Below are positions 1 through 64,000 of a stretch of 64,000 nt of DNA, piece by piece. Numbering within the stretch: position 1 is the first letter of the stretch; every line of letters begins with the position of its first letter. The stretch spans positions 3,162,001-3,226,000 of the forward strand of contig NZ_CP042430.1 in assembly GCF_007970665.1 (NCBI RefSeq), given 5' to 3'. The notes under the pieces are model-generated. The model saw only the letters and a program-made list of their open reading frames with translations. It was not told where the DNA came from and ran no database searches. This stretch comes from Baekduia soli. Its GTDB lineage: Bacteria; Actinomycetota; Thermoleophilia; Solirubrobacterales; Solirubrobacteraceae. A program made the translations under genes and the position numbers.

Positions 1-1
1 G

Positions 2-859
2 CTCGCGGTCAACAGCGAGCGGGTTCCCGGTTACGGGCTCCAGCAGGAGGCAACCGACAACGCCGACGCCGTCGCGGCCTACCAGAGTGCCTTCGGTGCC
101 GGGCTCAGCAACCCGAGCTTCTGGGCGCAGTACTTCACGCCGAAGATCGGCGGCGTACGTTGGTTCGTGACCTGGCACAAAGCACCCAACCTCACGCTTC
201 GATTCACCAACCAGCACGACGAGACCTACACCGATCAGCCCGAGGGACAGTTCTCGTCGACGGGCACGGGCGCATGGCATTCGGCGATCAGTGCCGTGGC
301 GCCGCTGCAGGCAGTGACCACGACGGACGGCACAGCGCTGTGGACCGGCGACGCACCGATCAACTGGGACGCGTTCTCCTACCATGACGACGGTGGCAAG
401 TCGCTCTGTCAGGACGGCAAGACGGGGACGATCGACTTCGACGGCTCGTCGCCTGGGCCGGGCGAGCTCATCGTCGACTCCGTGCAGCAGGATCCGGCTG
501 CGCCATCGCCGGGCATCACCGTCGTGCTGCACGCCCAGCACGAGCCAACGTACCTGTGGACGCAGACGTTCCACCACGGCTCCAGCAGCTGCGCAGACTT
601 CTCCAACAACCTCACCGACAGTTGGTGGAGCGGTCCGAGCCGGGCGTTCTCCGCGACCGGCGTGACGACGACGAGCTACGACAACGGAGCGGGGGCGTCG
701 CCGACCTACCGGATCACCGGCTGGCAGCCGGGGCCGTCGTCTGGTGGTGGCGAGGGGGTGTACGCATACCGCGACTTCCCGTACACCACCACGAGCGCCA
801 GCGGGGAGCCCATCAGCGGCGCAACCCGCGTCGAGATCGTCGCCTCACCGTCGCCCTGA
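2..859 (+). CDS. hypothetical protein, C-terminal part (gene starts before the window)
   Basis: The frame is open from base 2 to a TGA at 857-859, about 285 residues, so the start lies upstream. I recognise no family. The visible part is rich in Ser, Thr, Gly, Trp and Asp with few Lys, as in an exported beta-rich protein. Two well separated Cys (in SLCQDG and SSCADF) could form a disulphide. The tail is low complexity (PSSGGGEG, TTTSASG). Frame and composition are consistent throughout, so this is coding. It points toward the integrase relic that follows. Function unknown. Confidence 0.65.
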   Translation, partial: LAVNSERVPGYGLQQEATDNADAVAAYQSAFGAGLSNPSFWAQYFTPKIGGVRWFVTWHKAPNLTLRFTNQHDETYTDQPEGQFSSTGTGAWHSAISAVAPLQAVTTTDGTALWTGDAPINWDAFSYHDDGGKSLCQDGKTGTIDFDGSSPGPGELIVDSVQQDPAAPSPGITVVLHAQHEPTYLWTQTFHHGSSSCADFSNNLTDSWWSGPSRAFSATGVTTTSYDNGAGASPTYRITGWQPGPSSGGGEGVYAYRDFPYTTTSASGEPISGATRVEIVASPSP

Positions 860-904
860 GCCCTGTGCGAGCGGACGTCGGTGAGGAGCGCCGTGCCTCC
901 GAGG

Positions 905-1190
905 TCGCGCGCGCGGGCCGCCGCCGAAGGTCATCACCGCCGTCCGCCGGGTACCGGCGTCGCGAATGACGAGATCGCCGCACGCTGTGCCGAAGACGCC
1001 CGGGCCGCCGGGCTGATTCGCGTTCTCGCCTACACGGGTATGTGGGTGGGGAGGTGCTGGCGCTGCTCCGGAGCGACGTCGACCTCGAAGGCCGGCGGAT
1101 CATCGTTCAGCGAGCGGTCAGTGCCAGGGGAGCGGGCTCGGCTGAGGGCGAAGCACGTGGAGTCCCTCGTGTCACGCGCCGCTACGACCG
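905..1190 (+). pseudogene. relic of a tyrosine recombinase (phage-type integrase)
   Basis: No single frame is open, but pieces in different frames line up with the middle of a tyrosine integrase. One frame gives PPPKVITAV (about 915-940). The next gives LIRVLAYTGM (about 1012-1041). A third gives GGEVLALLRSDVDLEGRRI followed by IVQRAVSARG (about 1045-1130). Integrases normally read LAYTGMRxGEALALRWxDVDL here. The catalytic Arg after TGM is lost (TGMW, then a frameshift). The N-terminal arm-binding domain and the C-terminal H-x-x-R/Y region are absent. It is a dead fragment, probably from an old island near the tRNA-Gly at 4.8 kb. Confidence 0.6.
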
Positions 1191-1196
1191 GGGTGC

Positions 1197-2346
1197 TTAC
1201 CAGTCCGGCACCTCCTCGGCGACCCGGGCGGCCTTGCGATACCGGGGCTCCTCGCGACGGATGAGATCGGGGTTGGTGCCGCGCGCGTGCGCCAGCGCGA
1301 GCGTGAGGGCCTGCAGGCCGCCTGCACCGGCGAGGAGGCCCGCCAGGGTCCGGTCGAGCTGGGCGTCCTGCGGGAGGTCGAGGACGAGGCGGCCGGCAGG
1401 CGTCAGTGCCGGTGGAAGTGCGTCGTCGTAGGAGGCCGACAGCAGCGCCGCGACCGGCAGGCCGATCGCGGCGACGGCCCCGGCCAGAAGGGCGGCGCGG
1501 CGGGCGAGACGACTCTGCTGTGGGCCGCGATCGATCGCGACGAGGTCACCGCGTCGCCGGAGTCGTGGCCGGCGAGCGAGCCGTGCAGCACAGTCTCGAG
1601 TCGAGGGCGACGGTGGGCATCCGAGCGCCCTCGGCGATCTTCAGCGCCAGCTCGCGTGCCGTGATGTGGTCGATGCCCGCACCGGCGCACAGCAGGACGC
1701 GGCTGCCGGACAGGTGGTCGGCGAGCGGGACCGCATCGACCGCGGCGCCGCTGCGCAGCACCGCAGCCGCGGCGGCCGGCTGGATGGTCATCGGGCCAAG
1801 GTGCTCGGCGATCGCCGCACCCGCGGCGATCGCCGAGGTGTAGGCGACGGTGTGACACCACGAGTCGTCGTGGCGTGGTGTCACGAGGACATGGTCGACG
1901 GCGGCGGCCACGGCGGAGGACGGGTCGTGGACGACCGCCGCCGTGCGCGCACCGGCCTGGCGGGCCGCTGCCGTGGCCAACGCCGTCGCACGAGTGCCGC
2001 CGTCGTGTGAGACCGCCAGGCAGACGCCGTCGATGGGATCGATGGCCGCGCTGAGCGCCGGCCGGGCGTGGATGAGCGGCCGGCGCCCCCGATTCACGAC
2101 GCCGCGGATGAGCGCCGCGATCCCGTGGGCGGCGTGCTCGGAGGTGCCACACCCCGTCACGGTCACCGACCGACCAGCGGCGAGCGCGCTCTCGATCTCG
2201 GCGGCGATGGCGGCGGCCGCCGGCGAGGGGTGGGAGAGCATCTGCTCGGCCAGCGCCGGCTGGGTGGCGATCATCTCCTGCATGACCCACGGCGGGCCGG
2301 CTCGCAGCTCGGGATGGTCGTCGGTATGCCAGCGGGTATCGGTCAT
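1197..2346 (-). pseudogene. SIS-domain sugar isomerase-like protein, interrupted by two frameshifts
   Basis: From the ATG at 2346 the protein reads as a double-SIS phosphosugar-binding protein of the GlmS isomerase or AgaS type: VTVTGCGTSEHAA near residue 60, AVSHDGGTRAT, then a second SIS domain. The first frame leaves homology after ARMPTVALD (about 1615). The second frame carries LETVLHGSLAGHDSGDAV. The third continues LVAIDRGPQQSRLARRAA and ends EEPRYRKAARVAEEVPDW with TAA at 1197-1199. Each break is repaired by one extra C in a C run, giving about 383 residues, a normal length. It is last in the minus-strand operon. It may be intact in life if the two missing C residues are sequencing errors. 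Confidence 0.75.
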
Positions 2347-2458
2347 GAACGGGGTCCCGGGTCGATGGACGGGAAACGGCTGGTCTTCAGGGCCTGTGAA
2401 TCCCGAGCCGCCGAGCGTGCGGCGGGCGCGATCGTGCTGGGGATGGGACGCCAGTCGG

Positions 2459-2871
2459 CAGCAGATCCGAGTGTCCCCCGATCGCCTCGGCCGCGCTGTG
2501 GATCACCACGTCGGCGCCGAGCTCGAGCGGGCGCTGCAGCAGCGGCGTGGCGAACGTTGTCGACGACGCACAGCAGGTCGTGCTCAGGCCACTTCCGGGG
2601 CCACGATGACCGGGGCATCGCCGAACAGGCGCATGGCGGCCGCGGCGGCCGTCATGCCTGAGGCCAACATCAGCGCCCGTCCGCCCTCGAGCGCTCCCAG
2701 CGCCTCCTTCAAGGCCTGCCATGGCGCGTGGCCTGACGTGCCGTCGGGTTGCAGCGCAGACGCCGGCGTCACGGGAACGTTCAGCGGGCCGTCGGCGGCG
2801 CCCGGCCGGCCCGAAGAGATCACGACCGTCTCGGGATGCAGGGGGGTGCCGTTGCCGGTGTTCATGGTCAT
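2459..2871 (-). pseudogene. Cys/Met metabolism PLP enzyme (cystathionine gamma-synthase/lyase family), remnant
   Basis: The start at 2871 reads a typical N-terminus ([30 protein letters not shown]) up to [10 protein letters not shown] and a stop. Family members would continue for about 60 residues, but the homology jumps to LLCVVDN, then after a frameshift to [20 protein letters not shown]. It ends at GGHSDLL; the last 200 or so residues are missing. The usual PLP-lysine motif SATK reads SAAE here, so the Schiff-base Lys is Glu. Deletion, frameshift, truncation and lost Lys make this a clear pseudogene. Its start overlaps the B3/B4 gene by 4 bp, so it was once a coupled operon member. Confidence 0.75.
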
Positions 2872-3569
2872 GTGGCCCGGCGCTCGATGCGGTCGAGGCG
2901 ACAGTCGGGCCAGCGATCCAGGAGCAGGCCCGAGAGCTCGTCGGCGGCGTGGTGCAATTCGTCGGTGGAGAGCCCATCGAGGCGGTCGAAGACGAAGAAC
3001 GCGCGCGTCGTGGCGTCGGTGAGCTGGGTGCGGCGTCCCTGGCGCCAGTTCCAGCGACGGCAGGTCACGGCGCGGTCGTCACGCCAGACCACTTCGCCGG
3101 GTGGGAGGTGCTCGACGTCGAGGCCGTCGCCGCGGGGATCGAACGGCTCGCCGCCCGTCGTGACGGTCAGGCGCAACGGGCCCTCCAGGTGGTCGGCGTC
3201 CTCGCCGCCCAGCGGCACGACATGGCCGACGCTGACCGCGTTGTAGAGGTCGACGAGGACGTTGACGCGCGGGAGCGCCTGCCCCTTGAGGACCCGGGTG
3301 ATGAGGGCCTCGGCGGAGCTCGGGTATCGACTGGGCTTGGCGCCGAAGGCGCTGAACGCCGCGCGCCACGCGGCGATGTGCGGGTGGTCGGTCGCACGGG
3401 TCAGGCCGCAGGTACGCAGGTGGGCCTCGGCGGCGGTGAGCCGGGCGTCGCTTCCGGCGTCCGACGGGCCGTTGACCAGTCCAGAGGCCAGCAGGACGAG
3501 TGCGACGTAGTCGGGATGCTCGGCGTGGATGACGGGGTCCACGAGGACGTCGAGCGCGTCGTCAGGCAC
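2868..3569 (-). CDS. B3/B4 tRNA-binding-domain protein
   Basis: 233 residues, intact. It matches the stand-alone B3/B4 domain family, the editing-like module of phenylalanyl-tRNA synthetase beta. The diagnostic region is [20 protein letters not shown] (about residues 102-121), with [19 protein letters not shown] following. The C-terminus has the [10 protein letters not shown] strand seen in relatives. Such proteins are thought to bind an amino acid or aminoacyl-tRNA; the substrate is unknown. It starts 8 bp inside the upstream XRE-cupin gene and overlaps the PLP-enzyme relic by 4 bp, so the genes are translationally coupled. Context suggests amino-acid or aminoacyl-tRNA quality control (inference). 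Confidence 0.8.
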
Positions 3570-4140
3570 CGTGATGCTCCGGTGTGAGGTGGACGGTCAT
3601 GATCAGCTCGCACGGCCCGCGGCCCGCGCCCTGGTAGGAGTGGGGCACGTCGGAGGCAAAGGCGGTCGTCTGGCCGGCGTGCAATGGGCAGGCGGTGTCG
3701 GCGAGCGTGAGCAGCATCTGGCCTCGTACGACGGTCAGCGTCTCGGTGACCCCGGGAGGGTGGGCGTGGCTGTCGTGGCGCTCCCCGGGGTACAGCCGCC
3801 AGCGCCACACCTCGACCGGCGCCGGACGGGGATTGGTGAGCAACAGCCGGGCCGTACCGCCGGACGGACCGGTCCACAGCGGCGCGATGTCGCCGGCATC
3901 GACGACGACGGGCGCCGGCCCGGGGTGGGCGTCCTCCATCAGCGAGGACACCGACCGCCCGAGCGCGTCGGCCAGGCCCACGAGCGTCGCCAGGTTCGGG
4001 TTGCCGCGCGCCCCCTCCAGCGCGACCAGCGCACCCTTGCTGACGTTCGCCCGCCGGGCGAGGACGTCGAGCGACCATCCAGCGGCGACCCGCGCGGAAC
4101 GGACGTTGCGGGCGACGATGTCCAGGGTGGCGTCGTTCAC
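3562..4140 (-). CDS. XRE-family regulator with C-terminal cupin domain
   Basis: 192 residues. An XRE helix-turn-helix occupies about residues 8-63 (NVRSARVAAGWSLDVLARRA, NVSKGALVALEGARGNPNL). A cupin-2 barrel covers about 110-190, with the metal-type HDSHAHPPGVTE motif and a later His (DVPHSYQG). Such proteins usually repress their own operon and sense a small ligand through the cupin. It is first in the minus-strand operon and so probably controls the B3/B4, PLP and SIS genes. The short region upstream (4141-4190) should carry its promoter and operator, though I see no clear palindrome. Confidence 0.85.
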   Translation of the reverse strand: MNDATLDIVARNVRSARVAAGWSLDVLARRANVSKGALVALEGARGNPNLATLVGLADALGRSVSSLMEDAHPGPAPVVVDAGDIAPLWTGPSGGTARLLLTNPRPAPVEVWRWRLYPGERHDSHAHPPGVTETLTVVRGQMLLTLADTACPLHAGQTTAFASDVPHSYQGAGRGPCELIMTVHLTPEHHGA

Positions 4141-4262
4141 GGGCGGTCATTACAGCGTACATTGCCGGTCGTTCTGATGACCGGAACGGCATGAACTGGG
4201 CGAGCCCGCTGCGGGTGAGGCGCCCCGCGAGCCAGTCATCACCCGAGCCGACGTCTTGCGCT

Positions 4263-4383
4263 CAGGACGTCGCCCAGCTGCTGGTGGTGCCAAGGTCCAC
4301 GATCGAGGACTGGGCGCGGCGCGCGTGATACCCAGTCGCAAGCGGCCAGCGGCGCTTCTTCCTGTGGCGCCGGCCGATCCTCT
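4263..4383 (+). pseudogene. relic of an excisionase-type helix-turn-helix gene
   Basis: One frame gives QDVAQLLVVPRSTIEDWARR then a stop (4326-4328). Adjacent frames continue VIPSRK and then GQRRFF. Together this is the usual order of a small excisionase HTH: DVAELLxVPxSTIxDWARRG, VIPSxKLG, RHRRF. Two frame changes within 60 bp and no start codon show that it is dead. Together with the integrase relic at 0.9-1.2 kb it suggests a decayed integrative element in this part of the window. Confidence 0.6.
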
Positions 4384-4718
4384 GAAGCCTCGGGGCCCGA
4401 GCCGGCCCTACACCGTGGTGACGCACTGCCACGGTCCAGCGCGGCGGCGCCTACCGGTGCACGAGCAGCCCGAACGGCCCGCGCGGCATCCATACGATCA
4501 CGGTCGACGTCGACGCGGCGAGCGGTCCACCCGTCCATGCCCGTCGAGGTCAGCGTTCACGGGCACCGCGACCGCGGCGTGACCGGCCTCTTCGGCGCGG
4601 GGCTCCGCGTCGCCCACGTGGGTCCTGCCCGCCCTCTGGTCCGTCGCATCATCGAGAGGCGGTGACGAGAAGCGGTAGCGAATCTGCCGGACCGCTCGAC
4701 GGCGCCATCCCGAGGACA
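4384..4718. other. region without a recognisable gene
   Basis: Open frames are short and in several frames, including a 42-codon one at 4537-4665. None has a ribosome binding site, composition or motif I can support. The stretch probably belongs to the same decayed element as the HTH relic just before it. Confidence 0.4.
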
Positions 4719-4748
4719 AGAAGAGCCCCGCGTCTGCGGGGCTCTTCT
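4719..4748 (-). terminator. intrinsic terminator of tRNA-Gly
   Basis: A perfect 13-bp stem (4719-4731 with 4736-4748; left arm AGAAGAGCCCCGC) closes a 4-nt loop 5 bp beyond the tRNA 3' end. On the minus strand it is followed by a T-rich stretch (TTGTCCT). Placement and strength fit a tRNA terminator. Confidence 0.8.
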
Positions 4749-4752
4749 CCGA

Positions 4753-4826
4753 AGCGGCTGAAGGGACTCGAACCCTCGACCTTCTGCATGGCAAGCAGAC
4801 GCTCTAGCCAACTGAGCTACAGCCGC
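4753..4826 (-). tRNA. tRNA-Gly (anticodon GCC)
   Basis: Read on the minus strand from 4826, the acceptor GCGGCTG pairs with CAGCCGC at the 3' end (4754-4760), with discriminator T at 4753. The D arm is AGCTCAGTTGGCTAGAGC. The anticodon stem CTGC/GCAG encloses the loop TTGCCAT, with GCC at positions 34-36. The T arm contains GGTTCGAGTC. CCA is not encoded. All arms pair, giving a 74-nt intact tRNA. Decayed integrase and excisionase pieces lie on its downstream side, consistent with an old integration hot spot. Confidence 0.95.
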
Positions 4827-4944
4827 ACGACTAGGGGTGGGAGTCTAGCAATGGGTCTGACCCGCGGGTCGACCCCCTCGGCACCCCCGGACCGACGCGC
4901 GGCGCCGGGGCCTGGGGGCCCCGACGCCTCGCCTCGCGACAGGC

Positions 4945-6286
4945 CTACTTGCGCGAGACCTTCTCGCAGTTGCTGCGCACGGAGTCGACCTTGTCGGCGA
5001 TCACCGTGTCGCGGCCCGAGCCGCAATCGATCACGTCGCGATGGCGGTCGCGGGCGTGGATCGTGTCGTTGCCGGCGCCGGCGCGGATGACGTCGCGCCC
5101 GGCCCCACCGGTGATCTTGTCGGCGCCGTTGCCGCCGTAGATCTGGTCGTTGCCCGCGCCGCCGGACAGGATGTCGTTGCCGTCCGCGCCCGACAGCCGG
5201 TCGTTGCCGTTGCCGCCGAACAGCGAGTCGTTGCCGGACTCGCCGTACAGCTTGTCGGCGCCGTCGCCGCCCGACAGGCGGTCGGTGCCCGCGCCGCCGT
5301 ACAGGACGTCCCGGCCGGCGTTGCCGTACAGCTTGTCGTTGCCCAGGCCGCCGAAGACCTGGTCGTTGCCCAGGCCGCCGACGAGCAGGTCCGCGCCGTT
5401 CTCGCCGATCAGCGTGTCGTTGCCGTCCTGGCCGTAGAGACAGTCATCGCCGTCCTGGCCGCGCATGTAGTCGTTGCCCGCCTGGCCGTACTCGACGTCG
5501 CCGTTGACCGAGCCCTCGATGCGATCCGGGCCCGCGGTGCCGAGGAACGGCACGGTGCAGGCGCCGGTGGGGGCGACCTCCAGGGCGGCGACCGGCGTGG
5601 GGGAGGCGTTCCGACGGGCGAGGCCGAGATCGGCGTCACGTTGACCGGGGGCGGGGGCGCGGGGGTGCCGCCGGTGGGCGTGCCGCCGCCGTTGGTCGGC
5701 GGGGGCGTGGGACCACGCTGGTCGACGCCGTTGAGGAACTCGCAGGCCGAGCCGGCGACCACGATGTCCTTGGCGTCGGTGACGAGGTGATCGACGCCGG
5801 CGCCGCACGAGTCGATCTGGTCGCGCTCAGTGCCCTTCATGTCGACCGTATCGTCGCCGGCGCCGGCGTTGATGATCGTGTCCAGGCCCGCGCCGCCGAC
5901 GATGGAGGACGGGATGGTCGTCTCGTTGTCGAAGGTGTCGTCGAGCTGGCCGAGGGGGAACTGCAGCAGCGTGACCCCCGCCGGGTCGCAGGAGGCCGTG
6001 TTGGCGTCGACGGCCACGCAGCCCACGCCGGGCGTCAGCGGGGTGGCGGCGTCGTTGACGATGATCCGGCCGCTCCCGGTGGTGATCTTGATCTGGTTGG
6101 TCTCCGGAGCGGCCTTGGTCGGGTTGGCCGGATCGCCGGTGGGACCTGGACCTCGCTGAAGAGGATCCGCTTGACCCCGGCCGAGTTGGTGTCGACCCGG
6201 ATGTCGCCCGCGAAGGCCGATTGCGCCGTGACCCCGGCGATGGCGGCGGCCGCGACGAACGCCGCCATCACTCGCTGCTTGCTCAT
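4945..6286 (-). pseudogene. secreted RTX (hemolysin-type Ca-binding repeat) protein, two frameshifts
   Basis: It starts at 6286 after a strong site (AAGGAGAAAGC before ATG). The signal peptide is AAFVAAAAIAGVTAQSAFA with cleavage about residue 26. The first frame ends its homology at VQVP (about 6140), the second carries GCVAVDANTASCDPAGVT and a Pro/Thr linker, and the third (from about 5610) holds the repeats. At least ten nonapeptides of the form GGxGxDxLx fold as a calcium beta-roll (for example GGAGTDRLS, GGNGNDRLS). A Cys pair lies near the end (VIDCGSG, SNCEK). Each break is repaired by adding one C to a C run. Repaired length is about 447 residues. The function is likely an extracellular Ca-binding surface or matrix protein; no enzyme domain is visible. 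Confidence 0.8.
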
Positions 6287-6509
6287 GCTTTCTCCTTGCG
6301 TGACACAGGACGCCCTCCGGGCGCGATCAGGTCTGCCAACGCGACCGTCGCGCCGGAGTTGCGCCGCAGCCTACGCGGAACTAGACCATCGTCGGGGGCG
6401 ACGGTCGTATGGCCGACCACCGGGCTCCGGCCGCCGCCCCGGCTCGGGCCACGGCCCATAGAGTGCGCGGCGCCGGATCCGCCTCGATCCACAACCCGAA
6501 GGGTCTGCC
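6287..6509. promoter_or_regulatory. divergent promoter region, RTX protein / enoyl-CoA hydratase-like gene
   Basis: Leftward: TAGGCT (minus strand, complement of 6368-6373) fits a TANNNT -10 for the RTX gene. Rightward: TAGAGT at 6459-6464 fits a -10 for the gene at 6510, with GAAGGG as its ribosome site. I see no convincing -35 for either. Confidence 0.35.
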
Positions 6510-7290
6510 ATGACGTCGAGTGACTTCCGCTGCCTGCGCCTGGACCGCGACGGCGACGTGCTGCGCGTGACGATCGATCATCCCGACAGCAAGATCAATG
6601 CCGTCGACGACGACCTGCACCACGACCTCACGGCGCTGTTCCGCCATCTCAAGCAGGTCGACGACGCGCGGGCGATCCTGCTCACGGGCTCCAAGGGCGT
6701 CTTCTCGGTCGGCGGCGACTTCGACTGGTTCAAGACGCTGGACTCGCCCCGGCGTGTCTTCGACCTGCACCGCGACGCCAAGCAGATGATCTGGGACCTG
6801 CTGGACGTCCAGCTGCCGATCGTCGCCGCCGTCAACGGCCACGCCATGGGCCTGGCGGCCAACCTCGCGCTGTTCTGCGACGTGATCTTCATGGGGGAGA
6901 GCGCCCTGATCGCCGACCCGCACGTCAAGGCCGGGATCGTCGCCGGCGACGGCGGCACCGCGATCTGGCCGATGACCATCGGGCCGGCGCGCGCCAAGGA
7001 GTACCTGTTGACCGGCGACCCGCTGACCGCCAGGGACGCCGAGCGCCTGGGCCTCATCAACCACGCCGTTCCCGACGACGAGCTCGACGAGGCCGCGATG
7101 GCGTTCGCCAAGCGCCTGGCCGCCGGCGCCCCGATGGCCGTGCAGTACACCAAGCTGGCCGTCAACAAGCTCATCAAGGAGGCCCTGAGCGTCTCCTTCG
7201 ACGCCGCGACCGGCTACGAGATGGTCACGATGCTCAGCGAGGACCACGGCGAGGCGATCGAGTCCTTCCTCAACCGCCGCCCGCCGGAGT

Positions 7291-7304
<14 letters not shown>
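6510..7304 (+). CDS. enoyl-CoA hydratase/isomerase family protein
   Basis: 264 residues, full crotonase fold. The oxyanion-hole motifs are SKGVFSVGGDFDWF (about residues 66-79) and NGHAMGLAANLALFCD (about 111-126), followed by AGIVAGDGGTAIWP. The C-terminal helix region ESFLNRRPPEFTG is typical of CoA-binding members. In my alignment the first catalytic Glu of true hydratases (PExxLG) is replaced by His (DPHVKAG), while the second region keeps a Glu (AKEYLLTGD). The reaction may therefore be an isomerase or another crotonase chemistry. It converges on an acyl-CoA ligase with 14 bp overlap. A role in acyl-CoA or aromatic acid breakdown is inferred. Confidence 0.85.
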
Positions 7305-8964
<1,660 letters not shown>

Positions 8965-9005
8965 CGGGCTCTCCTCGGTGGGTGTGACAGGGTCGGGCTC
9001 CCGCG

Positions 9006-9051
9006 TTGACCGGCGTCCGTGGACGCTGGTAGACAGACGACCGTACGGTCG
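9006..9051 (+). promoter_or_regulatory. promoter with TetR-like palindromic operator
   Basis: TTGACC (9006-9011) and TAGACA (9030-9035) are spaced 18 bp. The spacer contains GCGTCCGTGGACGC, itself a palindrome (9013-9026). Immediately downstream of the -10 lies the perfect 14-bp palindrome CGACCGTACGGTCG (9038-9051), a layout typical of TetR-family repressors of acyl-CoA genes. No tetR gene lies in the window. Confidence 0.5.
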
Positions 9052-9075
9052 GCCAGCCTAACCGGAGAGCAGAGC

Positions 9076-9144
9076 ATGTCCCAACACCACGTCAGGGGCC
9101 GCACGGCCGTCGAGCCCCGGTCGGCCATCCGCGGTGACGCGTGA
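9076..9144 (+). CDS. short leader ORF coupled to the SDR gene
   Basis: A 22-codon ORF starting MSQHHVRGRT follows a good ribosome site (GGAGAG, 6-7 nt before ATG). Its TGA (9142-9144) overlaps the GTG start of the SDR gene as GTGA. The SDR gene has no ribosome site of its own, so translation probably reinitiates. The peptide could be a true leader or the surviving end of a deleted gene; I recognise no motif. Confidence 0.35.
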   Translation: MSQHHVRGRTAVEPRSAIRGDA

Positions 9145-9878
9145 GCCGCGTCCTGGTCACCGGCGGCGCGTCGGGCATCGGCCTGGCGACCGCGCAGCTG
9201 CTGCTCGACGACGGCGCCGAGGTCGTCTCGCTGGACCGCCGGGAGTCCCCGCTGGACGGCGTCCGGAGCGTCGTGGCCGACGTCACCGACGCGGCCGCGC
9301 TGGCCTCGGCGGCCGACGAGATCGGCCCCGGCCTGGACGGCCTGGTCTGCGCGGCGGGCATCTGGGACGTGGAGGGCGACGGCAGCCCGTCGCGCCTGTC
9401 GCTGGAGGTCTGGGAGCGCACGCTGGCGGTCAACCTCACGGGCACGATGCTCACCGTGCGCGCGTTTGTCGACGGCCTGGCCGACGACGGGGCGATCGTC
9501 ACGATCGGCAGCGTCGCGGCGCTCAGCGCGATGCCCGGTCGCGACGCCTACACGGCGACCAAGGGCGCGATCACCGCGCTGACGCGCGCCTGGGCCATCG
9601 ACTACAGCCGGCGCGGGATCCGCGTCAACTGCGTGTGCCCCGGCCCCACGCAGACGCCGATGATCGAGGAGCTGCTGCGCGTGGCCGCCGAGCAGGACCG
9701 CACGATCGGCCTGCCCCAGCAGCGCGTCGCCGAGGCGCCCGAGATCGCGTCGGTCATCGCGTTCCTGCTCTCGCCGGCGGCGTCCTACGTCTCCGGGCAG
9801 ATCCTGGCGGTCGACGGCGGGGCGACGGCCGCGCTGGCCGGCCTGCCGTTCCCGCGGCGCCGGCCGCGCGAGGCCTAG
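9141..9878 (+). CDS. SDR-family NAD(P)-dependent oxidoreductase
   Basis: 245 residues, classical short-chain dehydrogenase. The nucleotide-binding motif is TGGASGIG (about residues 6-13). VCAAGIW corresponds to NNAG. The catalytic Ser is in TIGSVAALSA, and Tyr and Lys are in DAYTATKGA. CPGPTQTPM and ILAVDGGAT complete the fold. The GTG start overlaps the leader ORF stop. The gene abuts the acyl-CoA synthetase relic with no gap, forming an operon controlled by the TetR-like operator upstream. Probable 3-hydroxyacyl or alcohol oxidation; substrate unknown. Confidence 0.85.
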   Translation: MSRVLVTGGASGIGLATAQLLLDDGAEVVSLDRRESPLDGVRSVVADVTDAAALASAADEIGPGLDGLVCAAGIWDVEGDGSPSRLSLEVWERTLAVNLTGTMLTVRAFVDGLADDGAIVTIGSVAALSAMPGRDAYTATKGAITALTRAWAIDYSRRGIRVNCVCPGPTQTPMIEELLRVAAEQDRTIGLPQQRVAEAPEIASVIAFLLSPAASYVSGQILAVDGGATAALAGLPFPRRRPREA

Positions 9879-11173
9879 GTGGACATCGGCCACGTCCTGC
9901 GCCAGTGCTCGGCCCGGGCCGGGCGGGTCGCGCCGGGCGACCCGGCGCTCGCGCTCGACGACGGCCCGTTCGTCACCTACGGCGAGCTCGCCGCGCGCAG
10001 CGACCGCTACGCCAACGCGCTCCTGGACCTCGGCGTCGCCCACGGCGACCGCGTCGCGATCCTGATGCACAACAGCATCGAGTACTGGATCGCCTACTTC
10101 GCGATCACCCGCATCGGGGCGATCGCCGTGCGGCTGAACTTCCGCCTGGGCCCCGAGGAGCTGCAGTTCGCGCTGGACGACTCGGGCACCTCGATGCTGC
10201 TGGCCGACGCGGCGCTGCTGGCGCCGCTGGCCGACCGCCGAGGCGCGCTGGGCGTGCGCGAGTACGTCGCGCTGGGCGAGGACGCCGGCGGCCCCGCGCA
10301 CCCGTGGGCCCTCCTGGAGGACGGCGCCGAGGGCGAGCCCGCCGTCGCGCGGCCCGACGACGCCGACGGCGCGATGATCATGTACTCCTCGGGGACCACC
10401 GGGCGGCCCAAGGGCGCGCTGTGGACCCACGGCAGCACGATGTGGTGGCTGGCGATGCAGATCGCCGGGCGGACCGGTGATCATCGTCACGCCGCGCAGC
10501 GTGACGATGATCACCGGCCCGCTCTACCACGTCGGCGGCATCGAGAACTACACCCTGCCCACGCTGGCCGCCGGGGGCAGCGTCGTGACGTGCTCCAGCG
10601 GCGGGTTCTCGATCCTGCGGGCCCTGGAGGTCGCCTCGGCCCAGGAGGTCACCGACCTCCTGCTGTTCCCGAACATGATCCGCGACATGCTGGCCACGCC
10701 CGGCTGCGAGCACGTCGCCCTGCACCGCGTGCGGCGCGTGTTCACCGGCGGCGACGCCGTGCTGCCCTCCTCCGTGGAGGCGATGCGCGCGCGCCACCCG
10801 CAGATGGACCTCGTGCAGGTCTACGGCCTGACGGAGGGCACCCCGGTCGTCGCCTGCGGCGCCCCGGGCTTCGCGTTCGAGCACCCCGAGCAGGTCGGGC
10901 GCGCGTTCCCGTTCGCCGAGCTGACGATCCGCGACGACGACGGCGCGGTCGTCGCCGACGGCCTGCCGGGGGAGATCTGGACGCGCAGTCCCGCCAACGC
11001 CGTGGGCTACTGGAACGACCGGCAGGCCAGCGCCGAGACGCTCGCCGGCCGCTGGTGCCGGACGGGGGACCTGGGCATCGTGGAGGACGGCGCGCTTCGG
11101 ATCTCGGGCCGCAAGAAGGACATGATCGTCGCTGAAGGTCAAGAAGTTCGAGCTGCGCGAGCGCTTCGGCTGA
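9879..11173 (+). pseudogene. acyl-CoA synthetase (AMP-forming), frameshifted and lacking most of its C-terminal domain
   Basis: GTG start directly after the SDR stop. The first frame carries a normal N-terminal domain (YGELAARSDRYANALLDLG, P-loop MYSSGTTGRPKGAL). At a 44-bp inverted repeat (10474-10517) the reading frame changes and resumes with MITGPLYHVGGIENYTLPTL. VQVYGLTEGTP and WCRTGDLGIV, ISGRKKDMIV follow. After DMIV about 80-100 residues are missing: another frame immediately reads LKVKKFELRERFG and TGA, the normal last residues of such ligases. The deleted part holds the A8-A10 region, including most of the small C-terminal domain. The enzyme should be inactive. Confidence 0.8.
10474..10517. 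repeat. perfect 19-bp inverted repeat inside the broken ligase gene
   Basis: CCGGTGATCATCGTCACGC (10474-10492) and its exact complement (10499-10517) flank a 6-nt loop. It coincides with the switch of coding frame. A fold-back (template-switch) mutation copying the right arm into the left would produce this, because only the right arm matches the expected protein (TMITGPLY). Confidence 0.85.
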
Positions 11174-11194
11174 CCTAAGGACCCGTGCTCGCCC

Positions 11195-11254
11195 GAGCAG
11201 GGCCGCGGCTTCGCCGTCGTGGCCGACGAGGTGCGCAGGCTGGCCGAGGCGGCC
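11195..11254 (+). pseudogene. fragment of a methyl-accepting chemotaxis protein (hairpin tip)
   Basis: The 19 residues EQGRGFAVVADEVRRLAEA match the most conserved stretch of MCP signalling domains (E-x-G-x-G-F-A-V-V-A-x-E-V-R-x-L-A). No start codon and no further MCP sequence lie on either side; the reading frame becomes Pro/Arg-rich at once. It lies 22 bp after the broken ligase, so one or more deletions probably removed the rest. Confidence 0.65.
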
Positions 11255-11333
11255 TGCCCGCCGCCGCCTTCTCCGTGTCGCGCACGGCTGCCATGCTGCG
11301 CCGCGGCGGCCGCCCCGGCCGCCGCACGCACCC

Positions 11334-12521
11334 ATGGATCTCGGCCTCGTCGCGCTGGTCTTCCTCGCCGCCCTGCTGGGCCCGGCGCTGTCGCTGCTGG
11401 CCCGCGGCGCGATCCCGGTCGTCGTCGGCCAGCTGCTGGCCGGCGTGGTGCTCGGGCGCACGGGGCTGCGGGTCATCGACCCCGCCAAGAGCGACCTCGA
11501 GCTGCTCTACACGCTGGGCTTCGCCACGCTGATGTTCACCGTGGGGATGCACGTGCCGCTGCACGACCGGCGGCTGCGCACCGCGCTGCGCACCGGCCTG
11601 GTGGCGGTCGCCGTCGCCGTGCCGCTCGCGGTGGGCGCGGGCCTGGCCGCCCACGCGCTGGCCGGCGGCCCGGCGCTCGTCTATGCCGTCGTGCTCGTCT
11701 CGTCCTCGGCGGCGGTCGCTCTGCCCGTCATCGACGAGACCGGCCTGAGCAGCCCGGCCGTCCTGGCGGCGATGACGTGGATCACGATCGCCGACATCCT
11801 GGCGACGATCGCGATCCCGCTCGTCATCACGCCGTCGCGCGCGGGCCACGCCGCCATCGGTGCGCTCATCGTCTCCGTGCTCGTCGCCGCGGTCTTCGGC
11901 GTCGCGCGGCTGCTGCGCCACGCCGAGTGGGTGCACCACGCGCGCAAGGAGGGCAAGCACCGCGGGTGGGCGATCGACCTGCGGTTGTCGGTCGTCGTGC
12001 TGTTCGGGCTGTCGTGGATCGCCCAGAAGGTCGGCGCGAGCCTGCTGGTCGCCGGGTTCGGCACCGGCCTGGTCGTCGGCGCGATCGGCGGCCCCAAGCG
12101 CCTGTCGCGCGAGGTCCTCGGCCTGGGCCAGGGCTTCCTCGTGCCGCTGTTCTTCGTGCTGCTGGGGGCCAGGCTCGACCTGCGGGCGCTGGGCCATGAC
12201 CACCGCGCGGTCGTCCTCGCCGTGCTGCTCTCCGCGCTGGCCGTCGCCGTCCACGTCCTGGCCGCGGTGGTGATCCGCGCGCCGGCGTCGGTGGGCCTGC
12301 TGGCCACCGCCCAGGTCGGCGTCCCCGCGGCGGTCATCGCGCTCGGGCTGCCCGCCCACGCGTTCGACCAGGGACAGGCCGCCGCGATCTTCTGCGCCGC
12401 GCTGGTCTCCATCGCGGCGTGCGCGGTGGGGGCCGCGCTCTTGCGCGGCGCGGCGCTCCCGCCCGCCGCGCCGCCGGCGGCCCCCTACGACGCAGGGCGG
12501 CTGGAGGCCCAGACCCGGTAG
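11334..12521 (+). CDS. cation:proton antiporter (CPA2/KefB-like), membrane protein
   Basis: 395 residues, about 11-12 hydrophobic segments. The N-terminal half has the family signatures VVVGQLLAGVVLGRTGLRVI (about residues 29-48) and FATLMFTVGMHV. The unwound-helix region is LVSSSAAVALPVIDETGL, and PLFFVLLGARLDLRAL marks the last repeat. No TrkA-N or TrkA-C domain follows, so it is the transporter core alone. Probably Na+ or K+ for H+ exchange. It starts with ATG and converges with the next gene by 37 bp. Confidence 0.82.
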   Translation: MDLGLVALVFLAALLGPALSLLARGAIPVVVGQLLAGVVLGRTGLRVIDPAKSDLELLYTLGFATLMFTVGMHVPLHDRRLRTALRTGLVAVAVAVPLAVGAGLAAHALAGGPALVYAVVLVSSSAAVALPVIDETGLSSPAVLAAMTWITIADILATIAIPLVITPSRAGHAAIGALIVSVLVAAVFGVARLLRHAEWVHHARKEGKHRGWAIDLRLSVVVLFGLSWIAQKVGASLLVAGFGTGLVVGAIGGPKRLSREVLGLGQGFLVPLFFVLLGARLDLRALGHDHRAVVLAVLLSALAVAVHVLAAVVIRAPASVGLLATAQVGVPAAVIALGLPAHAFDQGQAAAIFCAALVSIAACAVGAALLRGAALPPAAPPAAPYDAGRLEAQTR

Positions 12522-13861
12522 TTGGCGTCGTCGCGCTGCAGCCACGCCGCGCTGAGGGCGCCCGTCACGGGATCGAAGGCGGCGCGCGCCTCGCCGACGA
12601 CGCACAGCGCCGGGGCGGGGCACGTCGCCGGGAGGGTCTGCGCCGGGGTGAGGAAGCCCGAGCCGGGCGTGGTGGCGGCGACCACCACCTCCGACCTCAC
12701 GAGCACGTCCCCGGTCTCGCGCTCCCAGGCGACGGCCAGCCGGCCGCCGGGCCCGATCGTCAGCTCGGTCGGGCGCACCGCGCGCCCGGCGGTCCCCCGC
12801 GCCAGCGTGTGGGGCGTGGCGAGCCGGTCGCGGTTGCCCAGGCGCGCGAGGACCACGGCCGTCTCGCCGGCGTTGTCGCCCTGCCAGGCGATCGCGCCGT
12901 GCCCCGCGGCGTCGAGCACCGTGAAGATCCGGCGGTCGGCACCGGCGAACGCGTACCCCGTGGCCTCGTAGCGCGCCAGGACGCGATGGGTGAACGGCCG
13001 GCCGGGCAGCCGGACGGCGGCGTCGAAGGCGAACGACGTGGGGCCGTTCGCGGGCCGGCCCGCGGTGGCCCAGGCCAGCAGGATGCGCCCGCGGGCGTCC
13101 ATGGCCGCCCGCAGCACGCTCGGCGTGTGGACGGCGGCGGCCACCCGCAGCACGGGGCCCCAGGCGCCGCCGGCCGGGCGGACGCGCGCCTGCACGGCGC
13201 CCCGGCGGTACCAGGCCAGGACGCGGTCCCCGCGTGCGTCGATGGCCACGGCCGGCATCCGCGCCCCCTGCGGTGTGCGGTCGCGCACGGGGCCGAAGGA
13301 CGCGCCGGCCCGGCGCTCGGAGACGCGCACGACCGTGGTGGTCCCGTCGTCGCGCGACCAGGCGGCGATCGCGGCGCCGGCGGGCGAGGCCGCCAGCGCC
13401 GGGGTCGACAGCGAGCGCGCGGCCCGGCGCCCGCCGGTCGTGCCGAGGTCCAGGGACACCGGGACGGCGAACGTCGCGTCGGCGCGCCCGAGCGCGGCGA
13501 TCATCCGGTAGCGCAGCGTCGGGCCGGAGCCCTCGCGCAGCGAGCCGCGCATGAGCAGACGCGAGCGGCCGTAGAACGCGAGGGCCGGCTGGGCGTGCAG
13601 GTAGGCCAGCCCGCGCAGCAGGCGCGGGCCCGGCTGCCAGCCCGTCGTCCCGGCGGCGTGGGTCGCGGTTCCGTAGAACGGGCCGGGCTGGGCGCTCCAG
13701 ACCAGCAGGCCGTCGCCGTCGGCGTCGTAGGCCGCCGTGATGATCGCGCTCGCGGTGCCCGGACCCGAGAGGTCCTGGGGATCGGACCACTGCGCCGACG
13801 CGCGGGCGGGCGCGGCCAGGGCGAGGACGGCGACGAGCAGCAGGGCGGGCCGGGCGGGCAT
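12485..13861 (-). CDS. secreted hypothetical protein, beta-propeller-like
   Basis: 458 residues starting at 13861 with a clear Sec signal peptide (ALLLVAVLALAAPARASA, cleavage about residue 23). The rest repeats a motif of about 45 residues with an A-W core (LLVWSAQ, IAAWSRDDG, VLAWYRRGA, LLAWATAG, IAWQGDNAG, VAWERETG, AAWLQRDD), each near an Asp/Gly turn. This resembles the blades of sialidase/BNR-type propellers seen in extracellular actinobacterial proteins, without Asp boxes I can be sure of. No catalytic residues identified. It stands divergent from the acyl-CoA ligase at 13946. Confidence 0.7.
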   Translation of the reverse strand: MPARPALLLVAVLALAAPARASAQWSDPQDLSGPGTASAIITAAYDADGDGLLVWSAQPGPFYGTATHAAGTTGWQPGPRLLRGLAYLHAQPALAFYGRSRLLMRGSLREGSGPTLRYRMIAALGRADATFAVPVSLDLGTTGGRRAARSLSTPALAASPAGAAIAAWSRDDGTTTVVRVSERRAGASFGPVRDRTPQGARMPAVAIDARGDRVLAWYRRGAVQARVRPAGGAWGPVLRVAAAVHTPSVLRAAMDARGRILLAWATAGRPANGPTSFAFDAAVRLPGRPFTHRVLARYEATGYAFAGADRRIFTVLDAAGHGAIAWQGDNAGETAVVLARLGNRDRLATPHTLARGTAGRAVRPTELTIGPGGRLAVAWERETGDVLVRSEVVVAATTPGSGFLTPAQTLPATCPAPALCVVGEARAAFDPVTGALSAAWLQRDDANYRVWASSRPAS

Positions 13862-13893
13862 GCAGCCATCGTCCACGCGCCGCGGGGCGCGGC

Positions 13894-13945
13894 CATCCGT
13901 CGTTCGCCGCATGCCGCGCGCGAGGAACCCGGTACGGTCGGCGCC
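13894..13945 (+). promoter_or_regulatory. probable leaderless promoter of the acyl-CoA ligase
   Basis: TACGGT (13933-13938) starts 13 nt before the ATG at 13946. The same hexamer and spacing occur before the response regulator at 26194. This leaves almost no 5' UTR, and there is no ribosome site. CATCCG at 13894 resembles the box described at 37.5 kb, but its second half (CGCATG) is imperfect. Confidence 0.4.
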
Positions 13946-15625
13946 ATGCGGATCTGGGCCGAGGCGACGACGGTCGGCGACCTGGTCGACCGCGCCGCCA
14001 CCGAGACCACGGGCGACGCCGTCGTGTTCCCCGGCCGTCGCGCGAGCTACCCCGAGCTTGCGCGGCGCACCGACGACTGCGCCCGCAGCCTGCTCGCGCT
14101 CGGCGTCGGGCCGGGCGACAAGGTCGCGCTGTTCCTGCCCGACGGCCTGGACGTCGTCGTCGCGCTCGTCGCCACGACGAAGCTCGGCGCGGTTCCCGTG
14201 CCGGTCAACGGGCGCTTCAAGGCGCGTGAGCTCCAGCACGTCGTCGCGCACTCCGACGCGCGCATCCTGCTCACGGCGACCGCGACGACCGACGAGGGCA
14301 CCGACCACGCCGGGATCGTCGCCGAGGTCTTCCCGGCGGGGCCGGGGCAGGACGACGGCGAGCGCGCCACCGACGCGGCGCCGCACCTGCGCCGAATCGT
14401 CGACCTCACCGGGGCCCGGCCGGGCTTCCTCTCGCGCGCCGCGTTCGAGGCCGCCGCGCAGCGCGTCGGGGTCGGCGAGCTGCGCACGCTGCAGAACCGC
14501 GTGCGCCTGCGCGACATCGCGCTGCTCATGTACACCTCGGGCACCACGTCGCGCCCGAAGGGCTGCCTCATCACCCACGAGGCGATCGTCCGCCACGGGG
14601 CGGCGGTCTGCCGGCGCCACTTCCTGCTGACCGAGCGCGACCGGCTGTGGGACCCGCTGCCGCTCTTCCACTGCGGCGGCATCGTGCTCATGATCGGCAC
14701 CTTCGCCGCGCGGGCCGCGTTCGTGCACACGGGTGCGCACTTCGACGCCGACACCGCGCTGCGCCAGCTCGAGGAGGAGCGCTGCACCGTGGCCTACCCG
14801 GCCTTCGAGAACCTCTGGCTGCCGGTGATCGAGCACCCGCGGCTGGCCGAGGCCGACCTCAGCGCCCTGCGCCTGATCCAGACGATCTGCACGCACGAGC
14901 GCCTCGCCCAGTTGCAGGCGCGCCTGCCCAGGACGACGCAGACCACGGCCTACGGCTCGACGGAGTGCTGCACGAACCTCACCCTGCCGTTCCCCGACGA
15001 CCCCTACGAGGTGCGGATGAGCACCCAGGGCGCACCCGTGGAGGGCATGGAGGTGCGCATCGTCGATCCCGAGACCCGCGAGCCGCTGCCCACCGGGGTC
15101 ACCGGCGAGCTGTGCTTCCGCGGCTACTCGCGCTTCGAGGGCTACTACAAGGACCCCGAGCTCACGGCGGCCACGATCGACGCCGACGGCTGGTTCCACT
15201 CGGGCGACCGCGCCGCGCTCGACGAGCACGGGCGCCTGATCTACGGCGGCCGCATCAAGGACATGCTCAAGGTCGGTGGCGAGAACGTCTCGGCCCTGGA
15301 GGTCGAGGCCCACCTGACCGGCCACGAGGCCGTCGGCATCGTCGCCGTCGTCGCGGCCCCCGATGCGCGCTACGGCGAGGTGCCCGCCGCCTTCGTGGAG
15401 TGCCGCCCCGGCGCGACCGTGACCGAGGAGGAGATCATCGACTTCTGCGTCGGCCAGATCGCCACCTACAAGGTGCCGCGCTACGTCCGCGTGGTCACCG
15501 AGTGGCCCATGTCGGGCACGAAGATCCAGAAGTTCGCCCTGCGCGAGCGCATCGCCGCCGAGCTGGCCGCCGCCGGCATCTCCGAGGCGCCGCGGATCTC
15601 CTCGCGGCGTCCCGAGCCCGCCTGA
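13946..15625 (+). CDS. acyl-CoA ligase (AMP-forming), fatty-acid-CoA ligase type
   Basis: 559 residues, intact ANL enzyme. The P-loop is LLMYTSGTTSRPKGCLITHE (about residue 193), with YGSTECCTNL (about 333), FHSGDRAALDEHGRLIYGGR and IKDMLKVGGENVSA, and the catalytic Lys in SGTKIQKFAL near the end. Start 13946 is chosen because a -10 hexamer lies 13 nt upstream and homology begins here; the frame is open further upstream only because of GC bias. It is one of three such enzymes within 9 kb, the second intact one. Substrate not determined. Confidence 0.88.
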   Translation: MRIWAEATTVGDLVDRAATETTGDAVVFPGRRASYPELARRTDDCARSLLALGVGPGDKVALFLPDGLDVVVALVATTKLGAVPVPVNGRFKARELQHVVAHSDARILLTATATTDEGTDHAGIVAEVFPAGPGQDDGERATDAAPHLRRIVDLTGARPGFLSRAAFEAAAQRVGVGELRTLQNRVRLRDIALLMYTSGTTSRPKGCLITHEAIVRHGAAVCRRHFLLTERDRLWDPLPLFHCGGIVLMIGTFAARAAFVHTGAHFDADTALRQLEEERCTVAYPAFENLWLPVIEHPRLAEADLSALRLIQTICTHERLAQLQARLPRTTQTTAYGSTECCTNLTLPFPDDPYEVRMSTQGAPVEGMEVRIVDPETREPLPTGVTGELCFRGYSRFEGYYKDPELTAATIDADGWFHSGDRAALDEHGRLIYGGRIKDMLKVGGENVSALEVEAHLTGHEAVGIVAVVAAPDARYGEVPAAFVECRPGATVTEEEIIDFCVGQIATYKVPRYVRVVTEWPMSGTKIQKFALRERIAAELAAAGISEAPRISSRRPEPA

Positions 15626-15712
15626 CCGGCACGGCCGGGGCCGCCCGGGTCCTCGGCGAACGTCCGGGGAGCGCTCAGCCGGCCCACGGTCTCGGGCGGC
15701 AGGGTCCTGGAC

Positions 15713-15925
15713 ATGCCCACGACTCGGCGCGCTCCTGGCGTCGGCGTTCCCGACGCTCCCGGCGCCCGCGATCGCCTCGGCGGCCGGCGGCCACCGCGCG
15801 TCGCGCCGCCGCCGCCGCAGCCTGCGCCCCACGGCAGGCCGGGCGGGCCCGTCGCGGTCCTGACGGCCGGCACGCGGGTGCGCACGGGCCGCAGCCAGAT
15901 CCCCGTCGGGCTCTCGTGGTCCTAG
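15713..15925 (+). pseudogene. possible relic of a small secreted protein
   Basis: An ATG-led frame (MPTTRRA) is followed, one frame over, by a signal-peptide-like stretch ALLASAFPTLPAPAIASA. Back in the first frame a beta-strand-like end reads VLTAGTRVRTGRSQIPVGLS before the stop. Two frame changes are needed to read it as one protein. Weak evidence; the composition is compatible with chance in such GC-rich DNA. Confidence 0.3.
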
Positions 15926-16271
15926 CGGCCGCGGATCCCAGGAAACCCACAGGGTGCTCGCGGGCCGATCCCATGGTCGCCGCCGATGGTGGGGACATGA
16001 CCATCGCGCTGCTTCCCCGCACGACCCACGTCGGCCACGTCATGGCACCGTCGTGTCCCTCGACGTGCAACGCCTGAGCACGGCACGGCTGCGCGGCCTG
16101 CCGGGCATCGTGGGCGCGTCGACGGGTCGGCCCCCGGCATCCAGCCCGTCCTCGATCGCACCAACCCCGCGCTGGTTCGGGCGAAGGGCACGCTGACCGG
16201 CGTCGCGGCCGTGGACCGCGACAGCGTCTCCCTGACCCCGAGCCCGTGCCGCTGCCGGCGCCGGAGACTGC
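15926..16271. other. region without a recognisable gene
   Basis: Only short frames without ribosome sites or motifs. It lies at the 3' side of the LAL regulator. I see no strong terminator hairpin. Confidence 0.4.
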
Positions 16272-19175
16272 CTAGCCGCGCTCGGCCTCCTCGACGGCGC
16301 GGGCGCTCTCGACGCGCGAGCCGGCGTCGAGCTTGCGGAACATGTTGCGGATGTGGGTCTCCACGGTCTTCTTGCTGAGGAACAGCTCGCCGGCGATCTC
16401 GCCGTTGGTCCTGCGGTCCACGATGAGGCGCGCGATCTCCAGCTCGCGCTCGGTCAGCGCGCCCACCCCGGTGCTCGCGCCGCCCGCCCGGGTGCGGCGG
16501 TGGATGTGCTGCCCGAGCCGGCGCAGCTCGCGCTCGGCCGCGTCGCGGTGGCGCACGGCGCCGCAGCGGTCGAGCTCGGCGGCCGCCTGCTCGAGCTCGC
16601 GCACCGCCCGGTCCTGCTCGCCGGTCTGCGCCAGCGCACGGCCGGCGATCGTGCGCGCCAGGCCGGCCTCGACCGGCATGCCCACCGCGTCGGAGAGCGC
16701 CGCCGCGCGCAGCGCCAGGCCGGCCGCCGCGGCGGCGTCGCCGGCGGCCAGCGCGACCGCTGCCGTCGCGCGGTCCGCCATGGCGGCCGCGGAGCGCAGG
16801 CCGACGGCCTCCGCGGCGGCCCGTGCGCCCGCCGCGGCCCGCCGGGCCTCGTCGTCGTCGCCCAGCGCCAGCCGGCTGCGGGTCATCAGCTCGAGCAGGT
16901 AGGCGCGCCAGACCTCCGGGATCGCGATGAGATCCTCTCCCACGGAGTCCGTCAGCGCGGCGGCGGCCCGGTCCGGCCGGCCGCTGTCGAGCAGCGCGAC
17001 GGCGAGCACGGCGGCCGCGCGCGCGGCGATCACGCCCTGACCGGTGGCGGTCGCGAGTTCCAGGCTCTCCTGCGCCGTGGCGATCGCGGTGCGCAGGTCG
17101 CCCGCGGGCACCGCGACGAAGGCCCGGCAGAACAGCGCCCAGGCCAGGGCGGCCCGGTTGCCCGACAGCCGGGCCGCCTCGGTGGCCGCCTCCAGCAGCT
17201 CGGCGGCCTCGGCGAGGTGGCCGCTCATGCACCAGGCGACGCCGAGCGTGGCGTAGACCCCGGGGAACAGCTGGCCCTGGCCCGTCGCGCGCCCGACGGC
17301 GAGCGCGCGCTCGGCGTGGACGCCGGCCTCGGCGAAGCGGTCGAGGTAGATCTCCGCGCCGGCCAGCTCGACGGCGGCGTCGAGCCGGCCGGCCAGCTCG
17401 TCGTCGGTGAGCGCGTCGACCATCGGCGCCGCCTCCGCCCACACGCGCCCGGCGGGCTCGGGCTCTCCACCCCAGGCCAGGGCGCGGGCGAGCGTCGCCA
17501 GCGCGGCGGCGGTCAGCGCCGGGTCGCCGATGGCCCTGGCCGCCTCGACGGCCCGGCGGGCCCACTCCTGCCCCGCGCGGTACTGGAGGCGGTAGACCTC
17601 GTCGGCGGCGAGCTCGAGCATCAGCGCGACGGCCGCCGGCCCGGTCGCCTCGGGCAGGTCGGAGAGGGCCTCGGCCAGGCGGTCGTGGGCCTGCTCGTGG
17701 CGGCCCAGCAGCCGCTCGACCCGCGCGCAGGCGGCCACGAGCCTGACCCGCACGGGCGATGCGTCCGGCGCGATGAGGCCCAGGCTCTCGATGAGCGCGG
17801 CATGGGCCTCGGCGAAGCGGCCCGTCGCGGCCTGCGCGGCGGCGCCGGCCAGCAGCAACTCGACCCGGCCGGCGGCGGGGGCGGTGTCGGGGAGCAGTCG
17901 CAGGGCGCTCGCGAACCACCGGGCCGCGGTGGCCGGGGCCCGCCGCGACGCGTCGTGGCCGGCCTGGGTGAGGACCGCCACCGCGGCGGCGTCGCCGACC
18001 CGGGCCGCGATGTCGACGTGGTGGGCACGGGCGGAGGCGGCGGCGCCGCGGTCGGCGAGCGCGTCAGCGACCCGCTCGTGGGCCCCGATCCGGCGGCCCA
18101 CCGCGGCCGACTCGTAGACCGCGCGCCGGACGATGGGATGGCGGAAGCGGAAGCGCCGCGGCACGGTGGTCGTCCGGATGAGGTCGACGGCCAACAGCTC
18201 GTCGATGGCCTCCATGACGGCGGGCTCGGCCACGTCGGACGCCGACGCCGCGAGCTCGCGCTCGAAGGGGTCGCCGGCCACCGAGGCGCCCTCCAGGATG
18301 CGCCGGGTCGGGGGCGCGAGCAGCTCGAGCTCCTCCTGCAGCGCGGCGGCGACCGGACCGGGGACCTGCACCTCCGCCACCGACAGACCGCCCTCGGGTG
18401 CGCTCGGCGCGGCCGCCGCTCCCGCGCGGGCCAGCTGCTCGAGGTAGAACGGGTTGCCGCCCGACTCCTCGTAGAGGGCGGCCGCCGACGCGTCCGACGG
18501 CGCGCGGCCGAGCATCGCGGCGGCCTCCTCGCCCGTCAGCGGGTCCAGCCCGATCTGCGTGAGCTCGCCGTTGCGCACCGCCCGCCGGACTGCGCCGGCC
18601 AGGCGTGGCGGGGTCTGGTGCGGGCGCGAGGCGAGCACGAGGAGGACGGCCGCCGCGGGAGGGCGGTGCAGGAGGGCGGCGGTGAGGTCGATGGAGGCCG
18701 CGTCGGCCCAGTGGACGTCGTCGAGCATGAGGACCATGGGCTTGGTCGCGGCGAGACGCTCCAGGAGCTCGCGGACCGCGCGGTTGATCCGGTAGCGCTC
18801 GTCCTGCAGTCCGGCAGCCGCGCCGCGGCCGAGGTCCGACAGCGCCGGGAACACCTGCGCGAGCTCCGCACGGACCTCCTCGTCGAGGTTGGCGAGCCGT
18901 CGCGGCTCCACGCCCGCCACGTACTCGTCGAGCGCGTCGACGAAGACCCAGAACGGCAGATCGCGGTCCAGGTCCGATCCCGAGCCGGTCAGGACGATGT
19001 GACCCCGGGCGTCGGCGCGGGCCGCGAGCTCGGCCAGGAGACGCGTCTTGCCGATGCCGGCCGCGCCCACGACCTCGAGGGCCCGCGCGTGCCCGCCGTC
19101 GAGGTCGTCGAGCGCGGCGTCGAGGCGGGAGAGCTCCGGGCCGCGTCCGACGAGGTGGTGGGCGAGCACGAACAT
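16272..19175 (-). CDS. LAL-type LuxR transcriptional regulator (large ATP-binding)
   Basis: 967 residues. An N-terminal AAA domain has Walker A VVGAAGIGKTRLLAELAARA (about residues 37-56) and Walker B MVLMLDDVHWADA (about 147). A long helical TPR-like sensor region spans about 350-890. A C-terminal LuxR helix-turn-helix covers about 900-960 (LTERELEIARLIVDRRTNGE, then KKTVETHIRNMFRKL). LAL proteins activate catabolic or secondary-metabolite genes on binding an inducer and ATP. It is transcribed alone from a TATAGT -10 (minus strand, 19193-19198) and lies divergent to the two units sharing the TCAGGG box, which are plausible targets. Confidence 0.88.
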   Translation of the reverse strand: MFVLAHHLVGRGPELSRLDAALDDLDGGHARALEVVGAAGIGKTRLLAELAARADARGHIVLTGSGSDLDRDLPFWVFVDALDEYVAGVEPRRLANLDEEVRAELAQVFPALSDLGRGAAAGLQDERYRINRAVRELLERLAATKPMVLMLDDVHWADAASIDLTAALLHRPPAAAVLLVLASRPHQTPPRLAGAVRRAVRNGELTQIGLDPLTGEEAAAMLGRAPSDASAAALYEESGGNPFYLEQLARAGAAAAPSAPEGGLSVAEVQVPGPVAAALQEELELLAPPTRRILEGASVAGDPFERELAASASDVAEPAVMEAIDELLAVDLIRTTTVPRRFRFRHPIVRRAVYESAAVGRRIGAHERVADALADRGAAASARAHHVDIAARVGDAAAVAVLTQAGHDASRRAPATAARWFASALRLLPDTAPAAGRVELLLAGAAAQAATGRFAEAHAALIESLGLIAPDASPVRVRLVAACARVERLLGRHEQAHDRLAEALSDLPEATGPAAVALMLELAADEVYRLQYRAGQEWARRAVEAARAIGDPALTAAALATLARALAWGGEPEPAGRVWAEAAPMVDALTDDELAGRLDAAVELAGAEIYLDRFAEAGVHAERALAVGRATGQGQLFPGVYATLGVAWCMSGHLAEAAELLEAATEAARLSGNRAALAWALFCRAFVAVPAGDLRTAIATAQESLELATATGQGVIAARAAAVLAVALLDSGRPDRAAAALTDSVGEDLIAIPEVWRAYLLELMTRSRLALGDDDEARRAAAGARAAAEAVGLRSAAAMADRATAAVALAAGDAAAAAGLALRAAALSDAVGMPVEAGLARTIAGRALAQTGEQDRAVRELEQAAAELDRCGAVRHRDAAERELRRLGQHIHRRTRAGGASTGVGALTERELEIARLIVDRRTNGEIAGELFLSKKTVETHIRNMFRKLDAGSRVESARAVEEAERG

Positions 19176-19192
19176 CGCAGGGACTCGCCGCG

Positions 19193-19198
19193 ACTATA
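19193..19198 (-). promoter_or_regulatory. -10 element of the LAL regulator
   Basis: The minus strand reads TATAGT, 18-23 nt upstream of the ATG at 19175. It is the best -10 match in this divergent region. Confidence 0.35.
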
Positions 19199-19240
19199 CG
19201 GCCGCTGCGCCCGGCGCCCGGCGCGGGGGGCCGCGCAAGC

Positions 19241-19291
19241 TCAGGGCGGCGCCCCGATGTCGCCGGCGGCGTGCGCCGCGACGCTCGGACC
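19241..19291 (+). promoter_or_regulatory. promoter box TCAGGG-N5-CCCCGA with -10 12 nt before ATG
   Basis: TCAGGG (19241-19246) and CCCCGA (19252-19257) form an imperfect 6-5-6 inverted repeat, followed by TGTCG. The start of the box is 51 nt before the ATG. GACGCT (19280-19285) fits an NANNNT -10 12 nt before the ATG. The same arrangement recurs at 19546. Confidence 0.5.
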
Positions 19292-19534
19292 ATGCCGACG
19301 TTCCTGTTGCACCACGTGCACGAGCCGGGGGAGTGCGGCGCCGTGTTCGCGTCCTTCACCGGCCACGAGAGCCCGCTGCGCCACCGGACGACGATGTCGT
19401 CCTGCCGCTACGGCGGCCACGCGATCTGGTGGGCGGTGACGGCCGGCTCGCCGGAGGCCGCCCTGGCGCTGCTGCCGGCCTACGTCGCCCGGCGCACGAC
19501 GGCCAGCGCGGTCGCCCGGGTGGAGATCCCATGA
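19292..19534 (+). CDS. small hypothetical protein
   Basis: 80 residues: MPTFLLHHVHEP at the start, a Cys in GECGAVFASF and a second in SSCRYGGHAIWW. Size and the N-terminal strand recall small ferredoxin-fold (DUF4242-like) proteins, but I cannot confirm the family. The start is fixed by the promoter box 51 nt upstream. The next box begins 12 bp after the stop, so the MFS unit has its own copy of the promoter. Confidence 0.55.
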   Translation: MPTFLLHHVHEPGECGAVFASFTGHESPLRHRTTMSSCRYGGHAIWWAVTAGSPEAALALLPAYVARRTTASAVARVEIP

Positions 19535-19545
19535 GCCCCGCGATC

Positions 19546-19596
19546 TCAGGGTCGCGCCCTGATGTCGGGGTGGGCGGCGCCGACGAGGGTGGGGCC
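19546..19596 (+). promoter_or_regulatory. promoter box TCAGGG-N5-CCCTGA with -10 12 nt before ATG
   Basis: A perfect 6-5-6 palindrome (19546-19562) followed by TGTCG, as at 19241. Box to ATG (19597) is 51 nt in both places. GAGGGT (19585-19590) is the -10 candidate, 12 nt before the ATG. The box favours 19597 over the upstream in-frame ATG at 19531. Confidence 0.55.
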
Positions 19597-21063
19597 ATGC
19601 ACAGCCACCACCACCCCGACACCGCGCCGCCCGCCCACGCCGGCGGCGCCCTCAAGCGGCTCAAGCGGCTGCTCCTGCTGCTGTGCGTCGCCCAGCTCAT
19701 GGTCATCCTGGACATCTCGGCGGTCAACGTCGCGATGCCCGACATGGCCCGGAGCCTCGGCATCGCGGGCGGCGACCTCGGCTGGACCATCACGAGCTAC
19801 TCCCTGATCTTCGGCAGCCTGCTGCTGCTCGGCGGCCGCGCGGCCGACCTGCTCGGGCGCCGGCGCATGTTCCTGACCGGGCTCGGGGTGTTCGTCGTGG
19901 CCTCCCTGGCGGCCGCGACCGCCGGCAGCCCCGCGATGCTCTTCTCGGCCCGGGCCGGCCAGGGCCTTGGCGCGGCCATGCTGTCGCCCGCCGCCCTGTC
20001 GATCCTGATGGGCACGTTCCGCGAGGGCACGCCGCGGGCGCACGCGCTGGCCGCCTGGGGCGCCGTCGGCGGCGCCGGCGCGGCCGTGGGGGTGCTGGTC
20101 GGCGGCGCCCTGACCGAGCTCGTCGGCTGGCAGGCGATCTTCGTCGTCAACCTGCCCATCGGCCTGGCGCTCGGCGTCGCCGCCCGCCGGATGATCCCCG
20201 CCGACACCGCGGCCCCCGACTGGCACGGGCTCGACCTGCGCGGCGCCGCGCTGGCGAGCGGGAGCTCGGCCGCGCTCGTGTTCGCGCTCTCGCAGGCTGC
20301 GGACGCCGGCTGGACCTCGGCGCAGACGCTCGGTCTCGGCGGGTCGGGGCTGGCCGGCCTGGCGGCCTTCGTCGCCGCCGAGCGGCGCACGGCGCGGCCG
20401 CTGCTGCGGCTCGAGCGCCTGGCCGACCGCGGCGTCGGCGGCGGTCTGCTGCTGATGCTCGTGGCCGCCGCGGCGCTGTTCGGCACCTTCCTGCTCGTCT
20501 CCCTCTACCTGCAGGACGTGCTGGACGCCGGCCCGCTGACGACGGGGCTGGCGTTCCTGCCCCTGGCGGTGGCGCTCGGCCTCGGCGTCCACGCCGGCAA
20601 CCACGTGCTCATGCACGCCGGCGTCCGGATGCCGATGGCCGCCGGCTTCGCCGCGACGGCCGGGGGCATGGTGCTGCTGTCCGGCGCCGGCGTCGGCGGC
20701 AGCTACCTCGCCGATGTGCTGCCCGGCATGCTCGTGGCCGGCGTCGGCCTGGGCGTCGTGCTCGTCTGCGTCTCCGTGTCGGTCATGACCGGTGCCGAGG
20801 ACGAGGAGACCGGCATGCTCTCCGGCCTGACCACCACCGGCCACGAGATCGGCGGCACGATCGGCGTCGCCGTCCTGGCCACGATCGCCGCCGCACCGGC
20901 CGGCGCCGCGTCGCCGGCCGGCCTCAGCCTCGGCCTCGGGGACGCCTTCGTGGCGGTGGCGGGGATGTCGGCCGCCGCCGGCGTCGTCGCCCTCGTCGTC
21001 CTGCCGTCCGCAGCGATCCTGCTGCCCAAGCTGGCGCTCGCCCCGCGCGTCGCCATCCACTGA
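19597..21063 (+). CDS. DHA2-family MFS exporter (14 TM, EmrB/QacA type)
   Basis: 488 residues with a His-rich N-terminus (MHSHHHPD). Motif D1 is LDISAVNVAMPDMARSLG (TM1). Motif A is GRAADLLGRRRMF. Motif C is AAVGVLVGGALTE, typical of antiporters, followed by WQAIFVVNLPIG. About 14 hydrophobic segments are visible. Proton-driven drug or metabolite export across the cytoplasmic membrane. First gene of an operon with a flavin monooxygenase and two small membrane proteins, and probably under the TCAGGG-box activator. An alternative start at 19531 would add 22 residues. Confidence 0.87.
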   Translation: MHSHHHPDTAPPAHAGGALKRLKRLLLLLCVAQLMVILDISAVNVAMPDMARSLGIAGGDLGWTITSYSLIFGSLLLLGGRAADLLGRRRMFLTGLGVFVVASLAAATAGSPAMLFSARAGQGLGAAMLSPAALSILMGTFREGTPRAHALAAWGAVGGAGAAVGVLVGGALTELVGWQAIFVVNLPIGLALGVAARRMIPADTAAPDWHGLDLRGAALASGSSAALVFALSQAADAGWTSAQTLGLGGSGLAGLAAFVAAERRTARPLLRLERLADRGVGGGLLLMLVAAAALFGTFLLVSLYLQDVLDAGPLTTGLAFLPLAVALGLGVHAGNHVLMHAGVRMPMAAGFAATAGGMVLLSGAGVGGSYLADVLPGMLVAGVGLGVVLVCVSVSVMTGAEDEETGMLSGLTTTGHEIGGTIGVAVLATIAAAPAGAASPAGLSLGLGDAFVAVAGMSAAAGVVALVVLPSAAILLPKLALAPRVAIH

Positions 21064-21104
21064 GGAGCACCATGACCTGCACCGCCCACACCCAAGGAGC
21101 CCCC

Positions 21105-22220
21105 ATGACCCAGCACCGAGAGGTCGTCGTCATCGGCGGCGGCCAGGCAGGACTGGCGATCGGCCACCACCTCGCCCGCCAGGACCGCGACTTCACGATC
21201 CTCGACGCCGCGGCGCAGCCCGCAGCGGCCTGGCGCTCGCGCTGGGACTCGCTGCGGCTGTTCACGCCGGCCCGCCACGACGGGCTGCCCGGACGCGAGT
21301 TCCCCGCCGACCCCGACAGCCACCCGGGCCGGGACGAGGTCGTGCGCTACCTCACCGACTACGCACGGGACCTCACGCTGCCCGTCGAGCTCGACAGCAC
21401 GGTGCGCGCGGTGCGCCGGGGCGAGCACGGCTACGTCGTCGAGCTCGACGACCGGACCTACCACGCCGATCAGGTCGTGGTGGCCACCGGCCCGTTCCAG
21501 ACCCCGCGGCGCCCGCTGCACCTCGCCGAGGCCCTCGACCCCGGCGTGGTCCAGCTCCACAGCAGCGGGTACCGCCGGCCCGAGGACGTGCCGGCGGGGT
21601 GCGTCCTCGTCGTCGGCGGCGGCAACAGCGGTTACCAGATCGCCGAGGAGCTGGCCGCCGATCCCCGGCGCCGGGTGCACCTGTCGGTCGGATCGCGCCA
21701 GACGCCGCTTCCCACGCGGATCCTCGGCCGTGAGCTGTTCAGCGTGCTGGAGGCGACGGGTCTCATGCACAAGACCGTCGGGTCGCGCCTCGGGCGGCGG
21801 CTGAAGGGCCGCGACACGCTGGTCGGGTGCAGCCCCAGCAGGGCTCGGCGCCAGGGCATCCGGATGGAGACCCGGGCGCTGTCGGCCTCCGGGGCCGCGG
21901 TGGCCTTCGACGGCGGCAGCCGCCTCGAGGTCGACGCGGTGATCTGGGCGACCGGGTTCGACGCCGACCACTCGTGGATCGATGTCCCCGTCTTCGGCCG
22001 CGACGGGCGCATCGCGCACCAGCGCGGGGTCACCGCCTCGCCCGGCCTCTACGCCCTCGGCCTGCCCTGGCTGCACACGCGAGGCTCCGCGCTCCTGGGC
22101 TGGGTCAAGGACGACGCGGAGCACCTCGCGGCGTGCATCGCCGAGCGAGCCCGTGCCCTGTCCGGCGATCGCGGCGCCGCGCGCGCCGACCTGGCCCCGC
22201 GAGCGGCGGCACGCGCATGA
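21105..22220 (+). CDS. FAD/NAD(P)-dependent flavin monooxygenase-like oxidoreductase
   Basis: 371 residues from the ATG at 21105, preceded by AAGGAG. An in-frame ATG at 21072 would add 11 residues. FAD motif VVVIGGGQAGLAIGHHLA is at the N-terminus. RWDSLRLFTPARHDGLPG is the flavin-monooxygenase fingerprint region, VLVVGGGNSGYQIAEELA the NADPH Rossmann motif (about residue 170), and VIWATGFDADHSWI the ATG-type closing motif. Relatives are CzcO-type or FMO-like oxygenases. The gene follows the exporter by 41 bp and overlaps the next gene by 4 bp. Confidence 0.85.
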   Translation: MTQHREVVVIGGGQAGLAIGHHLARQDRDFTILDAAAQPAAAWRSRWDSLRLFTPARHDGLPGREFPADPDSHPGRDEVVRYLTDYARDLTLPVELDSTVRAVRRGEHGYVVELDDRTYHADQVVVATGPFQTPRRPLHLAEALDPGVVQLHSSGYRRPEDVPAGCVLVVGGGNSGYQIAEELAADPRRRVHLSVGSRQTPLPTRILGRELFSVLEATGLMHKTVGSRLGRRLKGRDTLVGCSPSRARRQGIRMETRALSASGAAVAFDGGSRLEVDAVIWATGFDADHSWIDVPVFGRDGRIAHQRGVTASPGLYALGLPWLHTRGSALLGWVKDDAEHLAACIAERARALSGDRGAARADLAPRAAARA

Positions 22221-22636
22221 AGGCCAAGGACGCCCCACCGATCGACGGGCTGGTCGTGTCCGGGTTGACCGAGCTCGCCCTCGGCGCGCTCACCGGGTGG
22301 CCGATGGCCGTCGCCGTCAGCCGCCCGCACGACCTTCCGAGGCTCGGCATCCGCTCCGGCGCCCGGCTGCGGCAGTGGCACCTGGACCTGATCATGCTCG
22401 GCAGCCTGACCGCTGCCGCACCGCGGCTGGTTCCGAACCCGCCACGCGCGGTCGCGCTGCCGCTGGCGGTCGGCGCGTGGGTCAACGCGAACGCGTTCGG
22501 CGTGTTGGCCTTCCGCCCCGAGCTCAAGGACCACCCCGTCTATAAGGCGGGGGTCGGTGCGTCCTTCGTCTCCGCCTCGTGGGGCTTCACCGGCCTGGCC
22601 GCCGTGGCCTGGAAGCGCTGGTGGCACGGACGATGA
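22217..22636 (+). CDS. four-TM membrane protein of unknown function
   Basis: 139 residues, ATG overlapping the previous stop (ATGA). Hydrophobic segments lie near residues 12-32, 55-72, 78-98 and 112-130. RLRQWHLDLIMLGSLTAA puts a conserved-looking Arg-x-x-His at the edge of a helix. The size and the four-helix plan with a charged His recall styrene-oxide isomerase/hydroxylaminobenzene mutase-like proteins, but this is only a resemblance. The neighbouring flavin monooxygenase would make an epoxide or N-oxide isomerase role attractive (inference). Confidence 0.65.
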   Translation: MKAKDAPPIDGLVVSGLTELALGALTGWPMAVAVSRPHDLPRLGIRSGARLRQWHLDLIMLGSLTAAAPRLVPNPPRAVALPLAVGAWVNANAFGVLAFRPELKDHPVYKAGVGASFVSASWGFTGLAAVAWKRWWHGR

Positions 22637-23079
22637 GCACCCACGCCGGTACCCCCGCCGCCGGCGCGAGCCACGCCTCGCCGCGGGCGGCGAAGCAGCG
22701 GGGGGTGGTGGTCGGCCTGGCCCAGACCGCCACCCCGCTGCTGTTCTGGTGGCTGGACGCCGCCGTCGTCTACGCGCTGGGGATCGTCCTGATCGCGGCG
22801 ATCTACGTCGGCTTCGCCGTCGCCGACGGCCGCCCGAAGGTGATCGCGGTCGAGAGCGGGGTGGCCCTGGCGTTCGTCGTGGTGGCGGCCGTCGCGGTCA
22901 CGGGCTCGCCCTGGCTGCTGGTGGCGGGCCTGGCCGGCCATGGCCTCAAGGACCTGTGGCAGCACCGGACGCACTTCGTGGCCGGCACGCGGTGGTGGCC
23001 GCCGTTCTGCATGGTCGTCGACTGCGTGGTCGCGGCGGCGCTCGTCGTCGAGATCGCCGCGGGGCTGCACTTCCGCTAG
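22633..23079 (+). CDS. hypothetical membrane protein
   Basis: 148 residues, ATGA overlap with the preceding gene. Four or five hydrophobic segments (TATPLLFWWLDAAVVYALGI, VALAFVVVAAVAV, LLVAGLAGHGL, MVVDCVVAAALVVEIAAGL). LKDLWQHRTHFV and RWWPPFC mark a short polar loop. Family not recognised. Last gene of the exporter operon, ended by a hairpin at 23084-23105. Confidence 0.65.
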   Translation: MSTHAGTPAAGASHASPRAAKQRGVVVGLAQTATPLLFWWLDAAVVYALGIVLIAAIYVGFAVADGRPKVIAVESGVALAFVVVAAVAVTGSPWLLVAGLAGHGLKDLWQHRTHFVAGTRWWPPFCMVVDCVVAAALVVEIAAGLHFR

Positions 23080-23083
23080 GCGG

Positions 23084-23105
23084 GAGCGCCAGGGCCCGGG
23101 CGCTC
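23084..23105. terminator. hairpin between convergent genes
   Basis: GAGCGCC (23084-23090) pairs with GGCGCTC (23099-23105) across an 8-nt loop, 4 bp after the stop of the membrane-protein gene. No T run, so its strength as a terminator is uncertain. Confidence 0.4.
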
Positions 23106-23191
23106 AACGCGAGGCACCGGCGGTCCCACCGGCGGTGCCCGCCGCCGCAGTCGCCGCAGCGGTCCCGGCGCCGCCGGCCACCTGACGGCCG

Positions 23192-23599
23192 TCACGGGCC
23201 CGGGGCATCGTCCTCGGAGCGCCCCGAGGCCGCGCGACCGCGCTCATAGCGGTGGGCGAGCCCGAACGGAGGCAGCCAGGACTCGCGACGCATGGTCCAG
23301 CCCTCGTAGGTCGGCACGAGCTGGTCCGGGACGTCCAGGGCGCCGAGGTGCACCTCGATCTCGTCGGTGGTGCGGGCGAAGACCGAGGAGCCACAGCGGG
23401 GACAGAAGGCCCGGCCCTCGTAGTCGCGGGTCTCGCCGTCGACCGTCACCGCGTCCTGCGGGAAGATCGCGAAGGCGCCGAACAGGGCGCCGTGGTGCCT
23501 GCGGCAGTCGAGGCAGTGGCACAGGCCGACCCGGTAGGGCCGTCCGCAGGCCACGATCCGGACGTCGCCGCACAGGCAGCCGCCTGCGAATCGGTCCAT
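23192..23599 (-). CDS. GFA-family (CENP-V/GFA domain) zinc protein
   Basis: 135 residues. All Zn-binding Cys groups of the family are present: GGCLCGDVR near the start, LCHCLDCRRHHGALF (about residues 26-40) and AFCPRCGSSVF (about 68-78). The C-terminus keeps VHLGALD and the W-x-x-x-R-x-S-W-L-P pattern. Members bind Zn and sometimes glutathione or other thiols; substrates are usually unknown. Probably monocistronic; the next minus-strand gene ends 14 bp upstream of its start, so weak cotranscription with the PAP2 operon is possible. Confidence 0.85.
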   Translation of the reverse strand: MDRFAGGCLCGDVRIVACGRPYRVGLCHCLDCRRHHGALFGAFAIFPQDAVTVDGETRDYEGRAFCPRCGSSVFARTTDEIEVHLGALDVPDQLVPTYEGWTMRRESWLPPFGLAHRYERGRAASGRSEDDAPGP

Positions 23600-23612
23600 G
23601 CTGCGTCTCCTC

Positions 23613-23822
23613 TCAGCAGAGGCGCCGACGGGACCTGCCGACGCGCTGGGCGAGCCGGGATCCGGCTCCGGAGAGGAGGTATCCCACGAAGAGGGGTGCC
23701 GCCGGGCGAGGGGAGTCCGGGCGCAGCGTGGCCTCGACCCATGCCGTGCGGGTGAGACAGCCGATGCAGGACTCGATGGCCCGGCGCGCCGGCGTGATCA
23801 GGTGGAGCACGCCCGCGATCAC
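23613..23822 (-). CDS. small protein coupled to the PAP2 gene
   Basis: 69 codons, starting with a GTG that overlaps the PAP2 stop codon as GTGA, a common coupling arrangement in this window. It contains a CIGC pair (ESCIGCLTRTAWVE), a short hydrophobic stretch PLFVGYLLSGAG and an Arg-rich tail ending RRRLC. I recognise no family. It could be a small membrane-associated or redox-active accessory protein, or chance; the overlap is the main support. Confidence 0.4.
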   Translation of the reverse strand: MIAGVLHLITPARRAIESCIGCLTRTAWVEATLRPDSPRPAAPLFVGYLLSGAGSRLAQRVGRSRRRLC

Positions 23823-24643
23823 GTCGTGGAGGCGAAGTGCAGCTCGTAGAGCGCGACGAGCGTGCCGATGTAGGCGCCTGCAACGATGTCGCTCGGGTAG
23901 TGGCCGCCGGCGTACAGGCGTGAGAACGCGACCTCGTCGGTCATCCACCGGTACTCGCCGGCGCGTTCGGGCTCGTAGTGGCTGAGGACCGAGCTCAGTG
24001 CGAACGAGAGGACGGCGTGCTTGGCCGGATAGGAGAACTTCTTGACGAAGCGCTGCTGGTTGAGTGCATGGAGGCTCGGATCGGCGATGTAGGGAGACGG
24101 ACGGCCGAAGTGCGCCTTGCCCTGTGCGGCGAGCAGGTTGCCGAGCTTGTAGGTCGCCTTGAACACCGCGGCCGACTGCTTGGCCTCCGGCTTGGCGACG
24201 AAGGCCCCGTACTGCTTGTCGAAGAGCTTCCACACGTCCTTCTTGCCGTGGGCCTCCAGCCAGGTGGCGGCGGCCACTCCGGCGGGGGTGCGTGCGGCGT
24301 CGATGCGATGGAGCGCGAGGAGCTCGTCGTGTTGGACGGCGCCGCTCGGCGGGCCGCCGACGGTCGCCAGCACGTACCGGGAGAAGCCGGCGTCGTCGCG
24401 TGCGGGATGGGCCCGGACCCACCGCGAGAAGGCGATGTCGGCGCGAGCCTTCGGGGCGGTGGCCAGTCGGTCGATGAGCCCGAGGCGCGCCTTGGCGAAC
24501 AGCGTCGGCATGGGCTGGCCGCCCAGCGGTCCTGACGGACCGCTGGGCAGGTTGAGGATGATGGCGGCGCCTGCGAGGCCGAGGACGACGAGACCGAGCA
24601 GGGCCCGGATGGTGCGCTGGCTGAAGCCTGTGGTCTCAGGCAT
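23819..24643 (-). CDS. PAP2-family phosphatase, membrane-anchored, exported
   Basis: 274 residues. One N-terminal TM anchor (LLGLVVLGLAGAAIIL, about residues 14-29), then a mostly polar, presumably extracytoplasmic domain. Acid phosphatase signature: KAHFGRP (K-x6-RP region), YPAKHAVLSF (the PSGH motif with Ala-Lys instead of Ser-Gly before the His), and SRLYAGGHYPSD (SR-x5-H-x3-D). It begins 8 bp inside the VTC gene, so it is the third gene of the DUF4956-VTC operon. A phosphatase acting on polyphosphate or a lipid pyrophosphate is plausible. Confidence 0.85.
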   Translation of the reverse strand: MPETTGFSQRTIRALLGLVVLGLAGAAIILNLPSGPSGPLGGQPMPTLFAKARLGLIDRLATAPKARADIAFSRWVRAHPARDDAGFSRYVLATVGGPPSGAVQHDELLALHRIDAARTPAGVAAATWLEAHGKKDVWKLFDKQYGAFVAKPEAKQSAAVFKATYKLGNLLAAQGKAHFGRPSPYIADPSLHALNQQRFVKKFSYPAKHAVLSFALSSVLSHYEPERAGEYRWMTDEVAFSRLYAGGHYPSDIVAGAYIGTLVALYELHFASTT

Positions 24644-25457
24644 GGGCCGGCCCGTGGGCCATGGCGCGTGCGCCGAGGGGCATGGCCCCGAAGTAGCGGG
24701 AGAGCAGCCACCGCAGGTCGTTCGTCTTGACGTCGGTGCGCAGCAGCCCGACGCCGACGCAGTACTTGCTGCACGACACCGGGCTGATGCCGCGGGTGCG
24801 CAGCGCTCGGTCGACGGCCCCGAGTCCCCGCTCGCACTTGCTCTCGAGGATCACGTGGCCGGGATCCAGCCCGGGGACCATCCTGCCGGTCGCATCGGCG
24901 AAGCTGAGGGCGAAGTCGCAGGTGACCCGCTCCGGGCCGTGAGCCAACGTCACGCGCTCGTAGTCGGTGCGCAGCGTCGGCGCGAGCGTGGGCACGGCCA
25001 TGCGTGGATAGGCCTCGGCGACCCGGGCCTCCAGGAACGCCCGGGCCTGCTCGGTCACGCGCCCGTGGTCATCGGCTGCGTAGGGCAGCTGGTGCTTGAT
25101 CGTCTCGTCGCGGGCGCCCTTCAGTTTGACCTCGAAGAGATGCAGACCGCTGTCGACGTAGCGGCGGGAGCGCGCCTTGTAGCGCCGGCGGCGCTGCTGC
25201 ATGTGCGCGCGGAACGCCGTGAGGGCGGGCGAGTCGAAGTAGACCGTCTCGTAGCGGAACGTCCGCCGCGAGTCGATCTCGAGGGCTCGGTGGGAGTTCG
25301 CCAATCCCTCGGTCAGCTCGGCGAACATGGCCCAGTCGACCACGTACTTGCGATCGATCCTGGTGTGCAGCGCCGCGTCGGCCTGGAGCTCGTCGAGTCC
25401 CAAGGGGGCGAGGGACCACAGCGCTCGCGTCGCCGCCAGGGGAATCCGGGCGGTCAT
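24636..25457 (-). CDS. VTC-domain protein (polyphosphate polymerase-like)
   Basis: 273 residues. A VTC tunnel domain covers nearly the whole protein: RIDRKYVVD near residue 33, SRRTFRYETVYFDSP about 63, RRRRYKARSRRYVDSG (the basic strand lining the tunnel) and LHLFEVKLKGARDETIKHQL about 105-124, late acidic residues in GHVILESKCERG, and SKYCVGVGLL at the end. In eukaryotes this fold makes polyphosphate from ATP; bacterial homologues are little studied. No SPX or TM domain. The 4-bp overlap with the DUF4956 membrane protein suggests a membrane complex. Confidence 0.85.
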   Translation of the reverse strand: MTARIPLAATRALWSLAPLGLDELQADAALHTRIDRKYVVDWAMFAELTEGLANSHRALEIDSRRTFRYETVYFDSPALTAFRAHMQQRRRRYKARSRRYVDSGLHLFEVKLKGARDETIKHQLPYAADDHGRVTEQARAFLEARVAEAYPRMAVPTLAPTLRTDYERVTLAHGPERVTCDFALSFADATGRMVPGLDPGHVILESKCERGLGAVDRALRTRGISPVSCSKYCVGVGLLRTDVKTNDLRWLLSRYFGAMPLGARAMAHGPAHA

Positions 25458-26074
25458 GCTCCGGCCTCGACGGCAAGGTCGGTCATCGTCCCCGACGGCT
25501 CGGCGACGCCTGCGGGCTGCAGGGTCCTGACGTTGATCCGCATGATCTCGCGCACGTAGTCGACGTCGACCACCGTGGCCTCGACGATCTCGGTCCCCAG
25601 GCGGTGGGCCAGCTCGGCCCGCAGCTCTGCGGGATCGTTGACCACGATGTCGAGCGTCACGCGCTGGCGCGTCGTGCTGCGGTGCAGCGACGGGTGGTCG
25701 ATCAGGAAGAGGGCGAGCAGCAGGACCACGTCCAGCAGCACGGGCACGAGGTGGTTGCCGAGGCGGATGCCGTTGATCAGCGCGAAGGCCAGCGCGCTGA
25801 AGAAGTACGACAGCTCCTGGTTGGAGAATGGCTCGGAGCGCAGCCGCACGATCGAGAGCAGCGCGAACAGCCCGAACCCGACGGCCGGACCGATGTGCTG
25901 GGCCGAGATCACCGTCAGCACGCAGAACAGCGCGAGGTTGAAGGTCGAGAACACGACGAACAGCCCGCGCCGCGGCCGGCGCTGCGCGATCATCGCAGCG
26001 AGCATTCCCACGCAGACCACGTCGACGAACAGCCGCAGTACGACGTCGGCCAGATCGAGCCCCGAACCGCTCAT
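25454..26074 (-). CDS. DUF4956 membrane protein
   Basis: 206 residues. Four hydrophobic segments (about residues 18-38, 38-60, 62-82 and 110-132), then a soluble ferredoxin-like tail (QRVTLDIVVNDPAELRAELA and EATVVDVDYVREIMRINV). The core FGLFALLSIVRLRSEPFSNQ and ELSYFFSALAFALING is diagnostic of DUF4956, which regularly neighbours VTC-domain genes. First gene of the operon; its start lies 119 bp from the divergent OmpR regulator, which may control it. Confidence 0.85.
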   Translation of the reverse strand: MSGSGLDLADVVLRLFVDVVCVGMLAAMIAQRRPRRGLFVVFSTFNLALFCVLTVISAQHIGPAVGFGLFALLSIVRLRSEPFSNQELSYFFSALAFALINGIRLGNHLVPVLLDVVLLLALFLIDHPSLHRSTTRQRVTLDIVVNDPAELRAELAHRLGTEIVEATVVDVDYVREIMRINVRTLQPAGVAEPSGTMTDLAVEAGA

Positions 26075-26146
26075 CGCGCCGGCCCTTGGGTGATCGGATC
26101 GTGACGTTCACAGGTCGTTGACACGAGACGTCAAGCTACGGGTGCC

Positions 26147-26193
26147 ATCTGAGACGAATCTGAGGTGCGAGCGCTTCGGCTACGGTCCGGCGC
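26147..26193 (+). promoter_or_regulatory. OmpR-type direct repeat and leaderless promoter of the regulator
   Basis: ATCTGAG occurs at 26147 and again at 26158, 11 bp apart, the period expected for a tandem OmpR/PhoB-type dimer. TACGGT (26181-26186) starts 13 nt before the ATG at 26194 and serves as -10. The repeats lie at -47 and -36. The layout matches that before the regulator at 33462. It probably mediates autoregulation and may serve the divergent DUF4956 operon. Confidence 0.55.
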
Positions 26194-26874
26194 ATGCGGG
26201 TGTTGGTCGTCGAGGACGATGCACGGATGGCCCAGCTGCTGGGGCGTGGTCTGGCGGCCGAGGGCATCTCGGTGCGCGTCGCACGCGACGGGGCGGCCGG
26301 TCTCGCCGAGGCCGAGGACGCCGAGTTCGATGTCGTCGTGTTGGACGTGATGCTCCCGGACACCGACGGCTTCGACGTCTGCCGGCGGCTGCGCGATGCC
26401 GGGGTGTGGACGCCCGTGCTGATGCTCACCGCCCGCAGCGAGATCGAGGATCGCGTCGCAGGCCTGGACGGTGGTGCCGACGACTACCTGTCAAAGCCCT
26501 TCGCCTTCGAGGAGCTGCTCGCGCGGCTGCGAGCTCTGGCGCGACGCGGGCCCGTCGAGCGTCCGAGCGTCATCACCGTGGGCGACCTGCGGCTGGATCC
26601 CGCGACCCACGAGGCCTGGCGCGGCGAGCAGGCCATCGACCTCTCCGCCAGGGAGCTGGCGCTCCTGGAGACGCTGATGCGCCGTCCGGGCCGGGTCCTC
26701 TCCCGCGGCTGGCTGCTCGAGCACGCGTGGCCCGATCACATCGAGGAGCGGTCCAACGTCGTCGAGGTCTACGTCGGCTATCTGCGCGACAAGATCGACC
26801 GTCCCTTCGCCGTGAGATCCATCGAGACCGTCCGGGGCGTCGGCTATCGACTGCGCCGCGACGGAGGCGAATGA
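26194..26874 (+). CDS. OmpR/PhoB-family response regulator
   Basis: 226 residues. The receiver has VVEDDARM (acidic pocket), phosphoacceptor Asp in VVLDVMLPDTDGF, Thr in MLTARSE and Lys in YLSKPF. The C-terminal winged helix covers about 130-223 (LRLDPATHEAWRGEQAIDLS, SNVVEVYVGYLRDKI, ETVRGVGYRLRRDG). Its stop overlaps the kinase start (ATGA), so the two form one operon. The DUF4956-VTC-PAP2 operon across the divergent region is the most likely target. Confidence 0.92.
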   Translation: MRVLVVEDDARMAQLLGRGLAAEGISVRVARDGAAGLAEAEDAEFDVVVLDVMLPDTDGFDVCRRLRDAGVWTPVLMLTARSEIEDRVAGLDGGADDYLSKPFAFEELLARLRALARRGPVERPSVITVGDLRLDPATHEAWRGEQAIDLSARELALLETLMRRPGRVLSRGWLLEHAWPDHIEERSNVVEVYVGYLRDKIDRPFAVRSIETVRGVGYRLRRDGGE

Positions 26875-28322
26875 AGCACCTGCACCTCCGGGAGCTGTCG
26901 CTGCGGATCAAGCTCACGCTGATCTTCTTCGGCGTGATGGCCGTCGTGCTGACGGCCATCGGCTTGTTCCTGTTCTTTCGCACCAAGACCAACCTCGATG
27001 CCGGCATCCGTCAGACGCTCCGGGTGCGGTCCGGTGAGCTGATCCAGTCGATCAGGCAGAACGCCGGCAGCGATTCGGCCGCGACGCTGATCCAGGCCAG
27101 CGAGGGCTCGGCCCAGATCGTCGATGGATCGGGCCGTGTCCTGGAGAGCCGGCCGGCCGGACTCTCCGCGCTGCTGAGTCCCGCCGAGGTGCGGACGGCG
27201 CTGGGCCGGCGCGCGATGTTCATCGAGCGCGGCGAGGAGCATCGCCTGCTCGTCGTGCCCGTCCACCAGAGCGGGCGCGTCTACGTCACGGTCACCAGGG
27301 CTTCGCTGTCCCAGCGCGAGCACGCCCTCGAGGGTCTCAGCCGCGCCCTGGCGATCGGCGGGCCGCTCGGGCTGCTCCTGGCCTCGGCGCTGGCGTACAT
27401 GATCGCCAGCGCCGCGCTGCGTCCGGTCGAGGCGATGCGCCGTCGCGCCTCGCAGCTGACGACCGCAGATCCCGAGGCGCGGCTGCCGGTGTCCGGCACC
27501 CGCGATGAGATCCACCGACTGGCCCTGACGCTCAACGACATGCTCGCGCGCATGGCCCAGGCCGCTGAGCATGAGCGTGCGTTCGTCGCCAACGCCAGCC
27601 ACGAGCTCCGTACCCCGGTGGCGACGATCCGCACCGAGCTCGAGCTCGCGCTGCGCCATGCCGGCACCGTCGACGAGTTCCGCCGGGCCGCCCGAGCGGC
27701 CATCGCCGACGCCGACGATCTGGCGCGACTCGCCGATGACCTTCTCGTGCTGGCACGGGCCGATCGCACGGGGTTGCCGCTGCGCTGCACCGACGTCGAC
27801 GTCGACGCGCTCCTGCGTGACGTCGCGAGCGAGGCTGCGCGCGACCCCAGAGCGGTCGGGCGCCGCTTCGAGGTGCAGGCCGACGCCGTACATGCCGAGG
27901 CCGACCCCGATCGTCTGCGACAGGCGGCCATGAACATGACCCGGAACGCGGTGCTCCACGGCTCGGGAACGGTCACCGTCGGTGCCACCGTCGAGCCGGC
28001 GGCGGTCTGTATCTGGGTCAGCGATCAGGGTGGTCCGCTGCCGGCCGACGTCCTTGCGACGGCGTTTGACCGGTTCGCGCGAGCCGCCGACGCGGTCAAC
28101 CGACCGGGCACCGGACTCGGCCTGTCCATCGTGCGGGAGATCGCGACGGCCCACGGGGGAGAGGTCCGGCTCGAGAACACGGACGCCGGCGTGCGGTGCG
28201 TGCTCCGGTTGCCGACGGCCGTACGGGCGTCCGTTCCCGGCGTCTCGCTGTTGCGTCCTCAGCCCGCCGTCGCTCGCGACGTGCGGACGCGGACGTCGAC
28301 GCCGCCCGCGATGGAGGGCTGA
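26871..28322 (+). CDS. sensor histidine kinase (HAMP, HisKA)
   Basis: 483 residues. TM1 about residues 13-35 (LTLIFFGVMAVVLTAIGLFL), an extracytoplasmic loop of about 120 residues, TM2 about 158-178, HAMP (SAALRPVEAMRRRASQLT), the H-box FVANASHELRTPVATIRTEL, N-box MNMTRNAVLHG, G1 WVSDQGGPLP and G2 GTGLGLSIVREIATAHGG. A complete class I kinase partnered with the OmpR regulator just upstream. The C-terminal 35 residues after RLPTAV are unstructured. A hairpin at 28321-28355 ends the operon. Confidence 0.9.
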   Translation: MKHLHLRELSLRIKLTLIFFGVMAVVLTAIGLFLFFRTKTNLDAGIRQTLRVRSGELIQSIRQNAGSDSAATLIQASEGSAQIVDGSGRVLESRPAGLSALLSPAEVRTALGRRAMFIERGEEHRLLVVPVHQSGRVYVTVTRASLSQREHALEGLSRALAIGGPLGLLLASALAYMIASAALRPVEAMRRRASQLTTADPEARLPVSGTRDEIHRLALTLNDMLARMAQAAEHERAFVANASHELRTPVATIRTELELALRHAGTVDEFRRAARAAIADADDLARLADDLLVLARADRTGLPLRCTDVDVDALLRDVASEAARDPRAVGRRFEVQADAVHAEADPDRLRQAAMNMTRNAVLHGSGTVTVGATVEPAAVCIWVSDQGGPLPADVLATAFDRFARAADAVNRPGTGLGLSIVREIATAHGGEVRLENTDAGVRCVLRLPTAVRASVPGVSLLRPQPAVARDVRTRTSTPPAMEG

Positions 28323-28355
28323 CCCGGCGGGCTCTCGCGGACCGACGGCCGGGTC
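28321..28355 (+). terminator. hairpin after the kinase gene
   Basis: GACCCGGC (28321-28328) pairs with GCCGGGTC (28348-28355) and is followed by GCTTT. It overlaps the kinase stop codon and lies between convergent genes. Confidence 0.45.
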
Positions 28356-28391
28356 GCTTTCAGCTCCGGCCGTGCAGGGGGAACGTGTGCA

Positions 28392-29105
28392 TCAGCGGAT
28401 GAGTCGCAGCGTGCGGCCGCGCGCCACGGCGGTGTCGAGGGAGTCGACGTCGAGCTTGCGCAGGACCTCGGAGGCGCGGCGGCGGATCTCGGACTCCGCG
28501 ACGCCGAGGGTCTGGGCGATCTCGACCTTGTCCATGCCCTTGCCTGCCAGCTGCAGGACCTGGTGCTCCTGCCGGGTCAGGCGGGGCATCCAGTGCTCGT
28601 GACCACCGGCCATCGGGTCCGTCGGCCGGAGCTGGCGTGGGGCCAGCAGGCTTGGAGAGGCTGCGATGGTCGCGAGCTGCAGGCAGATGGCGTCGCGGTC
28701 CTCGGTCTTGTCGATGTAGGCCGCAGCTCCTGCCTCCAGCCCGGACGCCACGAGCTGTCTGTCGGAGAACGCCGACAGCAGGATGACCGGGACGTCGGGG
28801 CCGTGAAGTGACAGGGCGGTGATGACGTCGACGCCGTCGAGGATGGGCATCCGCACGTCCAGCAGTGCGACGGTGGGCTCCAGGCTGCGGATGAGCGACA
28901 GCGCGGTGGCGCCGTCGCCGGCCTCGCCGATGACCAGGAATCCGCCGTGGGCATCGAGGGCGCGGATGATCCCCTCGCGGTAGAGCGGATGGTCGTCGGC
29001 GACCACGAGGCGGATGGTCCGTGGCCGTGCGGCCGCCATGCCCGTGGGCCACGGGCGGCGCAGATCGCTCACCGTGGCGGGATCGTCGGGCTTGAGGTGC
29101 AGCAT
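28392..29105 (-). CDS. NarL/FixJ-family response regulator
   Basis: 237 residues from the ATG at 29105; an internal ATG at 29039 is an alternative and the first 22 residues are not receiver sequence. The receiver holds VVADDHPLYREG, phosphoacceptor Asp in ALLDVRMPILDG, LLSAFSD and Lys in YIDKTEDRDA. LuxR HTH at the C-terminus: MPRLTRQEHQVLQLAGKGMD, VAESEIRRRASEVLRKLDV. It stands 77 bp after the receiver-only gene in the same orientation, so the two may be co-transcribed and share the kinase at 29921. Confidence 0.88.
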   Translation of the reverse strand: MLHLKPDDPATVSDLRRPWPTGMAAARPRTIRLVVADDHPLYREGIIRALDAHGGFLVIGEAGDGATALSLIRSLEPTVALLDVRMPILDGVDVITALSLHGPDVPVILLSAFSDRQLVASGLEAGAAAYIDKTEDRDAICLQLATIAASPSLLAPRQLRPTDPMAGGHEHWMPRLTRQEHQVLQLAGKGMDKVEIAQTLGVAESEIRRRASEVLRKLDVDSLDTAVARGRTLRLIR

Positions 29106-29182
29106 GGTGATCGTCCTCGTCTCGTCCGGTCTGCGGAGCCCGAGGCCCGCGGCAGCATCGCTCGGGCGGCGGTCGTCGACCA

Positions 29183-29686
29183 TCAGCCGATGGAGGTGTC
29201 CGAGGGGTGAGTCTGCATCGGGCGATCGCCGTCGGGGCCGGCGAAGACCGCCTCGCCGGCGGCCGCCCGGGCCAGTGCATCGCAGAGGAGGTCGCGCTCG
29301 GTGTCCTTGGTGAGGTAGCCCACGGCCCCCTTGGAGCGCGCCGTGCCGATGACCACGTCGTCGTCGAAGGCGCTGAGCAGCACGACGCGGGCCTCCGGGC
29401 GGGCCCGGACGACGTCGGTCATCGCCTCGATGCCGTCCACGCCCGGCATGCGCACGTCGAAGACGCACAGGTCGGGAGCCAGGCGCTCGGCCAGCACCAC
29501 GGCCTGGCGGCCGTCGCCGGCCTCGCCGACGACGGCGAAGCGGCCGTCGTCGGCCAGCGCTCGGCGCAGGCCGACGCGCACCAGCGGATGGTCATCGGCG
29601 ATCAGGACGCGGATGGTGCTCATCACCGGCGGCCGGGTATGGGACACGCGGATGGTGATGGGCTCGTGGCGGGCGGCGTCGGGCAT
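29183..29686 (-). CDS. receiver-only response regulator
   Basis: 167 residues from the ATG at 29686, preceded by AAGAAGAG. A complete NarL-type receiver: LIADDHPLVRVGLRRALADD, phosphoacceptor Asp in CVFDVRMPGVDG, LLSAFDDD, Lys in GYLTKDTERDL. It then stops after AVFAGPDGDRPMQTHPSD; there is no HTH. The residues preceding the receiver (MPDAARHEP...) are unstructured. Either a phosphate sink or shuttle for the divergent kinase, or a regulator that lost its output domain; a full regulator follows directly. Confidence 0.82.
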   Translation of the reverse strand: MPDAARHEPITIRVSHTRPPVMSTIRVLIADDHPLVRVGLRRALADDGRFAVVGEAGDGRQAVVLAERLAPDLCVFDVRMPGVDGIEAMTDVVRARPEARVVLLSAFDDDVVIGTARSKGAVGYLTKDTERDLLCDALARAAAGEAVFAGPDGDRPMQTHPSDTSIG

Positions 29687-29702
29687 GGCGGGCTCTTCTT
29701 GA

Positions 29703-29751
29703 GGATGTCGGATGGACGCAGGATGTCGCCGGTCGTCTTCGCCGGGCATCC
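29703..29751. promoter_or_regulatory. cluster of GGATG half-sites between regulator and kinase
   Basis: GGATG occurs at 29703, 29710 and 29721 (first and third as GGATGTCG) and inverted as CATCC at 29747. The same half-site builds the palindromes at 37549, 39553 and 40446. It lies upstream of the receiver-only gene, where a NarL-type regulator could bind. Confidence 0.35.
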
Positions 29752-29920
29752 TCTGAGCGCGCTGGGCGCAGGCGTGGCCCTGGGTCGCGCGATCGGCTGA
29801 CCACGCGTCATCCCCTCGCTGCACCGGTCGGGATCGCAGGCCGTGCTAGAAAGGCCGCGATGGCTCCACAGCGCCTCACGGTGACGGCGTTCCCGCGCCG
29901 GATCGCACCGGGGGCCTGAC

Positions 29921-31129
29921 GTGCGGAGCCTGCCGGCACGGCTCCGGGACCGGCCGAGGGTGGCCTCGGAGGCTCGTGGCATCGCGCTGCTGCGCCTGGC
30001 GCTCGTCCCTGCTGCCGTGCTGGGTGAGGCCAGCAACGGCCCTGGCGTCAGCTCCCGGCTGTTTCCGTGGGTGGTGGGCGTGCTGGCCGTCTACGCCGTC
30101 GCGTCGCTGGCGCTGACCTTCACCGACTACGCTCACGATCGGCTGTCGGTGGTCCAGGCCCTGCTGGACCTCGTGATGGTCGCGCTGCTGGTCTCGACCA
30201 GTGGCGGCGCCAGGTCGCCGCTGAAGTACACGTTCTACGTCCTGCCCATCGGGGCGGCACTGCGCCTCTCCCCAAAGCTCACGGCGACCTGGGCGGGCCT
30301 GTCGGTGCTCGCCTATCTGGCCGTGACCGTGCGCCACCGTGACACCAGCCTTCCGGGTGACATCGATCTGCTGGCCGGTGACAGCGTCTCGTTCCTGTGG
30401 GTCGGCAGCGCGGCGGTCATGTTGTCCGTCCTGCTCGGGCGCCGCCAGCGCACGTTGTCCGAGCTGGCCGCGACGCGTCGCGCGCTCGTCCAGCAGGCGC
30501 TGGACGCCGAGGCGCGCGAACGCCGGCGCCTGGCCGAGGAGCTGCACGACCATGCCATCCAGAACGTGCTGCTGGCCCGCCAGGAGATCACCGACATCGC
30601 CCGCGGACGCCCCGGTGCCCTGGAGCGTGCCCGACAGGCGCTGGACGAGACGAGCCGCCAGCTGCGCCGCGAGGTGTTCCAGATGCATCCGCTCGGGCTC
30701 GAGCGCGCGGGTCTGACGGCGGTGCTGGGCGAGCTGGCCGGGGACGCGGCCCGGCGCGGCGGGTTCGAGGTCGGCGTCACGGTCGATCCGGCCGCCGAGC
30801 ACGGCGGTCCTCAGGACCTCCTCGTCTCGACCGCGCGGGAGCTGCTGACCAACGTGGCCAAGCACGCCGGCGCCCGGCACGTGACGGTCACCGTGACCGT
30901 GGGTGCGCGAGCGGTCGAGCTGCGCCTGCAGGACGACGGCGTCGGCATCGAGCCCGGCCGCCTGGAGCAGGCGGTCGGACAGGGTCACATCGGGATCGCC
31001 GCGGTCATCGAGCGCATCCGTGCCGTCGACGGCACGGTGGAGGTGCACACGAGCCCCGGGGAGGGGACGCGGATCCGCGTCAGGCTGCCGATCAACTCGC
31101 AGGCGCCGCAGCGTGAGGGTCAGGGGTAG
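29921..31129 (+). CDS. NarX/LiaS-type sensor histidine kinase (HisKA_3)
   Basis: 402 residues, GTG start. Five to six TM segments fill the first 190 residues (VVGVLAVYAVASLALTF, VQALLDLVMVALLVS, YVLPIGAALRL, SVSFLWVGSAAVMLSVLL), with no large extracellular loop, so it probably senses within the membrane. Then HisKA_3 with His in RRLAEELHDHAIQNVLLA, and HATPase_c with LVSTARELLTNVAKHAGA, DDGVGI and GHIGIAAVIERIRAVDG. It is divergent from the receiver-only and NarL regulators, its probable partners. Confidence 0.88.
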   Translation: MRSLPARLRDRPRVASEARGIALLRLALVPAAVLGEASNGPGVSSRLFPWVVGVLAVYAVASLALTFTDYAHDRLSVVQALLDLVMVALLVSTSGGARSPLKYTFYVLPIGAALRLSPKLTATWAGLSVLAYLAVTVRHRDTSLPGDIDLLAGDSVSFLWVGSAAVMLSVLLGRRQRTLSELAATRRALVQQALDAEARERRRLAEELHDHAIQNVLLARQEITDIARGRPGALERARQALDETSRQLRREVFQMHPLGLERAGLTAVLGELAGDAARRGGFEVGVTVDPAAEHGGPQDLLVSTARELLTNVAKHAGARHVTVTVTVGARAVELRLQDDGVGIEPGRLEQAVGQGHIGIAAVIERIRAVDGTVEVHTSPGEGTRIRVRLPINSQAPQREGQG

Positions 31130-31458
31130 GCCTGGCCCATGATCCACGCCCGGGGGCCGTAGGGGTCCGGGCCTCCGACGAGCATGCCCGCGGCGTCGGG
31201 CGGCGGGGTCAGATCCCCAGCGCCGCTATCGCCCGCGTGGGGGGAGGCGGCGCCCGGCGAGCCGGGAAGGACAACCGCCTGGTCGCCGGAGGCGGGGAAC
31301 GCCGAGAGGAGGCCGATGGCCTTCGGGCCGGTCACTCCCGGGCCCGCCGGCGCGCTGCGAGGCCGTCCACGGCCGTCGTCGGCCGGGCGGTCGATGTGAG
31401 CGACCGGGCCGGTCGGCTCGGCGTCCCCACCGGCGCCCGGATGGATCTCCGGCCGGTG
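31130..31458. other. intergenic stretch between convergent genes
   Basis: 329 bp between the kinase and lipoprotein genes. Frames on both strands are Pro/Gly/Ala-rich and have no ribosome site. I see no gene and no clear terminator. Confidence 0.4.
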
Positions 31459-32649
31459 TCAGCTCAGCAGCGATACCTGCAGGGGGCCTGACGGGAACGC
31501 CTGCACGGTGAACGTCACGCGCCGATAGGTGACGCCGGGGACCGGGACGTTGCTGCCCGGGACCGGGCCGGCGGGCGTGCTGAGCTGCACGACGGCACCC
31601 GTGAACCGGTGCATGAGCTTGATGTAGCCGGTGTCGTCCTGGATCGAGAGCGTCACGCGGCCGATCACCCGTGCGCCGAGTTTGACGGGCGCGGATGCGG
31701 GCGCCAGGACATAGGGTCCGCCGACGTCGTTGACGAGCGCACCGGAGGCCGTCGTGGCGCGGATCCGCACCACATGCAGCGTGCGGTCGCCGAACAGGTG
31801 GACGATCTCGGCCCGCAGGGCGCCCGGGTCGTCGTGGGCGACGGCCTGCACGACCCTGGGGTCGGAGGTCACATGGCGCAGGACCCGCGCGGTCGCCCCG
31901 CCGGATTGCTCGGCGGCGAAGAGCCGCCGGCCGATGGCGCCGATCGTCAGCGCCCGGGTCTGGGCGTCGCTTGCGCCGCACTGCGACGGCGGGGCGGCCG
32001 GCATCGCCAGCCGGAAGGTCAACGGTGCGCCGGAGAACGCGGTGGCGGCGAAGTCCACCGAGGCCGTGGGGCGGCCGGAGGCGGCGTCGGCCACGACTGC
32101 GCGCCCGGACTGCTGGACGCTGACGCCGTCGCCGGTGACGGCGGCCATGGTCCCGGCGATCGAGACGTCCGAGGCCACCGAGAGCCGGTAGGTGCCCACG
32201 GACGCGCCCGAGGCGCTGCGGATCGTCCTGGTGACCGGGGCCAGCGATGGCGTGGTGCCGATCCGGACCAGCGTGCGCCCGCCGCGGCTGATGACGATCT
32301 GGCGCACCTGGTTCTTCATCAGCGGCAGCAGCGCCGCCCTGGCGGCGGCGGCGTCGCCGCGGGCGACCGCGTTCGCCAGCGCGGAGGAGCTGTCCAGCCG
32401 CCGGGTGACGCTCGCGACGTTGCGCCCGTGGGCGGCCTGGGCGTAGATGCGCCGGGCCACGGCGAGGTCGGTCGCGGCGGCCGCCGCCGAGCACGCGGTG
32501 GGCGCCGTGGCAGACGAAGCCGGCGGCGCAGAGGAGGCCGCCGGGGCCGACGTGGTCGCCGCTGCACCGCAACCGGCCGCTGCGACCACGACGAGTCCGA
32601 GGCCGGCTCCCGCCACCCTCGCCGTCGCCCGATGCGTGAGCCGTGTCAT
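31459..32649 (-). CDS. lipoprotein with two tandem sensor-like repeats
   Basis: 396 residues. A lipobox VVVAAAGC puts the lipidated Cys at residue 27, then a Ser/Ala/Pro linker. Two halves resemble each other: ARRIYAQAAHG and VTRRLDSSSALANAVARGDA (about residues 64-100) against GRRLFAAEQSGG and LRHVTSDPRVVQAVAHDDPG (about 225-262), and the ends FSGAPLTFRLAMPA and FPSGPLQVSLLS. The layout (helix pair, then a strand-rich part with ISRGGRTLVRIG) recalls the extracellular Cache-like sensor of histidine kinases, but there is no TM helix, HAMP or kinase. It precedes no kinase; an OmpR regulator lies 96 bp upstream on the same strand. Confidence 0.75.
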   Translation of the reverse strand: MTRLTHRATARVAGAGLGLVVVAAAGCGAAATTSAPAASSAPPASSATAPTACSAAAAATDLAVARRIYAQAAHGRNVASVTRRLDSSSALANAVARGDAAAARAALLPLMKNQVRQIVISRGGRTLVRIGTTPSLAPVTRTIRSASGASVGTYRLSVASDVSIAGTMAAVTGDGVSVQQSGRAVVADAASGRPTASVDFAATAFSGAPLTFRLAMPAAPPSQCGASDAQTRALTIGAIGRRLFAAEQSGGATARVLRHVTSDPRVVQAVAHDDPGALRAEIVHLFGDRTLHVVRIRATTASGALVNDVGGPYVLAPASAPVKLGARVIGRVTLSIQDDTGYIKLMHRFTGAVVQLSTPAGPVPGSNVPVPGVTYRRVTFTVQAFPSGPLQVSLLS

Positions 32650-32745
32650 GGCGCCGACGATCCTCGGGGAGCTTCGCGCCGGCTCAAGGGGGCGTTGGCG
32701 TGCGCTGGTGGTCCCGTCGCGGAAGCCGCGGCCGGGCGGGCCGGC

Positions 32746-33462
32746 TCAGCGTCCCAGGCGGTAGCCGGCCCCGCGCACCGTGACCAGCCAGGCCGGGTCA
32801 CCTCCCGCTTCATCGAGCTTCTGGCGAAGGTGGTGCAGATGGACGTCGACGTTGCGCGGGTCGCGGTAGGCGTCGTCACCGTAGATGGCCCGGGTGAGCT
32901 CCATGCGGCTGCGCACGGCTCCGCCTGCGCGCAGGAGCTCCTCCAGCACGGCGAACTCCGAGCGCGTCAGCTCCAGCACGATCCCGTCGACCTCCGCCGT
33001 GCGTCTGGTCGGGTCCAGCGAGAGACCGGCGTGCTCGAGGGTCTCCGGTCTCCCCGTCGTCCGGGAGGGGCTCCCGGCCACGGCCGGCGACGGTCCGAGG
33101 CGGCGCAGCGCGGCGCGGACGCGGCTGCGCAGCTCGGTGACGCCGACGGGCTTGGTCACGTAGTCGTCGGCGCCCGCCTCGAGCGCGAGCACGATGTCGG
33201 GCTCGCCGCCGCGCGCGGTGATCATCATGATGTAGGCGTCGTCGTCGGCACGTCTCAGCCGCCGGCAGACCTCGATGCCGTCGAGGCCCGCGCCCAGGCC
33301 CACGTCGAGCAGGACCAGTCGATGGGCGCCCTCGGCGAGCGCCTCCAGCGCGGAGGAGCCGCTGCCGCAGGCGTCCACGACATGGCCGTCAGCGGTCAGC
33401 GCCGCCGACATCGCGTCCCTCAGGTCCGGGTCGTCCTCGACGATCAGGATGCGCGTCGCCAT
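32746..33462 (-). CDS. OmpR-family response regulator (no adjacent kinase)
   Basis: 238 residues. The receiver has LIVEDDPDLRDA, phosphoacceptor Asp in LVLLDVGLGAGLDG, MITARGGE and Lys in YVTKPVGV. A winged helix covers the last 100 residues (LELTRSEFAVLEELL, DPRNVDVHLHHLRQKLDEAG, LVTVRGAGYRLG). It closely resembles the regulator at 44821-45522 (both have AYRDPRxxDVHxxHLRxKL), so the two are paralogues. No kinase is adjacent; the gene downstream is the tandem-repeat lipoprotein. Promoter and 11-bp repeats are noted separately. Confidence 0.9.
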   Translation of the reverse strand: MATRILIVEDDPDLRDAMSAALTADGHVVDACGSGSSALEALAEGAHRLVLLDVGLGAGLDGIEVCRRLRRADDDAYIMMITARGGEPDIVLALEAGADDYVTKPVGVTELRSRVRAALRRLGPSPAVAGSPSRTTGRPETLEHAGLSLDPTRRTAEVDGIVLELTRSEFAVLEELLRAGGAVRSRMELTRAIYGDDAYRDPRNVDVHLHHLRQKLDEAGGDPAWLVTVRGAGYRLGR

Positions 33463-33470
33463 GCGGGCGG

Positions 33471-33508
33471 ACCCTATCCGTGCGGGGGCGGAGCCAATGG
33501 TCTGCCAA
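33471..33508 (-). promoter_or_regulatory. OmpR-type repeat and near-leaderless promoter
   Basis: On the minus strand TTGGC occurs twice, 11 bp apart (complements of 33504-33508 and 33493-33497), at -46 and -35 from the ATG at 33462. TAGGGT (complement of 33471-33476) starts 14 nt before the ATG. Geometry matches the promoter at 26147-26193. Confidence 0.5.
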
Positions 33509-33590
33509 GCACATCCCAACAGGTCATTACGCCCGCGCAGACGGCCGCACGAGACGCTGCGCTCCACGCCTGTCGCCTCCGGAGACGCCG

Positions 33591-33758
33591 ATGACCCTCA
33601 CGCCCTGCACCCCTCCTGGTTCCCAGCCGCCGGTTCGCGGCGCGCGCGCGAAGCTCCGCGGCCTGCGTGAGCGGTTCGCGCACGGCCGTCACCTGAGGGC
33701 TCGCCGCGTCGCCAAAGCGCGGCGCCGCCGCCAGCACGGCACGCCGAGCAGCTCATGA
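33591..33758 (+). CDS. small basic protein, coupled to the glycosyltransferase
   Basis: 55 codons from an ATG preceded by CCGGAGAC. The C-terminal half is strongly basic (ARAKLRGLRERFAHGRHLRA, RRVAKARRRRQ). Its stop overlaps the start of the next gene (ATGA). No recognised family. The overlap supports translation; a chance ORF remains possible. Confidence 0.4.
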   Translation: MTLTPCTPPGSQPPVRGARAKLRGLRERFAHGRHLRARRVAKARRRRQHGTPSSS

Positions 33759-35419
33759 GCGCCGGGGTCCTCCCGCGCCAGGAGCATTCGGCGGCGGGCG
33801 CCTGGGGTGGAGCGGCGGTCGTCGCCGCTCGCGTCCGTGCCTGGCCGCGATCAGGCCGTCTCGCGCCGGCTCTCGTCGTGTTGCTGGCCGCGATCCTGCG
33901 GCTGGTCGACCTCGGGCGCACGCCGATCGATCCGTTCTACGCGGGCGCCGTGCGCAGCATGGGGACCTCGTGGCACGCGTTCTTCGTGGGCGCCTATGAC
34001 CCGTCGGCCCGCCTGGCCATCGACAAGGCCCCCGTCGATCTGTGGCTGCAGGTCGCCTCGACGAATGTGCTGGGCTTCACGCCCACGGCGATGCTGCTGC
34101 CCGCGGCACTGGGCGGCACCGTCGCGGTCGCCGCGCTCTATGACCTGCTGCACACGCTCGCCGGGCGGCGCGTGGCGATCGCCGGGGCGCTGGCGCTGGC
34201 GGTGCTTCCGATGGCGGTGTTGACCTCGCGCAGCGACACGATGGACTCGGTCATGGCCGCGCTGGTCGTGGCCGGCTTCGCGGTCGGCGCGCGCGGCATG
34301 CGCGCCGGGCGCAGCTCGCGGCTGGTCGCGGCTGGAGCGCTCATGGGGGTGGCCTTCGAGACCAAGCTCTTCGAGGCGCTCATCCCGGCAGTGCCCCTGG
34401 CCGTGATGTGGTGGTGGGGCGCGCCGGGCACCCGCGCCCAGCGCGCGCGGGCGATCGTGGCGTCGTCGCTGGCCTGCGCGGCCGTCGGCCTGGCCTGGCT
34501 GGTGGCCCTCAGCCTTCTGGTCCCGGCGACGCAACGGCCGTGGGCGTTCGGGTCCACCGACGGCTCTGCGTGGAGCTCGACGTTCGTCTACGACGGGTGG
34601 CAGCGCCTGACCGGGAGCACGCCGATCAACGCCGGCAGCGCCACCGACCGCGTGCCCGCCGGTGCGGGACCCCTGCGGCTGTTCTCCGCCCACGTCCATC
34701 TCGACGCCCGGGTCGGCTTCGGGCTCGGCGTAGCGTGGATCTCCCTGGTCGTCGCGCTCGCGGCCGGCGCGTGGAGGAGCCTTGACCGCACCGGGCGCGC
34801 GGGCGCCGGCGCCCTGGCGCTGTGGCTGGGCCTCGGCACGGTGATCTTCAGCGCGCAGCGCGATCTGCGGCCCCGCTACCTCGAGGCCGTCGATCCGGCC
34901 ATCGCGGCCGTCGCCGGCCTCGGCCTGGTGCTCGGTGCCTCCGCGGTGGCCGCGCGCCTGCACGGCAGGGTCCCGCGGGGGGTGCTGCGAGGCATCGCGG
35001 TCGCCGCGGTGATCATGCTGGTGACGGTCCCGGCCGTGGTCACCGCCGGGGTCATCAGCAGCCACGCCCAGGACTCCGGGACGCCGGGCGCGCTGCCCAC
35101 GGCACGGCTGGCCGCCCTGAGCTCCTACCTGCGCTCCCGCCAGGGCGGTGCCCGCTACGAGGCCGCGTTCCTTCCCGTCGCCGAGGCGGGGGGCCTCATC
35201 GCCCGCGACGGGCGTCCGGTCCTGATGCTCGACGCCCTCGGCCACCCGCTGGTCACGCCGGCTGCCCTGCAGCGGCTCATCGCCGGCGGCCAGGTGCACA
35301 CCGCGGTGGTGGGCACCGCCCGCACCCCGATGGCCGACTGGATTCGCGCCCACGGCAGCGACGTCAGCGCTGCTGCGGGCCAGCGCGTCACGGGCACGGT
35401 CTACGCGCTGGCTCCGTGA
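33755..35419 (+). CDS. ArnT/PMT-like membrane glycosyltransferase
   Basis: 554 residues, about 11-12 TM segments in the first 430, then a soluble C-terminal domain of about 110 residues (SSHAQDSGTPG onward). The GT-83-like N-terminus has DLGRTPIDPFYAGAVRSMGT, with the acidic residue in the first extracellular loop, and LAIDKAPVDLWLQ. LTSRSDTMDSVMAALVVAGF matches the middle conserved region. Such enzymes use a polyprenyl-phosphate sugar to modify lipid or protein outside the membrane. A GtrA-family protein follows, which commonly partners these enzymes. Confidence 0.82.
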   Translation: MSAGVLPRQEHSAAGAWGGAAVVAARVRAWPRSGRLAPALVVLLAAILRLVDLGRTPIDPFYAGAVRSMGTSWHAFFVGAYDPSARLAIDKAPVDLWLQVASTNVLGFTPTAMLLPAALGGTVAVAALYDLLHTLAGRRVAIAGALALAVLPMAVLTSRSDTMDSVMAALVVAGFAVGARGMRAGRSSRLVAAGALMGVAFETKLFEALIPAVPLAVMWWWGAPGTRAQRARAIVASSLACAAVGLAWLVALSLLVPATQRPWAFGSTDGSAWSSTFVYDGWQRLTGSTPINAGSATDRVPAGAGPLRLFSAHVHLDARVGFGLGVAWISLVVALAAGAWRSLDRTGRAGAGALALWLGLGTVIFSAQRDLRPRYLEAVDPAIAAVAGLGLVLGASAVAARLHGRVPRGVLRGIAVAAVIMLVTVPAVVTAGVISSHAQDSGTPGALPTARLAALSSYLRSRQGGARYEAAFLPVAEAGGLIARDGRPVLMLDALGHPLVTPAALQRLIAGGQVHTAVVGTARTPMADWIRAHGSDVSAAAGQRVTGTVYALAP

Positions 35420-35523
35420 CGGTCCCGACGCCCGGCCTCGCACGCGCTCCCGCCCGTGACCCAACGCGCCCCCAACACCGCGTTGAGGCATGGACCAGCC
35501 CCTGCGGCCAGCATGGGCGCACG

Positions 35524-35994
35524 ATGCCGACGACGACCACGATGTCACCGGTCCGCCAGAGGTCACGTGTGCCCGGCGCGCGCGGCGCGCGCGCCTGGCG
35601 GGCCGAAGGAGGCCGGCTGGTGCGCTTCTGCGCCGTCGGCGTCCTCAACACGATGCTCACGCTGGCGGCCTTCGAGGCCCTGACGCACGTCGGCCTTCCG
35701 GCCGCGCCCGCTTCGGCGCTGGGATTCGCGCTCGGGGCCGTCAACGGATACCTGATCAATCGCCGCTGGACCTTCCGGAGCACGCGGCACGGCACCGCGA
35801 CGCTGCTGCGCTACGTGGCGGTCCAGGCCTTCGGTGCCGCGCTGAGCGCCGCCGGCGTCGCGCTGGCGAGCTCTGACCTCGCCGTCCGCCATCTGGCTGC
35901 CGAGGCCGTGGTGCTCCCGATCGTGACCCTCGTCACCTACACGTTGGCGCGTCGCCTGGTCTTCGGCGTCCCGCCGGCGGCCCGGGCGGCCTGA
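35524..35994 (+). CDS. GtrA-family membrane protein
   Basis: 156 residues. Four TM segments. The GtrA pattern is visible: LVRFCAVGVLNTMLTLAAFE at TM1, ALGFALGAVNGYLINRRWTF between TM2 and TM3, and VTLVTYTLARRLVFG at the end. GtrA proteins help move polyprenyl-linked sugars or assist glycosyltransferases. It follows the ArnT-like gene by 104 bp. Start chosen at 35524; no strong ribosome site is visible. Confidence 0.85.
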   Translation: MPTTTTMSPVRQRSRVPGARGARAWRAEGGRLVRFCAVGVLNTMLTLAAFEALTHVGLPAAPASALGFALGAVNGYLINRRWTFRSTRHGTATLLRYVAVQAFGAALSAAGVALASSDLAVRHLAAEAVVLPIVTLVTYTLARRLVFGVPPAARAA

Positions 35995-36001
35995 GCGCGC
36001 C

Positions 36002-36018
36002 ACCCGGCACGGCCGGGT
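36002..36018. terminator. hairpin between convergent gtrA and regulator genes
   Basis: ACCCGGC (36002-36008) pairs perfectly with GCCGGGT (36012-36018) across a 3-nt loop, 8 bp after the gtrA stop. No T run. Confidence 0.45.
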
Positions 36019-36024
36019 CCCGCG

Positions 36025-36732
36025 TCAGCGCGACGGCTCACGGGCGCCGCCCACCGCGCAGGGCGTCTCGAGCTGGTGGTCGGGGAGGATGCCGGCGTGC
36101 CGGGCGACCGCGATCGCCTCCGACACGGCGCCGGCGCCGAGCTTGCTGCGGGCACTGTCCAGGATCCGGTGCACGATGCCCTCCTCCAGGCCCAGGTCGC
36201 GGGCCGTGGCGGCCGGCTCGATCTGCAGCTCGGCCATGGCGAGCAGGCGGTATTCCTTGGCCGTCAGGCGCGGAATCCAGGTGTGGGGCGGGGTGGACAG
36301 GAGGTCGTGGCGGCCCGCGAGGACCCGAGGCGCATGCGCGGTCCCGGCGCAGGCACGGACGGCGCGGAGCAGGACGGCGCGGTCGGCATCCTGGGTGACG
36401 CAGGCCGCGGCTCCGGCCCGAAGGCCGCCGCGGACCAGCGGCCCGTCGTTGTAGGCCGCCAGTAGCACGATGGGAACATCGGGACCGTCCTGGGCGAGCT
36501 CGGCCGCCACGCCGATGCCGCCCATGCCGGGCATGCGGATGTCAAGGAGCGCGACGTCGGGCTGGTGGTGGCGGATGAGCCGCAGGGCGGCGAGGCCGTC
36601 GTCGCCCTCGGCCACCACGGTCTCGCCGGCGTGCCGAAGCTCCCGGACCATCGCGCGGCGGTACAAGGGGTGATCGTCGACGACCACGAGGCGGAGGGAG
36701 TCGTGCCGGGCCGGCGTGGCAGATGGGTTCAT
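36025..36732 (-). CDS. NarL-type response regulator with altered receiver
   Basis: 235 residues. The receiver has VVVDDHPLYRRAMVRELRHA, phosphoacceptor Asp in ALLDIRMPGMGG and LLAAYND. The conserved Lys of GYLLKD is Gln (ACVTQDADRAV), which should affect phosphorylation-linked switching. The C-terminal HTH is LuxR-like but divergent: IPRLTAKEYRLLAMAELQIE, AATARDLGLEEGIVHRILDS. A tail of about 25 residues follows. It lies in a run of three NarL-type regulators. Confidence 0.82.
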   Translation of the reverse strand: MNPSATPARHDSLRLVVVDDHPLYRRAMVRELRHAGETVVAEGDDGLAALRLIRHHQPDVALLDIRMPGMGGIGVAAELAQDGPDVPIVLLAAYNDGPLVRGGLRAGAAACVTQDADRAVLLRAVRACAGTAHAPRVLAGRHDLLSTPPHTWIPRLTAKEYRLLAMAELQIEPAATARDLGLEEGIVHRILDSARSKLGAGAVSEAIAVARHAGILPDHQLETPCAVGGAREPSR

Positions 36733-36854
36733 CGTCGCTCCCTGGGGAGGCAAGGGGGTGAGCGGCCAGGGTCGCCGGCATCGCCCCGGCAGCCAATCGG
36801 CCGCACGGCGGATGGCGAGGACGAGCACGTGCTCATCCCTCGGCCGAGGCGTTC

Positions 36855-37505
36855 CTACTCGAGCAGCCCGCGCCGCATGGCCTCGGCCACCGCCGCGGCG
36901 CGGTCCCCCACGCCGAGCTTCTCGTAGAGGTGGGCCAGGTGCGTCTTGACGGTCGCCGTGCTCAGGTAGAGCTGTGCGCTGATGGCGGGCGCGGACATGC
37001 CCTGGGCGATGAGCACGAGGATCTCGTGCTCGCGGGCGGTCAGCACCGGACGGTCGACATCGATCTCGCGGGCGTGGATCTCGGTGAACACGCCCGACTG
37101 CAGCCGCGGGTCCAGGACCTTCTCGCCGCGGGCGATCGCCGCGATCGCATCGCAGATGGCGTCGCGCTCGGCGTCCTTGGACCAGTAGCCCGAGGCGCCG
37201 GCCGCGACCGCGGCGTACACGACGGCGCTCTCCTGCGCGGCCGACAGCACGAGCACGCGCGTGGGGGAGTCGTCGCGCGCGAGGGCCTCCACGACGTCCA
37301 GGCCACGCAGGCCCGGCATCCGCATGTCCAGGACGGCGACGTCGGGCGACAGCCGCCGGATCTGCTCGAGTGCCTCACGGCCGTCGGACGCGGTGGCCAC
37401 CAGCTCGAGGTCAGGTCGGCCGGAGACCGCCTGGGCCAACGCCTCGCGGTACAGCGGGTGGTCGTCGGCGACGACGACCGTGGCGCGCTTGCGGGCCTCG
37501 GGCAT
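36855..37505 (-). CDS. NarL/FixJ-family response regulator
   Basis: 216 residues, canonical: VVVADDHPLYREALAQAVSG, phosphoacceptor Asp in AVLDMRMPGLRG, VLSAAQE, Lys in GYWSKDAERDA. The LuxR HTH follows (LTAREHEILVLIAQGMSAPA, STATVKTHLAHLYEKLGV). Divergent from the regulator at 37599 across 93 bp that hold the CATCC box. It is a candidate for the protein that binds that box, since NarL-type regulators recognise short palindromes. Confidence 0.9.
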   Translation of the reverse strand: MPEARKRATVVVADDHPLYREALAQAVSGRPDLELVATASDGREALEQIRRLSPDVAVLDMRMPGLRGLDVVEALARDDSPTRVLVLSAAQESAVVYAAVAAGASGYWSKDAERDAICDAIAAIARGEKVLDPRLQSGVFTEIHAREIDVDRPVLTAREHEILVLIAQGMSAPAISAQLYLSTATVKTHLAHLYEKLGVGDRAAAVAEAMRRGLLE

Positions 37506-37535
37506 GCCATCTTCTACCAGCCCCCACGCCGGGGA

Positions 37536-37598
37536 TCATCCGTCATCACATCCGGTCGGCGGATGGGCGGGCTACGGAGGCGGGCCGAGCATGGCGTC
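37536..37598 (+). promoter_or_regulatory. CATCCG palindrome promoter of the regulator at 37599
   Basis: CATCCGGTCGGCGGATG (37549-37565) is a 6-5-6 inverted repeat centred 42 nt before the ATG. A further CATCCG half-site lies 12 bp upstream (37537). GAGCAT (37587-37592) is the -10 candidate 12 nt before the ATG. Same geometry at 39552 and 40445. Confidence 0.6.
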
Positions 37599-38276
37599 AT
37601 GTCCGATCAGACCCGGTCCGCCGTTCGTCCGCCCGCGCAGCGCTCGCGCGAACCCGCGCCGCGACCGTTCCGCGTCCTCGTGGCCGACGACCACCCGCTG
37701 GTGCTCGACGGTCTCGTGCGGGCCCTCCTCGACGACGGGCGCTTCGAGGTCGTCGGCCAGGCCTCCGATGGGGCGTCGGCCATCGTGCTGGCCGACGAGC
37801 TCGGGCCCGACCTTGCGGTCCTCGACGTGCGCATGCCCGGGATGGACGGGCTGCAGGCCATGGAGGCGATCGTCGAGCACGTCCCGCGGACGCGCGTCGT
37901 GCTGCTCAGCGCCTTCGACGACGAGCTGGTCATCACCAGTGCCGTGGCGGCCGGTGCTGCCGGGTACGTGCTCAAGGACACCGACCGCCGGACGATCTGC
38001 GACGCGCTGGCGCGGGTCGCCGGCGGGGAGACGGTGCTGCCCGAGGCCGGGCCCCGTCCCGAGCGTCCCTCGTCGGCCCGGCCCGAGCTCACCCTGCGCG
38101 AGCGCAACGTCCTGCTGTTGGTCGGCAACGGCTGGGATCACAAGCTCATCGCATCGTGGATGGACCTCGAGCCCGAGGACGTCGACTGGTACCTCAGCCG
38201 TGCCTTCGTCAAGCTCGGAGTCGATGAACCCGACCGGGCTGTGCTCTCGGCCCGTGCCTGCGGTCTGCTGCCGTGA
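37599..38276 (+). CDS. NarL-type response regulator
   Basis: 225 residues. The receiver follows a 22-residue basic leader: VLVADDHPLVLDGLVRALLD, phosphoacceptor Asp in AVLDVRMPGMDG, LLSAFDDE, Lys in GYVLKDTDRRT. The C-terminal HTH is degenerate but recognisable (LTLRERNVLLLVGNGWDHKL, DWYLSRAFVKLGV). Start chosen at 37599 because the -10 hexamer and the box fix it. It is followed 7 bp later by a HisKA_3 kinase, so the two are a pair. Its promoter carries the box shared with two other genes. Confidence 0.87.
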   Translation: MSDQTRSAVRPPAQRSREPAPRPFRVLVADDHPLVLDGLVRALLDDGRFEVVGQASDGASAIVLADELGPDLAVLDVRMPGMDGLQAMEAIVEHVPRTRVVLLSAFDDELVITSAVAAGAAGYVLKDTDRRTICDALARVAGGETVLPEAGPRPERPSSARPELTLRERNVLLLVGNGWDHKLIASWMDLEPEDVDWYLSRAFVKLGVDEPDRAVLSARACGLLP

Positions 38277-38283
38277 TCTCCAG

Positions 38284-39500
38284 GTGAGGGTGCAGCCGGT
38301 GGGGGAGACGGGCGGAGCAGGGGAGCAGGCTGCGGGCCTCGCAGACGTGCCCGGCGCGGTCGCGGTCGGTGTGCTGCGGCTCCTGCTCATGCCGGTCATC
38401 CTGATCGGCGAGCGGCTGGTCTCGCACCCGGTGCATCAGGGCGCGGCGTTCGTCGCGGTCCTCGCCGCCGGCGCGCTGTACGCCGTCGGTGCGCTGGCCG
38501 CTCACCTTCGATCGTGGCGCCGCGGCCGGGCGAGGGCCGGCTCTCCGGCCGCATGGAGCCGGTCGTCGACCTCCTGATGATCTGCGCGCTGGTCTACGTC
38601 TCCGGCGGTCCGTTCTCGCAGGCCCGGGCCGCGCTCTTCGCGCCGCCGCTGGTCGCCGCGATTCGCCTGCGGCCATGGCTCACCGCCGCCTGGGCGCTGC
38701 TCGCGGTCATCGCCTACGTCGCGGTCTCGCTGCCGCACCCGGCACTGCATGATCAGGACGCCGCCGGGCAGGTGCTGGTCGGCGCCTGTTACCTGGGGTG
38801 GGTCGGCCTGGCCGCAGTCGCGCTGTCGACCCTGCTGAGGACGCACACGGAGCGCCTGCGCCGGCTCGCCGACGAGCGGCGCAGCCTGGTCCGCCAGGCC
38901 CTGGAGTCCGAGAGCCGCGCGCGGCGACGGCTCGGCGCCTTCCTGCACGACCAACCCGTCCAGACGCTGCTGCTGGCCGCCCAAGAGCTCGAGGAGGCAC
39001 GGCGCGGCGATGCTCGCGCCCTGGACCGGGCCGAGACGGCCGTGCGCACGACGGTGGCGCAGCTGCGCTCCGAGATCTCCGAGCTGCACTCCCACGTGCT
39101 CGACCACGCCGGTCTCTGCGCGGCGCTCGACGACCTCGCCCAGCGCTGGTCGCGGCGCGCCGGCATCGCCGTCTGCGCCCGCGTCGACCCCGGCGCCACC
39201 GGCAGGCACGACGCGCTGATCCTCGCCGCGGCGAGCGAGCTCGTCGCCAACGCGGCGCATCACGGTGCGCCCGAGCGCATTGTCATCACCGTGAAGAACC
39301 GGGAGGGGAACGTCGCGCTGCGGGTCGCCGACGACGGACGCGGGATGGATCCGCAGACCCGCGCGGACGCGGTCGCGCAGGGACGCATCGGATTGGCATC
39401 GCTCACCGAGCGCGTGCAGGCGCTCGGTGGCCGGCTGGAGATCGGGCCCGTCTCGGGATCGGGCACCGTGGTCACCGCGATCGTCCCGCGCCGCCCGTGA
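38284..39500 (+). pseudogene. NarX-type histidine kinase, one frameshift
   Basis: A GTG at 38284 opens a frame with two TM segments (VGVLRLLLMPVILIGERLVS, FVAVLAAGALYAVGALAAHL) that ends soon after RSWRRGRAR. The next frame resumes near 38540 with MEPVVDLLMICALVYVSGGP and runs to the end. Read together they match the plan of the kinase at 29921. The kinase core is intact: His in RRLGAFLHDQPVQTLLLA, N-box ASELVANAAHHGAP, DDGRGMD, GRIGLASLTERVQALGG. A one-base deletion between 38515 and 38545 explains the break. A shortened protein starting at the GTG 38514 is also possible. Confidence 0.7.
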
Positions 39501-39551
39501 TGCCGCGGGCCTCGTCACATGACGACGCCGGACGGAACCTCATCCCCGGGG

Positions 39552-39602
39552 TCATCCGGTCGCGCGATGGGCGTCGCGGCGCGGCCGCAGCAGGGTGCTC
39601 GC
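39552..39602 (+). promoter_or_regulatory. CATCCG box promoter of the gene at 39603
   Basis: CATCCGGTCGCGCGATG (39553-39569) starts 50 nt before the ATG, followed by GGCG. CAGGGT (39591-39596) is the -10 candidate 12 nt before the ATG. No ribosome site. Confidence 0.6.
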
Positions 39603-39893
39603 ATGACGACTTCAGCGGCGGTGGTGGATCGAGGCGAGCCGATCACCTTGGCCGACGAGCTCGAGCGCGTCCGGCTCGTGCACCGCGTGCGCCGGATCGA
39701 GCAGGTGCTGTCGGTGCTGGCCGAGCGCCAGCGCGAGCGCGAGCTGTCCGGCGACGTGCCGCCGGGACTGGCTCTGGCGATCGAAGGCTTCGGTGCGGAG
39801 CGAGATCGCCTGTGCGTCCTGCTGGCCGGCGGCGCCGGTCGGCTCGCCGCCGCCGGTGGCGGAAGGAGCGCGCCACCTGCGGTGTCCTCCTGA
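39603..39893 (+). CDS. small hypothetical protein
   Basis: 96 residues. A helical, charged middle (ADELERVRLVHRVRRIEQVL, AERQRERELSG) suggests a short coiled coil; the ends are Ala/Gly/Ser-rich. No TM, no signal peptide, no known domain. The start is set by the promoter geometry. It is followed 27 bp later by the cupredoxin lipoprotein, probably in one transcript. Confidence 0.6.
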   Translation: MTTSAAVVDRGEPITLADELERVRLVHRVRRIEQVLSVLAERQRERELSGDVPPGLALAIEGFGAERDRLCVLLAGGAGRLAAAGGGRSAPPAVSS

Positions 39894-39920
39894 GCGGACC
39901 ACCGATCACGGGAGACGCGC

Positions 39921-40325
39921 ATGCATCTGAACACTCCAGCGAGCCTGGCACTGTTGGCCGGGATCGCCGTGCTCGCCCTCAGCGCCTGTGGCAGCTCGGC
40001 GCCAAAGGCCGCGACGTCCGCCGGCTCGACGTCGTCGACGACGCTCAGGCTCTCGGCCGACCCCGGCGGGGCGTTGAAGTTCGACACCACCAAGCTGAGC
40101 GCCAAGGCCGGCTCGGTCACCCTGCAGATGGACAACCCGGCCGGCAGCGGCGTTCCCCATGCCATCGCCGTCAGTGGCCATGGGGTCAACCAAGCGGGCC
40201 AGACGGTCCAGCCCGGGGGAACCTCGACGGAGACCCTCACGCTCAAGCCGGGGACCTACACCTTCTTCTGCCCGGTGCCCGGGCACGAGGCAGCCGGGAT
40301 GAAGGGAACGCTGGTGGTCAGCTGA
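39921..40325 (+). CDS. cupredoxin-domain lipoprotein (plastocyanin-like)
   Basis: 134 residues. Signal and lipobox: LLAGIAVLALSAC, lipidated Cys at residue 23. After a Ser/Thr/Ala linker comes a single cupredoxin domain with a complete type 1 copper site: His in GVPHAIAV, and Cys, His and Met in TFFCPVPGHEAAGMKG. It should be an extracytoplasmic electron carrier or copper-binding protein. Preceded by GGGAGA. Proximity to the nitrate genes is not close enough to infer a link. Confidence 0.87.
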   Translation: MHLNTPASLALLAGIAVLALSACGSSAPKAATSAGSTSSTTLRLSADPGGALKFDTTKLSAKAGSVTLQMDNPAGSGVPHAIAVSGHGVNQAGQTVQPGGTSTETLTLKPGTYTFFCPVPGHEAAGMKGTLVVS

Positions 40326-40444
40326 CGCCTGTCGCTTCGTCGGCGGGGCGGGCAATGCGCACCTCGGGTCGGCACGGAGGCCATCGCGCCGCTCGTGGCC
40401 GTCCGCTGGTGATGCGGTGGTGGCCGTGGCGCTCGTCCCGCGCA

Positions 40445-40495
40445 TCATCCGGTCGCGCGATGGGCGGCGGGTCATCTCGGGACGATCCTGGCGCG
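40445..40495 (+). promoter_or_regulatory. CATCCG box promoter of the G1 peptidase
   Basis: CATCCGGTCGCGCGATG (40446-40462) is identical to the copy at 39553, again 50 nt before the ATG. GATCCT (40484-40489) is the -10 candidate 12 nt before the ATG. Confidence 0.6.
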
Positions 40496-41416
40496 ATGGA
40501 CACCGAACCAGGCGCGACCCGCCGGCCGACCGGAACAGCCGCAGCCGCCCGGCCCCGCAGCGCCCCGCGACTCCTGGCCCTGGCCGGTGCCCTGGCGTGG
40601 CTGATCGCCACGACCTCGACCGCGATCGCGCACGCTTCGGCGACGGTGTCGAGCAACTGGGCCGGCTATGTCGCCCACCGCTCGGGTGTGCGCTTCGAGC
40701 ACGCGACCGCATCGTGGGTGCAGCCGACCACCACCTGCTCGGCGGGGCGTCGCACCTACTCCGCTGACTGGGTCGGGCTCGGCGGGTACTCCTCGACCTC
40801 GAAGGCGCTGGAGCAGATCGGCACCGAGGCCGACTGCTCCTCCAACGGCTCTGCGCACTACAGCAGCTGGTTCGAGATCGTGCCGCAGGCGGGCCGTCGT
40901 ACCCCGGTGGCGGTCCGGCCCGGCGACCTCGTCACGGCCGCCGTCACCGTCTCCGGTTCCACGGTGACCTTGCGCCTGGTCGACCACACCACCGGCGCCG
41001 CGTTCTCCCGCCGGACGACCGCCTCGCCGGTCGACGTGACGAGCGCCGAGTGGATCGTCGAGGCGCCGTCGCTCTGTCTCCCCGGGGCGCAGGCCTGCGA
41101 GACCATGCCCCTGGCCGACTTCTCCGGCACGACCTTCGGCGCAGCCGCCGCGACGGACCGGGCCGGGCACACCGGAGGGATCGCCGACCCGTCCTGGAGG
41201 GCGGTGAGCGTCGATCTCGCCACCGGTGCGGCGGCGGGTCGCTCGTTCGCCGACGGGCGTCTTGCGTCCATCCAGGCTGGGGGACGCGCCACGGTGGGCG
41301 GCCTCGACGGTCCTGGACGCAGCTTCACGGTGACCTACCAGGACACCCAGGCGGGACCTCCGGGCACGCCCGGGATCTCGGGCCCCGGCTCGCCGGTCGG
41401 GCCTCCGGGACCGTGA
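40496..41416 (+). CDS. G1-family (eqolisin) glutamic endopeptidase, secreted
   Basis: 306 residues. A twin-Arg-poor, long N-region then LLALAGALAWLIATTSTAIA as signal peptide (cleavage about residue 46). Mature domain begins SSNWAGYVA. The eqolisin landmarks are present: ATASWVQPTT with the catalytic Gln (residue 76), WVGLGGYSS, and AEWIVEAPS with the candidate catalytic Glu (185 or 189). The C-terminus is collagen-like (GPPGTPGISGPGSPVGPPGP). Acid-active secreted protease; such enzymes are best known from fungi, with scattered bacterial members. Controlled by the CATCCG box. Confidence 0.85.
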   Translation: MDTEPGATRRPTGTAAAARPRSAPRLLALAGALAWLIATTSTAIAHASATVSSNWAGYVAHRSGVRFEHATASWVQPTTTCSAGRRTYSADWVGLGGYSSTSKALEQIGTEADCSSNGSAHYSSWFEIVPQAGRRTPVAVRPGDLVTAAVTVSGSTVTLRLVDHTTGAAFSRRTTASPVDVTSAEWIVEAPSLCLPGAQACETMPLADFSGTTFGAAAATDRAGHTGGIADPSWRAVSVDLATGAAAGRSFADGRLASIQAGGRATVGGLDGPGRSFTVTYQDTQAGPPGTPGISGPGSPVGPPGP

Positions 41417-41478
41417 CGGCCAGGAGATCGCAAGACCCGGGCCTGCGCGCCCCTGGCGCTCCTCAGCACACCAGGACG

Positions 41479-41650
41479 TCAACGAGCCTCCGTCCTGGCT
41501 TCGGTGGTGTGCCGCTTGACCGGCACCGCGGGCAGCGCTGCGACCTGCCGGCGGGTGAGCGTGATGGTGACCTGATCGGTCTCGACCCGGTCGACCGCGC
41601 CGATCGGGATCGTGACCTCCCGTCGTCCCCAGAGGTGGCCGTGACGCAGC
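41479..41650 (-). pseudogene. C-terminal fragment of a PRC-barrel-like protein
   Basis: The frame ending at 41479 reads GRREVTIPIGAVDRVETDQV and TITLTRRQVAALPAVPVK, a pattern found in PRC-barrel proteins (basic strand, I-P-I-x-A-V-x-R-V, then L-P-x-V-P-V). Sequence upstream of HGLRHGHLWG has no match, so the N-terminal half is missing. No ribosome site. Confidence 0.4.
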
Positions 41651-41698
41651 CCATGCGGGTCGAGTCGGTGGCAGCGATCGGGAGTCCGTCGGTACTCG

Positions 41699-41752
41699 AA
41701 GTTCGCCTTCCTCGGACCCGACGGCGCGGGCAAGACGACGACCGTCGAGGAT
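41699..41752 (+). pseudogene. ABC-transporter Walker A fragment
   Basis: KFAFLGPDGAGKTTTVED is the P-loop region of a DrrA/CcmA-type ABC ATPase (usually VFAFLGPNGAGKTTTV). Nothing before or after it in any frame continues the domain, and a stop follows at 41765. It is adjacent to the PRC fragment on the other strand, so two different genes were truncated here. Confidence 0.55.
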
Positions 41753-41769
41753 CGCCGCAGCGGTTAACA

Positions 41770-41818
41770 CGACGCAAAGACGACGTGAGCCCGCGCGCAA
41801 GACCGGGCGGCGCATGCT
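41770..41818 (+). promoter_or_regulatory. possible promoter of the leader ORF and hydrolase
   Basis: CATGCT (41813-41818) starts 12 nt before the ATG at 41825, matching the leaderless -10 pattern. CGACG is repeated 11 bp apart at 41770 and 41781, compatible with an OmpR-type site. Confidence 0.35.
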
Positions 41819-41824
41819 GGCGTC

Positions 41825-41875
41825 ATGGCCAGCTACGACGCGTTCATCGGCCGTCACCGCCGGGGTTCCATGTGA
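41825..41875 (+). CDS. 16-residue leader peptide coupled to the hydrolase
   Basis: MASYDAFIGRHRRGSM then TGA; the stop overlaps the hydrolase start as TGATG. The ORF itself is placed 12 nt after a -10-like hexamer and so would be translated leaderless. The hydrolase ATG lacks a ribosome site, which fits coupling. Arg/His-rich; no known attenuation motif. Confidence 0.45.
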   Translation: MASYDAFIGRHRRGSM

Positions 41876-43491
41876 TGCGCACCGCGCGCCCGACGGCCGC
41901 CATCCTGGCGACGTCGTTGGCGCTGGCTGCCACCGGCGGCCGGTGGGTGACCGCCGCGCGCGGCGGCCCGCTGCCGGTGGCCGACGCCACCGTGGCGGTG
42001 GCGAGGGCCGGCCGCGTCGTACCGCGCAGCTTCCTCGGCTTCTCGGTCGAGTACCCCAGCGTGTCGGCCTACTTCGGCTCCGCCGCCACCCCGACGCCGG
42101 GCCTGATCCGCCTGCTGCGCACGCTGGACAGGGCCCAGCACGGTCCGCCCGCGCTGCGGATCGGCGGCAACTCGGCCGACGCCACCGCCTGGGAGCCCAC
42201 CGGTGTGCGGCCGGCTCCGCAGATCCGGACCGCGCTGGGCCCGGCGTTCCTGATGCGCCTCCGCGCCGTCGAGGCGCGCGTACACGCGCCGCTGGCGCTC
42301 GCGCTCGACCTGGCCCTGCAGCAGCCCGCCGATGCCGTGGCGTTCGCGCGGGCGGCTCAGACGGCGCTGCCGCCGGGTTCGCTGCAGAGCCTGGAGATCG
42401 GCAACGAGCCCGACTTCTACGCCCGGCGCCAGCCGACGCCGCGCGGCGTGCTGGGGCCGCCGCGCTTCCCGCGGCTGCGTCACTACGGCACGGCGCAGTA
42501 CACGGCCGGGGCGCTGCGCTACGCCGCCGCGCTGCGGGCCGGGGTACGGCCGCTGCCGCGCCTGGTGGTGGGAAGCCTGGCCGGGACCGCGTGGGAGCCG
42601 GCGATCCCCGGCCTGCTGCACCGTATGTCCGCCGTGAGGTCGGGCGTCGCGCTTCACGCCTATCCGCTCTACGGCTGTCACGCCGGGCCGCGGCGAGGGG
42701 TGTCGGTGGCCGGTCTGCTGGCTCCCGCTGCCTCCTCCGGCCTGGCCCAGCGCGTGGACCGGATGCTGCGGGTCGAGCACGCCACGCCGTCCACGACGCG
42801 CGTGACCGAGCTCAACTCGGTGACCTGCGGCGGCCTGGGCGGTGTCAGCGACACGTTCGCCTCGGCGCTGTGGTCGGCCGCGACGCTGTTCGATCTGGTG
42901 TCGACCGGCGTGGCGGGCGCCGACATCCACACGTCCGCGGGCGCTCCCTACGCGCCGTTCGCGGTCACCCACCGCAACGGGCGCATCCAGGTGCAGGCCC
43001 GGCCGTTGTTCTACGGGTTGCTGCTGTTCGCGCGGGCGGCCCCCGCGGGAAGCCGCGTCGTGCCGGTCGCGGTGCGCTCGGCGGCCGGCCTGGAATTGTG
43101 GTCGACGGTCGATGCACGCCGCATCGTGAGGATCGTGGCGATCAACCCGTCCACGACGGCGCGGGTCGTCTCGGTGGCGGCCCCGGGGGTGTCCAGCGGG
43201 ACTGTGGCGTCGATCTCGATGCTGCGGGCTCCGGGTCCTGCGGCGCGCAGCGGCGTGAGCCTCGGCGGTCAGGCGATCGGCCCCGACGGCCGGCTGCACG
43301 GCCCGGTCCGGTCGCTGCGCGTGGTCGCCCTCCGAGGTCGCTACCGCGTGGCGTTGCCGGGAGACTCCGCAGCGCTCGTCACGCTTCCGGGACCGCCGGC
43401 GGCCGCCGCGGGGCCAGGCGTCCTCAAGGCGTCGGCGCGGCGGGCAGTCGCAGCGCGAAGCACGCTCCCGGCGACTCGTCCTCGAGCGTGA
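41875..43491 (+). CDS. secreted GH79-like glycoside hydrolase (beta-glucuronidase/heparanase fold)
   Basis: 538 residues. Signal peptide ILATSLALAATGGRWVTAA. A (beta/alpha)8 barrel of clan A type: SFLGFSVEYPSVSAYFG at the start, LRIGGNSADATAW, the acid/base Glu in LEIGNEPDFYA (about residue 177-188), HAYPLYGC, and the nucleophile Glu in RVTELNSVTCGG (about 305-316). A C-terminal beta domain carries RRIVRIVAINPS. Likely cleaves uronic-acid-containing glycans outside the cell. Its 3' end overlaps the convergent kinase gene by 68 bp. Confidence 0.8.
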   Translation: MRTARPTAAILATSLALAATGGRWVTAARGGPLPVADATVAVARAGRVVPRSFLGFSVEYPSVSAYFGSAATPTPGLIRLLRTLDRAQHGPPALRIGGNSADATAWEPTGVRPAPQIRTALGPAFLMRLRAVEARVHAPLALALDLALQQPADAVAFARAAQTALPPGSLQSLEIGNEPDFYARRQPTPRGVLGPPRFPRLRHYGTAQYTAGALRYAAALRAGVRPLPRLVVGSLAGTAWEPAIPGLLHRMSAVRSGVALHAYPLYGCHAGPRRGVSVAGLLAPAASSGLAQRVDRMLRVEHATPSTTRVTELNSVTCGGLGGVSDTFASALWSAATLFDLVSTGVAGADIHTSAGAPYAPFAVTHRNGRIQVQARPLFYGLLLFARAAPAGSRVVPVAVRSAAGLELWSTVDARRIVRIVAINPSTTARVVSVAAPGVSSGTVASISMLRAPGPAARSGVSLGGQAIGPDGRLHGPVRSLRVVALRGRYRVALPGDSAALVTLPGPPAAAAGPGVLKASARRAVAARSTLPATRPRA

Positions 43492-44818
43492 GGTCGCCGT
43501 CCATCTGGCGTGCGAGCTCGCGGCCGATGGCCAGGCCGAGGCCGAAGCCGCCGTCCGTGGCGTTCGTGCCGCGGGCAAAGCGCTCGAAGATCCGGTCGCG
43601 GTCCTCGGGAGCCACGCCGGCGCCATCGTCGCCGACGAGCACGACGGCCACGCCGTCCTGTGCCTCTGAGCGGGCGTGGACCCGGCCGCCCCGGGGGGTG
43701 TGGCGCAGGGCGTTGTCGAACAGGACGCGCAGGATCTGGGCCACGCCCCCAGGGTCGCCGACGGCCCAGAGCACGTGCTCGCCGCCGTGGACCTCGAGCG
43801 TCTTGCCCTGCTCGTGCAGCCGGACCTCCTGCTCGGCGGCGACCTCCCGGAGCACGGCCGACAGCTCGATGAGCTCGCTGCGCAGCGGGATGCCGGCGTC
43901 GATCCGGCTGAGGTCGAGCAGCTCGCCCGCCAGCTGGGACAGCCGTTGGACCTGGCGATCGGCCCTGACGGCCTGGTCGTGGGCGGCGCGCACGTCCGGC
44001 GGCGTGGCGGCCAGGTCCTCGACCAGCATGTCGAGCATCAGCGTCAACGAGGCCAGCGGTGTGCGCAGCTCGTGCGAGGCGGTGGCCACGAAGGCTCGGC
44101 GGGCGCGCTCCTGCTCGCCGAGGCGCTCCTGCATCGTGGCAAACGCCCGGCTGAGATCGCCGATCTCGTCGCGCCCACGATCGGGGCGCAGCTCGGCCTC
44201 GGGCCCGATCTCCGAGACCCGCAGCGCGGTGTCGCGCAACCTGCGGATCCGGCGCACCATGCGCCCGGCGAGCAGCAGCCCGGCCAGCAGCGCCCCTCCG
44301 AGCCCGGCGGCCGCCGCGACGGTGAACGCGCGCCGCACGACGGCGGAGATCCTCGGCACGTCGATCGGCTTGCGCGCCGCGAGAACGACAGCTCGTCCGT
44401 GGATGCTGACCGGGAAGGCGACCTCGGCCAGCGCCTGGCCACCGGAGCCGATGACGGCGCGCTGCAGCCGGCCCGAGCGCGCGGCAGACGTCGCGGTGGT
44501 GAACTGCAGCGCGTCGTCGGGGTCGGTGCTGACCAGGACCCGGCCGCCGGGCTGCAGGACGTCCACGACGGCGCCGTTGTGGCGGGCCAGCACGCGCGCG
44601 GCCCGCAGCAGCCGCGGGTTGCCTCGGGTCACGTCCTGGGGATCCAGGATGGCCAGGGCCCCGCGCTCGTTGCGCAGGGAGGCGGCGAAGCCGCTCACGG
44701 CGTTGTCGCGCAGGCGCTGGTCCAGCGGTGAGAGCAGCGTGACGGCGGCCACCACCAACGTGAGCGCGCTGATCGCCGCGAGGACGCCGACGACGCGGGC
44801 ACGCAGGCCGAGGTGCAC
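43424..44818 (-). CDS. sensor histidine kinase (HAMP, HisKA)
   Basis: 464 residues. TM1 VVGVLAAISALTLVVAAVTL, an extracytoplasmic region of about 130 residues, TM2 about 165-185 (VAAAAGLGGALLAGLLLAG), HAMP (IRRLRDTALRVSEIG), H-box AFVATASHELRTPLASLTLM, N-box VLFDNALRHTPRGG, G1 GDDGAGVAPEDRDR, F-box IFERFARG and G2 GGFGLGLAIGRELARQMDG. Complete. It follows its regulator by 2 bp. Confidence 0.9.
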   Translation of the reverse strand: MHLGLRARVVGVLAAISALTLVVAAVTLLSPLDQRLRDNAVSGFAASLRNERGALAILDPQDVTRGNPRLLRAARVLARHNGAVVDVLQPGGRVLVSTDPDDALQFTTATSAARSGRLQRAVIGSGGQALAEVAFPVSIHGRAVVLAARKPIDVPRISAVVRRAFTVAAAAGLGGALLAGLLLAGRMVRRIRRLRDTALRVSEIGPEAELRPDRGRDEIGDLSRAFATMQERLGEQERARRAFVATASHELRTPLASLTLMLDMLVEDLAATPPDVRAAHDQAVRADRQVQRLSQLAGELLDLSRIDAGIPLRSELIELSAVLREVAAEQEVRLHEQGKTLEVHGGEHVLWAVGDPGGVAQILRVLFDNALRHTPRGGRVHARSEAQDGVAVVLVGDDGAGVAPEDRDRIFERFARGTNATDGGFGLGLAIGRELARQMDGDLTLEDESPGACFALRLPAAPTP

Positions 44819-44820
44819 GA

Positions 44821-45522
44821 TCAGGGCTCACCGATGCGGTAGCCGGCGCCGCGCACGGTCAGGATGAGCTTGGGGTCCTCGGGGCGCTCCTCGAGCTTTT
44901 CGCGCAGGTGGCGGATGTGGACGTCGATGGCCCGCGGGTCGCGGTAGGCGCTGTCGCCCCAGATCGCGCGCAGCAGGTCGTGGCGGCTGTGGACGCGGTC
45001 GCGCTGGGCCATGAGGCTGTGCAGCAGCTCGAACTCCGAGAACGTCAGCGCCACTGGACGTCCGTCGCGCTGGACCTCGCGCAGCCCGGGGTCCAACGTC
45101 AGCGGCCCGGCAGCGAGTGGGCTGTCGACGCGGGCGCCGCTGCCGGCGCGGCGCAGGACCGCCCGGATGCGGCTGCGCAGCTCGGCCGGCCGGAACGGCT
45201 TGACCACGTAGTCGTCGGCTCCCGCCTCGAGCCCGAGGACCGCGTCGGCCTCGCTGTCCATGGCCGTGAGCATGATGATCGGCAGGTTGTTGCGCCGTCC
45301 GCGCAGGACCCGGCAGACCTCGTATCCGTCCGGGCTCGCGGGCCCCAGCGCGACGTCGAGCAGCAGCACGTCGAAGGGCTCTGTGCTGGCCCGGTCGATG
45401 GCGGAGCGGCCGTCGGGCACGGCGACGACGCGGTGGCCCTCGCGCTCGAAGGACTGGCGCAGCGCGTCACGCAGCAGCGATTCGTCGTCGCAGACCAGGA
45501 TGTTGAGGTGCTGTGCCGCCAC
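44821..45522 (-). CDS. OmpR-family response regulator
   Basis: 233 residues, GTG start. The receiver has LVCDDESLLRDALRQSFERE, phosphoacceptor Asp in LLLDVALGPASPDG, MLTAMDSE and Lys in YVVKPFRP. Winged helix: VALTFSEFELLHSLM, DPRAIDVHIRHLREKLEE, LTVRGAGYRIG. A TACGGT hexamer on the minus strand (complement of 45533-45538) lies 16 nt upstream of the start and fits a -10. Paralogue of the regulator at 32746. Operon with the kinase that follows. Confidence 0.92.
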   Translation of the reverse strand: MAAQHLNILVCDDESLLRDALRQSFEREGHRVVAVPDGRSAIDRASTEPFDVLLLDVALGPASPDGYEVCRVLRGRRNNLPIIMLTAMDSEADAVLGLEAGADDYVVKPFRPAELRSRIRAVLRRAGSGARVDSPLAAGPLTLDPGLREVQRDGRPVALTFSEFELLHSLMAQRDRVHSRHDLLRAIWGDSAYRDPRAIDVHIRHLREKLEERPEDPKLILTVRGAGYRIGEP

Positions 45523-45588
45523 GTCGGCGCCAACCGTATCCGGCGCCGCGTGGGGCGTGCCGGCGGCCGGATCGATGGGGCGCCCTGG

Positions 45589-46410
45589 TCACCCGGCTGC
45601 GCGCGCGGCACGGAGGTCGCGGCGCAGGGTGCCCAGCTCGCGGAAGGCCCGCGCGACCACACGCGGGCTTGCCCCGCTCTGCTCCCCGGCGACCCTCGGG
45701 CGGTGGTGGACGCCGAGCTGCTCCAGGCGGGCGCCCGCCCCCAGGCAGCGGACGAGCAGCTCGGTGCTGATCATCGCCCCTCCGGAGCGCAGCTCGAAGC
45801 GTCGCAGCAGGTCGGTGCGGATGAGCTTGAAGGCGCAGTCGACGTCGCGCACGGGCAGGTCGAAGACGTGGCGCACCAGCCAGTTCCACGCGGCGGCGTT
45901 GACGCGGCGGTTCACCGGATCCTGGCGCAGGATGCGCCACCCGACGACGAGGTCGGCACGCGCGGCGGCGGGCAGGAAGGTCTCGAGCTCGCCGAGGTCG
46001 AACTGCAGGTCGGCGTCGGTCAACAGCACCCACGGCATCCGTGCTGCACCGATGCCGGTCCGCACCGCGTCGCCGTATCCCTGGTTGTGCGAATGCACGA
46101 CCAGGCGCACGCGCCGGTCGCGGGTCGCGAACCGCGCGGCGATGGCCGCGGTCTCGTCGCTGCTGCCGTCGTCGACGACGACGATCTCGTGCTCCATCGC
46201 GCACCGCTGAGCCGCGCGCGTGGCGGCACGGATCGCATCGGCCACGTTGTCGGCCTCGTTGAAGCAGGGCAGCACGACGGTCAGGCCGGGGAGGACGCCG
46301 GGCGCGCGACGCAGGCCATCGCCCGTGCCGGCGAGGGCGTCGGTGGGCTCGGGTCCGAGGGCGTCGGTGGGCTCGGGGTCGATGGGGTGCACGACGACCG
46401 GGTGATGCAC
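45589..46410 (-). CDS. family 2 glycosyltransferase (dolichyl-phosphate-mannose-synthase-like)
   Basis: 273 residues from a GTG at 46410, preceded by GGAG. GT-A fold: TVVLPCFNEADNVADAIRAA, HEIVVVDDGSSDET with the first Asp pair, LLTDADLQFDLGELETF with the DxD-like motif, and DVDCAFKLIRTDLL, the polyprenyl-phosphate transferase signature. No TM segments at the C-terminus. It probably makes a polyprenyl-phosphate sugar donor, which the membrane transferases at 33755 and 46598 could use (inference). Confidence 0.85.
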   Translation of the reverse strand: MHHPVVVHPIDPEPTDALGPEPTDALAGTGDGLRRAPGVLPGLTVVLPCFNEADNVADAIRAATRAAQRCAMEHEIVVVDDGSSDETAAIAARFATRDRRVRLVVHSHNQGYGDAVRTGIGAARMPWVLLTDADLQFDLGELETFLPAAARADLVVGWRILRQDPVNRRVNAAAWNWLVRHVFDLPVRDVDCAFKLIRTDLLRRFELRSGGAMISTELLVRCLGAGARLEQLGVHHRPRVAGEQSGASPRVVARAFRELGTLRRDLRAARAAG

Positions 46411-46597
46411 GGGGGCTCCTTCGAGGGCGACGGGGAAGGGGGACGCCGTCACCTTGGCAGCGGGCCTGTTGAGCCCGGGCTCGCACCACGTTGGGATGGA
46501 GTTAGGGCACCGATGGCCTGTGCCCGCCGCGCCTCCCGGCCGGTCCAACCCGACGCTAACGTCGCGCGAACCCGGTGTCCTTCGGCCGGCCGGCACC

Positions 46598-48043
46598 GTG
46601 AGGTCATGGGCCACCGTCGCTCCGCGAGCTCCGTCGATCCCCAGGCCCGCAGGCGCCGGGGCGCGCACGGCGGGCGCCGCCGCGGCGACGGCTGGTGGCG
46701 TCGCGGTGCCGGGTGCGGTCGTCTGGGTGGTCCTGGCCGCCGCGCAACGCCCGTCGACGCTCTCGCCGCCGACGCTTCGCGCGCCGGCGGCGTGGCTGCT
46801 CGGGCCGTTGCACGGGCTGCTGCCGGGTCTGACGTCCGGCGTGGCGCGGCTGCATTTCGACCTGGTCGTGGCCCTTGTCGTGGCCGGGGTGGGCTGGGTC
46901 GTGGCCTGGGCGGCGGCGCCCGCGTTGCGCTCCGGCGTCCTGCTCGGGGTCAGCGCGCTCGCCCAGCTCGTTCTCGTCCTGGGTCCGCCGCTGCCGTTGA
47001 CCGACGTGTTCAACTACGAGCTCTACGGGCGCATGGCAGCCCTCCATGGGCTCAACCCCTACCGGGCGCTGCCCGTCGCGGCCGCGAACGACCCCGCGTA
47101 CGCCCTGTCGAACTGGCATCACCTCAGCAGCCCATACGGCCCGCTGTTCACCGCGCTGTCCGAGCTGCTGGTCCCGTTCGGCGCCCACGGCTGGCTGACG
47201 GCGTGGAAGGCCGTCGTCGTGGTCTGCGGGGTGGGCTCGGTGGCGTTGGTCGGCGCCATCGCCGCACGCCTCGGCAGCTCCCGCCCTCGCGCCATCGCGG
47301 CCTTCGGGCTGAGCCCGCTGCTGCTGATCGCCGAGGTCGGCGGCCTGCACAACGACGTCCCGGCCGTCCTGTGCCTCCTGGCCGCCGCGTGGTGCCTGGT
47401 CCGCGGCCGCGGCGCCGGCGCGCCGCGGTGGGTCAACGCGGCCGCGGGCGTCCTCGTCGTCACGGCGGCCGGCATCAAGCCCTCGTTCGCGATCGTGATC
47501 GGCATGGTCGTCCTGGGTGCGCGCAGCCGGCTCTGGGCCGTCGCGGGCGCCGCGGTGGCGCTGGCCGCGCTGGCGGTGCCGACCTTCGCCGTCTATGGCG
47601 GCGCGCTGCCGGACATCCACACGCAGGGAGCTCTCGTGACTCCGCTGAGCGTGCCCAACCTGCTGGGTCTGGCCGCAGGGCACGGGGGCGCCGACGCCGC
47701 GGTTCGGTCCGTCGCCCGCGACGTGATGGTCCTCGTCGGCGCGGCCGGCACGCTGGCCGTGGGGTGGCGGCGGCGGTGGGCGCTGTCGGCCATCGGGGTC
47801 GTGCTCTTCTGCGCCGTCCTGACGCTGCCCTGGGTGATGCCCTGGTACCTGGTCTGGGCCCTGCCGTTCATCGCCGTCGGGCGCCCGCGGGCGCTGGTCC
47901 CCGTGGCCGTGATCGCGACGGGCTGGCTGGTCGTCGGCGGTCTGCCTCAGCTGCCCGGCATCCTGCACAGCTTCGGGTACTTCCCCACGCGGCTGTCCAC
48001 CGGCCTGGCCAACCATCGCGAGTTCGTGCGGCTGCTGCAGTGA
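46598..48043 (+). CDS. membrane glycosyltransferase, mannosyltransferase-like (GT-C)
   Basis: 481 residues from the GTG at 46598; the start is uncertain. About 11 TM segments. PLPLTDVFNYELYGRMAALH in the first extracellular loop has the acidic motif typical of polyprenyl-phosphate-dependent GT-C enzymes, followed by GLNPY. GGLHNDVPAVLCLLAAAW and LPWVMPWYLVWALPFIAVGR are also typical of MptA/MptB-like proteins. It diverges from the family 2 enzyme at 46410, which fits supply and use of the same donor. Role in lipoglycan or cell-surface glycan synthesis inferred. Confidence 0.8.
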   Translation: MRSWATVAPRAPSIPRPAGAGARTAGAAAATAGGVAVPGAVVWVVLAAAQRPSTLSPPTLRAPAAWLLGPLHGLLPGLTSGVARLHFDLVVALVVAGVGWVVAWAAAPALRSGVLLGVSALAQLVLVLGPPLPLTDVFNYELYGRMAALHGLNPYRALPVAAANDPAYALSNWHHLSSPYGPLFTALSELLVPFGAHGWLTAWKAVVVVCGVGSVALVGAIAARLGSSRPRAIAAFGLSPLLLIAEVGGLHNDVPAVLCLLAAAWCLVRGRGAGAPRWVNAAAGVLVVTAAGIKPSFAIVIGMVVLGARSRLWAVAGAAVALAALAVPTFAVYGGALPDIHTQGALVTPLSVPNLLGLAAGHGGADAAVRSVARDVMVLVGAAGTLAVGWRRRWALSAIGVVLFCAVLTLPWVMPWYLVWALPFIAVGRPRALVPVAVIATGWLVVGGLPQLPGILHSFGYFPTRLSTGLANHREFVRLLQ

Positions 48044-48162
48044 GCGTCCGGTGCACGGCAACGTGCGCACGAGTCCGTGCCGTGCGTCATGCTGCTCGCC
48101 GATGTCAGAGCTCAGACGCTGCGTCGCCCGGCCCCTGACCCTCCGCCGTTGCTCCGGCTGAC

Positions 48163-49092
48163 ATGCGCCGCCACCTCGTCGTCGGAACGGCCGGCGCCGT
48201 CCTGCTGGGCGCCGTCGTCTCGCTGTGGCTGGCCGCGGTGACCTCGTCGGCGCCGCCTCCGAGCGGCGGCACGCCGGCGCCCGGCGACCCTGCGGGGTGT
48301 GTGCCGCTCCCGGCCGGTTCGCATGTGCTGGCCGCCATCGACGGGCGGATCCCCGTCGTGGTGCACGTCGGGCGCACGACGCGCCCGGGCGCGCCATTGG
48401 TCCTCGGGCTGCCGGGGGCCGGCCAGACTGGCCGGGACTTCGCGTCCTACACGAACTACTCGGCGTTGGCCGACCGCGACGGGTTCTCGGTCGCCTATCC
48501 GACGGCGACCGGGGCACGTCCGTTCTGGAACGTCTCCGGATCGTTGCCCGGCAAGCCCGACGACGTCGCCTACCTGCGGAAGGTCATCGCCGCCGCCGTG
48601 GCCGCCACCTGCGCCGACCCCGATCGCGTCGGCGTCACGGGTGTGTCCAACGGCGGGGGGATGAGCGCACGGCTTGCGTGCGACACCTCCGACCTGATCG
48701 CCGCTGCGGCTCCGGTCGCGGGCGGCTACAAGACGCTGCCCGACTGCCATCCGGCCCGGCCGGTGCCGATCCTCGAGATCCACGGGACGGCCGACCACGT
48801 CGTGCCCTACGGCGGCAGCGGCCCGTCCGCGGCCGGCGCGGTCCCGGCGTTCCTGGCCCAATGGCGACAGCTGGACCATTGCTGGGGACGCCCGCGGGCC
48901 TCGGCGCCGCATCCCGACGTCATCGAGTTGCGCTGGGCGGGCTGCGCCGGCGGGGCGGTCGTCCAGCATGACCGCATCATCGACGCCGACCATGGCTGGC
49001 CGGGGAGGACCGACATCGATGATGTCAAGGGCTTTGCCTCGACACGGAGGACATGGGCGTTCCTGTCGTCGTTCCGGCGTTCGACGCCGTGA
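48163..49092 (+). CDS. LpqC/PHB-depolymerase-family esterase, secreted
   Basis: 309 residues. N-terminal signal (VVGTAGAVLLGAVVSLWLAA), then an alpha/beta hydrolase. The oxyanion region is PLVLGLPGAGQTG, the nucleophile Ser lies in VGVTGVSNGGGMSAR (about residue 160-174), the acid in LEIHGTADHVVPYGG, and the His in DADHGWPGR. Cys pairs are typical of the PHB/feruloyl esterase family. Substrate may be a polyester or feruloyl ester; not determinable. Confidence 0.85.
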   Translation: MRRHLVVGTAGAVLLGAVVSLWLAAVTSSAPPPSGGTPAPGDPAGCVPLPAGSHVLAAIDGRIPVVVHVGRTTRPGAPLVLGLPGAGQTGRDFASYTNYSALADRDGFSVAYPTATGARPFWNVSGSLPGKPDDVAYLRKVIAAAVAATCADPDRVGVTGVSNGGGMSARLACDTSDLIAAAAPVAGGYKTLPDCHPARPVPILEIHGTADHVVPYGGSGPSAAGAVPAFLAQWRQLDHCWGRPRASAPHPDVIELRWAGCAGGAVVQHDRIIDADHGWPGRTDIDDVKGFASTRRTWAFLSSFRRSTP

Positions 49093-49199
49093 TCCGCAGG
49101 ATGTCATGAAGGGAACCTGGTCGCGACGGGGATTCGAGGACGGACGGCGCTGATCGGGCCGGTCGCGCGACGCGAGGTCCGCCGAGGTCGGCGACCCGC

Positions 49200-51221
49200 T
49201 CACGTGGTGCCGGAGCGGTGTGGGTGCGGGATGGAGGGGAGGGCCGCTGCGGATGTCGGTGTGGTGGTCGACGGGCCCGGCGGCGTGACGAGGGCCGGGG
49301 CAAGGCTGGGCGCGGGTGCCGGGCCGTCGGCGCGCAGGGGCTCGACCGGTCGTCCTGCGAGGGTCGCGGTCATGAAGTCGTGCCAGATGCGCGCCGGGAC
49401 GCTGCCGCCGACCACGGGCGAGAAGCCGTCGAGTGACGTCATCGGGGTCTCAGACGATGGCGAGCCGACCCAGACGCAGGCGGCCAGCTGCGGGACGTAG
49501 CCGCAGAACCAGGCGTCGGCGGAGTTCTCGGCGGTCCCGGTCTTGCCGGCCGCCGGACGCCCGGGGTCGGCGGCCGTGCCCGTGCCGGCCTTGATGACGC
49601 GGATGAGCGCATAGGTGACCTGGGCGCTGACGGTGGGCGTCAGCACGCGGTTGCCCGGGGCGGGTGCCGGCAGCACGGAGGCGCCGCCGGGGGCCGTCAC
49701 GCTGCGCAGCAGCTCGGGGGCGTGGTGCACGCCGCCTGAGGCCAGCGTCGCGAAGGCGTCGGTCATCTCCAGCGGTGAGACGCCTTCGGGGCCGAGGGTG
49801 ATCGAGCAGACCGGCGTCAGCGGCGTGGTGATGCCCATGCGCTGCGCGGTGGCGGTGATGTTCTGCGGACCGACGCGGACGGCGACCTGCGCGAAGATCG
49901 TGTTGACCGAGTGCGCGATGGCGTCGGTGAGGTCCATGGTCCCGCTGCTCTCGTCGGCGAAGTTGTGCACCACCCAGGGACCGTCGGCGTTCTCGCAGCG
50001 CGGGTCGGGGATGGTCAGCGACGGAGGTCCCGACCACACCGAGCTCAGGGGGATCCCCTGATGCAGCGCGGTGGCCAGGGTGAAGACCTTGAAGGCGCTG
50101 CCGGCCTGGCGCCGCGACTGGGTCGCGAGGTTGAACGCCAACGTGCCTGCGCCCGGCGCCCGGGAGGCCATCGCCGGCACGGCGCCTGTCCGGGGGTCCA
50201 CGGCGACCAGGGCCGCGGCGGGCCCGGGCGTGGTACCGATCCAGTGGCTGATGGCCTGCTGGGCCAGCCGCTGGGTCCGGGGCTGCAGCGTCGTCTGCAC
50301 GCGCAGGCCGCCGTCACGCGCGCGTCCGGCCCCGACGCGCCGGGACAGCTCGGTCCGGGCGGCGTCGACGAACGTCGCCGAGGCGGTGGCTGCCGGCGTG
50401 GTGGCCGGCCGGGCCGGATGCAGCCCCAGAGGCGCGCGACGGGCTGTGCGGTACCGCGCGAGCGACAGCTCGCCCGCGCGGTGCATGGCGGCGAGCACCT
50501 GGTTGCGGCGCGCCAGCGCGGCCGCCGGGTGCAGCAGCGGGTCGTCCCGGGACGGCGCCTGCGGCAGGCCGGCCAGCAGCGCGGACTCAGGCAGCGACAG
50601 GTGGGCGGCCGGGCGCGAGAAGTAGGTCAGCGCCGCCGCCTGCGCGCCGCGGGCGTGGTCGCCGTAGAACACGGTGTTGAGGTAGCTCTCGAGGATCTTC
50701 GAGCGTGGCCAGCGCCGGAACAGCTGCACCGCCAGGCAGCTCTCGGTGAGCTTGCGCGACAACGTCATCGGCTCGCCGCCGAGGTAGCGGTTGCGCACGA
50801 GCTGCTGGGTGATCGTGGAGGCGCCCTGGACGACGTGTCCGCTGGTGAGGTCGGCGAGGACGGAGCGGGCGATGCCCAGGGCATCCAGGGCGCCGTGGTG
50901 CCAGAAGCGGCGGTCCTCGATCGCCACGGTCGCCTCCGGCAGCCAGGGCGACATGCTGCGCATCGCGACCGGGACGCGGTAGGCGGCCGACGGCACCGAC
51001 CCCAGCGACGAGCCGTCGGAGGCGGACAGCAGCGTGGTGCCGCCCGTGACCACCGGGTGCGTCCTGGCCAGGTCGCAGCCGATCAGGGCGGCGGGCGCGT
51101 CGCCCTGCAGGGCGAGCACGAGGGCGGCGGCGGCGACGCTCAGCAGCACCGCGGACAGCGCCGCGGTGCGCAGCGCCCGGCGGCGTCCCCGCCGTACTCG
51201 ACGCAGTCGGCTCCCGCGCAT
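49200..51221 (-). CDS. class A penicillin-binding protein (transglycosylase/transpeptidase)
   Basis: 673 residues from the ATG at 51221 (the frame extends upstream to 51329 but without sense). A basic cytoplasmic tail, TM (TAALSAVLLSVAAAALVLAL), GT51 domain with ATVAIEDRRFWHHGALD, GASTITQQLVRNRYLG and KILESYLNTVFYG, then transpeptidase with SxxK in AGSAFKVFTL, SxN in AHSVNTIFAQ, and KTG in AAGKTGTAEN. It ends in a Pro/Ser/Thr-rich tail. A complete bifunctional peptidoglycan polymerase. Transcribed alone. Confidence 0.9.
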   Translation of the reverse strand: MRGSRLRRVRRGRRRALRTAALSAVLLSVAAAALVLALQGDAPAALIGCDLARTHPVVTGGTTLLSASDGSSLGSVPSAAYRVPVAMRSMSPWLPEATVAIEDRRFWHHGALDALGIARSVLADLTSGHVVQGASTITQQLVRNRYLGGEPMTLSRKLTESCLAVQLFRRWPRSKILESYLNTVFYGDHARGAQAAALTYFSRPAAHLSLPESALLAGLPQAPSRDDPLLHPAAALARRNQVLAAMHRAGELSLARYRTARRAPLGLHPARPATTPAATASATFVDAARTELSRRVGAGRARDGGLRVQTTLQPRTQRLAQQAISHWIGTTPGPAAALVAVDPRTGAVPAMASRAPGAGTLAFNLATQSRRQAGSAFKVFTLATALHQGIPLSSVWSGPPSLTIPDPRCENADGPWVVHNFADESSGTMDLTDAIAHSVNTIFAQVAVRVGPQNITATAQRMGITTPLTPVCSITLGPEGVSPLEMTDAFATLASGGVHHAPELLRSVTAPGGASVLPAPAPGNRVLTPTVSAQVTYALIRVIKAGTGTAADPGRPAAGKTGTAENSADAWFCGYVPQLAACVWVGSPSSETPMTSLDGFSPVVGGSVPARIWHDFMTATLAGRPVEPLRADGPAPAPSLAPALVTPPGPSTTTPTSAAALPSIPHPHRSGTT

Positions 51222-51458
51222 CACGCCGCGCGCAGCAGCTGCGCTTCGAGACGGTCCGGTGCTGCCATGCGCCGGTGCAGCGGCGGCCGGCCGGAGGAGA
51301 CGTCGTTCGACGCAGCGCGGCGGCTGCATGCGAGGTTGGCCGGCGTCATGTGGGTGCTCCAGGAGGTGGGCGGTGCGCCGAGCCTGAGGGGATCGGCGCG
51401 GGAGGCGGCGAGGCGGCGGGCCGTCCCTCGGATCGCCGCGTGGTGCCCGTGCCCTGGG

Positions 51459-51620
51459 TCAGCCGCCGGCGGTGGCCTGCGTGGGCTCGGAGCCGAGAGT
51501 GAGGGTGACGCTCCTGGTGGCCGTCCCGCGGGTCAGCCTGACCGCGACCTTGTCGCCCGGCGTGTGCATCGTGATGGCGCCGATGAGCGCGCTGCTGTTG
51601 ATCACGGGCGTGCCCCCGAT
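51459..51620 (-). pseudogene. PDZ-domain fragment, end of an HtrA-type protease
   Basis: GGTPVINSSALIGAITMHTP and GDKVAVRLTRGTATRSVTLT then LGSEP and a stop at 51459 match the last strands of the C-terminal PDZ domain of HtrA/DegP proteases (GxPVxxSxxLxxAIxxxxPGDxVxLxxxR). Nothing upstream resembles the protease domain; in the other frames it turns into unrelated sequence. A decayed 3' end. Confidence 0.5.
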
Positions 51621-51914
51621 ACATGACCATCCTGGATGTTGGGTGCTGACGGGTAGGAGGCTGCTCGCGATGGGCGTCGAGCGCCATGGGCCGTTCGGAG
51701 GTCCGCCGGGGTGACGTGCGACCGACGATCGGCGGAGGGACGCGAGGCGGGCGGACCGATCGGCGCGCGCCAGAGGACGAGGAGCCCGCTGTTGGGCGGT
51801 CCGGCGATGACGCGCACGACGTCCCGTCGGGATCGCGCGTCGACGAGAGCGACGATCGCGCACACCGCGCGGACGTGCGGCGCCGCACGATGCTCCTCCG
51901 CCGGGGGTGGCCGG
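51621..51914. other. region without a recognisable gene
   Basis: Short Arg-rich frames on both strands, no ribosome sites. It probably represents remains of the same lost protease locus. Confidence 0.35.
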
Positions 51915-52385
51915 TCAGGGCTTGAAGATCATGAGTGCGAGGATGCCGAGCACGATCAGCGCCGACGTGTAGTTCGCGGCGCGCGAGACGCGATCGTCGA
52001 GGAGTTGCCGCAGCTTCGCGTCGAGCGGCCTACCGGTGGCAGCGAGGTCTGCGGCGTGGAGACGTGCGCGCTTGGGGCGCTGGCCTCCGTAGCCGCCGAG
52101 CGCGAGCGCCACGACGAAGAGCGCGAGGGCGGCCTGCACCCAGCCGGTGGAGAACCCGAAGCCGCTGAGGTGCACGAGCCACAGCCCGAATCCCAGCACG
52201 AGGATCATGCCGAGCGAGGCCAGCATCGCCCCAGCCCGTGCGATGCCGAGGATCGCGGTGATCTCGGCCGGGCTGCTGCGCCGGCGGGCAATCTCGAAGG
52301 GGGCGCCGGCGAGCACGATCCCCGAGGCGAACAGCAGCACGCCGAGGACGTGGCAGAACAGCGCGACCGTGTAGGTGGTGACCAC
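51915..52385 (-). CDS. DUF2269-type membrane protein
   Basis: 156 residues, four TM segments: YTVALFCHVLGVLLFASGIV, AGAMLASLGMILVLGFGLWL, WVQAALALFVVALALGGY and ALIVLGILALMIF. The N-terminal His within the first helix and the overall plan fit the DUF2269 family. It starts 15 bp after narK ends, so it is probably the last gene of the nitrate operon. Confidence 0.75.
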   Translation of the reverse strand: MVTTYTVALFCHVLGVLLFASGIVLAGAPFEIARRRSSPAEITAILGIARAGAMLASLGMILVLGFGLWLVHLSGFGFSTGWVQAALALFVVALALGGYGGQRPKRARLHAADLAATGRPLDAKLRQLLDDRVSRAANYTSALIVLGILALMIFKP

Positions 52386-52400
52386 CCGCAGGAGCGTACG

Positions 52401-53630
52401 TCAGCGCGCGTCGCCGCGGACCCTGCTGACGACCGACAGGGCGACCGCCGCGACCGCGGCGAGCAACAGGAACCCGATGGTGTAGCTGCCGGTCGCCGAC
52501 TTGACCATGGCCATCACCAGCGGTGGGAAGAACCCACCGAGGCCGCCGGCGGCACCGACGACGCCGGTGACGGCGCCGACCTGATCCGGAAACCACTGGG
52601 CGACGAGCTTGAACACGGCACCCGTGCCCAACCCGAGCACCACACCCAGCGTGAGGCACTCCGCCGTCAGCGGCACCATGTGCTTGTAGGAGAAGCCGAG
52701 CAGGACCGCCAGCACGCCGGTGGCGATGAAGGAGACACGCAGCACGTGCTTGGGGTCCAGGCGGTCGGCGAGCAGGCCGCCGACGGGGCGGCCGAGGACG
52801 GCCAGCAGCGCGAAACCGGCTGCGCGAGAGCCGGCGTCGATCTTGCTCAGGCCGTAGACGCCGACGAGCAGCTTGGGCAGGTAGAGGAACATCGCGACGA
52901 AGCCGCCGAAGGACAGGAAGTAGAAGAGCGTCAGCGCCCAGGCGCGAGCGGATGTCCGGAAGATGGCCAGTGGAGCGACGAGCGACACCCTGCCGGTGCG
53001 CGGGGCGGGCTTGGCGGCGTCGCGGGCCATGCTGGCGAAGATGACGGTGGCGACGACCAGCACGCCGGCGGCGACGATGAACGGGGCCTGGAGTCCGAGT
53101 GGCTTGGCGATGCGCGGGGCCGTGAGCGCGGCGAGGACGGTGCCGCCCATGCCCATGCCGTAGACCCCCAGGGCGAAGCCGCGGCGCTCGGGCGGGTACC
53201 AGCCGTTGACGAACACGACGCCGACCGCGAACGAGGCGCCGGCTACGCCGAGGAGCAGCCCGAGCGCGATGACGGTCGCCAGCGCGTCGTGCCAGACGGC
53301 GAGTGCTGCGACGGGCACGATGCTGAAGGCCATCAGGGCGCTGAAGACGCGCCGTCCGCCGTAGATGTCGGCGAGGATGCCGAGCGGAACGCGGAGGATC
53401 GAGCCGAGCAGGACCGGGACGGCAACCATCGCCGCGGTCTGGAACTCCGAGAGCTGCAGGTGCTTCTGCAGCGTGGGCGAGAGCGGCCCGATGATGCTCC
53501 AGGCGTAGAAGCAGGCGGTGAACGCGAACGTTGCGAGGATGAGGGCACGGGTGGCGTGTGCCGTCTCCGGGCGGGCGCGCGCGCCCGGAACCGAGCGGGC
53601 AGGGCGGACCTGGGAGGAGAGCGCGCACAT
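52401..53630 (-). CDS. narK: nitrate/nitrite transporter of the NarK family
   Basis: 409 residues, 12 TM segments. FAFTACFYAWSIIGPLSPTL is the NarK TM1, GILADIYGGRRVFS is motif A, and nitrate signatures GVAGASFAVGVVFVNGWYPP (first) and GVVGAAGGLGGFFPPLVMAM (second) are both present with their Gly-rich helices. It imports nitrate or exchanges it for nitrite, feeding NarG. It follows narI by 77 bp. Start at 53630 (ATG, preceded by GGGAGGAGAG) leaves about 30 residues before TM1. Confidence 0.9.
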   Translation of the reverse strand: MCALSSQVRPARSVPGARARPETAHATRALILATFAFTACFYAWSIIGPLSPTLQKHLQLSEFQTAAMVAVPVLLGSILRVPLGILADIYGGRRVFSALMAFSIVPVAALAVWHDALATVIALGLLLGVAGASFAVGVVFVNGWYPPERRGFALGVYGMGMGGTVLAALTAPRIAKPLGLQAPFIVAAGVLVVATVIFASMARDAAKPAPRTGRVSLVAPLAIFRTSARAWALTLFYFLSFGGFVAMFLYLPKLLVGVYGLSKIDAGSRAAGFALLAVLGRPVGGLLADRLDPKHVLRVSFIATGVLAVLLGFSYKHMVPLTAECLTLGVVLGLGTGAVFKLVAQWFPDQVGAVTGVVGAAGGLGGFFPPLVMAMVKSATGSYTIGFLLLAAVAAVALSVVSRVRGDAR

Positions 53631-53707
53631 GCGGGGATCGTCGTCGGTGCCGGGGCGCCCCGACGACGGTGCCCGCCACGGGACCTGGTCAGTGCTTTTC
53701 CGCAGTC

Positions 53708-54409
53708 TCAGCGGCTGCGCACCCCCGCGTAGCGACGGCGATAGAGGATCCACGGGCGGCCGAGGTATTGCAGCGGGATCGACCAGACGTGCACGAGGCG
53801 GCTGAAGGGGAACAGCGCCCAGAACGACCAGGCGATGATGGCGTGCACCTGGTAGATCGTCCTGGCGTGCACGGCGGCGGAGACGTCGGGGTCCAGATAG
53901 AACAGCGAGCGCCACCAAGGGGCAATCGACTCGCGGTAGTCGTAGGGATGGCTGGTGAGCAGATTGTCGCCGAAGGTCATGAAGCAGCCGACGGCGATCA
54001 GCACCGTGAGCAGCAGGTATGTGAGGAGATCGGTGCGCGACGTGGTGCGCCTGACGCGAGGATTGGTCGCGCGGCGATAGACCAGGCCGGCCAGCCCGAC
54101 CACGCAGACGGCGCCGGCGACACCACCCGCGACGGCGGAGAACCAGCGATACAGGTTCTCGGAGATCCCGACCGCGTCGGTCAGCGACTTGGGGATCAAC
54201 AGGCCCACGACGTGTCCGCCGATCGCCGCGAGCGCGCCGTAGTGGAAGGCGGGGCTGGCCCAACCCAGGATCTTGCGTTCCAGCAGCTGGGTCGAGCCGC
54301 TGGTCCACCCGAGTTGGTCGGTGCGGTAGCGCCACCAGTGCCCGACGACGAACGCCGCGGCCGCGGCGTAGGGGAAGATGATCCACAGCAGGATCGCGCC
54401 GGCGCTCAT
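53708..54409 (-). CDS. narI: respiratory nitrate reductase, gamma subunit (cytochrome b)
   Basis: 233 residues, five TM segments. Candidate haem-ligand His: FHYGALAAIGGHVVGLLIP (TM2) and VHAIIAWSFWALFPFSRLVH (late TM), the normal NarI arrangement for two b haems. It takes electrons from quinol and passes them to NarH. Its ATG overlaps the end of narJ by 4 bp. Confidence 0.93.
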   Translation of the reverse strand: MSAGAILLWIIFPYAAAAAFVVGHWWRYRTDQLGWTSGSTQLLERKILGWASPAFHYGALAAIGGHVVGLLIPKSLTDAVGISENLYRWFSAVAGGVAGAVCVVGLAGLVYRRATNPRVRRTTSRTDLLTYLLLTVLIAVGCFMTFGDNLLTSHPYDYRESIAPWWRSLFYLDPDVSAAVHARTIYQVHAIIAWSFWALFPFSRLVHVWSIPLQYLGRPWILYRRRYAGVRSR

Positions 54410-55032
54410 CTCCGGCTCCCGATCGGCATCACCTCGGGTGGCGCGAACGGCTCGAGGCCGACCGTCTCCTGCGGCGGCCCGTCGGCGGCGAGTCGCACAA
54501 GCGCCTCATGATCCTCGACGCGCAGCGACGGCAGCCCGGCGACCAGCGCGTCCAGGACATGGGCGTAGGGGTTGTCGGTGCGATGCAGTGCACCGCGCAG
54601 GAGCTCCAGCGCGGGCCGGTGTTCGGCGAGCACGGCCTCGCCGTATCCCTCGGGGGCCAGCGCGGCGAACGCGAGCATGACCGCCAGGTGGTCGGGCAGC
54701 TCACCGTCGGCCGCCGGCAGCCCGGCCTCGCGATACAGCCGCTTGAGGCGCAGCAACGCGACGCCGCGGCGGCGCGTGTCGCCGTGCTCGTAGTAGGTGA
54801 GGTGGGGGGTGATCTGGCGGCGCAGATCGAACGTCGCGACGTAGCGCACGCGGGGGTCCGTGCCGTCCTCGACCGCCTCCAAGAACCGCTTGAGGGCGTC
54901 GCGCGCGTCACTCGGCGGCAGCTCGTCGATCTCCCCAGGCGCCAGCTCGAGCCGGTCGTCGGGGTAGCGCAGCAGGTAGGACAGCAGCGCGTAGGGCGGC
55001 GGCCGGCGGCGGGTTCGCGAGCGCTTGATCAC
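54406..55032 (-). CDS. narJ: nitrate reductase assembly chaperone
   Basis: 208 residues. The NarJ/TorD pattern is visible: YALLSYLLRYPDDRLELAPG at the N-terminus, TFDLRRQITPHLTYYEHGDT (about 70-90) and LPDHLAVMLAFAALAPEGYG. It guards molybdenum-cofactor insertion into NarG and membrane docking. Overlaps both neighbours by 4 bp (narH and narI), a tightly coupled operon. Confidence 0.92.
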   Translation of the reverse strand: MIKRSRTRRRPPPYALLSYLLRYPDDRLELAPGEIDELPPSDARDALKRFLEAVEDGTDPRVRYVATFDLRRQITPHLTYYEHGDTRRRGVALLRLKRLYREAGLPAADGELPDHLAVMLAFAALAPEGYGEAVLAEHRPALELLRGALHRTDNPYAHVLDALVAGLPSLRVEDHEALVRLAADGPPQETVGLEPFAPPEVMPIGSRR

Positions 55033-56588
55033 GGCCTGCTCTTCAGGATCTTGATCAGGTCGAAGTCGTCGTCGCCGCGGGTCGCGACGATCGGTGAGGA
55101 GCTGTCGGGGCGACGCTCGACGGCGCCGCAGTTGCCCGGGCCGCCGGTGAAGTCCAGGCTACATCCGTCCCCGTCGCGCATGAGCTCGGCGCCCTGCTCC
55201 GTGTGGGCCTGGGGGATGACGTAGCGGTCTTCGTAGTTGGCGATCGCCAGCAACCGGTACATCCGCTCGAGCTCGGGGCCGGTCATCGCGACCGCCTGTG
55301 GGAGCGTGTCGTCGGTCTGGCCGAGGACCTCGCGCTTGCGCATGTAGGCGCGCATCGCGGCCAGGCGGTGCAGGACGCCGCGGATGACCTCGGTGTCGCC
55401 GGCGCTGAGCAGGTTGGCGAGATACTGCTGGGGGATGCGCAGGTGGTCGATCGCGCCGAAGATGTCGTCGGGGTCGGCTTCGTAGCCGTCCTGCTCGAGC
55501 GTCGAGACGACCGGCGACAGGGGAGGCACGTACCAGACCATCGGCATCGTGCGGAACTCCGGGTGCAGCGGCAGCGCCACGCGCCAGCGGACGGCCAGGT
55601 CGTAGACCGGCGATCGGCGTGCGTGCTCCAGCCAGTCCTCGGGGATGCCATCGGCGCGCGCCGCGGCGCACACCTCGGGGTCGTTGGGGTCCAGGAACAC
55701 GCTCAGCTGGCTATCGAGCAGGTCGCGCTCGTCGGGGACTGACGCGGCCTCCTCGATGCGGTCGGCGTCATAGAGCACGAGGCCGAGGTAGCGGATGCGC
55801 CCAACGCACGTCTCCGAGCAGATCGTCGGCTGGCCGACCTCGATTCGTGGGAAGCACATGGTGCACTTCTCGGCCTTGCCGGTGGAGTGGTTGAAGTACA
55901 CCTTCTTGTACGGGCAGCCCGAGACGCAGTAGCGCCAGCCACGGCAACGGTCCTGGTCGACCAGGACGATGCCGTCCTCCTCGCGCTTGTACATCGCCCC
56001 CGACGGGCACGATGCGACGCACGACGGGTTCAGGCAGTGCTCGCAGATCCTGGGCAGGAAGAACATGAACGCCTGCTCGTAGGTCATGCGGACCTGCTCC
56101 TGCATGTCTGCCAGCAGCGGGTCGCTCATGGCGGTCTTCGGGCCGCCGGCCAGGCCCTCGTCCCAATTGGGCCCCCATGTGACGTCGGTGGGCTTGCCGG
56201 TCAGCTGCGAGTGCGGGCGTGCCGTGGGGTCGATGTCTGACAGCGGAGCGTTGACCAGCGTCTCGTAGTCATAGGTCCAGGGCTCGTAGTAGTCGTCGAT
56301 GAGCGGCAGGTCGGGGTTGGCGAAGATCGACGCGAGCTTCTTGATCCTGCCGCCGCCCTTGAGGCGCAGCCGGCCCTTCTTGTCCAGGGTCCAGCCGCCG
56401 TTGTAGTGCTCCTGATCCGACCAGCGCTTGGGATAGCCCAGCCCAGGCTTGGTCTCGACGTTGTTGAACCACACGTACTCGGTGCCGGGCCGGTTGGTCC
56501 AGACCTGCTTGCAGGTCACCGAACACGTATGGCAGCCGATGCACTTGTCAAGGTTCATGACCATCGACATCTGGGAACGAACACGCAT
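55029..56588 (-). CDS. narH: respiratory nitrate reductase, beta subunit (Fe-S)
   Basis: 519 residues. Four Cys groups are complete: CIGCHTCSVTCKQVW, CEHCLNPSCVASCPSG, CRGWRYCVSGCPYKKVYFN (Trp in place of one Cys, as in the 3Fe-4S site of NarH) and KCTMCFPRIEVGQPTICSET. It carries electrons from NarI to NarG. The start ATG overlaps the last base of the narG stop. Confidence 0.94.
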   Translation of the reverse strand: MRVRSQMSMVMNLDKCIGCHTCSVTCKQVWTNRPGTEYVWFNNVETKPGLGYPKRWSDQEHYNGGWTLDKKGRLRLKGGGRIKKLASIFANPDLPLIDDYYEPWTYDYETLVNAPLSDIDPTARPHSQLTGKPTDVTWGPNWDEGLAGGPKTAMSDPLLADMQEQVRMTYEQAFMFFLPRICEHCLNPSCVASCPSGAMYKREEDGIVLVDQDRCRGWRYCVSGCPYKKVYFNHSTGKAEKCTMCFPRIEVGQPTICSETCVGRIRYLGLVLYDADRIEEAASVPDERDLLDSQLSVFLDPNDPEVCAAARADGIPEDWLEHARRSPVYDLAVRWRVALPLHPEFRTMPMVWYVPPLSPVVSTLEQDGYEADPDDIFGAIDHLRIPQQYLANLLSAGDTEVIRGVLHRLAAMRAYMRKREVLGQTDDTLPQAVAMTGPELERMYRLLAIANYEDRYVIPQAHTEQGAELMRDGDGCSLDFTGGPGNCGAVERRPDSSSPIVATRGDDDFDLIKILKSRP

Positions 56589-59500
56589 CAGAACGTCACC
56601 TCCGCGGTCCGCTTGCGAATGATCGCGACCGAGTCGCGATTGGCACCGGTCGGGCCGTAGTAGTTCTGGCCCCAGGACAGCTGCCCATATGCGCCGATCA
56701 TGTGCGTCGGCTTCATCGTGATCGTCGTCAGCGAGTTCTCGGTCCCACCTCGGGTGCCGGTGATCTCGCTGCGCGGCGTGTTGATGTGGCGATCCTTGGA
56801 GTGGTAGAGCAGGCACATACCGCGCGGCACGCGATGTGAGACGACGGCGCGGGTCGCCACGACGCCGTTGCGGTTGTAGGCCTCGATCCAGTCGTTGTCG
56901 CCCACACCGATCGCGGCCGCGTCCTCGGGGCTCATCCAGATCCCCGACCCGCCGCGAAACAGGGTCAGCATGTGCAGGTTGTCCTGGTACTCGGAGTGGA
57001 TCGACCATTTCGAGTGCGGCGTGATGTAGCGCAGCTGGATCTCGGGGATCCCGTCGCGCACGACGGGCCTGCCGCCCTCCAGCATCCGCCGGAAGTCCAG
57101 CGGGGGCCGGTAGGCGGGCAGTGCCTCGCCGTACTCCAGCATCCACTCGTGGTCGAGGTAGCAGTGCATCCGCCCCGACAACGTGTGCCACGGCTTGTGG
57201 CGCTCCACGTTGATCGTGAACGCCGCATAGGAGCGCCCCGCCTCGTCGATGCCCGACCACTCCGGTGACGTGATCACCCGCCGCGGCTGAACCTGCGTGT
57301 CCTGGAAGGTGATGCGCGCCTCCTCCGAGCGCTCGGCGAGATCGGCGAGCGGCACACCGCAGCGTTCCTGAAGCGACCGGAAGCCCTCGGTCGCGATCCG
57401 CCCGTTCGTTACCCCGGACAGGGCGAGCATCGCCTCGGCGACCTGCTGCGGACGCTCCAGCGACGGGCGGCCGTTGGCCGCGATGCCGTTCTTGGCCGCC
57501 AGCCAAGCGACCTCCTCGACCGGCTTCCAGCTCGCGCTCTTGACCGTGGAGCCGAGCGCCTCCATCAGCGGTCCGAGCGAGACGAACTGTTCCGCGATGG
57601 CGGCGTAGTCCCGCTCGATGATCTGCAGGTTGGGCATCGACACCCCGGGCACCGGCTCGCACTCGCCGGCGCGCCAGTCCAGCGCGCGGCCGCCGGGCTG
57701 AGCGAGCTCGCCCGGCGTGTCATGCGCGATCGGGCTCGCGACCAGGTCGCGGCGGGTCCCGAGGTGGTCGGCGGCAAGCGTCGAGAAGGCCTCGCTGATC
57801 GCCTTGAACGCGTCCCAGTCCGATCGGCACTCCCACGGTGGCGGCACCGCCTGGTTGAACGAGTGCACGAACGGGTGCATATCGGTCATCGACAGGTCGT
57901 ACTTCTCGTACCACGTCGCGGCGGGAAGGACGACGTCGGAGTAGATCCCCGTCGTCGTCATCCGGAAGTCGATGCTGACCAACAGGTCCAACTTGCCACG
58001 CGGCGCATCCGTCGAGACCGTGACCCCACCCGGCTGATCGTCGCCGGTCAGCTCGTCCGCCATCACCGCGTCCTTCTCGGCGCCGAGCAGATGGCGCAGG
58101 AAGTACTCCTGCCCCTTGCCCGACGAGCCCAGCAGGTTCGAGCGCCATACGAAGAACACCCGTGGCCAACTCGCCGGCGCGCTTGGATCGTCGATCGCGA
58201 ACCGCAGGCGCCCGCTCTTCAGCTCTTGCACGACGTGGGCCACCGGGTCGGTCCCGGACGCCTGCGCCTCGTCGGCGAGATCAAGCGGATTGCGCCCAAA
58301 GGTCGGCAGGCCGGGCATCCACCCCAGGCGCACCGCCTTGGCATGGGCGTCGATGGCGGTCTGACCGTCGAAGACGCCGCGTGCGAGCGGGCTGGCGAAC
58401 TGCTCGAGGCGGAAGCGGTCATAGCGCCACTGCTCGGTGTGCGTGTAGTACCACGAGGTGCCCTGCCCCTGGCGCGGCGGGCGTCGCCAGTCCAAGGCTC
58501 CGGCGATCGTCTGCCAGCCCGCGAGCGTGCGGATCTTCTCCTGGCCGACATAGTGCGCCCAGCCGCCCCCGTTGACGCCCACGCACCCGCACAGGACGAG
58601 CAGCGCGATAAACGCCCGGTAGGTCTCGTCGGAGTGAAACCAGTGGTTGGTCCCCGCGCCCATGCAGATCATCGACCGGCCGCCGGAGACCTCGGCGTTG
58701 CGCGCGAACTCCCTGGCGACCTTCGTCGCCATCCGTCGGTCGACGCCGGTGATCGCCTCCTGCCATGCCGGCGTGTACGGCAACGACGCATCGTCGTAGC
58801 CCTGCGGCCAATCACCGGGCAGCCCGTCGCGCGCCACTCCGTAGGTCGCGAGCATCAGGTCCAGCACCGTCGTGACGAGCATCTCGCCGACGCGCATCGC
58901 CGGCACGCCGCGACGCATCACGCCGCCGCCCTCGGTCTCGCCGATGTCAAACCGCGGCAGGTCGATCGCAACCACGTCGGCATCGGATCGGTCGTGCAGC
59001 GACAGGACCGGCTCGATCCCGTCCAGCAGCAGGTTCCAGCGCCCCTTGCCCTCCTCGCCCCAGCGAAACCCCGCGGACCCGTTGGGGACCGCCGGCCGGC
59101 CGGTGCGGTCATCCAGGACGCAGGTCTTGAACTGCGTGTTCTTCCCGCCCTCACCGATGTCGGCCGCGGTCAGAAACCGATCGGTGACGTAGGCGCCGTC
59201 GCGCTGGCGCAGCGTCACCAGCAGCGGCAGATCGCTGTAGCTGCGCGCGTACTCCTCGAACCGCGGCACGCGGCGCTTGACCCAGAACTCGCTCAGGATG
59301 ACGTGGCCCATGGCCATGGCCAGCGCGCCGTCGGTGCCGGGCTGCGCGGGCAGCCAGTCATCGGCGAACTTCACGTGGTCGGAGTAGTCCGGCGATACGA
59401 CGACGACCTTCTGGCCCCGATAGCGCGCCTCGGTCATGAAGTGCGCGTCCGGCGTGCGCGTCATCGGCAGGTTCGTGCCCCAGATCATCAGGTAGGAGGC

Positions 59501-60250
59501 GTCCCACCAGTCTGCGGACTCCGGCACGTCGGTCTGGTCGCCGAAGACCTGCGGCGACGCTGCGGGCAGATCCGCGTACCAGTCATAGAAGCTCAGCATC
59601 CCGGCGCCGATCAGGCCCAGGAAGCGACTGCCCGCCGCGAACGACACCGGCGACATCGCCGGGATGGGCGTGAAGCCCGTGACTCGGTCCGGACCGTGCT
59701 CCTTGATCGTCTGCACCGTCGCCGCCGCGACGAGCTCGGTCACCTCCTCCCACGTCGCGCGCACGAACCCGCCGCGCCCGCGCTGGGCCTTGTGCGAGCC
59801 GTCGGCGGCGATCTGCGCCCACGCCGCCACGGGATCCGCGCCGCCCGCGCGCGCCTCGCGCCAGCGCTCCAGCAGCCCGCCACGCACGAGTGGGTGCTTG
59901 AGCCGCGCCGGCGAGTACGTGTACCACGAGAACGACGCCCCGCGAGGGCACCCGCGGGGCTCGTGATCCGGCCGATCGGGGTCGGTGCGCGGGTAGTCTG
60001 TCGCCTGGGTCTCCCACGTGATCAGCCCGTCCTTGACGTAGACGTTCCACGAGCAGGAGCCGGTGCAGTTCACGCCATGCGTCGAGCGCACGATCTTGTC
60101 GTGGCTCCAGCGATCCCGGTAGAACGCCTCCGACCGCCGATGGCGATCGATCAGCATGCTCCAGCCCTCCGCGTTGGCCGTCCCCCGGCGGAAGTACTCG
60201 TGCGCACGCGTCATCAGCGGACCGGCGGACTGCTGGTCGGAGAACGGCAT
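56588..60250 (-). CDS. narG: respiratory nitrate reductase, alpha subunit (Mo-bisMGD)
   Basis: 1220 residues, full length. FS0 cluster ligands: His58, Cys62, Cys66 in THGVNCTGSCSWN and Cys101 in RGCPRGAS. The Mo-coordinating Asp lies in YADLPAASPQVFGDQTDVPE. MGD-binding regions include ASYLMIWGTNLPMTR, GAGTNHWFH and VFFVWRSNLLGSSGKG. There is no Tat RR leader, as in classical cytoplasm-facing NarG. It heads narGHJI. Only 52 bp separate it from a divergent gene, which must hold both promoters; I see no clear FNR-type site. Confidence 0.95.
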   Translation of the reverse strand: MPFSDQQSAGPLMTRAHEYFRRGTANAEGWSMLIDRHRRSEAFYRDRWSHDKIVRSTHGVNCTGSCSWNVYVKDGLITWETQATDYPRTDPDRPDHEPRGCPRGASFSWYTYSPARLKHPLVRGGLLERWREARAGGADPVAAWAQIAADGSHKAQRGRGGFVRATWEEVTELVAAATVQTIKEHGPDRVTGFTPIPAMSPVSFAAGSRFLGLIGAGMLSFYDWYADLPAASPQVFGDQTDVPESADWWDASYLMIWGTNLPMTRTPDAHFMTEARYRGQKVVVVSPDYSDHVKFADDWLPAQPGTDGALAMAMGHVILSEFWVKRRVPRFEEYARSYSDLPLLVTLRQRDGAYVTDRFLTAADIGEGGKNTQFKTCVLDDRTGRPAVPNGSAGFRWGEEGKGRWNLLLDGIEPVLSLHDRSDADVVAIDLPRFDIGETEGGGVMRRGVPAMRVGEMLVTTVLDLMLATYGVARDGLPGDWPQGYDDASLPYTPAWQEAITGVDRRMATKVAREFARNAEVSGGRSMICMGAGTNHWFHSDETYRAFIALLVLCGCVGVNGGGWAHYVGQEKIRTLAGWQTIAGALDWRRPPRQGQGTSWYYTHTEQWRYDRFRLEQFASPLARGVFDGQTAIDAHAKAVRLGWMPGLPTFGRNPLDLADEAQASGTDPVAHVVQELKSGRLRFAIDDPSAPASWPRVFFVWRSNLLGSSGKGQEYFLRHLLGAEKDAVMADELTGDDQPGGVTVSTDAPRGKLDLLVSIDFRMTTTGIYSDVVLPAATWYEKYDLSMTDMHPFVHSFNQAVPPPWECRSDWDAFKAISEAFSTLAADHLGTRRDLVASPIAHDTPGELAQPGGRALDWRAGECEPVPGVSMPNLQIIERDYAAIAEQFVSLGPLMEALGSTVKSASWKPVEEVAWLAAKNGIAANGRPSLERPQQVAEAMLALSGVTNGRIATEGFRSLQERCGVPLADLAERSEEARITFQDTQVQPRRVITSPEWSGIDEAGRSYAAFTINVERHKPWHTLSGRMHCYLDHEWMLEYGEALPAYRPPLDFRRMLEGGRPVVRDGIPEIQLRYITPHSKWSIHSEYQDNLHMLTLFRGGSGIWMSPEDAAAIGVGDNDWIEAYNRNGVVATRAVVSHRVPRGMCLLYHSKDRHINTPRSEITGTRGGTENSLTTITMKPTHMIGAYGQLSWGQNYYGPTGANRDSVAIIRKRTAEVTF

Positions 60251-60302
60251 CGCGCCATCATGCTCCTATGGCGACTTCCGAACAACCGCGCGAGATACGC
60301 CC

Positions 60303-60869
60303 GTGACGGTTCAGCCGGATCGCTTGACCATCCCGACCTGTATGGGCTGCGGCGCGATGGGTCGTGCGGCACGGTGCGACGGCGAATGCTCCGAGCACCG
60401 TCTCGATCTTGTCTCCGCCGACGACTTCGATGCCGTCTGCGACGCAGGCCGTGTCGCCCACGCGACCATTGTCCGGCTCGACGCCGTTCGTCGTCGCCTC
60501 GCAGAGACACCATCTGATGAACAGGTCTGCGAGGAGGCCTATCGCCAGCTCCGTGAGGCTGCGGCCGCAACGCTCGCAGGGCTCACGCCGCACGCCCTGG
60601 CCGATGGGGACGGCCCCTCCGTGCGGACGGGCTGGTGGTGCGCAACGTGCGGCAACGTGGACGCGCCCGAACCGTGCCTCGGCATCTGCATCTGGCGCGC
60701 GACCGAGTGGGTCAACCTCGACGTCTACGCCGCCGAAGACCGCCGGACCATCTCGGACAGGCGCCACGCGGACGCTTTGGTCAAGCTCGCCAGGGACGTC
60801 CTCGCCGTGACGCCGCGGCGAGGGCGCTACCTCGACAACTGGCGAGCGCTGCAGATCAGGCTCGGTTGA
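60303..60869 (+). CDS. Cys-rich hypothetical protein divergent from narG
   Basis: 188 residues from a GTG at 60303. Cys pairs resembling a zinc ribbon: PTCMGCGAMG with ARCDGECSEH near the N-terminus, and WWCATCGNVDAPEPCLGICI (about residues 112-131). The part between is helical and acidic. No TM and no known domain I can name. Sharing a 52-bp divergent region with narG suggests common control and perhaps a role in metal or cofactor handling for nitrate reduction (inference). Confidence 0.65.
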   Translation: MTVQPDRLTIPTCMGCGAMGRAARCDGECSEHRLDLVSADDFDAVCDAGRVAHATIVRLDAVRRRLAETPSDEQVCEEAYRQLREAAAATLAGLTPHALADGDGPSVRTGWWCATCGNVDAPEPCLGICIWRATEWVNLDVYAAEDRRTISDRRHADALVKLARDVLAVTPRRGRYLDNWRALQIRLG

Positions 60870-61323
60870 GCTGCGCGACCTAGGAGCGCCGGGACGAGCA
60901 CGAGCTCCACCGGCCGATCGGCCCACCCAGGGCCGGGGGGTGTCGGCCGGAAGCTGCTTCTGTATGTCCAAGGCGTCACGGTGCGGGACGACGCTGTCTG
61001 TCTTCCGAGCTGGAGCACGCGACAGGGACGGCGCCGGCTCGTGAGGACGACGCCGCGCTCGGCGCCCTCGAGGGACCGCTTCGGCAGGGCCTCGACGGTC
61101 TGCTCACGGCGCGCCCGGAGCCTGCCGCTGCGCACGAGCTTCGTCGCATCCGTCTCCAGCAGCCGATCCCGGAGCGGCGGCCGGCGTGCTGCGCGCAGGA
61201 GCGCTGGTGCCGGAACTCCGGGGCGCGCTGGGGAGGGCTCACCATGAAACGGCCTTCCCACGAGGCAGCTCTCTGTGGTTCGAACCTGGACAGATGATGC
61301 GGGTTTCCAGGTCCTTCGTGAAG
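60870..61323. other. region without a recognisable gene, left of the attachment scar
   Basis: Several Arg/Ser-rich frames on both strands, none with a ribosome site or motif. Its GC content is chromosome-like, in contrast to the DNA right of 61,368. Probably decayed chromosomal DNA downstream of the original tRNA-Cys gene. Confidence 0.4.
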
Positions 61324-61367
61324 AGGCGCCGACCAGAATCGAACTGGTGTACACGGCTTTGCAGGCC
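61324..61367 (-). mobile_element. 3' half of tRNA-Cys, probable attachment-site scar
   Basis: On the minus strand these 44 nt run from the anticodon stem GGCCTGCAAAGCC (anticodon GCA) through a paired T arm (ACCAG, TTCGATT, CTGGT) to the acceptor strand CGGCGCC and discriminator T. Upstream (61,368 on) the D arm and 5' acceptor strand are absent: the sequence changes abruptly. This is what integration at a tRNA 3' end leaves on the side away from the intact gene. By this reading the element lies to the right and the intact tRNA-Cys beyond the window. Confidence 0.7.
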
Positions 61368-61417
61368 GACCTGGCGACGCGCTGGAAAGCCAAAATTTGG
61401 CTCTGCAAAGGGATTTG

Positions 61418-61479
61418 TGCGGCATCTCGCGGCACGTTGCGGCACCAAATCGCGCACCGCTTTCCCATGGACTTTCCCA
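61418..61479. repeat. phased short repeats next to the attachment scar
   Basis: TGCGGCA, CGCGGCA and TGCGGCA begin at 61418, 61428 and 61438, exactly 10 bp apart. CTTTCCCA occurs at 61460 and 61472. Such phased repeats beside an att core look like integrase arm-type or excisionase binding sites. Confidence 0.5.
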
Positions 61480-61622
61480 CGGGAGGTCGTCGGGTGCCGG
61501 CGAGCGTCGATCGTGGAGGAAGATGCGGAAGATGTCCATTGGTGCTGCAGGACACTAGCCTGCGGTCGACAAACTCGCTAAAGTCCACAAGTAGCTGAAC
61601 CATCGACCTGTGAGGGATTCTG
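61480..61622 (+). promoter_or_regulatory. leader of the MerR-QGDIF-NTPase operon
   Basis: TAAAGT at 61579-61584 is a -10 candidate, with GAGGG 8 nt before the ATG at 61623 as ribosome site. AT content is higher than elsewhere in the window. No convincing -35 or operator palindrome seen. Confidence 0.35.
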
Positions 61623-61877
61623 ATGTATGCAGAGCAGCGTTTGAGTGTGCGCGAGACGGCTCGCCGCCTAGGCGTACACGAGAACACGGTCCGGAACTGG
61701 GAGGAGCGTGGGCTAATTCGAGCCGTCAAACTGCCCGGCTCCGGATATCGCCGGTTCGACCTTGCCGAGGTCGAGCGGCTGCGCAATGAGATGCTGCACG
61801 ACCTCGCGCCAGCCGTTGAGGGCCCCGTGATCCGGCCGCGGGGTCGCAAGCAGATCGTGCACGGGGATGAGCAATAG
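61623..61877 (+). CDS. MerR-type helix-turn-helix protein (excisionase-like)
   Basis: 84 residues. The HTH and wing are complete: LSVRETARRLGVHENTVRNW, EERGLIRAVKLPGSGYRRFD, LAEVERLRNEM. The remaining 20 residues (GPVIRPRGRKQIVHGDEQ) are basic and no effector domain follows, so it is a small DNA-binding protein. As first gene next to an attachment scar it could be the excisionase, or the autoregulator of the operon. It overlaps the next gene by 11 bp. Confidence 0.8.
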   Translation: MYAEQRLSVRETARRLGVHENTVRNWEERGLIRAVKLPGSGYRRFDLAEVERLRNEMLHDLAPAVEGPVIRPRGRKQIVHGDEQ

Positions 61878-62439
61878 CGTGCAGCACGAGCGAAGGCCGA
61901 CCGGCCCCTACTACGAAGTGAGAACACCCCTCCTGAGTCAAGGAGACATCTTTGACGATGTTCCGCTTGGATACCCCTCGCCGGCTCTCGAGATCGCAGT
62001 CGAGGAGGTCGACGAGAGCGCGCGCGCTTTCTTGAGTGGGCCGCTTTCTTTTGGTCCCGCGATGCTGATTACTCCAACCTGCTCGCTGCGTTCACAGACT
62101 GCGGGACGGGACTACGCCCATCCCGTCAGAACACTCGTTCCTCTGCGTCCGGTCCAAGAGCTGATGGAGGCCGGCATCCTCGACCCCTCGAAGCGAGGGT
62201 TAGCAGAACGCCGCGACTCTCTCATCAACTACATGTGGATGCCACCGCTACCGGACGTCGGGCTCGAGGAGAGCATGGCACTCCTCTACATGCCGGCCAC
62301 GCTGCATCACGACATGATTGCTGACAGGCGGGTATCACAACTGACCCGTGACGCTTCGTCGCAACTGCAGAAGAAGCTCGCCTGGTACTCAACGAGCATG
62401 CTGCTCGAGCGTTCGGACTTCGATCCGCCGATGGACTGA
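61867..62439 (+). CDS. QGDIF-motif protein of unknown function
   Basis: 190 residues, ATG inside the preceding gene. It starts with a short strand-rich part, RTPLLSQGDIFDDVPLG, followed by a hydrophobic strand with Cys, AMLITPTCSLRSQ. A His (DYAHPVRTLVPL) and LEESMALLYMPATLHHDMIA follow in the C-terminal half, which ends in a helix (ASSQLQKKLAWYSTSMLLE). No TM and no signal. I do not know the family name. Ligand binding or catalysis through the Cys/His residues is possible. Codon use is unlike that of the nitrate genes. It lies 3 bp before the NTPase gene. Confidence 0.75.
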   Translation: MSNSVQHERRPTGPYYEVRTPLLSQGDIFDDVPLGYPSPALEIAVEEVDESARAFLSGPLSFGPAMLITPTCSLRSQTAGRDYAHPVRTLVPLRPVQELMEAGILDPSKRGLAERRDSLINYMWMPPLPDVGLEESMALLYMPATLHHDMIADRRVSQLTRDASSQLQKKLAWYSTSMLLERSDFDPPMD

Positions 62440-62442
62440 CAT

Positions 62443-64000
62443 ATGACGTCCCATAAGCGCGGCGGCAATCCGTATGACTTTCGATCGCCCGTCAGACACG
62501 GATCGCTCCTTGCCGGCCGAGATGATGAGTTGGCTCAGATCGACGACTTCCTCCGAGAGGCGGCGTCTGGTCGGCCAGTCCATTTCTCGCTGTTCGGAGC
62601 TCAAGGGGACGGGAAGTCGAGCCTGCTGAACGTGGTCGTGGAGATGGCGCGGGCCAGGGGCCTTCTGTCAGTGAAGCTCGCGCTAAGCGAGGCACTTGTC
62701 CAGACCGGCCTTGACTTCTACAAGGCGGTCTACGACGCGGCACTCCAAGCGCTAATCGATATGGGGCACTTGGTGGCGGACGGTGAGTTGATGCGCGCGT
62801 GGACGCTACAGACTTGTCTCGGTGAGCCGCCCTCGAAGCCGGACGTTCAGCCGCTCGAGCTGGGCATGTTGGCGGCGGCGGGGCTCCATGGTCGCATGGT
62901 TGGCGAGGTCCCGACTCAGCTAATTCAGAGGGACCTCAAGCGGTTCCTATCGCTAGGGCCGGTTCCCCTCCAAGGGCTCGTGCTGTGTCTAGACAGCGCA
63001 CACTGGTTGGGCGACAACCGGGACCTAGCTCCGAGTCTGCTGCAACTCGCCGATGCGACGCCGCTGCTCACGATTGTGACCGCCGCTGAAGCGTCGGGAG
63101 ACCTTCAGGAGGCTGCTCCGCGCGCGTGGGCACAGATCGAGGTAAAGCCGTTCACTCAGCCCGTTCAGGTCCTGGATGCGGTTGCGAAGCCCCTTGAATC
63201 AGCTGACGAGACACTCGTTGTAGAGCCGCCTACGCCCCTGACTGCAGCTGACATCTTGCAGTTGACTGGAGGCGGGCCATATGAGGTCAATCTTGTATGC
63301 CACTTCATCTGGGAAGCGATCCGACACGGCGAGCAAGACTCTTTCGAACTGTCGCCCGCCGTAATCGAACGAGTTGCTGCAGAGCTGGAGGAGAAGGGCA
63401 GGCACCAGGCCAGCCCGGAGATCGCCACCCTGAGCGGCCTTCCGGCCACAGAGCTGCGCACCTTGGTTCTGCTAGCGCCGTTCGAGGAGCTGACAACGCA
63501 TCAGATTGCGTTAGTCCGACTCCTGCTCCGCGACTTCGGCGATAGCGATCTCACGGACGCTGAGGACGCGATTGGCCAAGAGCTATCGGCGCTGCAGGAG
63601 CGAGGGCTCGTGCAGATCGAGCAGGACCGATTCAAGCTGACGGGAGGACGCGACGCGCGGGTGTATCTGCGTTACGCGGCTAAGCGCGTATCGCCCTCGT
63701 CGGAGCTCCGCTTCGGTCGGGACTATCCCCGAACGGTGGCATCGCGCTGCGCTACTGCTCTCGCAGGCGCCGTGCTCGGTGAATCCTATGAGGGCGCCCG
63801 CTTGTTCCGTCGAGGGCGGCCTCGTGAGATCGGCCAGAGCGCGGCAGGGCGGTTGCTGGAGTCGCTCGGTAGAGCAGCAGACGAAGGCGATCTCGTCGGA
63901 CTCGGGACTGTGCTCGGTGGGTGGGTGGGACCCGCCGAGATGCAGAAGCACTCTGGCTGTGGATTCTGGCTGATGGGTCTCACCATGCAGGTGGGGGTGC
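62443..64000 (+). CDS. large P-loop NTPase (AAA_16/STAND-like), incomplete at window end
   Basis: At least 519 residues from the ATG at 62443, open to the end of the window. N-terminal NPYDFRSPVRHGSLLAGRDD then Walker A SLFGAQGDGKSSLLN (about residues 50-64). Walker B is LQGLVLCLDSAHWLGD (about 178-193), with Ser-Ala-His following the Asp. A lid-like and winged-helix region follows (TAADILQLTGGGPYEVNLVC, ELSALQERGLVQIEQDRFKL). No effector domain is seen yet. Codons such as CTA, GTA, ATT, TAT and CGA are common here and rare in the rest of the window. Three bases separate it from the QGDIF gene. Confidence 0.8.
   Translation, partial: MTSHKRGGNPYDFRSPVRHGSLLAGRDDELAQIDDFLREAASGRPVHFSLFGAQGDGKSSLLNVVVEMARARGLLSVKLALSEALVQTGLDFYKAVYDAALQALIDMGHLVADGELMRAWTLQTCLGEPPSKPDVQPLELGMLAAAGLHGRMVGEVPTQLIQRDLKRFLSLGPVPLQGLVLCLDSAHWLGDNRDLAPSLLQLADATPLLTIVTAAEASGDLQEAAPRAWAQIEVKPFTQPVQVLDAVAKPLESADETLVVEPPTPLTAADILQLTGGGPYEVNLVCHFIWEAIRHGEQDSFELSPAVIERVAAELEEKGRHQASPEIATLSGLPATELRTLVLLAPFEELTTHQIALVRLLLRDFGDSDLTDAEDAIGQELSALQERGLVQIEQDRFKLTGGRDARVYLRYAAKRVSPSSELRFGRDYPRTVASRCATALAGAVLGESYEGARLFRRGRPREIGQSAAGRLLESLGRAADEGDLVGLGTVLGGWVGPAEMQKHSGCGFWLMGLTMQVGV

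What the first reader, a model, noticed from the sequence alone, without database searches (positions are those of the whole stretch)
37536..40495. A 17-bp box at a fixed position before three leaderless genes: a small regulon
CATCCGGTCGCGCGATG (or CATCCGGTCGGCGGATG) occurs at 37549, 39553 and 40446. In all three it begins exactly 50 nt before the ATG, and an NANNNT hexamer (GAGCAT, CAGGGT, GATCCT) lies exactly 12 nt before the ATG with no ribosome site. If transcription starts at the ATG, the box is centred at -42, the classical place for an activator that touches RNA polymerase. The genes are a NarL regulator, a 96-residue protein (with the cupredoxin gene behind it) and a G1 peptidase.
Basis: partly seen in the sequence, partly recalled or inferred. 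Interest (0 to 1): 0.75.

Follow-up and report, generated by a model that had tools for sequence, protein, structure and literature searches.

The report
NarL-type operator before leaderless genes
Three neighbouring genes carry the same switch sequence exactly 50 bases before their start, the only three copies in the genome, and comparison with relatives indicates it is the docking site of the NarL-type regulator encoded next door, probably turning on messages that begin at the start codon itself.

Summary
CATCCGGTCGNNNGATG occurs three times in the 5.21-Mb genome, all within 2.9 kb, each starting 50 nt before an ATG with NANNNT at -12. A sequence model of the promoter finds exactly these three in the genome (E about 5e-8 or better; next 0.04).

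Relatives support function. In G137 (another genus) the orthologue of the 37599 regulator has the box at exactly -50, GACCCT at -12 and no obvious ribosome site. The model, which stops at -6, found further sites with start codons exactly at +50 (L227 ATG, L324 GTG). Four of its 24 new hits in 146 genomes lie within 500 bp of a homologue of the 36855 regulator (P about 3e-10).

I identify the box as the operator of RR2 (36855-37505, minus strand). The 37599 protein (RR3) is a target; its DNA-binding helix is degenerate. The operator spans about -63 to -33 and overlaps -35, as for a class II activator.

Transcript starts, binding and signal are untested. It is a new regulon of a known kind.

The parts
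37536..37541 (+). upstream half-site TCATCC, promoter 1 (-63 to -58)
   Evidence: 12 bp before the box half-site; same position in all three window promoters and several relatives
37549..37565 (+). box 1 CATCCGGTCGGCGGATG (-50 to -34)
37587..37592 (+). -10-like hexamer GAGCAT
37599..38276 (+). RR3: receiver plus degenerate LuxR-type HTH, target gene 1
   Evidence: Pfam Response_reg and weak GerE; recognition helix TVKTHLAHLYEKL of RR2 aligns to DVDWYLSRAFVKL
38287..39500 (+). NarX/LiaS-like sensor kinase, probably in the RR3 transcript; apparent frameshift near 38500-38575
   Evidence: HATPase_c, kinase-family matches, 39% to the G137 kinase, frames
39540..39545 (+). upstream half-site TCATCC, promoter 2
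39553..39569 (+). box 2 CATCCGGTCGCGCGATG
39591..39596 (+). -10-like hexamer CAGGGT
39603..39893 (+). 96-residue protein of unknown family, target gene 2
   Evidence: no Pfam or NCBIfam match
39921..40325 (+). cupredoxin (plastocyanin-like), probably in the same transcript, with its own GGGAG ribosome site
   Evidence: Copper-bind; sequence
40433..40438 (+). upstream half-site TCGTCC, promoter 3
40446..40462 (+). box 3 CATCCGGTCGCGCGATG
40484..40489 (+). -10-like hexamer GATCCT
40496..41416 (+). G1 (Peptidase_A4) family peptidase, target gene 3
   Evidence: PF01828, E 6e-30
36855..37505 (-). RR2: NarL/FixJ-type response regulator, proposed activator that binds the box
   Evidence: Response_reg and GerE; box hits cluster at its homologues; clade with G137 and G134, all with boxes

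Best explanation
The box is the operator of the NarL/FixJ-type response regulator RR2 (36855-37505, minus strand). When phosphorylated, RR2 binds a compound site: a dyad (CATCCG-N5-CGGATG in box 1, CATC...GATG in all) at -50 to -34 plus a TCRTCC half-site at -63 to -58. From there it recruits RNA polymerase as a class II activator to weak -10 elements (NANNNT at -12 to -7). Transcription starts at or within about 2 nt of the start codon, so the mRNAs are leaderless. The regulon is local: RR3 with the sensor kinase (feedback on the signalling module itself), the 96-residue protein with the cupredoxin, and the G1 peptidase. Shown from sequence: the sites, their uniqueness, the fixed geometry, its conservation and the genomic link to RR2 homologues. 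Inferred: that RR2 is the binder, that it activates rather than represses, the transcript starts, and co-transcription of the second genes.
For: Three copies only in the genome, all before genes of one locus. In G137 the RR3 orthologue (69% over the receiver) has the box at exactly -50 and GACCCT at -12, next to an RR2 orthologue of 77%. Genus-mates G010, G005 and G008 have the box before receiver-only plus RR2-like genes, with an in-frame start at +51 or +52; G006 keeps -50, GAACAT and ATG although its box has diverged. New sites found by the model, which contains no start codon, have ATG (L227) and GTG (L324) at exactly +50. Four of 24 new hits in 146 genomes lie within 500 bp of an RR2 homologue, P about 3e-10. 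23 box-like scores in 270 kb around RR2 homologues against 1 in 297 kb of random stretches. At 41 other near-matches of the pattern none has A-11, T-7 and a start at +50 together.
Against: No binding or transcript data. Several RR2 homologues of 55-61% identity have no recognisable box nearby. Some non-window sites drive genes with a leader (G119:C10, G116) or a start at +55/56 (G139, G141). G137 L060:5246 has a GGAGG overlapping its -10. The kinase frame looks broken in this assembly. Two of the relatives' sites (L054, L060:5196) were noticed because of their start codon, so some counts are biased.
Confidence: 0.75

Rival explanations
1. The box is bound by another NarL-type protein of the locus, RR3 (37599) or RR1 (36025-36732), and RR2 is only a neighbour.
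For: All three regulators sit at the locus; in several genomes the box directly precedes the RR3-type gene.
Against: RR3 has a degenerate recognition helix and its counterparts in G137, G010, G005 and G008 are receiver-only with no DNA-binding domain. RR1 shows no GerE match. RR2 is the member with an intact HTH that is kept at these loci.
Confidence: 0.1
2. The site is a repressor operator: RR2 (or another protein) bound over -35 blocks polymerase.
For: The box overlaps the -35 region; bound position alone does not tell activation from repression.
Against: The fixed box to -10 distance over many promoters, weak -10 elements and no good -35 (no sigma-70 consensus match) are what an activator that contacts polymerase would need; a repressor would tolerate other spacings.
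Confidence: 0.1
3. The box is a -35-type element of an alternative sigma factor rather than a regulator site.
For: Fixed spacing to a -10-like hexamer; the right end of the box, TGGGCG, sits at -35 to -30, 17 nt before the -10.
Against: The conserved part reaches to -50 and, with the half-site, to -63, has dyad symmetry, and its genome-wide hits go with NarL-type regulators. Sigma factor genes near the boxes were not systematically searched.
Confidence: 0.04

Closest known systems
NarL/FixJ (LuxR-type HTH) response regulators: VraR, ChrA, NarL, DesR, DevR/DosR
   Same: RR2 has receiver plus GerE domains; best solved relatives are VraR 5hev (E 1e-35), ChrA and NarL; paired with a NarX/LiaS/MadS-like kinase; dyad operator.
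   Different: RR2 is far below every NCBIfam equivalog cut-off (best NarL 147 of 250 bits, MadR 140 of 300), so it is none of the named regulators; the operator sequence was not found in the papers searched.
Class II activation by LuxR-type regulators (site centred near -42, from general knowledge)
   Same: Box centred at -42 if transcription starts at the ATG, overlapping -35, fixed distance to -10.
   Different: Extra TCRTCC half-site at -63 to -58; transcript starts not measured.
Leaderless genes of Actinobacteria (M. tuberculosis, PMC3898074)
   Same: -10 motif 7-12 bp before the start, no conserved -35, start codon at the transcript start; about a quarter of genes with a primary start there. 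ANNNT core enriched in mycobacterial promoters (PMC5511352).
   Different: Here the leaderless start is tied to one specific operator at a fixed distance.

Membership tests
NarL/FixJ response regulator (RR2) | receiver domain followed by LuxR-type (GerE) HTH | tested here: met
   PF00072 E 6.7e-25 and PF00196 E 4e-16
NarL/FixJ response regulator (RR2) | dyad operator near its own locus and targets | tested here: met
   boxes at its homologues far above control; dyad CATCCG...CGGATG
NarL/FixJ response regulator (RR2) | phosphorylation-dependent DNA binding | not testable with these tools
   needs protein
named NarL-type equivalogs (NarL, MadR, VraR and so on) | score above the curated NCBIfam cut-off | tested here: not met
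   best 147 bits against a cut-off of 250
NarL/FixJ response regulator as DNA binder (RR3) | intact recognition helix | tested here: not met
   TVKTH of RR2 replaced by DVDWY in RR3; counterparts are receiver-only
class II activator-dependent promoter | site at fixed distance overlapping -35, -10 present, weak -35 | tested here: met
   spacing kept in other genera; no sigma-70 consensus promoter found
class II activator-dependent promoter | activation lost when the site or regulator is removed | not testable with these tools
   needs experiment
leaderless gene | transcript starts at or within 5 nt of the start codon, no ribosome site | tested here: inconclusive
   -10-like hexamer 12 nt before the start in all three and in relatives; ribosome site absent in two, doubtful before 39603; 5' ends unmapped

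The most novel reading that the evidence does not exclude
RR2 and its receiver-only or HTH-degenerate partner RR3 act together on a three-half-site operator, the partner being a conserved, operator-controlled modulator of RR2, in a system that ties activation to leaderless translation of secreted and envelope proteins.
Probability: 0.2. Interest if true: 0.6.

Novelty: new member of a known kind. Interest (0 to 1): 0.42.

Why it matters
It gives a defined operator, a proposed regulator and three targets in a bacterial family for which the paper searches made here turned up no described regulon. The fixed operator-to-start distance lets leaderless starts be predicted from DNA alone, and three promoters in one locus make the link between an activator's position and a leaderless start directly testable.

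Tried and rejected
One-mismatch pattern searches of relatives give many chance matches (against the reversed-pattern controls), so I kept only sites supported by gene context or by the model. A duplicated promoter segment was rejected: identity between boxes 2 and 3 stops after about 22 bp. A regulon spread over the genome was rejected. Distant RR2 homologues in named genomes (Mycobacterium, Rhodococcus, Ca. Solirubrobacter pratensis; 50-53%) show no strong box. Paper searches for the motif, for a lux-box parallel and for regulons in Thermoleophilia gave nothing that matches. One search used wrong minus-strand coordinates and was replaced.

Full report
Observation. The 5,212,251-base genome contains exactly three exact matches and none to the reversed pattern. 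With the flanking GGGCG and up to three mismatches allowed, every other site has three mismatches. A sequence-only model of 58 positions (-63 to -6), built from 11 promoters, gives three strong hits in this genome and then a gap of several orders of magnitude. All three sit within 2.9 kb, so this is a local regulon.

Anatomy. Aligning the three with eight sites from relatives shows what is kept: C.TCCG at -50 to -45 (A or G at -49), TCG at -43 to -41 with one exception, GATG at -37 to -34 in all, T at -7 in all eleven and A at -11 in eight. All three window promoters also carry TCRTCC at -63 to -58, repeated 12 bp later as the left half-site of the box; both L060 sites and L054 (CCATCC) have it too, and CC at the same place is present in most others. 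The likely operator is therefore about 31 bp, with two direct half-sites and one inverted one.

Conservation. In G137, a genome of another genus of the family, the locus carries a receiver-only gene, an RR2 orthologue, the kinase and an HtrA-like protease. Its receiver-only gene, 69% identical to the receiver of RR3, begins exactly 50 nt after a box with GACCCT at -12; a second box precedes a secreted-protein gene at the same distance. In genus-mates G010, G005 and G008 the box precedes a receiver-only gene plus an RR2 homologue, with an in-frame GTG, ATG and GTG at +51, +52 and +51. G006 keeps the geometry (GAACAT at -12, ATG at +50) with a diverged CCCCGATCGGG core. Of the 30 RR2-family loci looked at, six in other genomes have a receiver-only gene directly upstream on the same strand; all six have a box or its core, five with the -50 geometry and G119 with another spacing. 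G134 has the box 51 nt before an amino-acid permease next to its RR2 orthologue.

Independent tests. The model covers nothing downstream of -6, so start codons are a fair test of it; the hexamer is in the model and is less independent. Over 146 genomes it gave 24 hits beyond the training sites at E up to 0.003. Among them, L227 (G119) has GACACT at -12 and ATG at exactly +50 of a secreted protein, and L324 (G128) has GACCAT and GTG at +50. Four of the 24 lie within 500 bp of an RR2 homologue (binomial P about 3e-10, with approximate genome sizes). A weight-matrix scan gives 23 scores of 13 or more in 270 kb around RR2 homologues, against 1 in 297 kb of random stretches of relatives; three of the 23 are training sites, some palindromes count on both strands, and several lie in likely coding frames. 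L054 and L060:5196 were noticed because of their start codon, so the +50 count is biased by two.

Who binds. RR2 has an intact GerE domain, and its best solved relatives are VraR, ChrA and NarL. RR3 has lost the recognition-helix residues and its counterparts are receiver-only. The window's RR2, G137 and G134 form one clade (support 100/96) and all three loci have boxes. RR2 is therefore the best candidate, and RR3-kinase, 96-residue protein-cupredoxin and the G1 peptidase its targets.

Mechanism and status. Sites, uniqueness and geometry: shown. Link to RR2: strongly supported by genomic association. Activation from -42 on weak promoters, and leaderless transcripts: inferred, in line with the -10 pattern known in Actinobacteria, where about a quarter of M. 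tuberculosis genes with a primary start are leaderless (PMC3898074). Signal: unknown. Targets here and in relatives (G1 peptidase, cupredoxin, secreted proteins, a permease) suggest an envelope or secretion response, which is weak inference.

Limits. The kinase gene appears frame-shifted in this assembly, so the module may be damaged here or the assembly wrong.

Noticed in passing
window 38287-39500 (+): The kinase's N-terminal membrane part and its catalytic part lie in different frames, with the shift somewhere near 38500-38575; the G137 counterpart is uninterrupted. Assembly error or a damaged gene.
   Followed up: partly
window 36025-36732 (-): A third NarL-type regulator (RR1) behind RR2 with no recognisable GerE domain in Pfam and a good AGGGAG ribosome site.
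   Followed up: no
window 36855-37505 (-): The window's RR2 groups with G137 and G134 of another genus rather than with its genus-mates, so the module may have been acquired horizontally or kept differentially.
   Followed up: partly
L324:1564-1610: In G128 the GTG at +50 opens a 14-codon frame whose stop overlaps the ATG of the next gene (ATGA): a possible leaderless coupling ORF.
   Followed up: no
L158:6027-6046 and L216:1501-1555: In G141 and G139 a perfect palindrome CCACCGATCGGTGG stands at the box position directly before the RR2 homologue, suggesting CCGATCGG as the wider family core and autoregulation there.
   Followed up: partly
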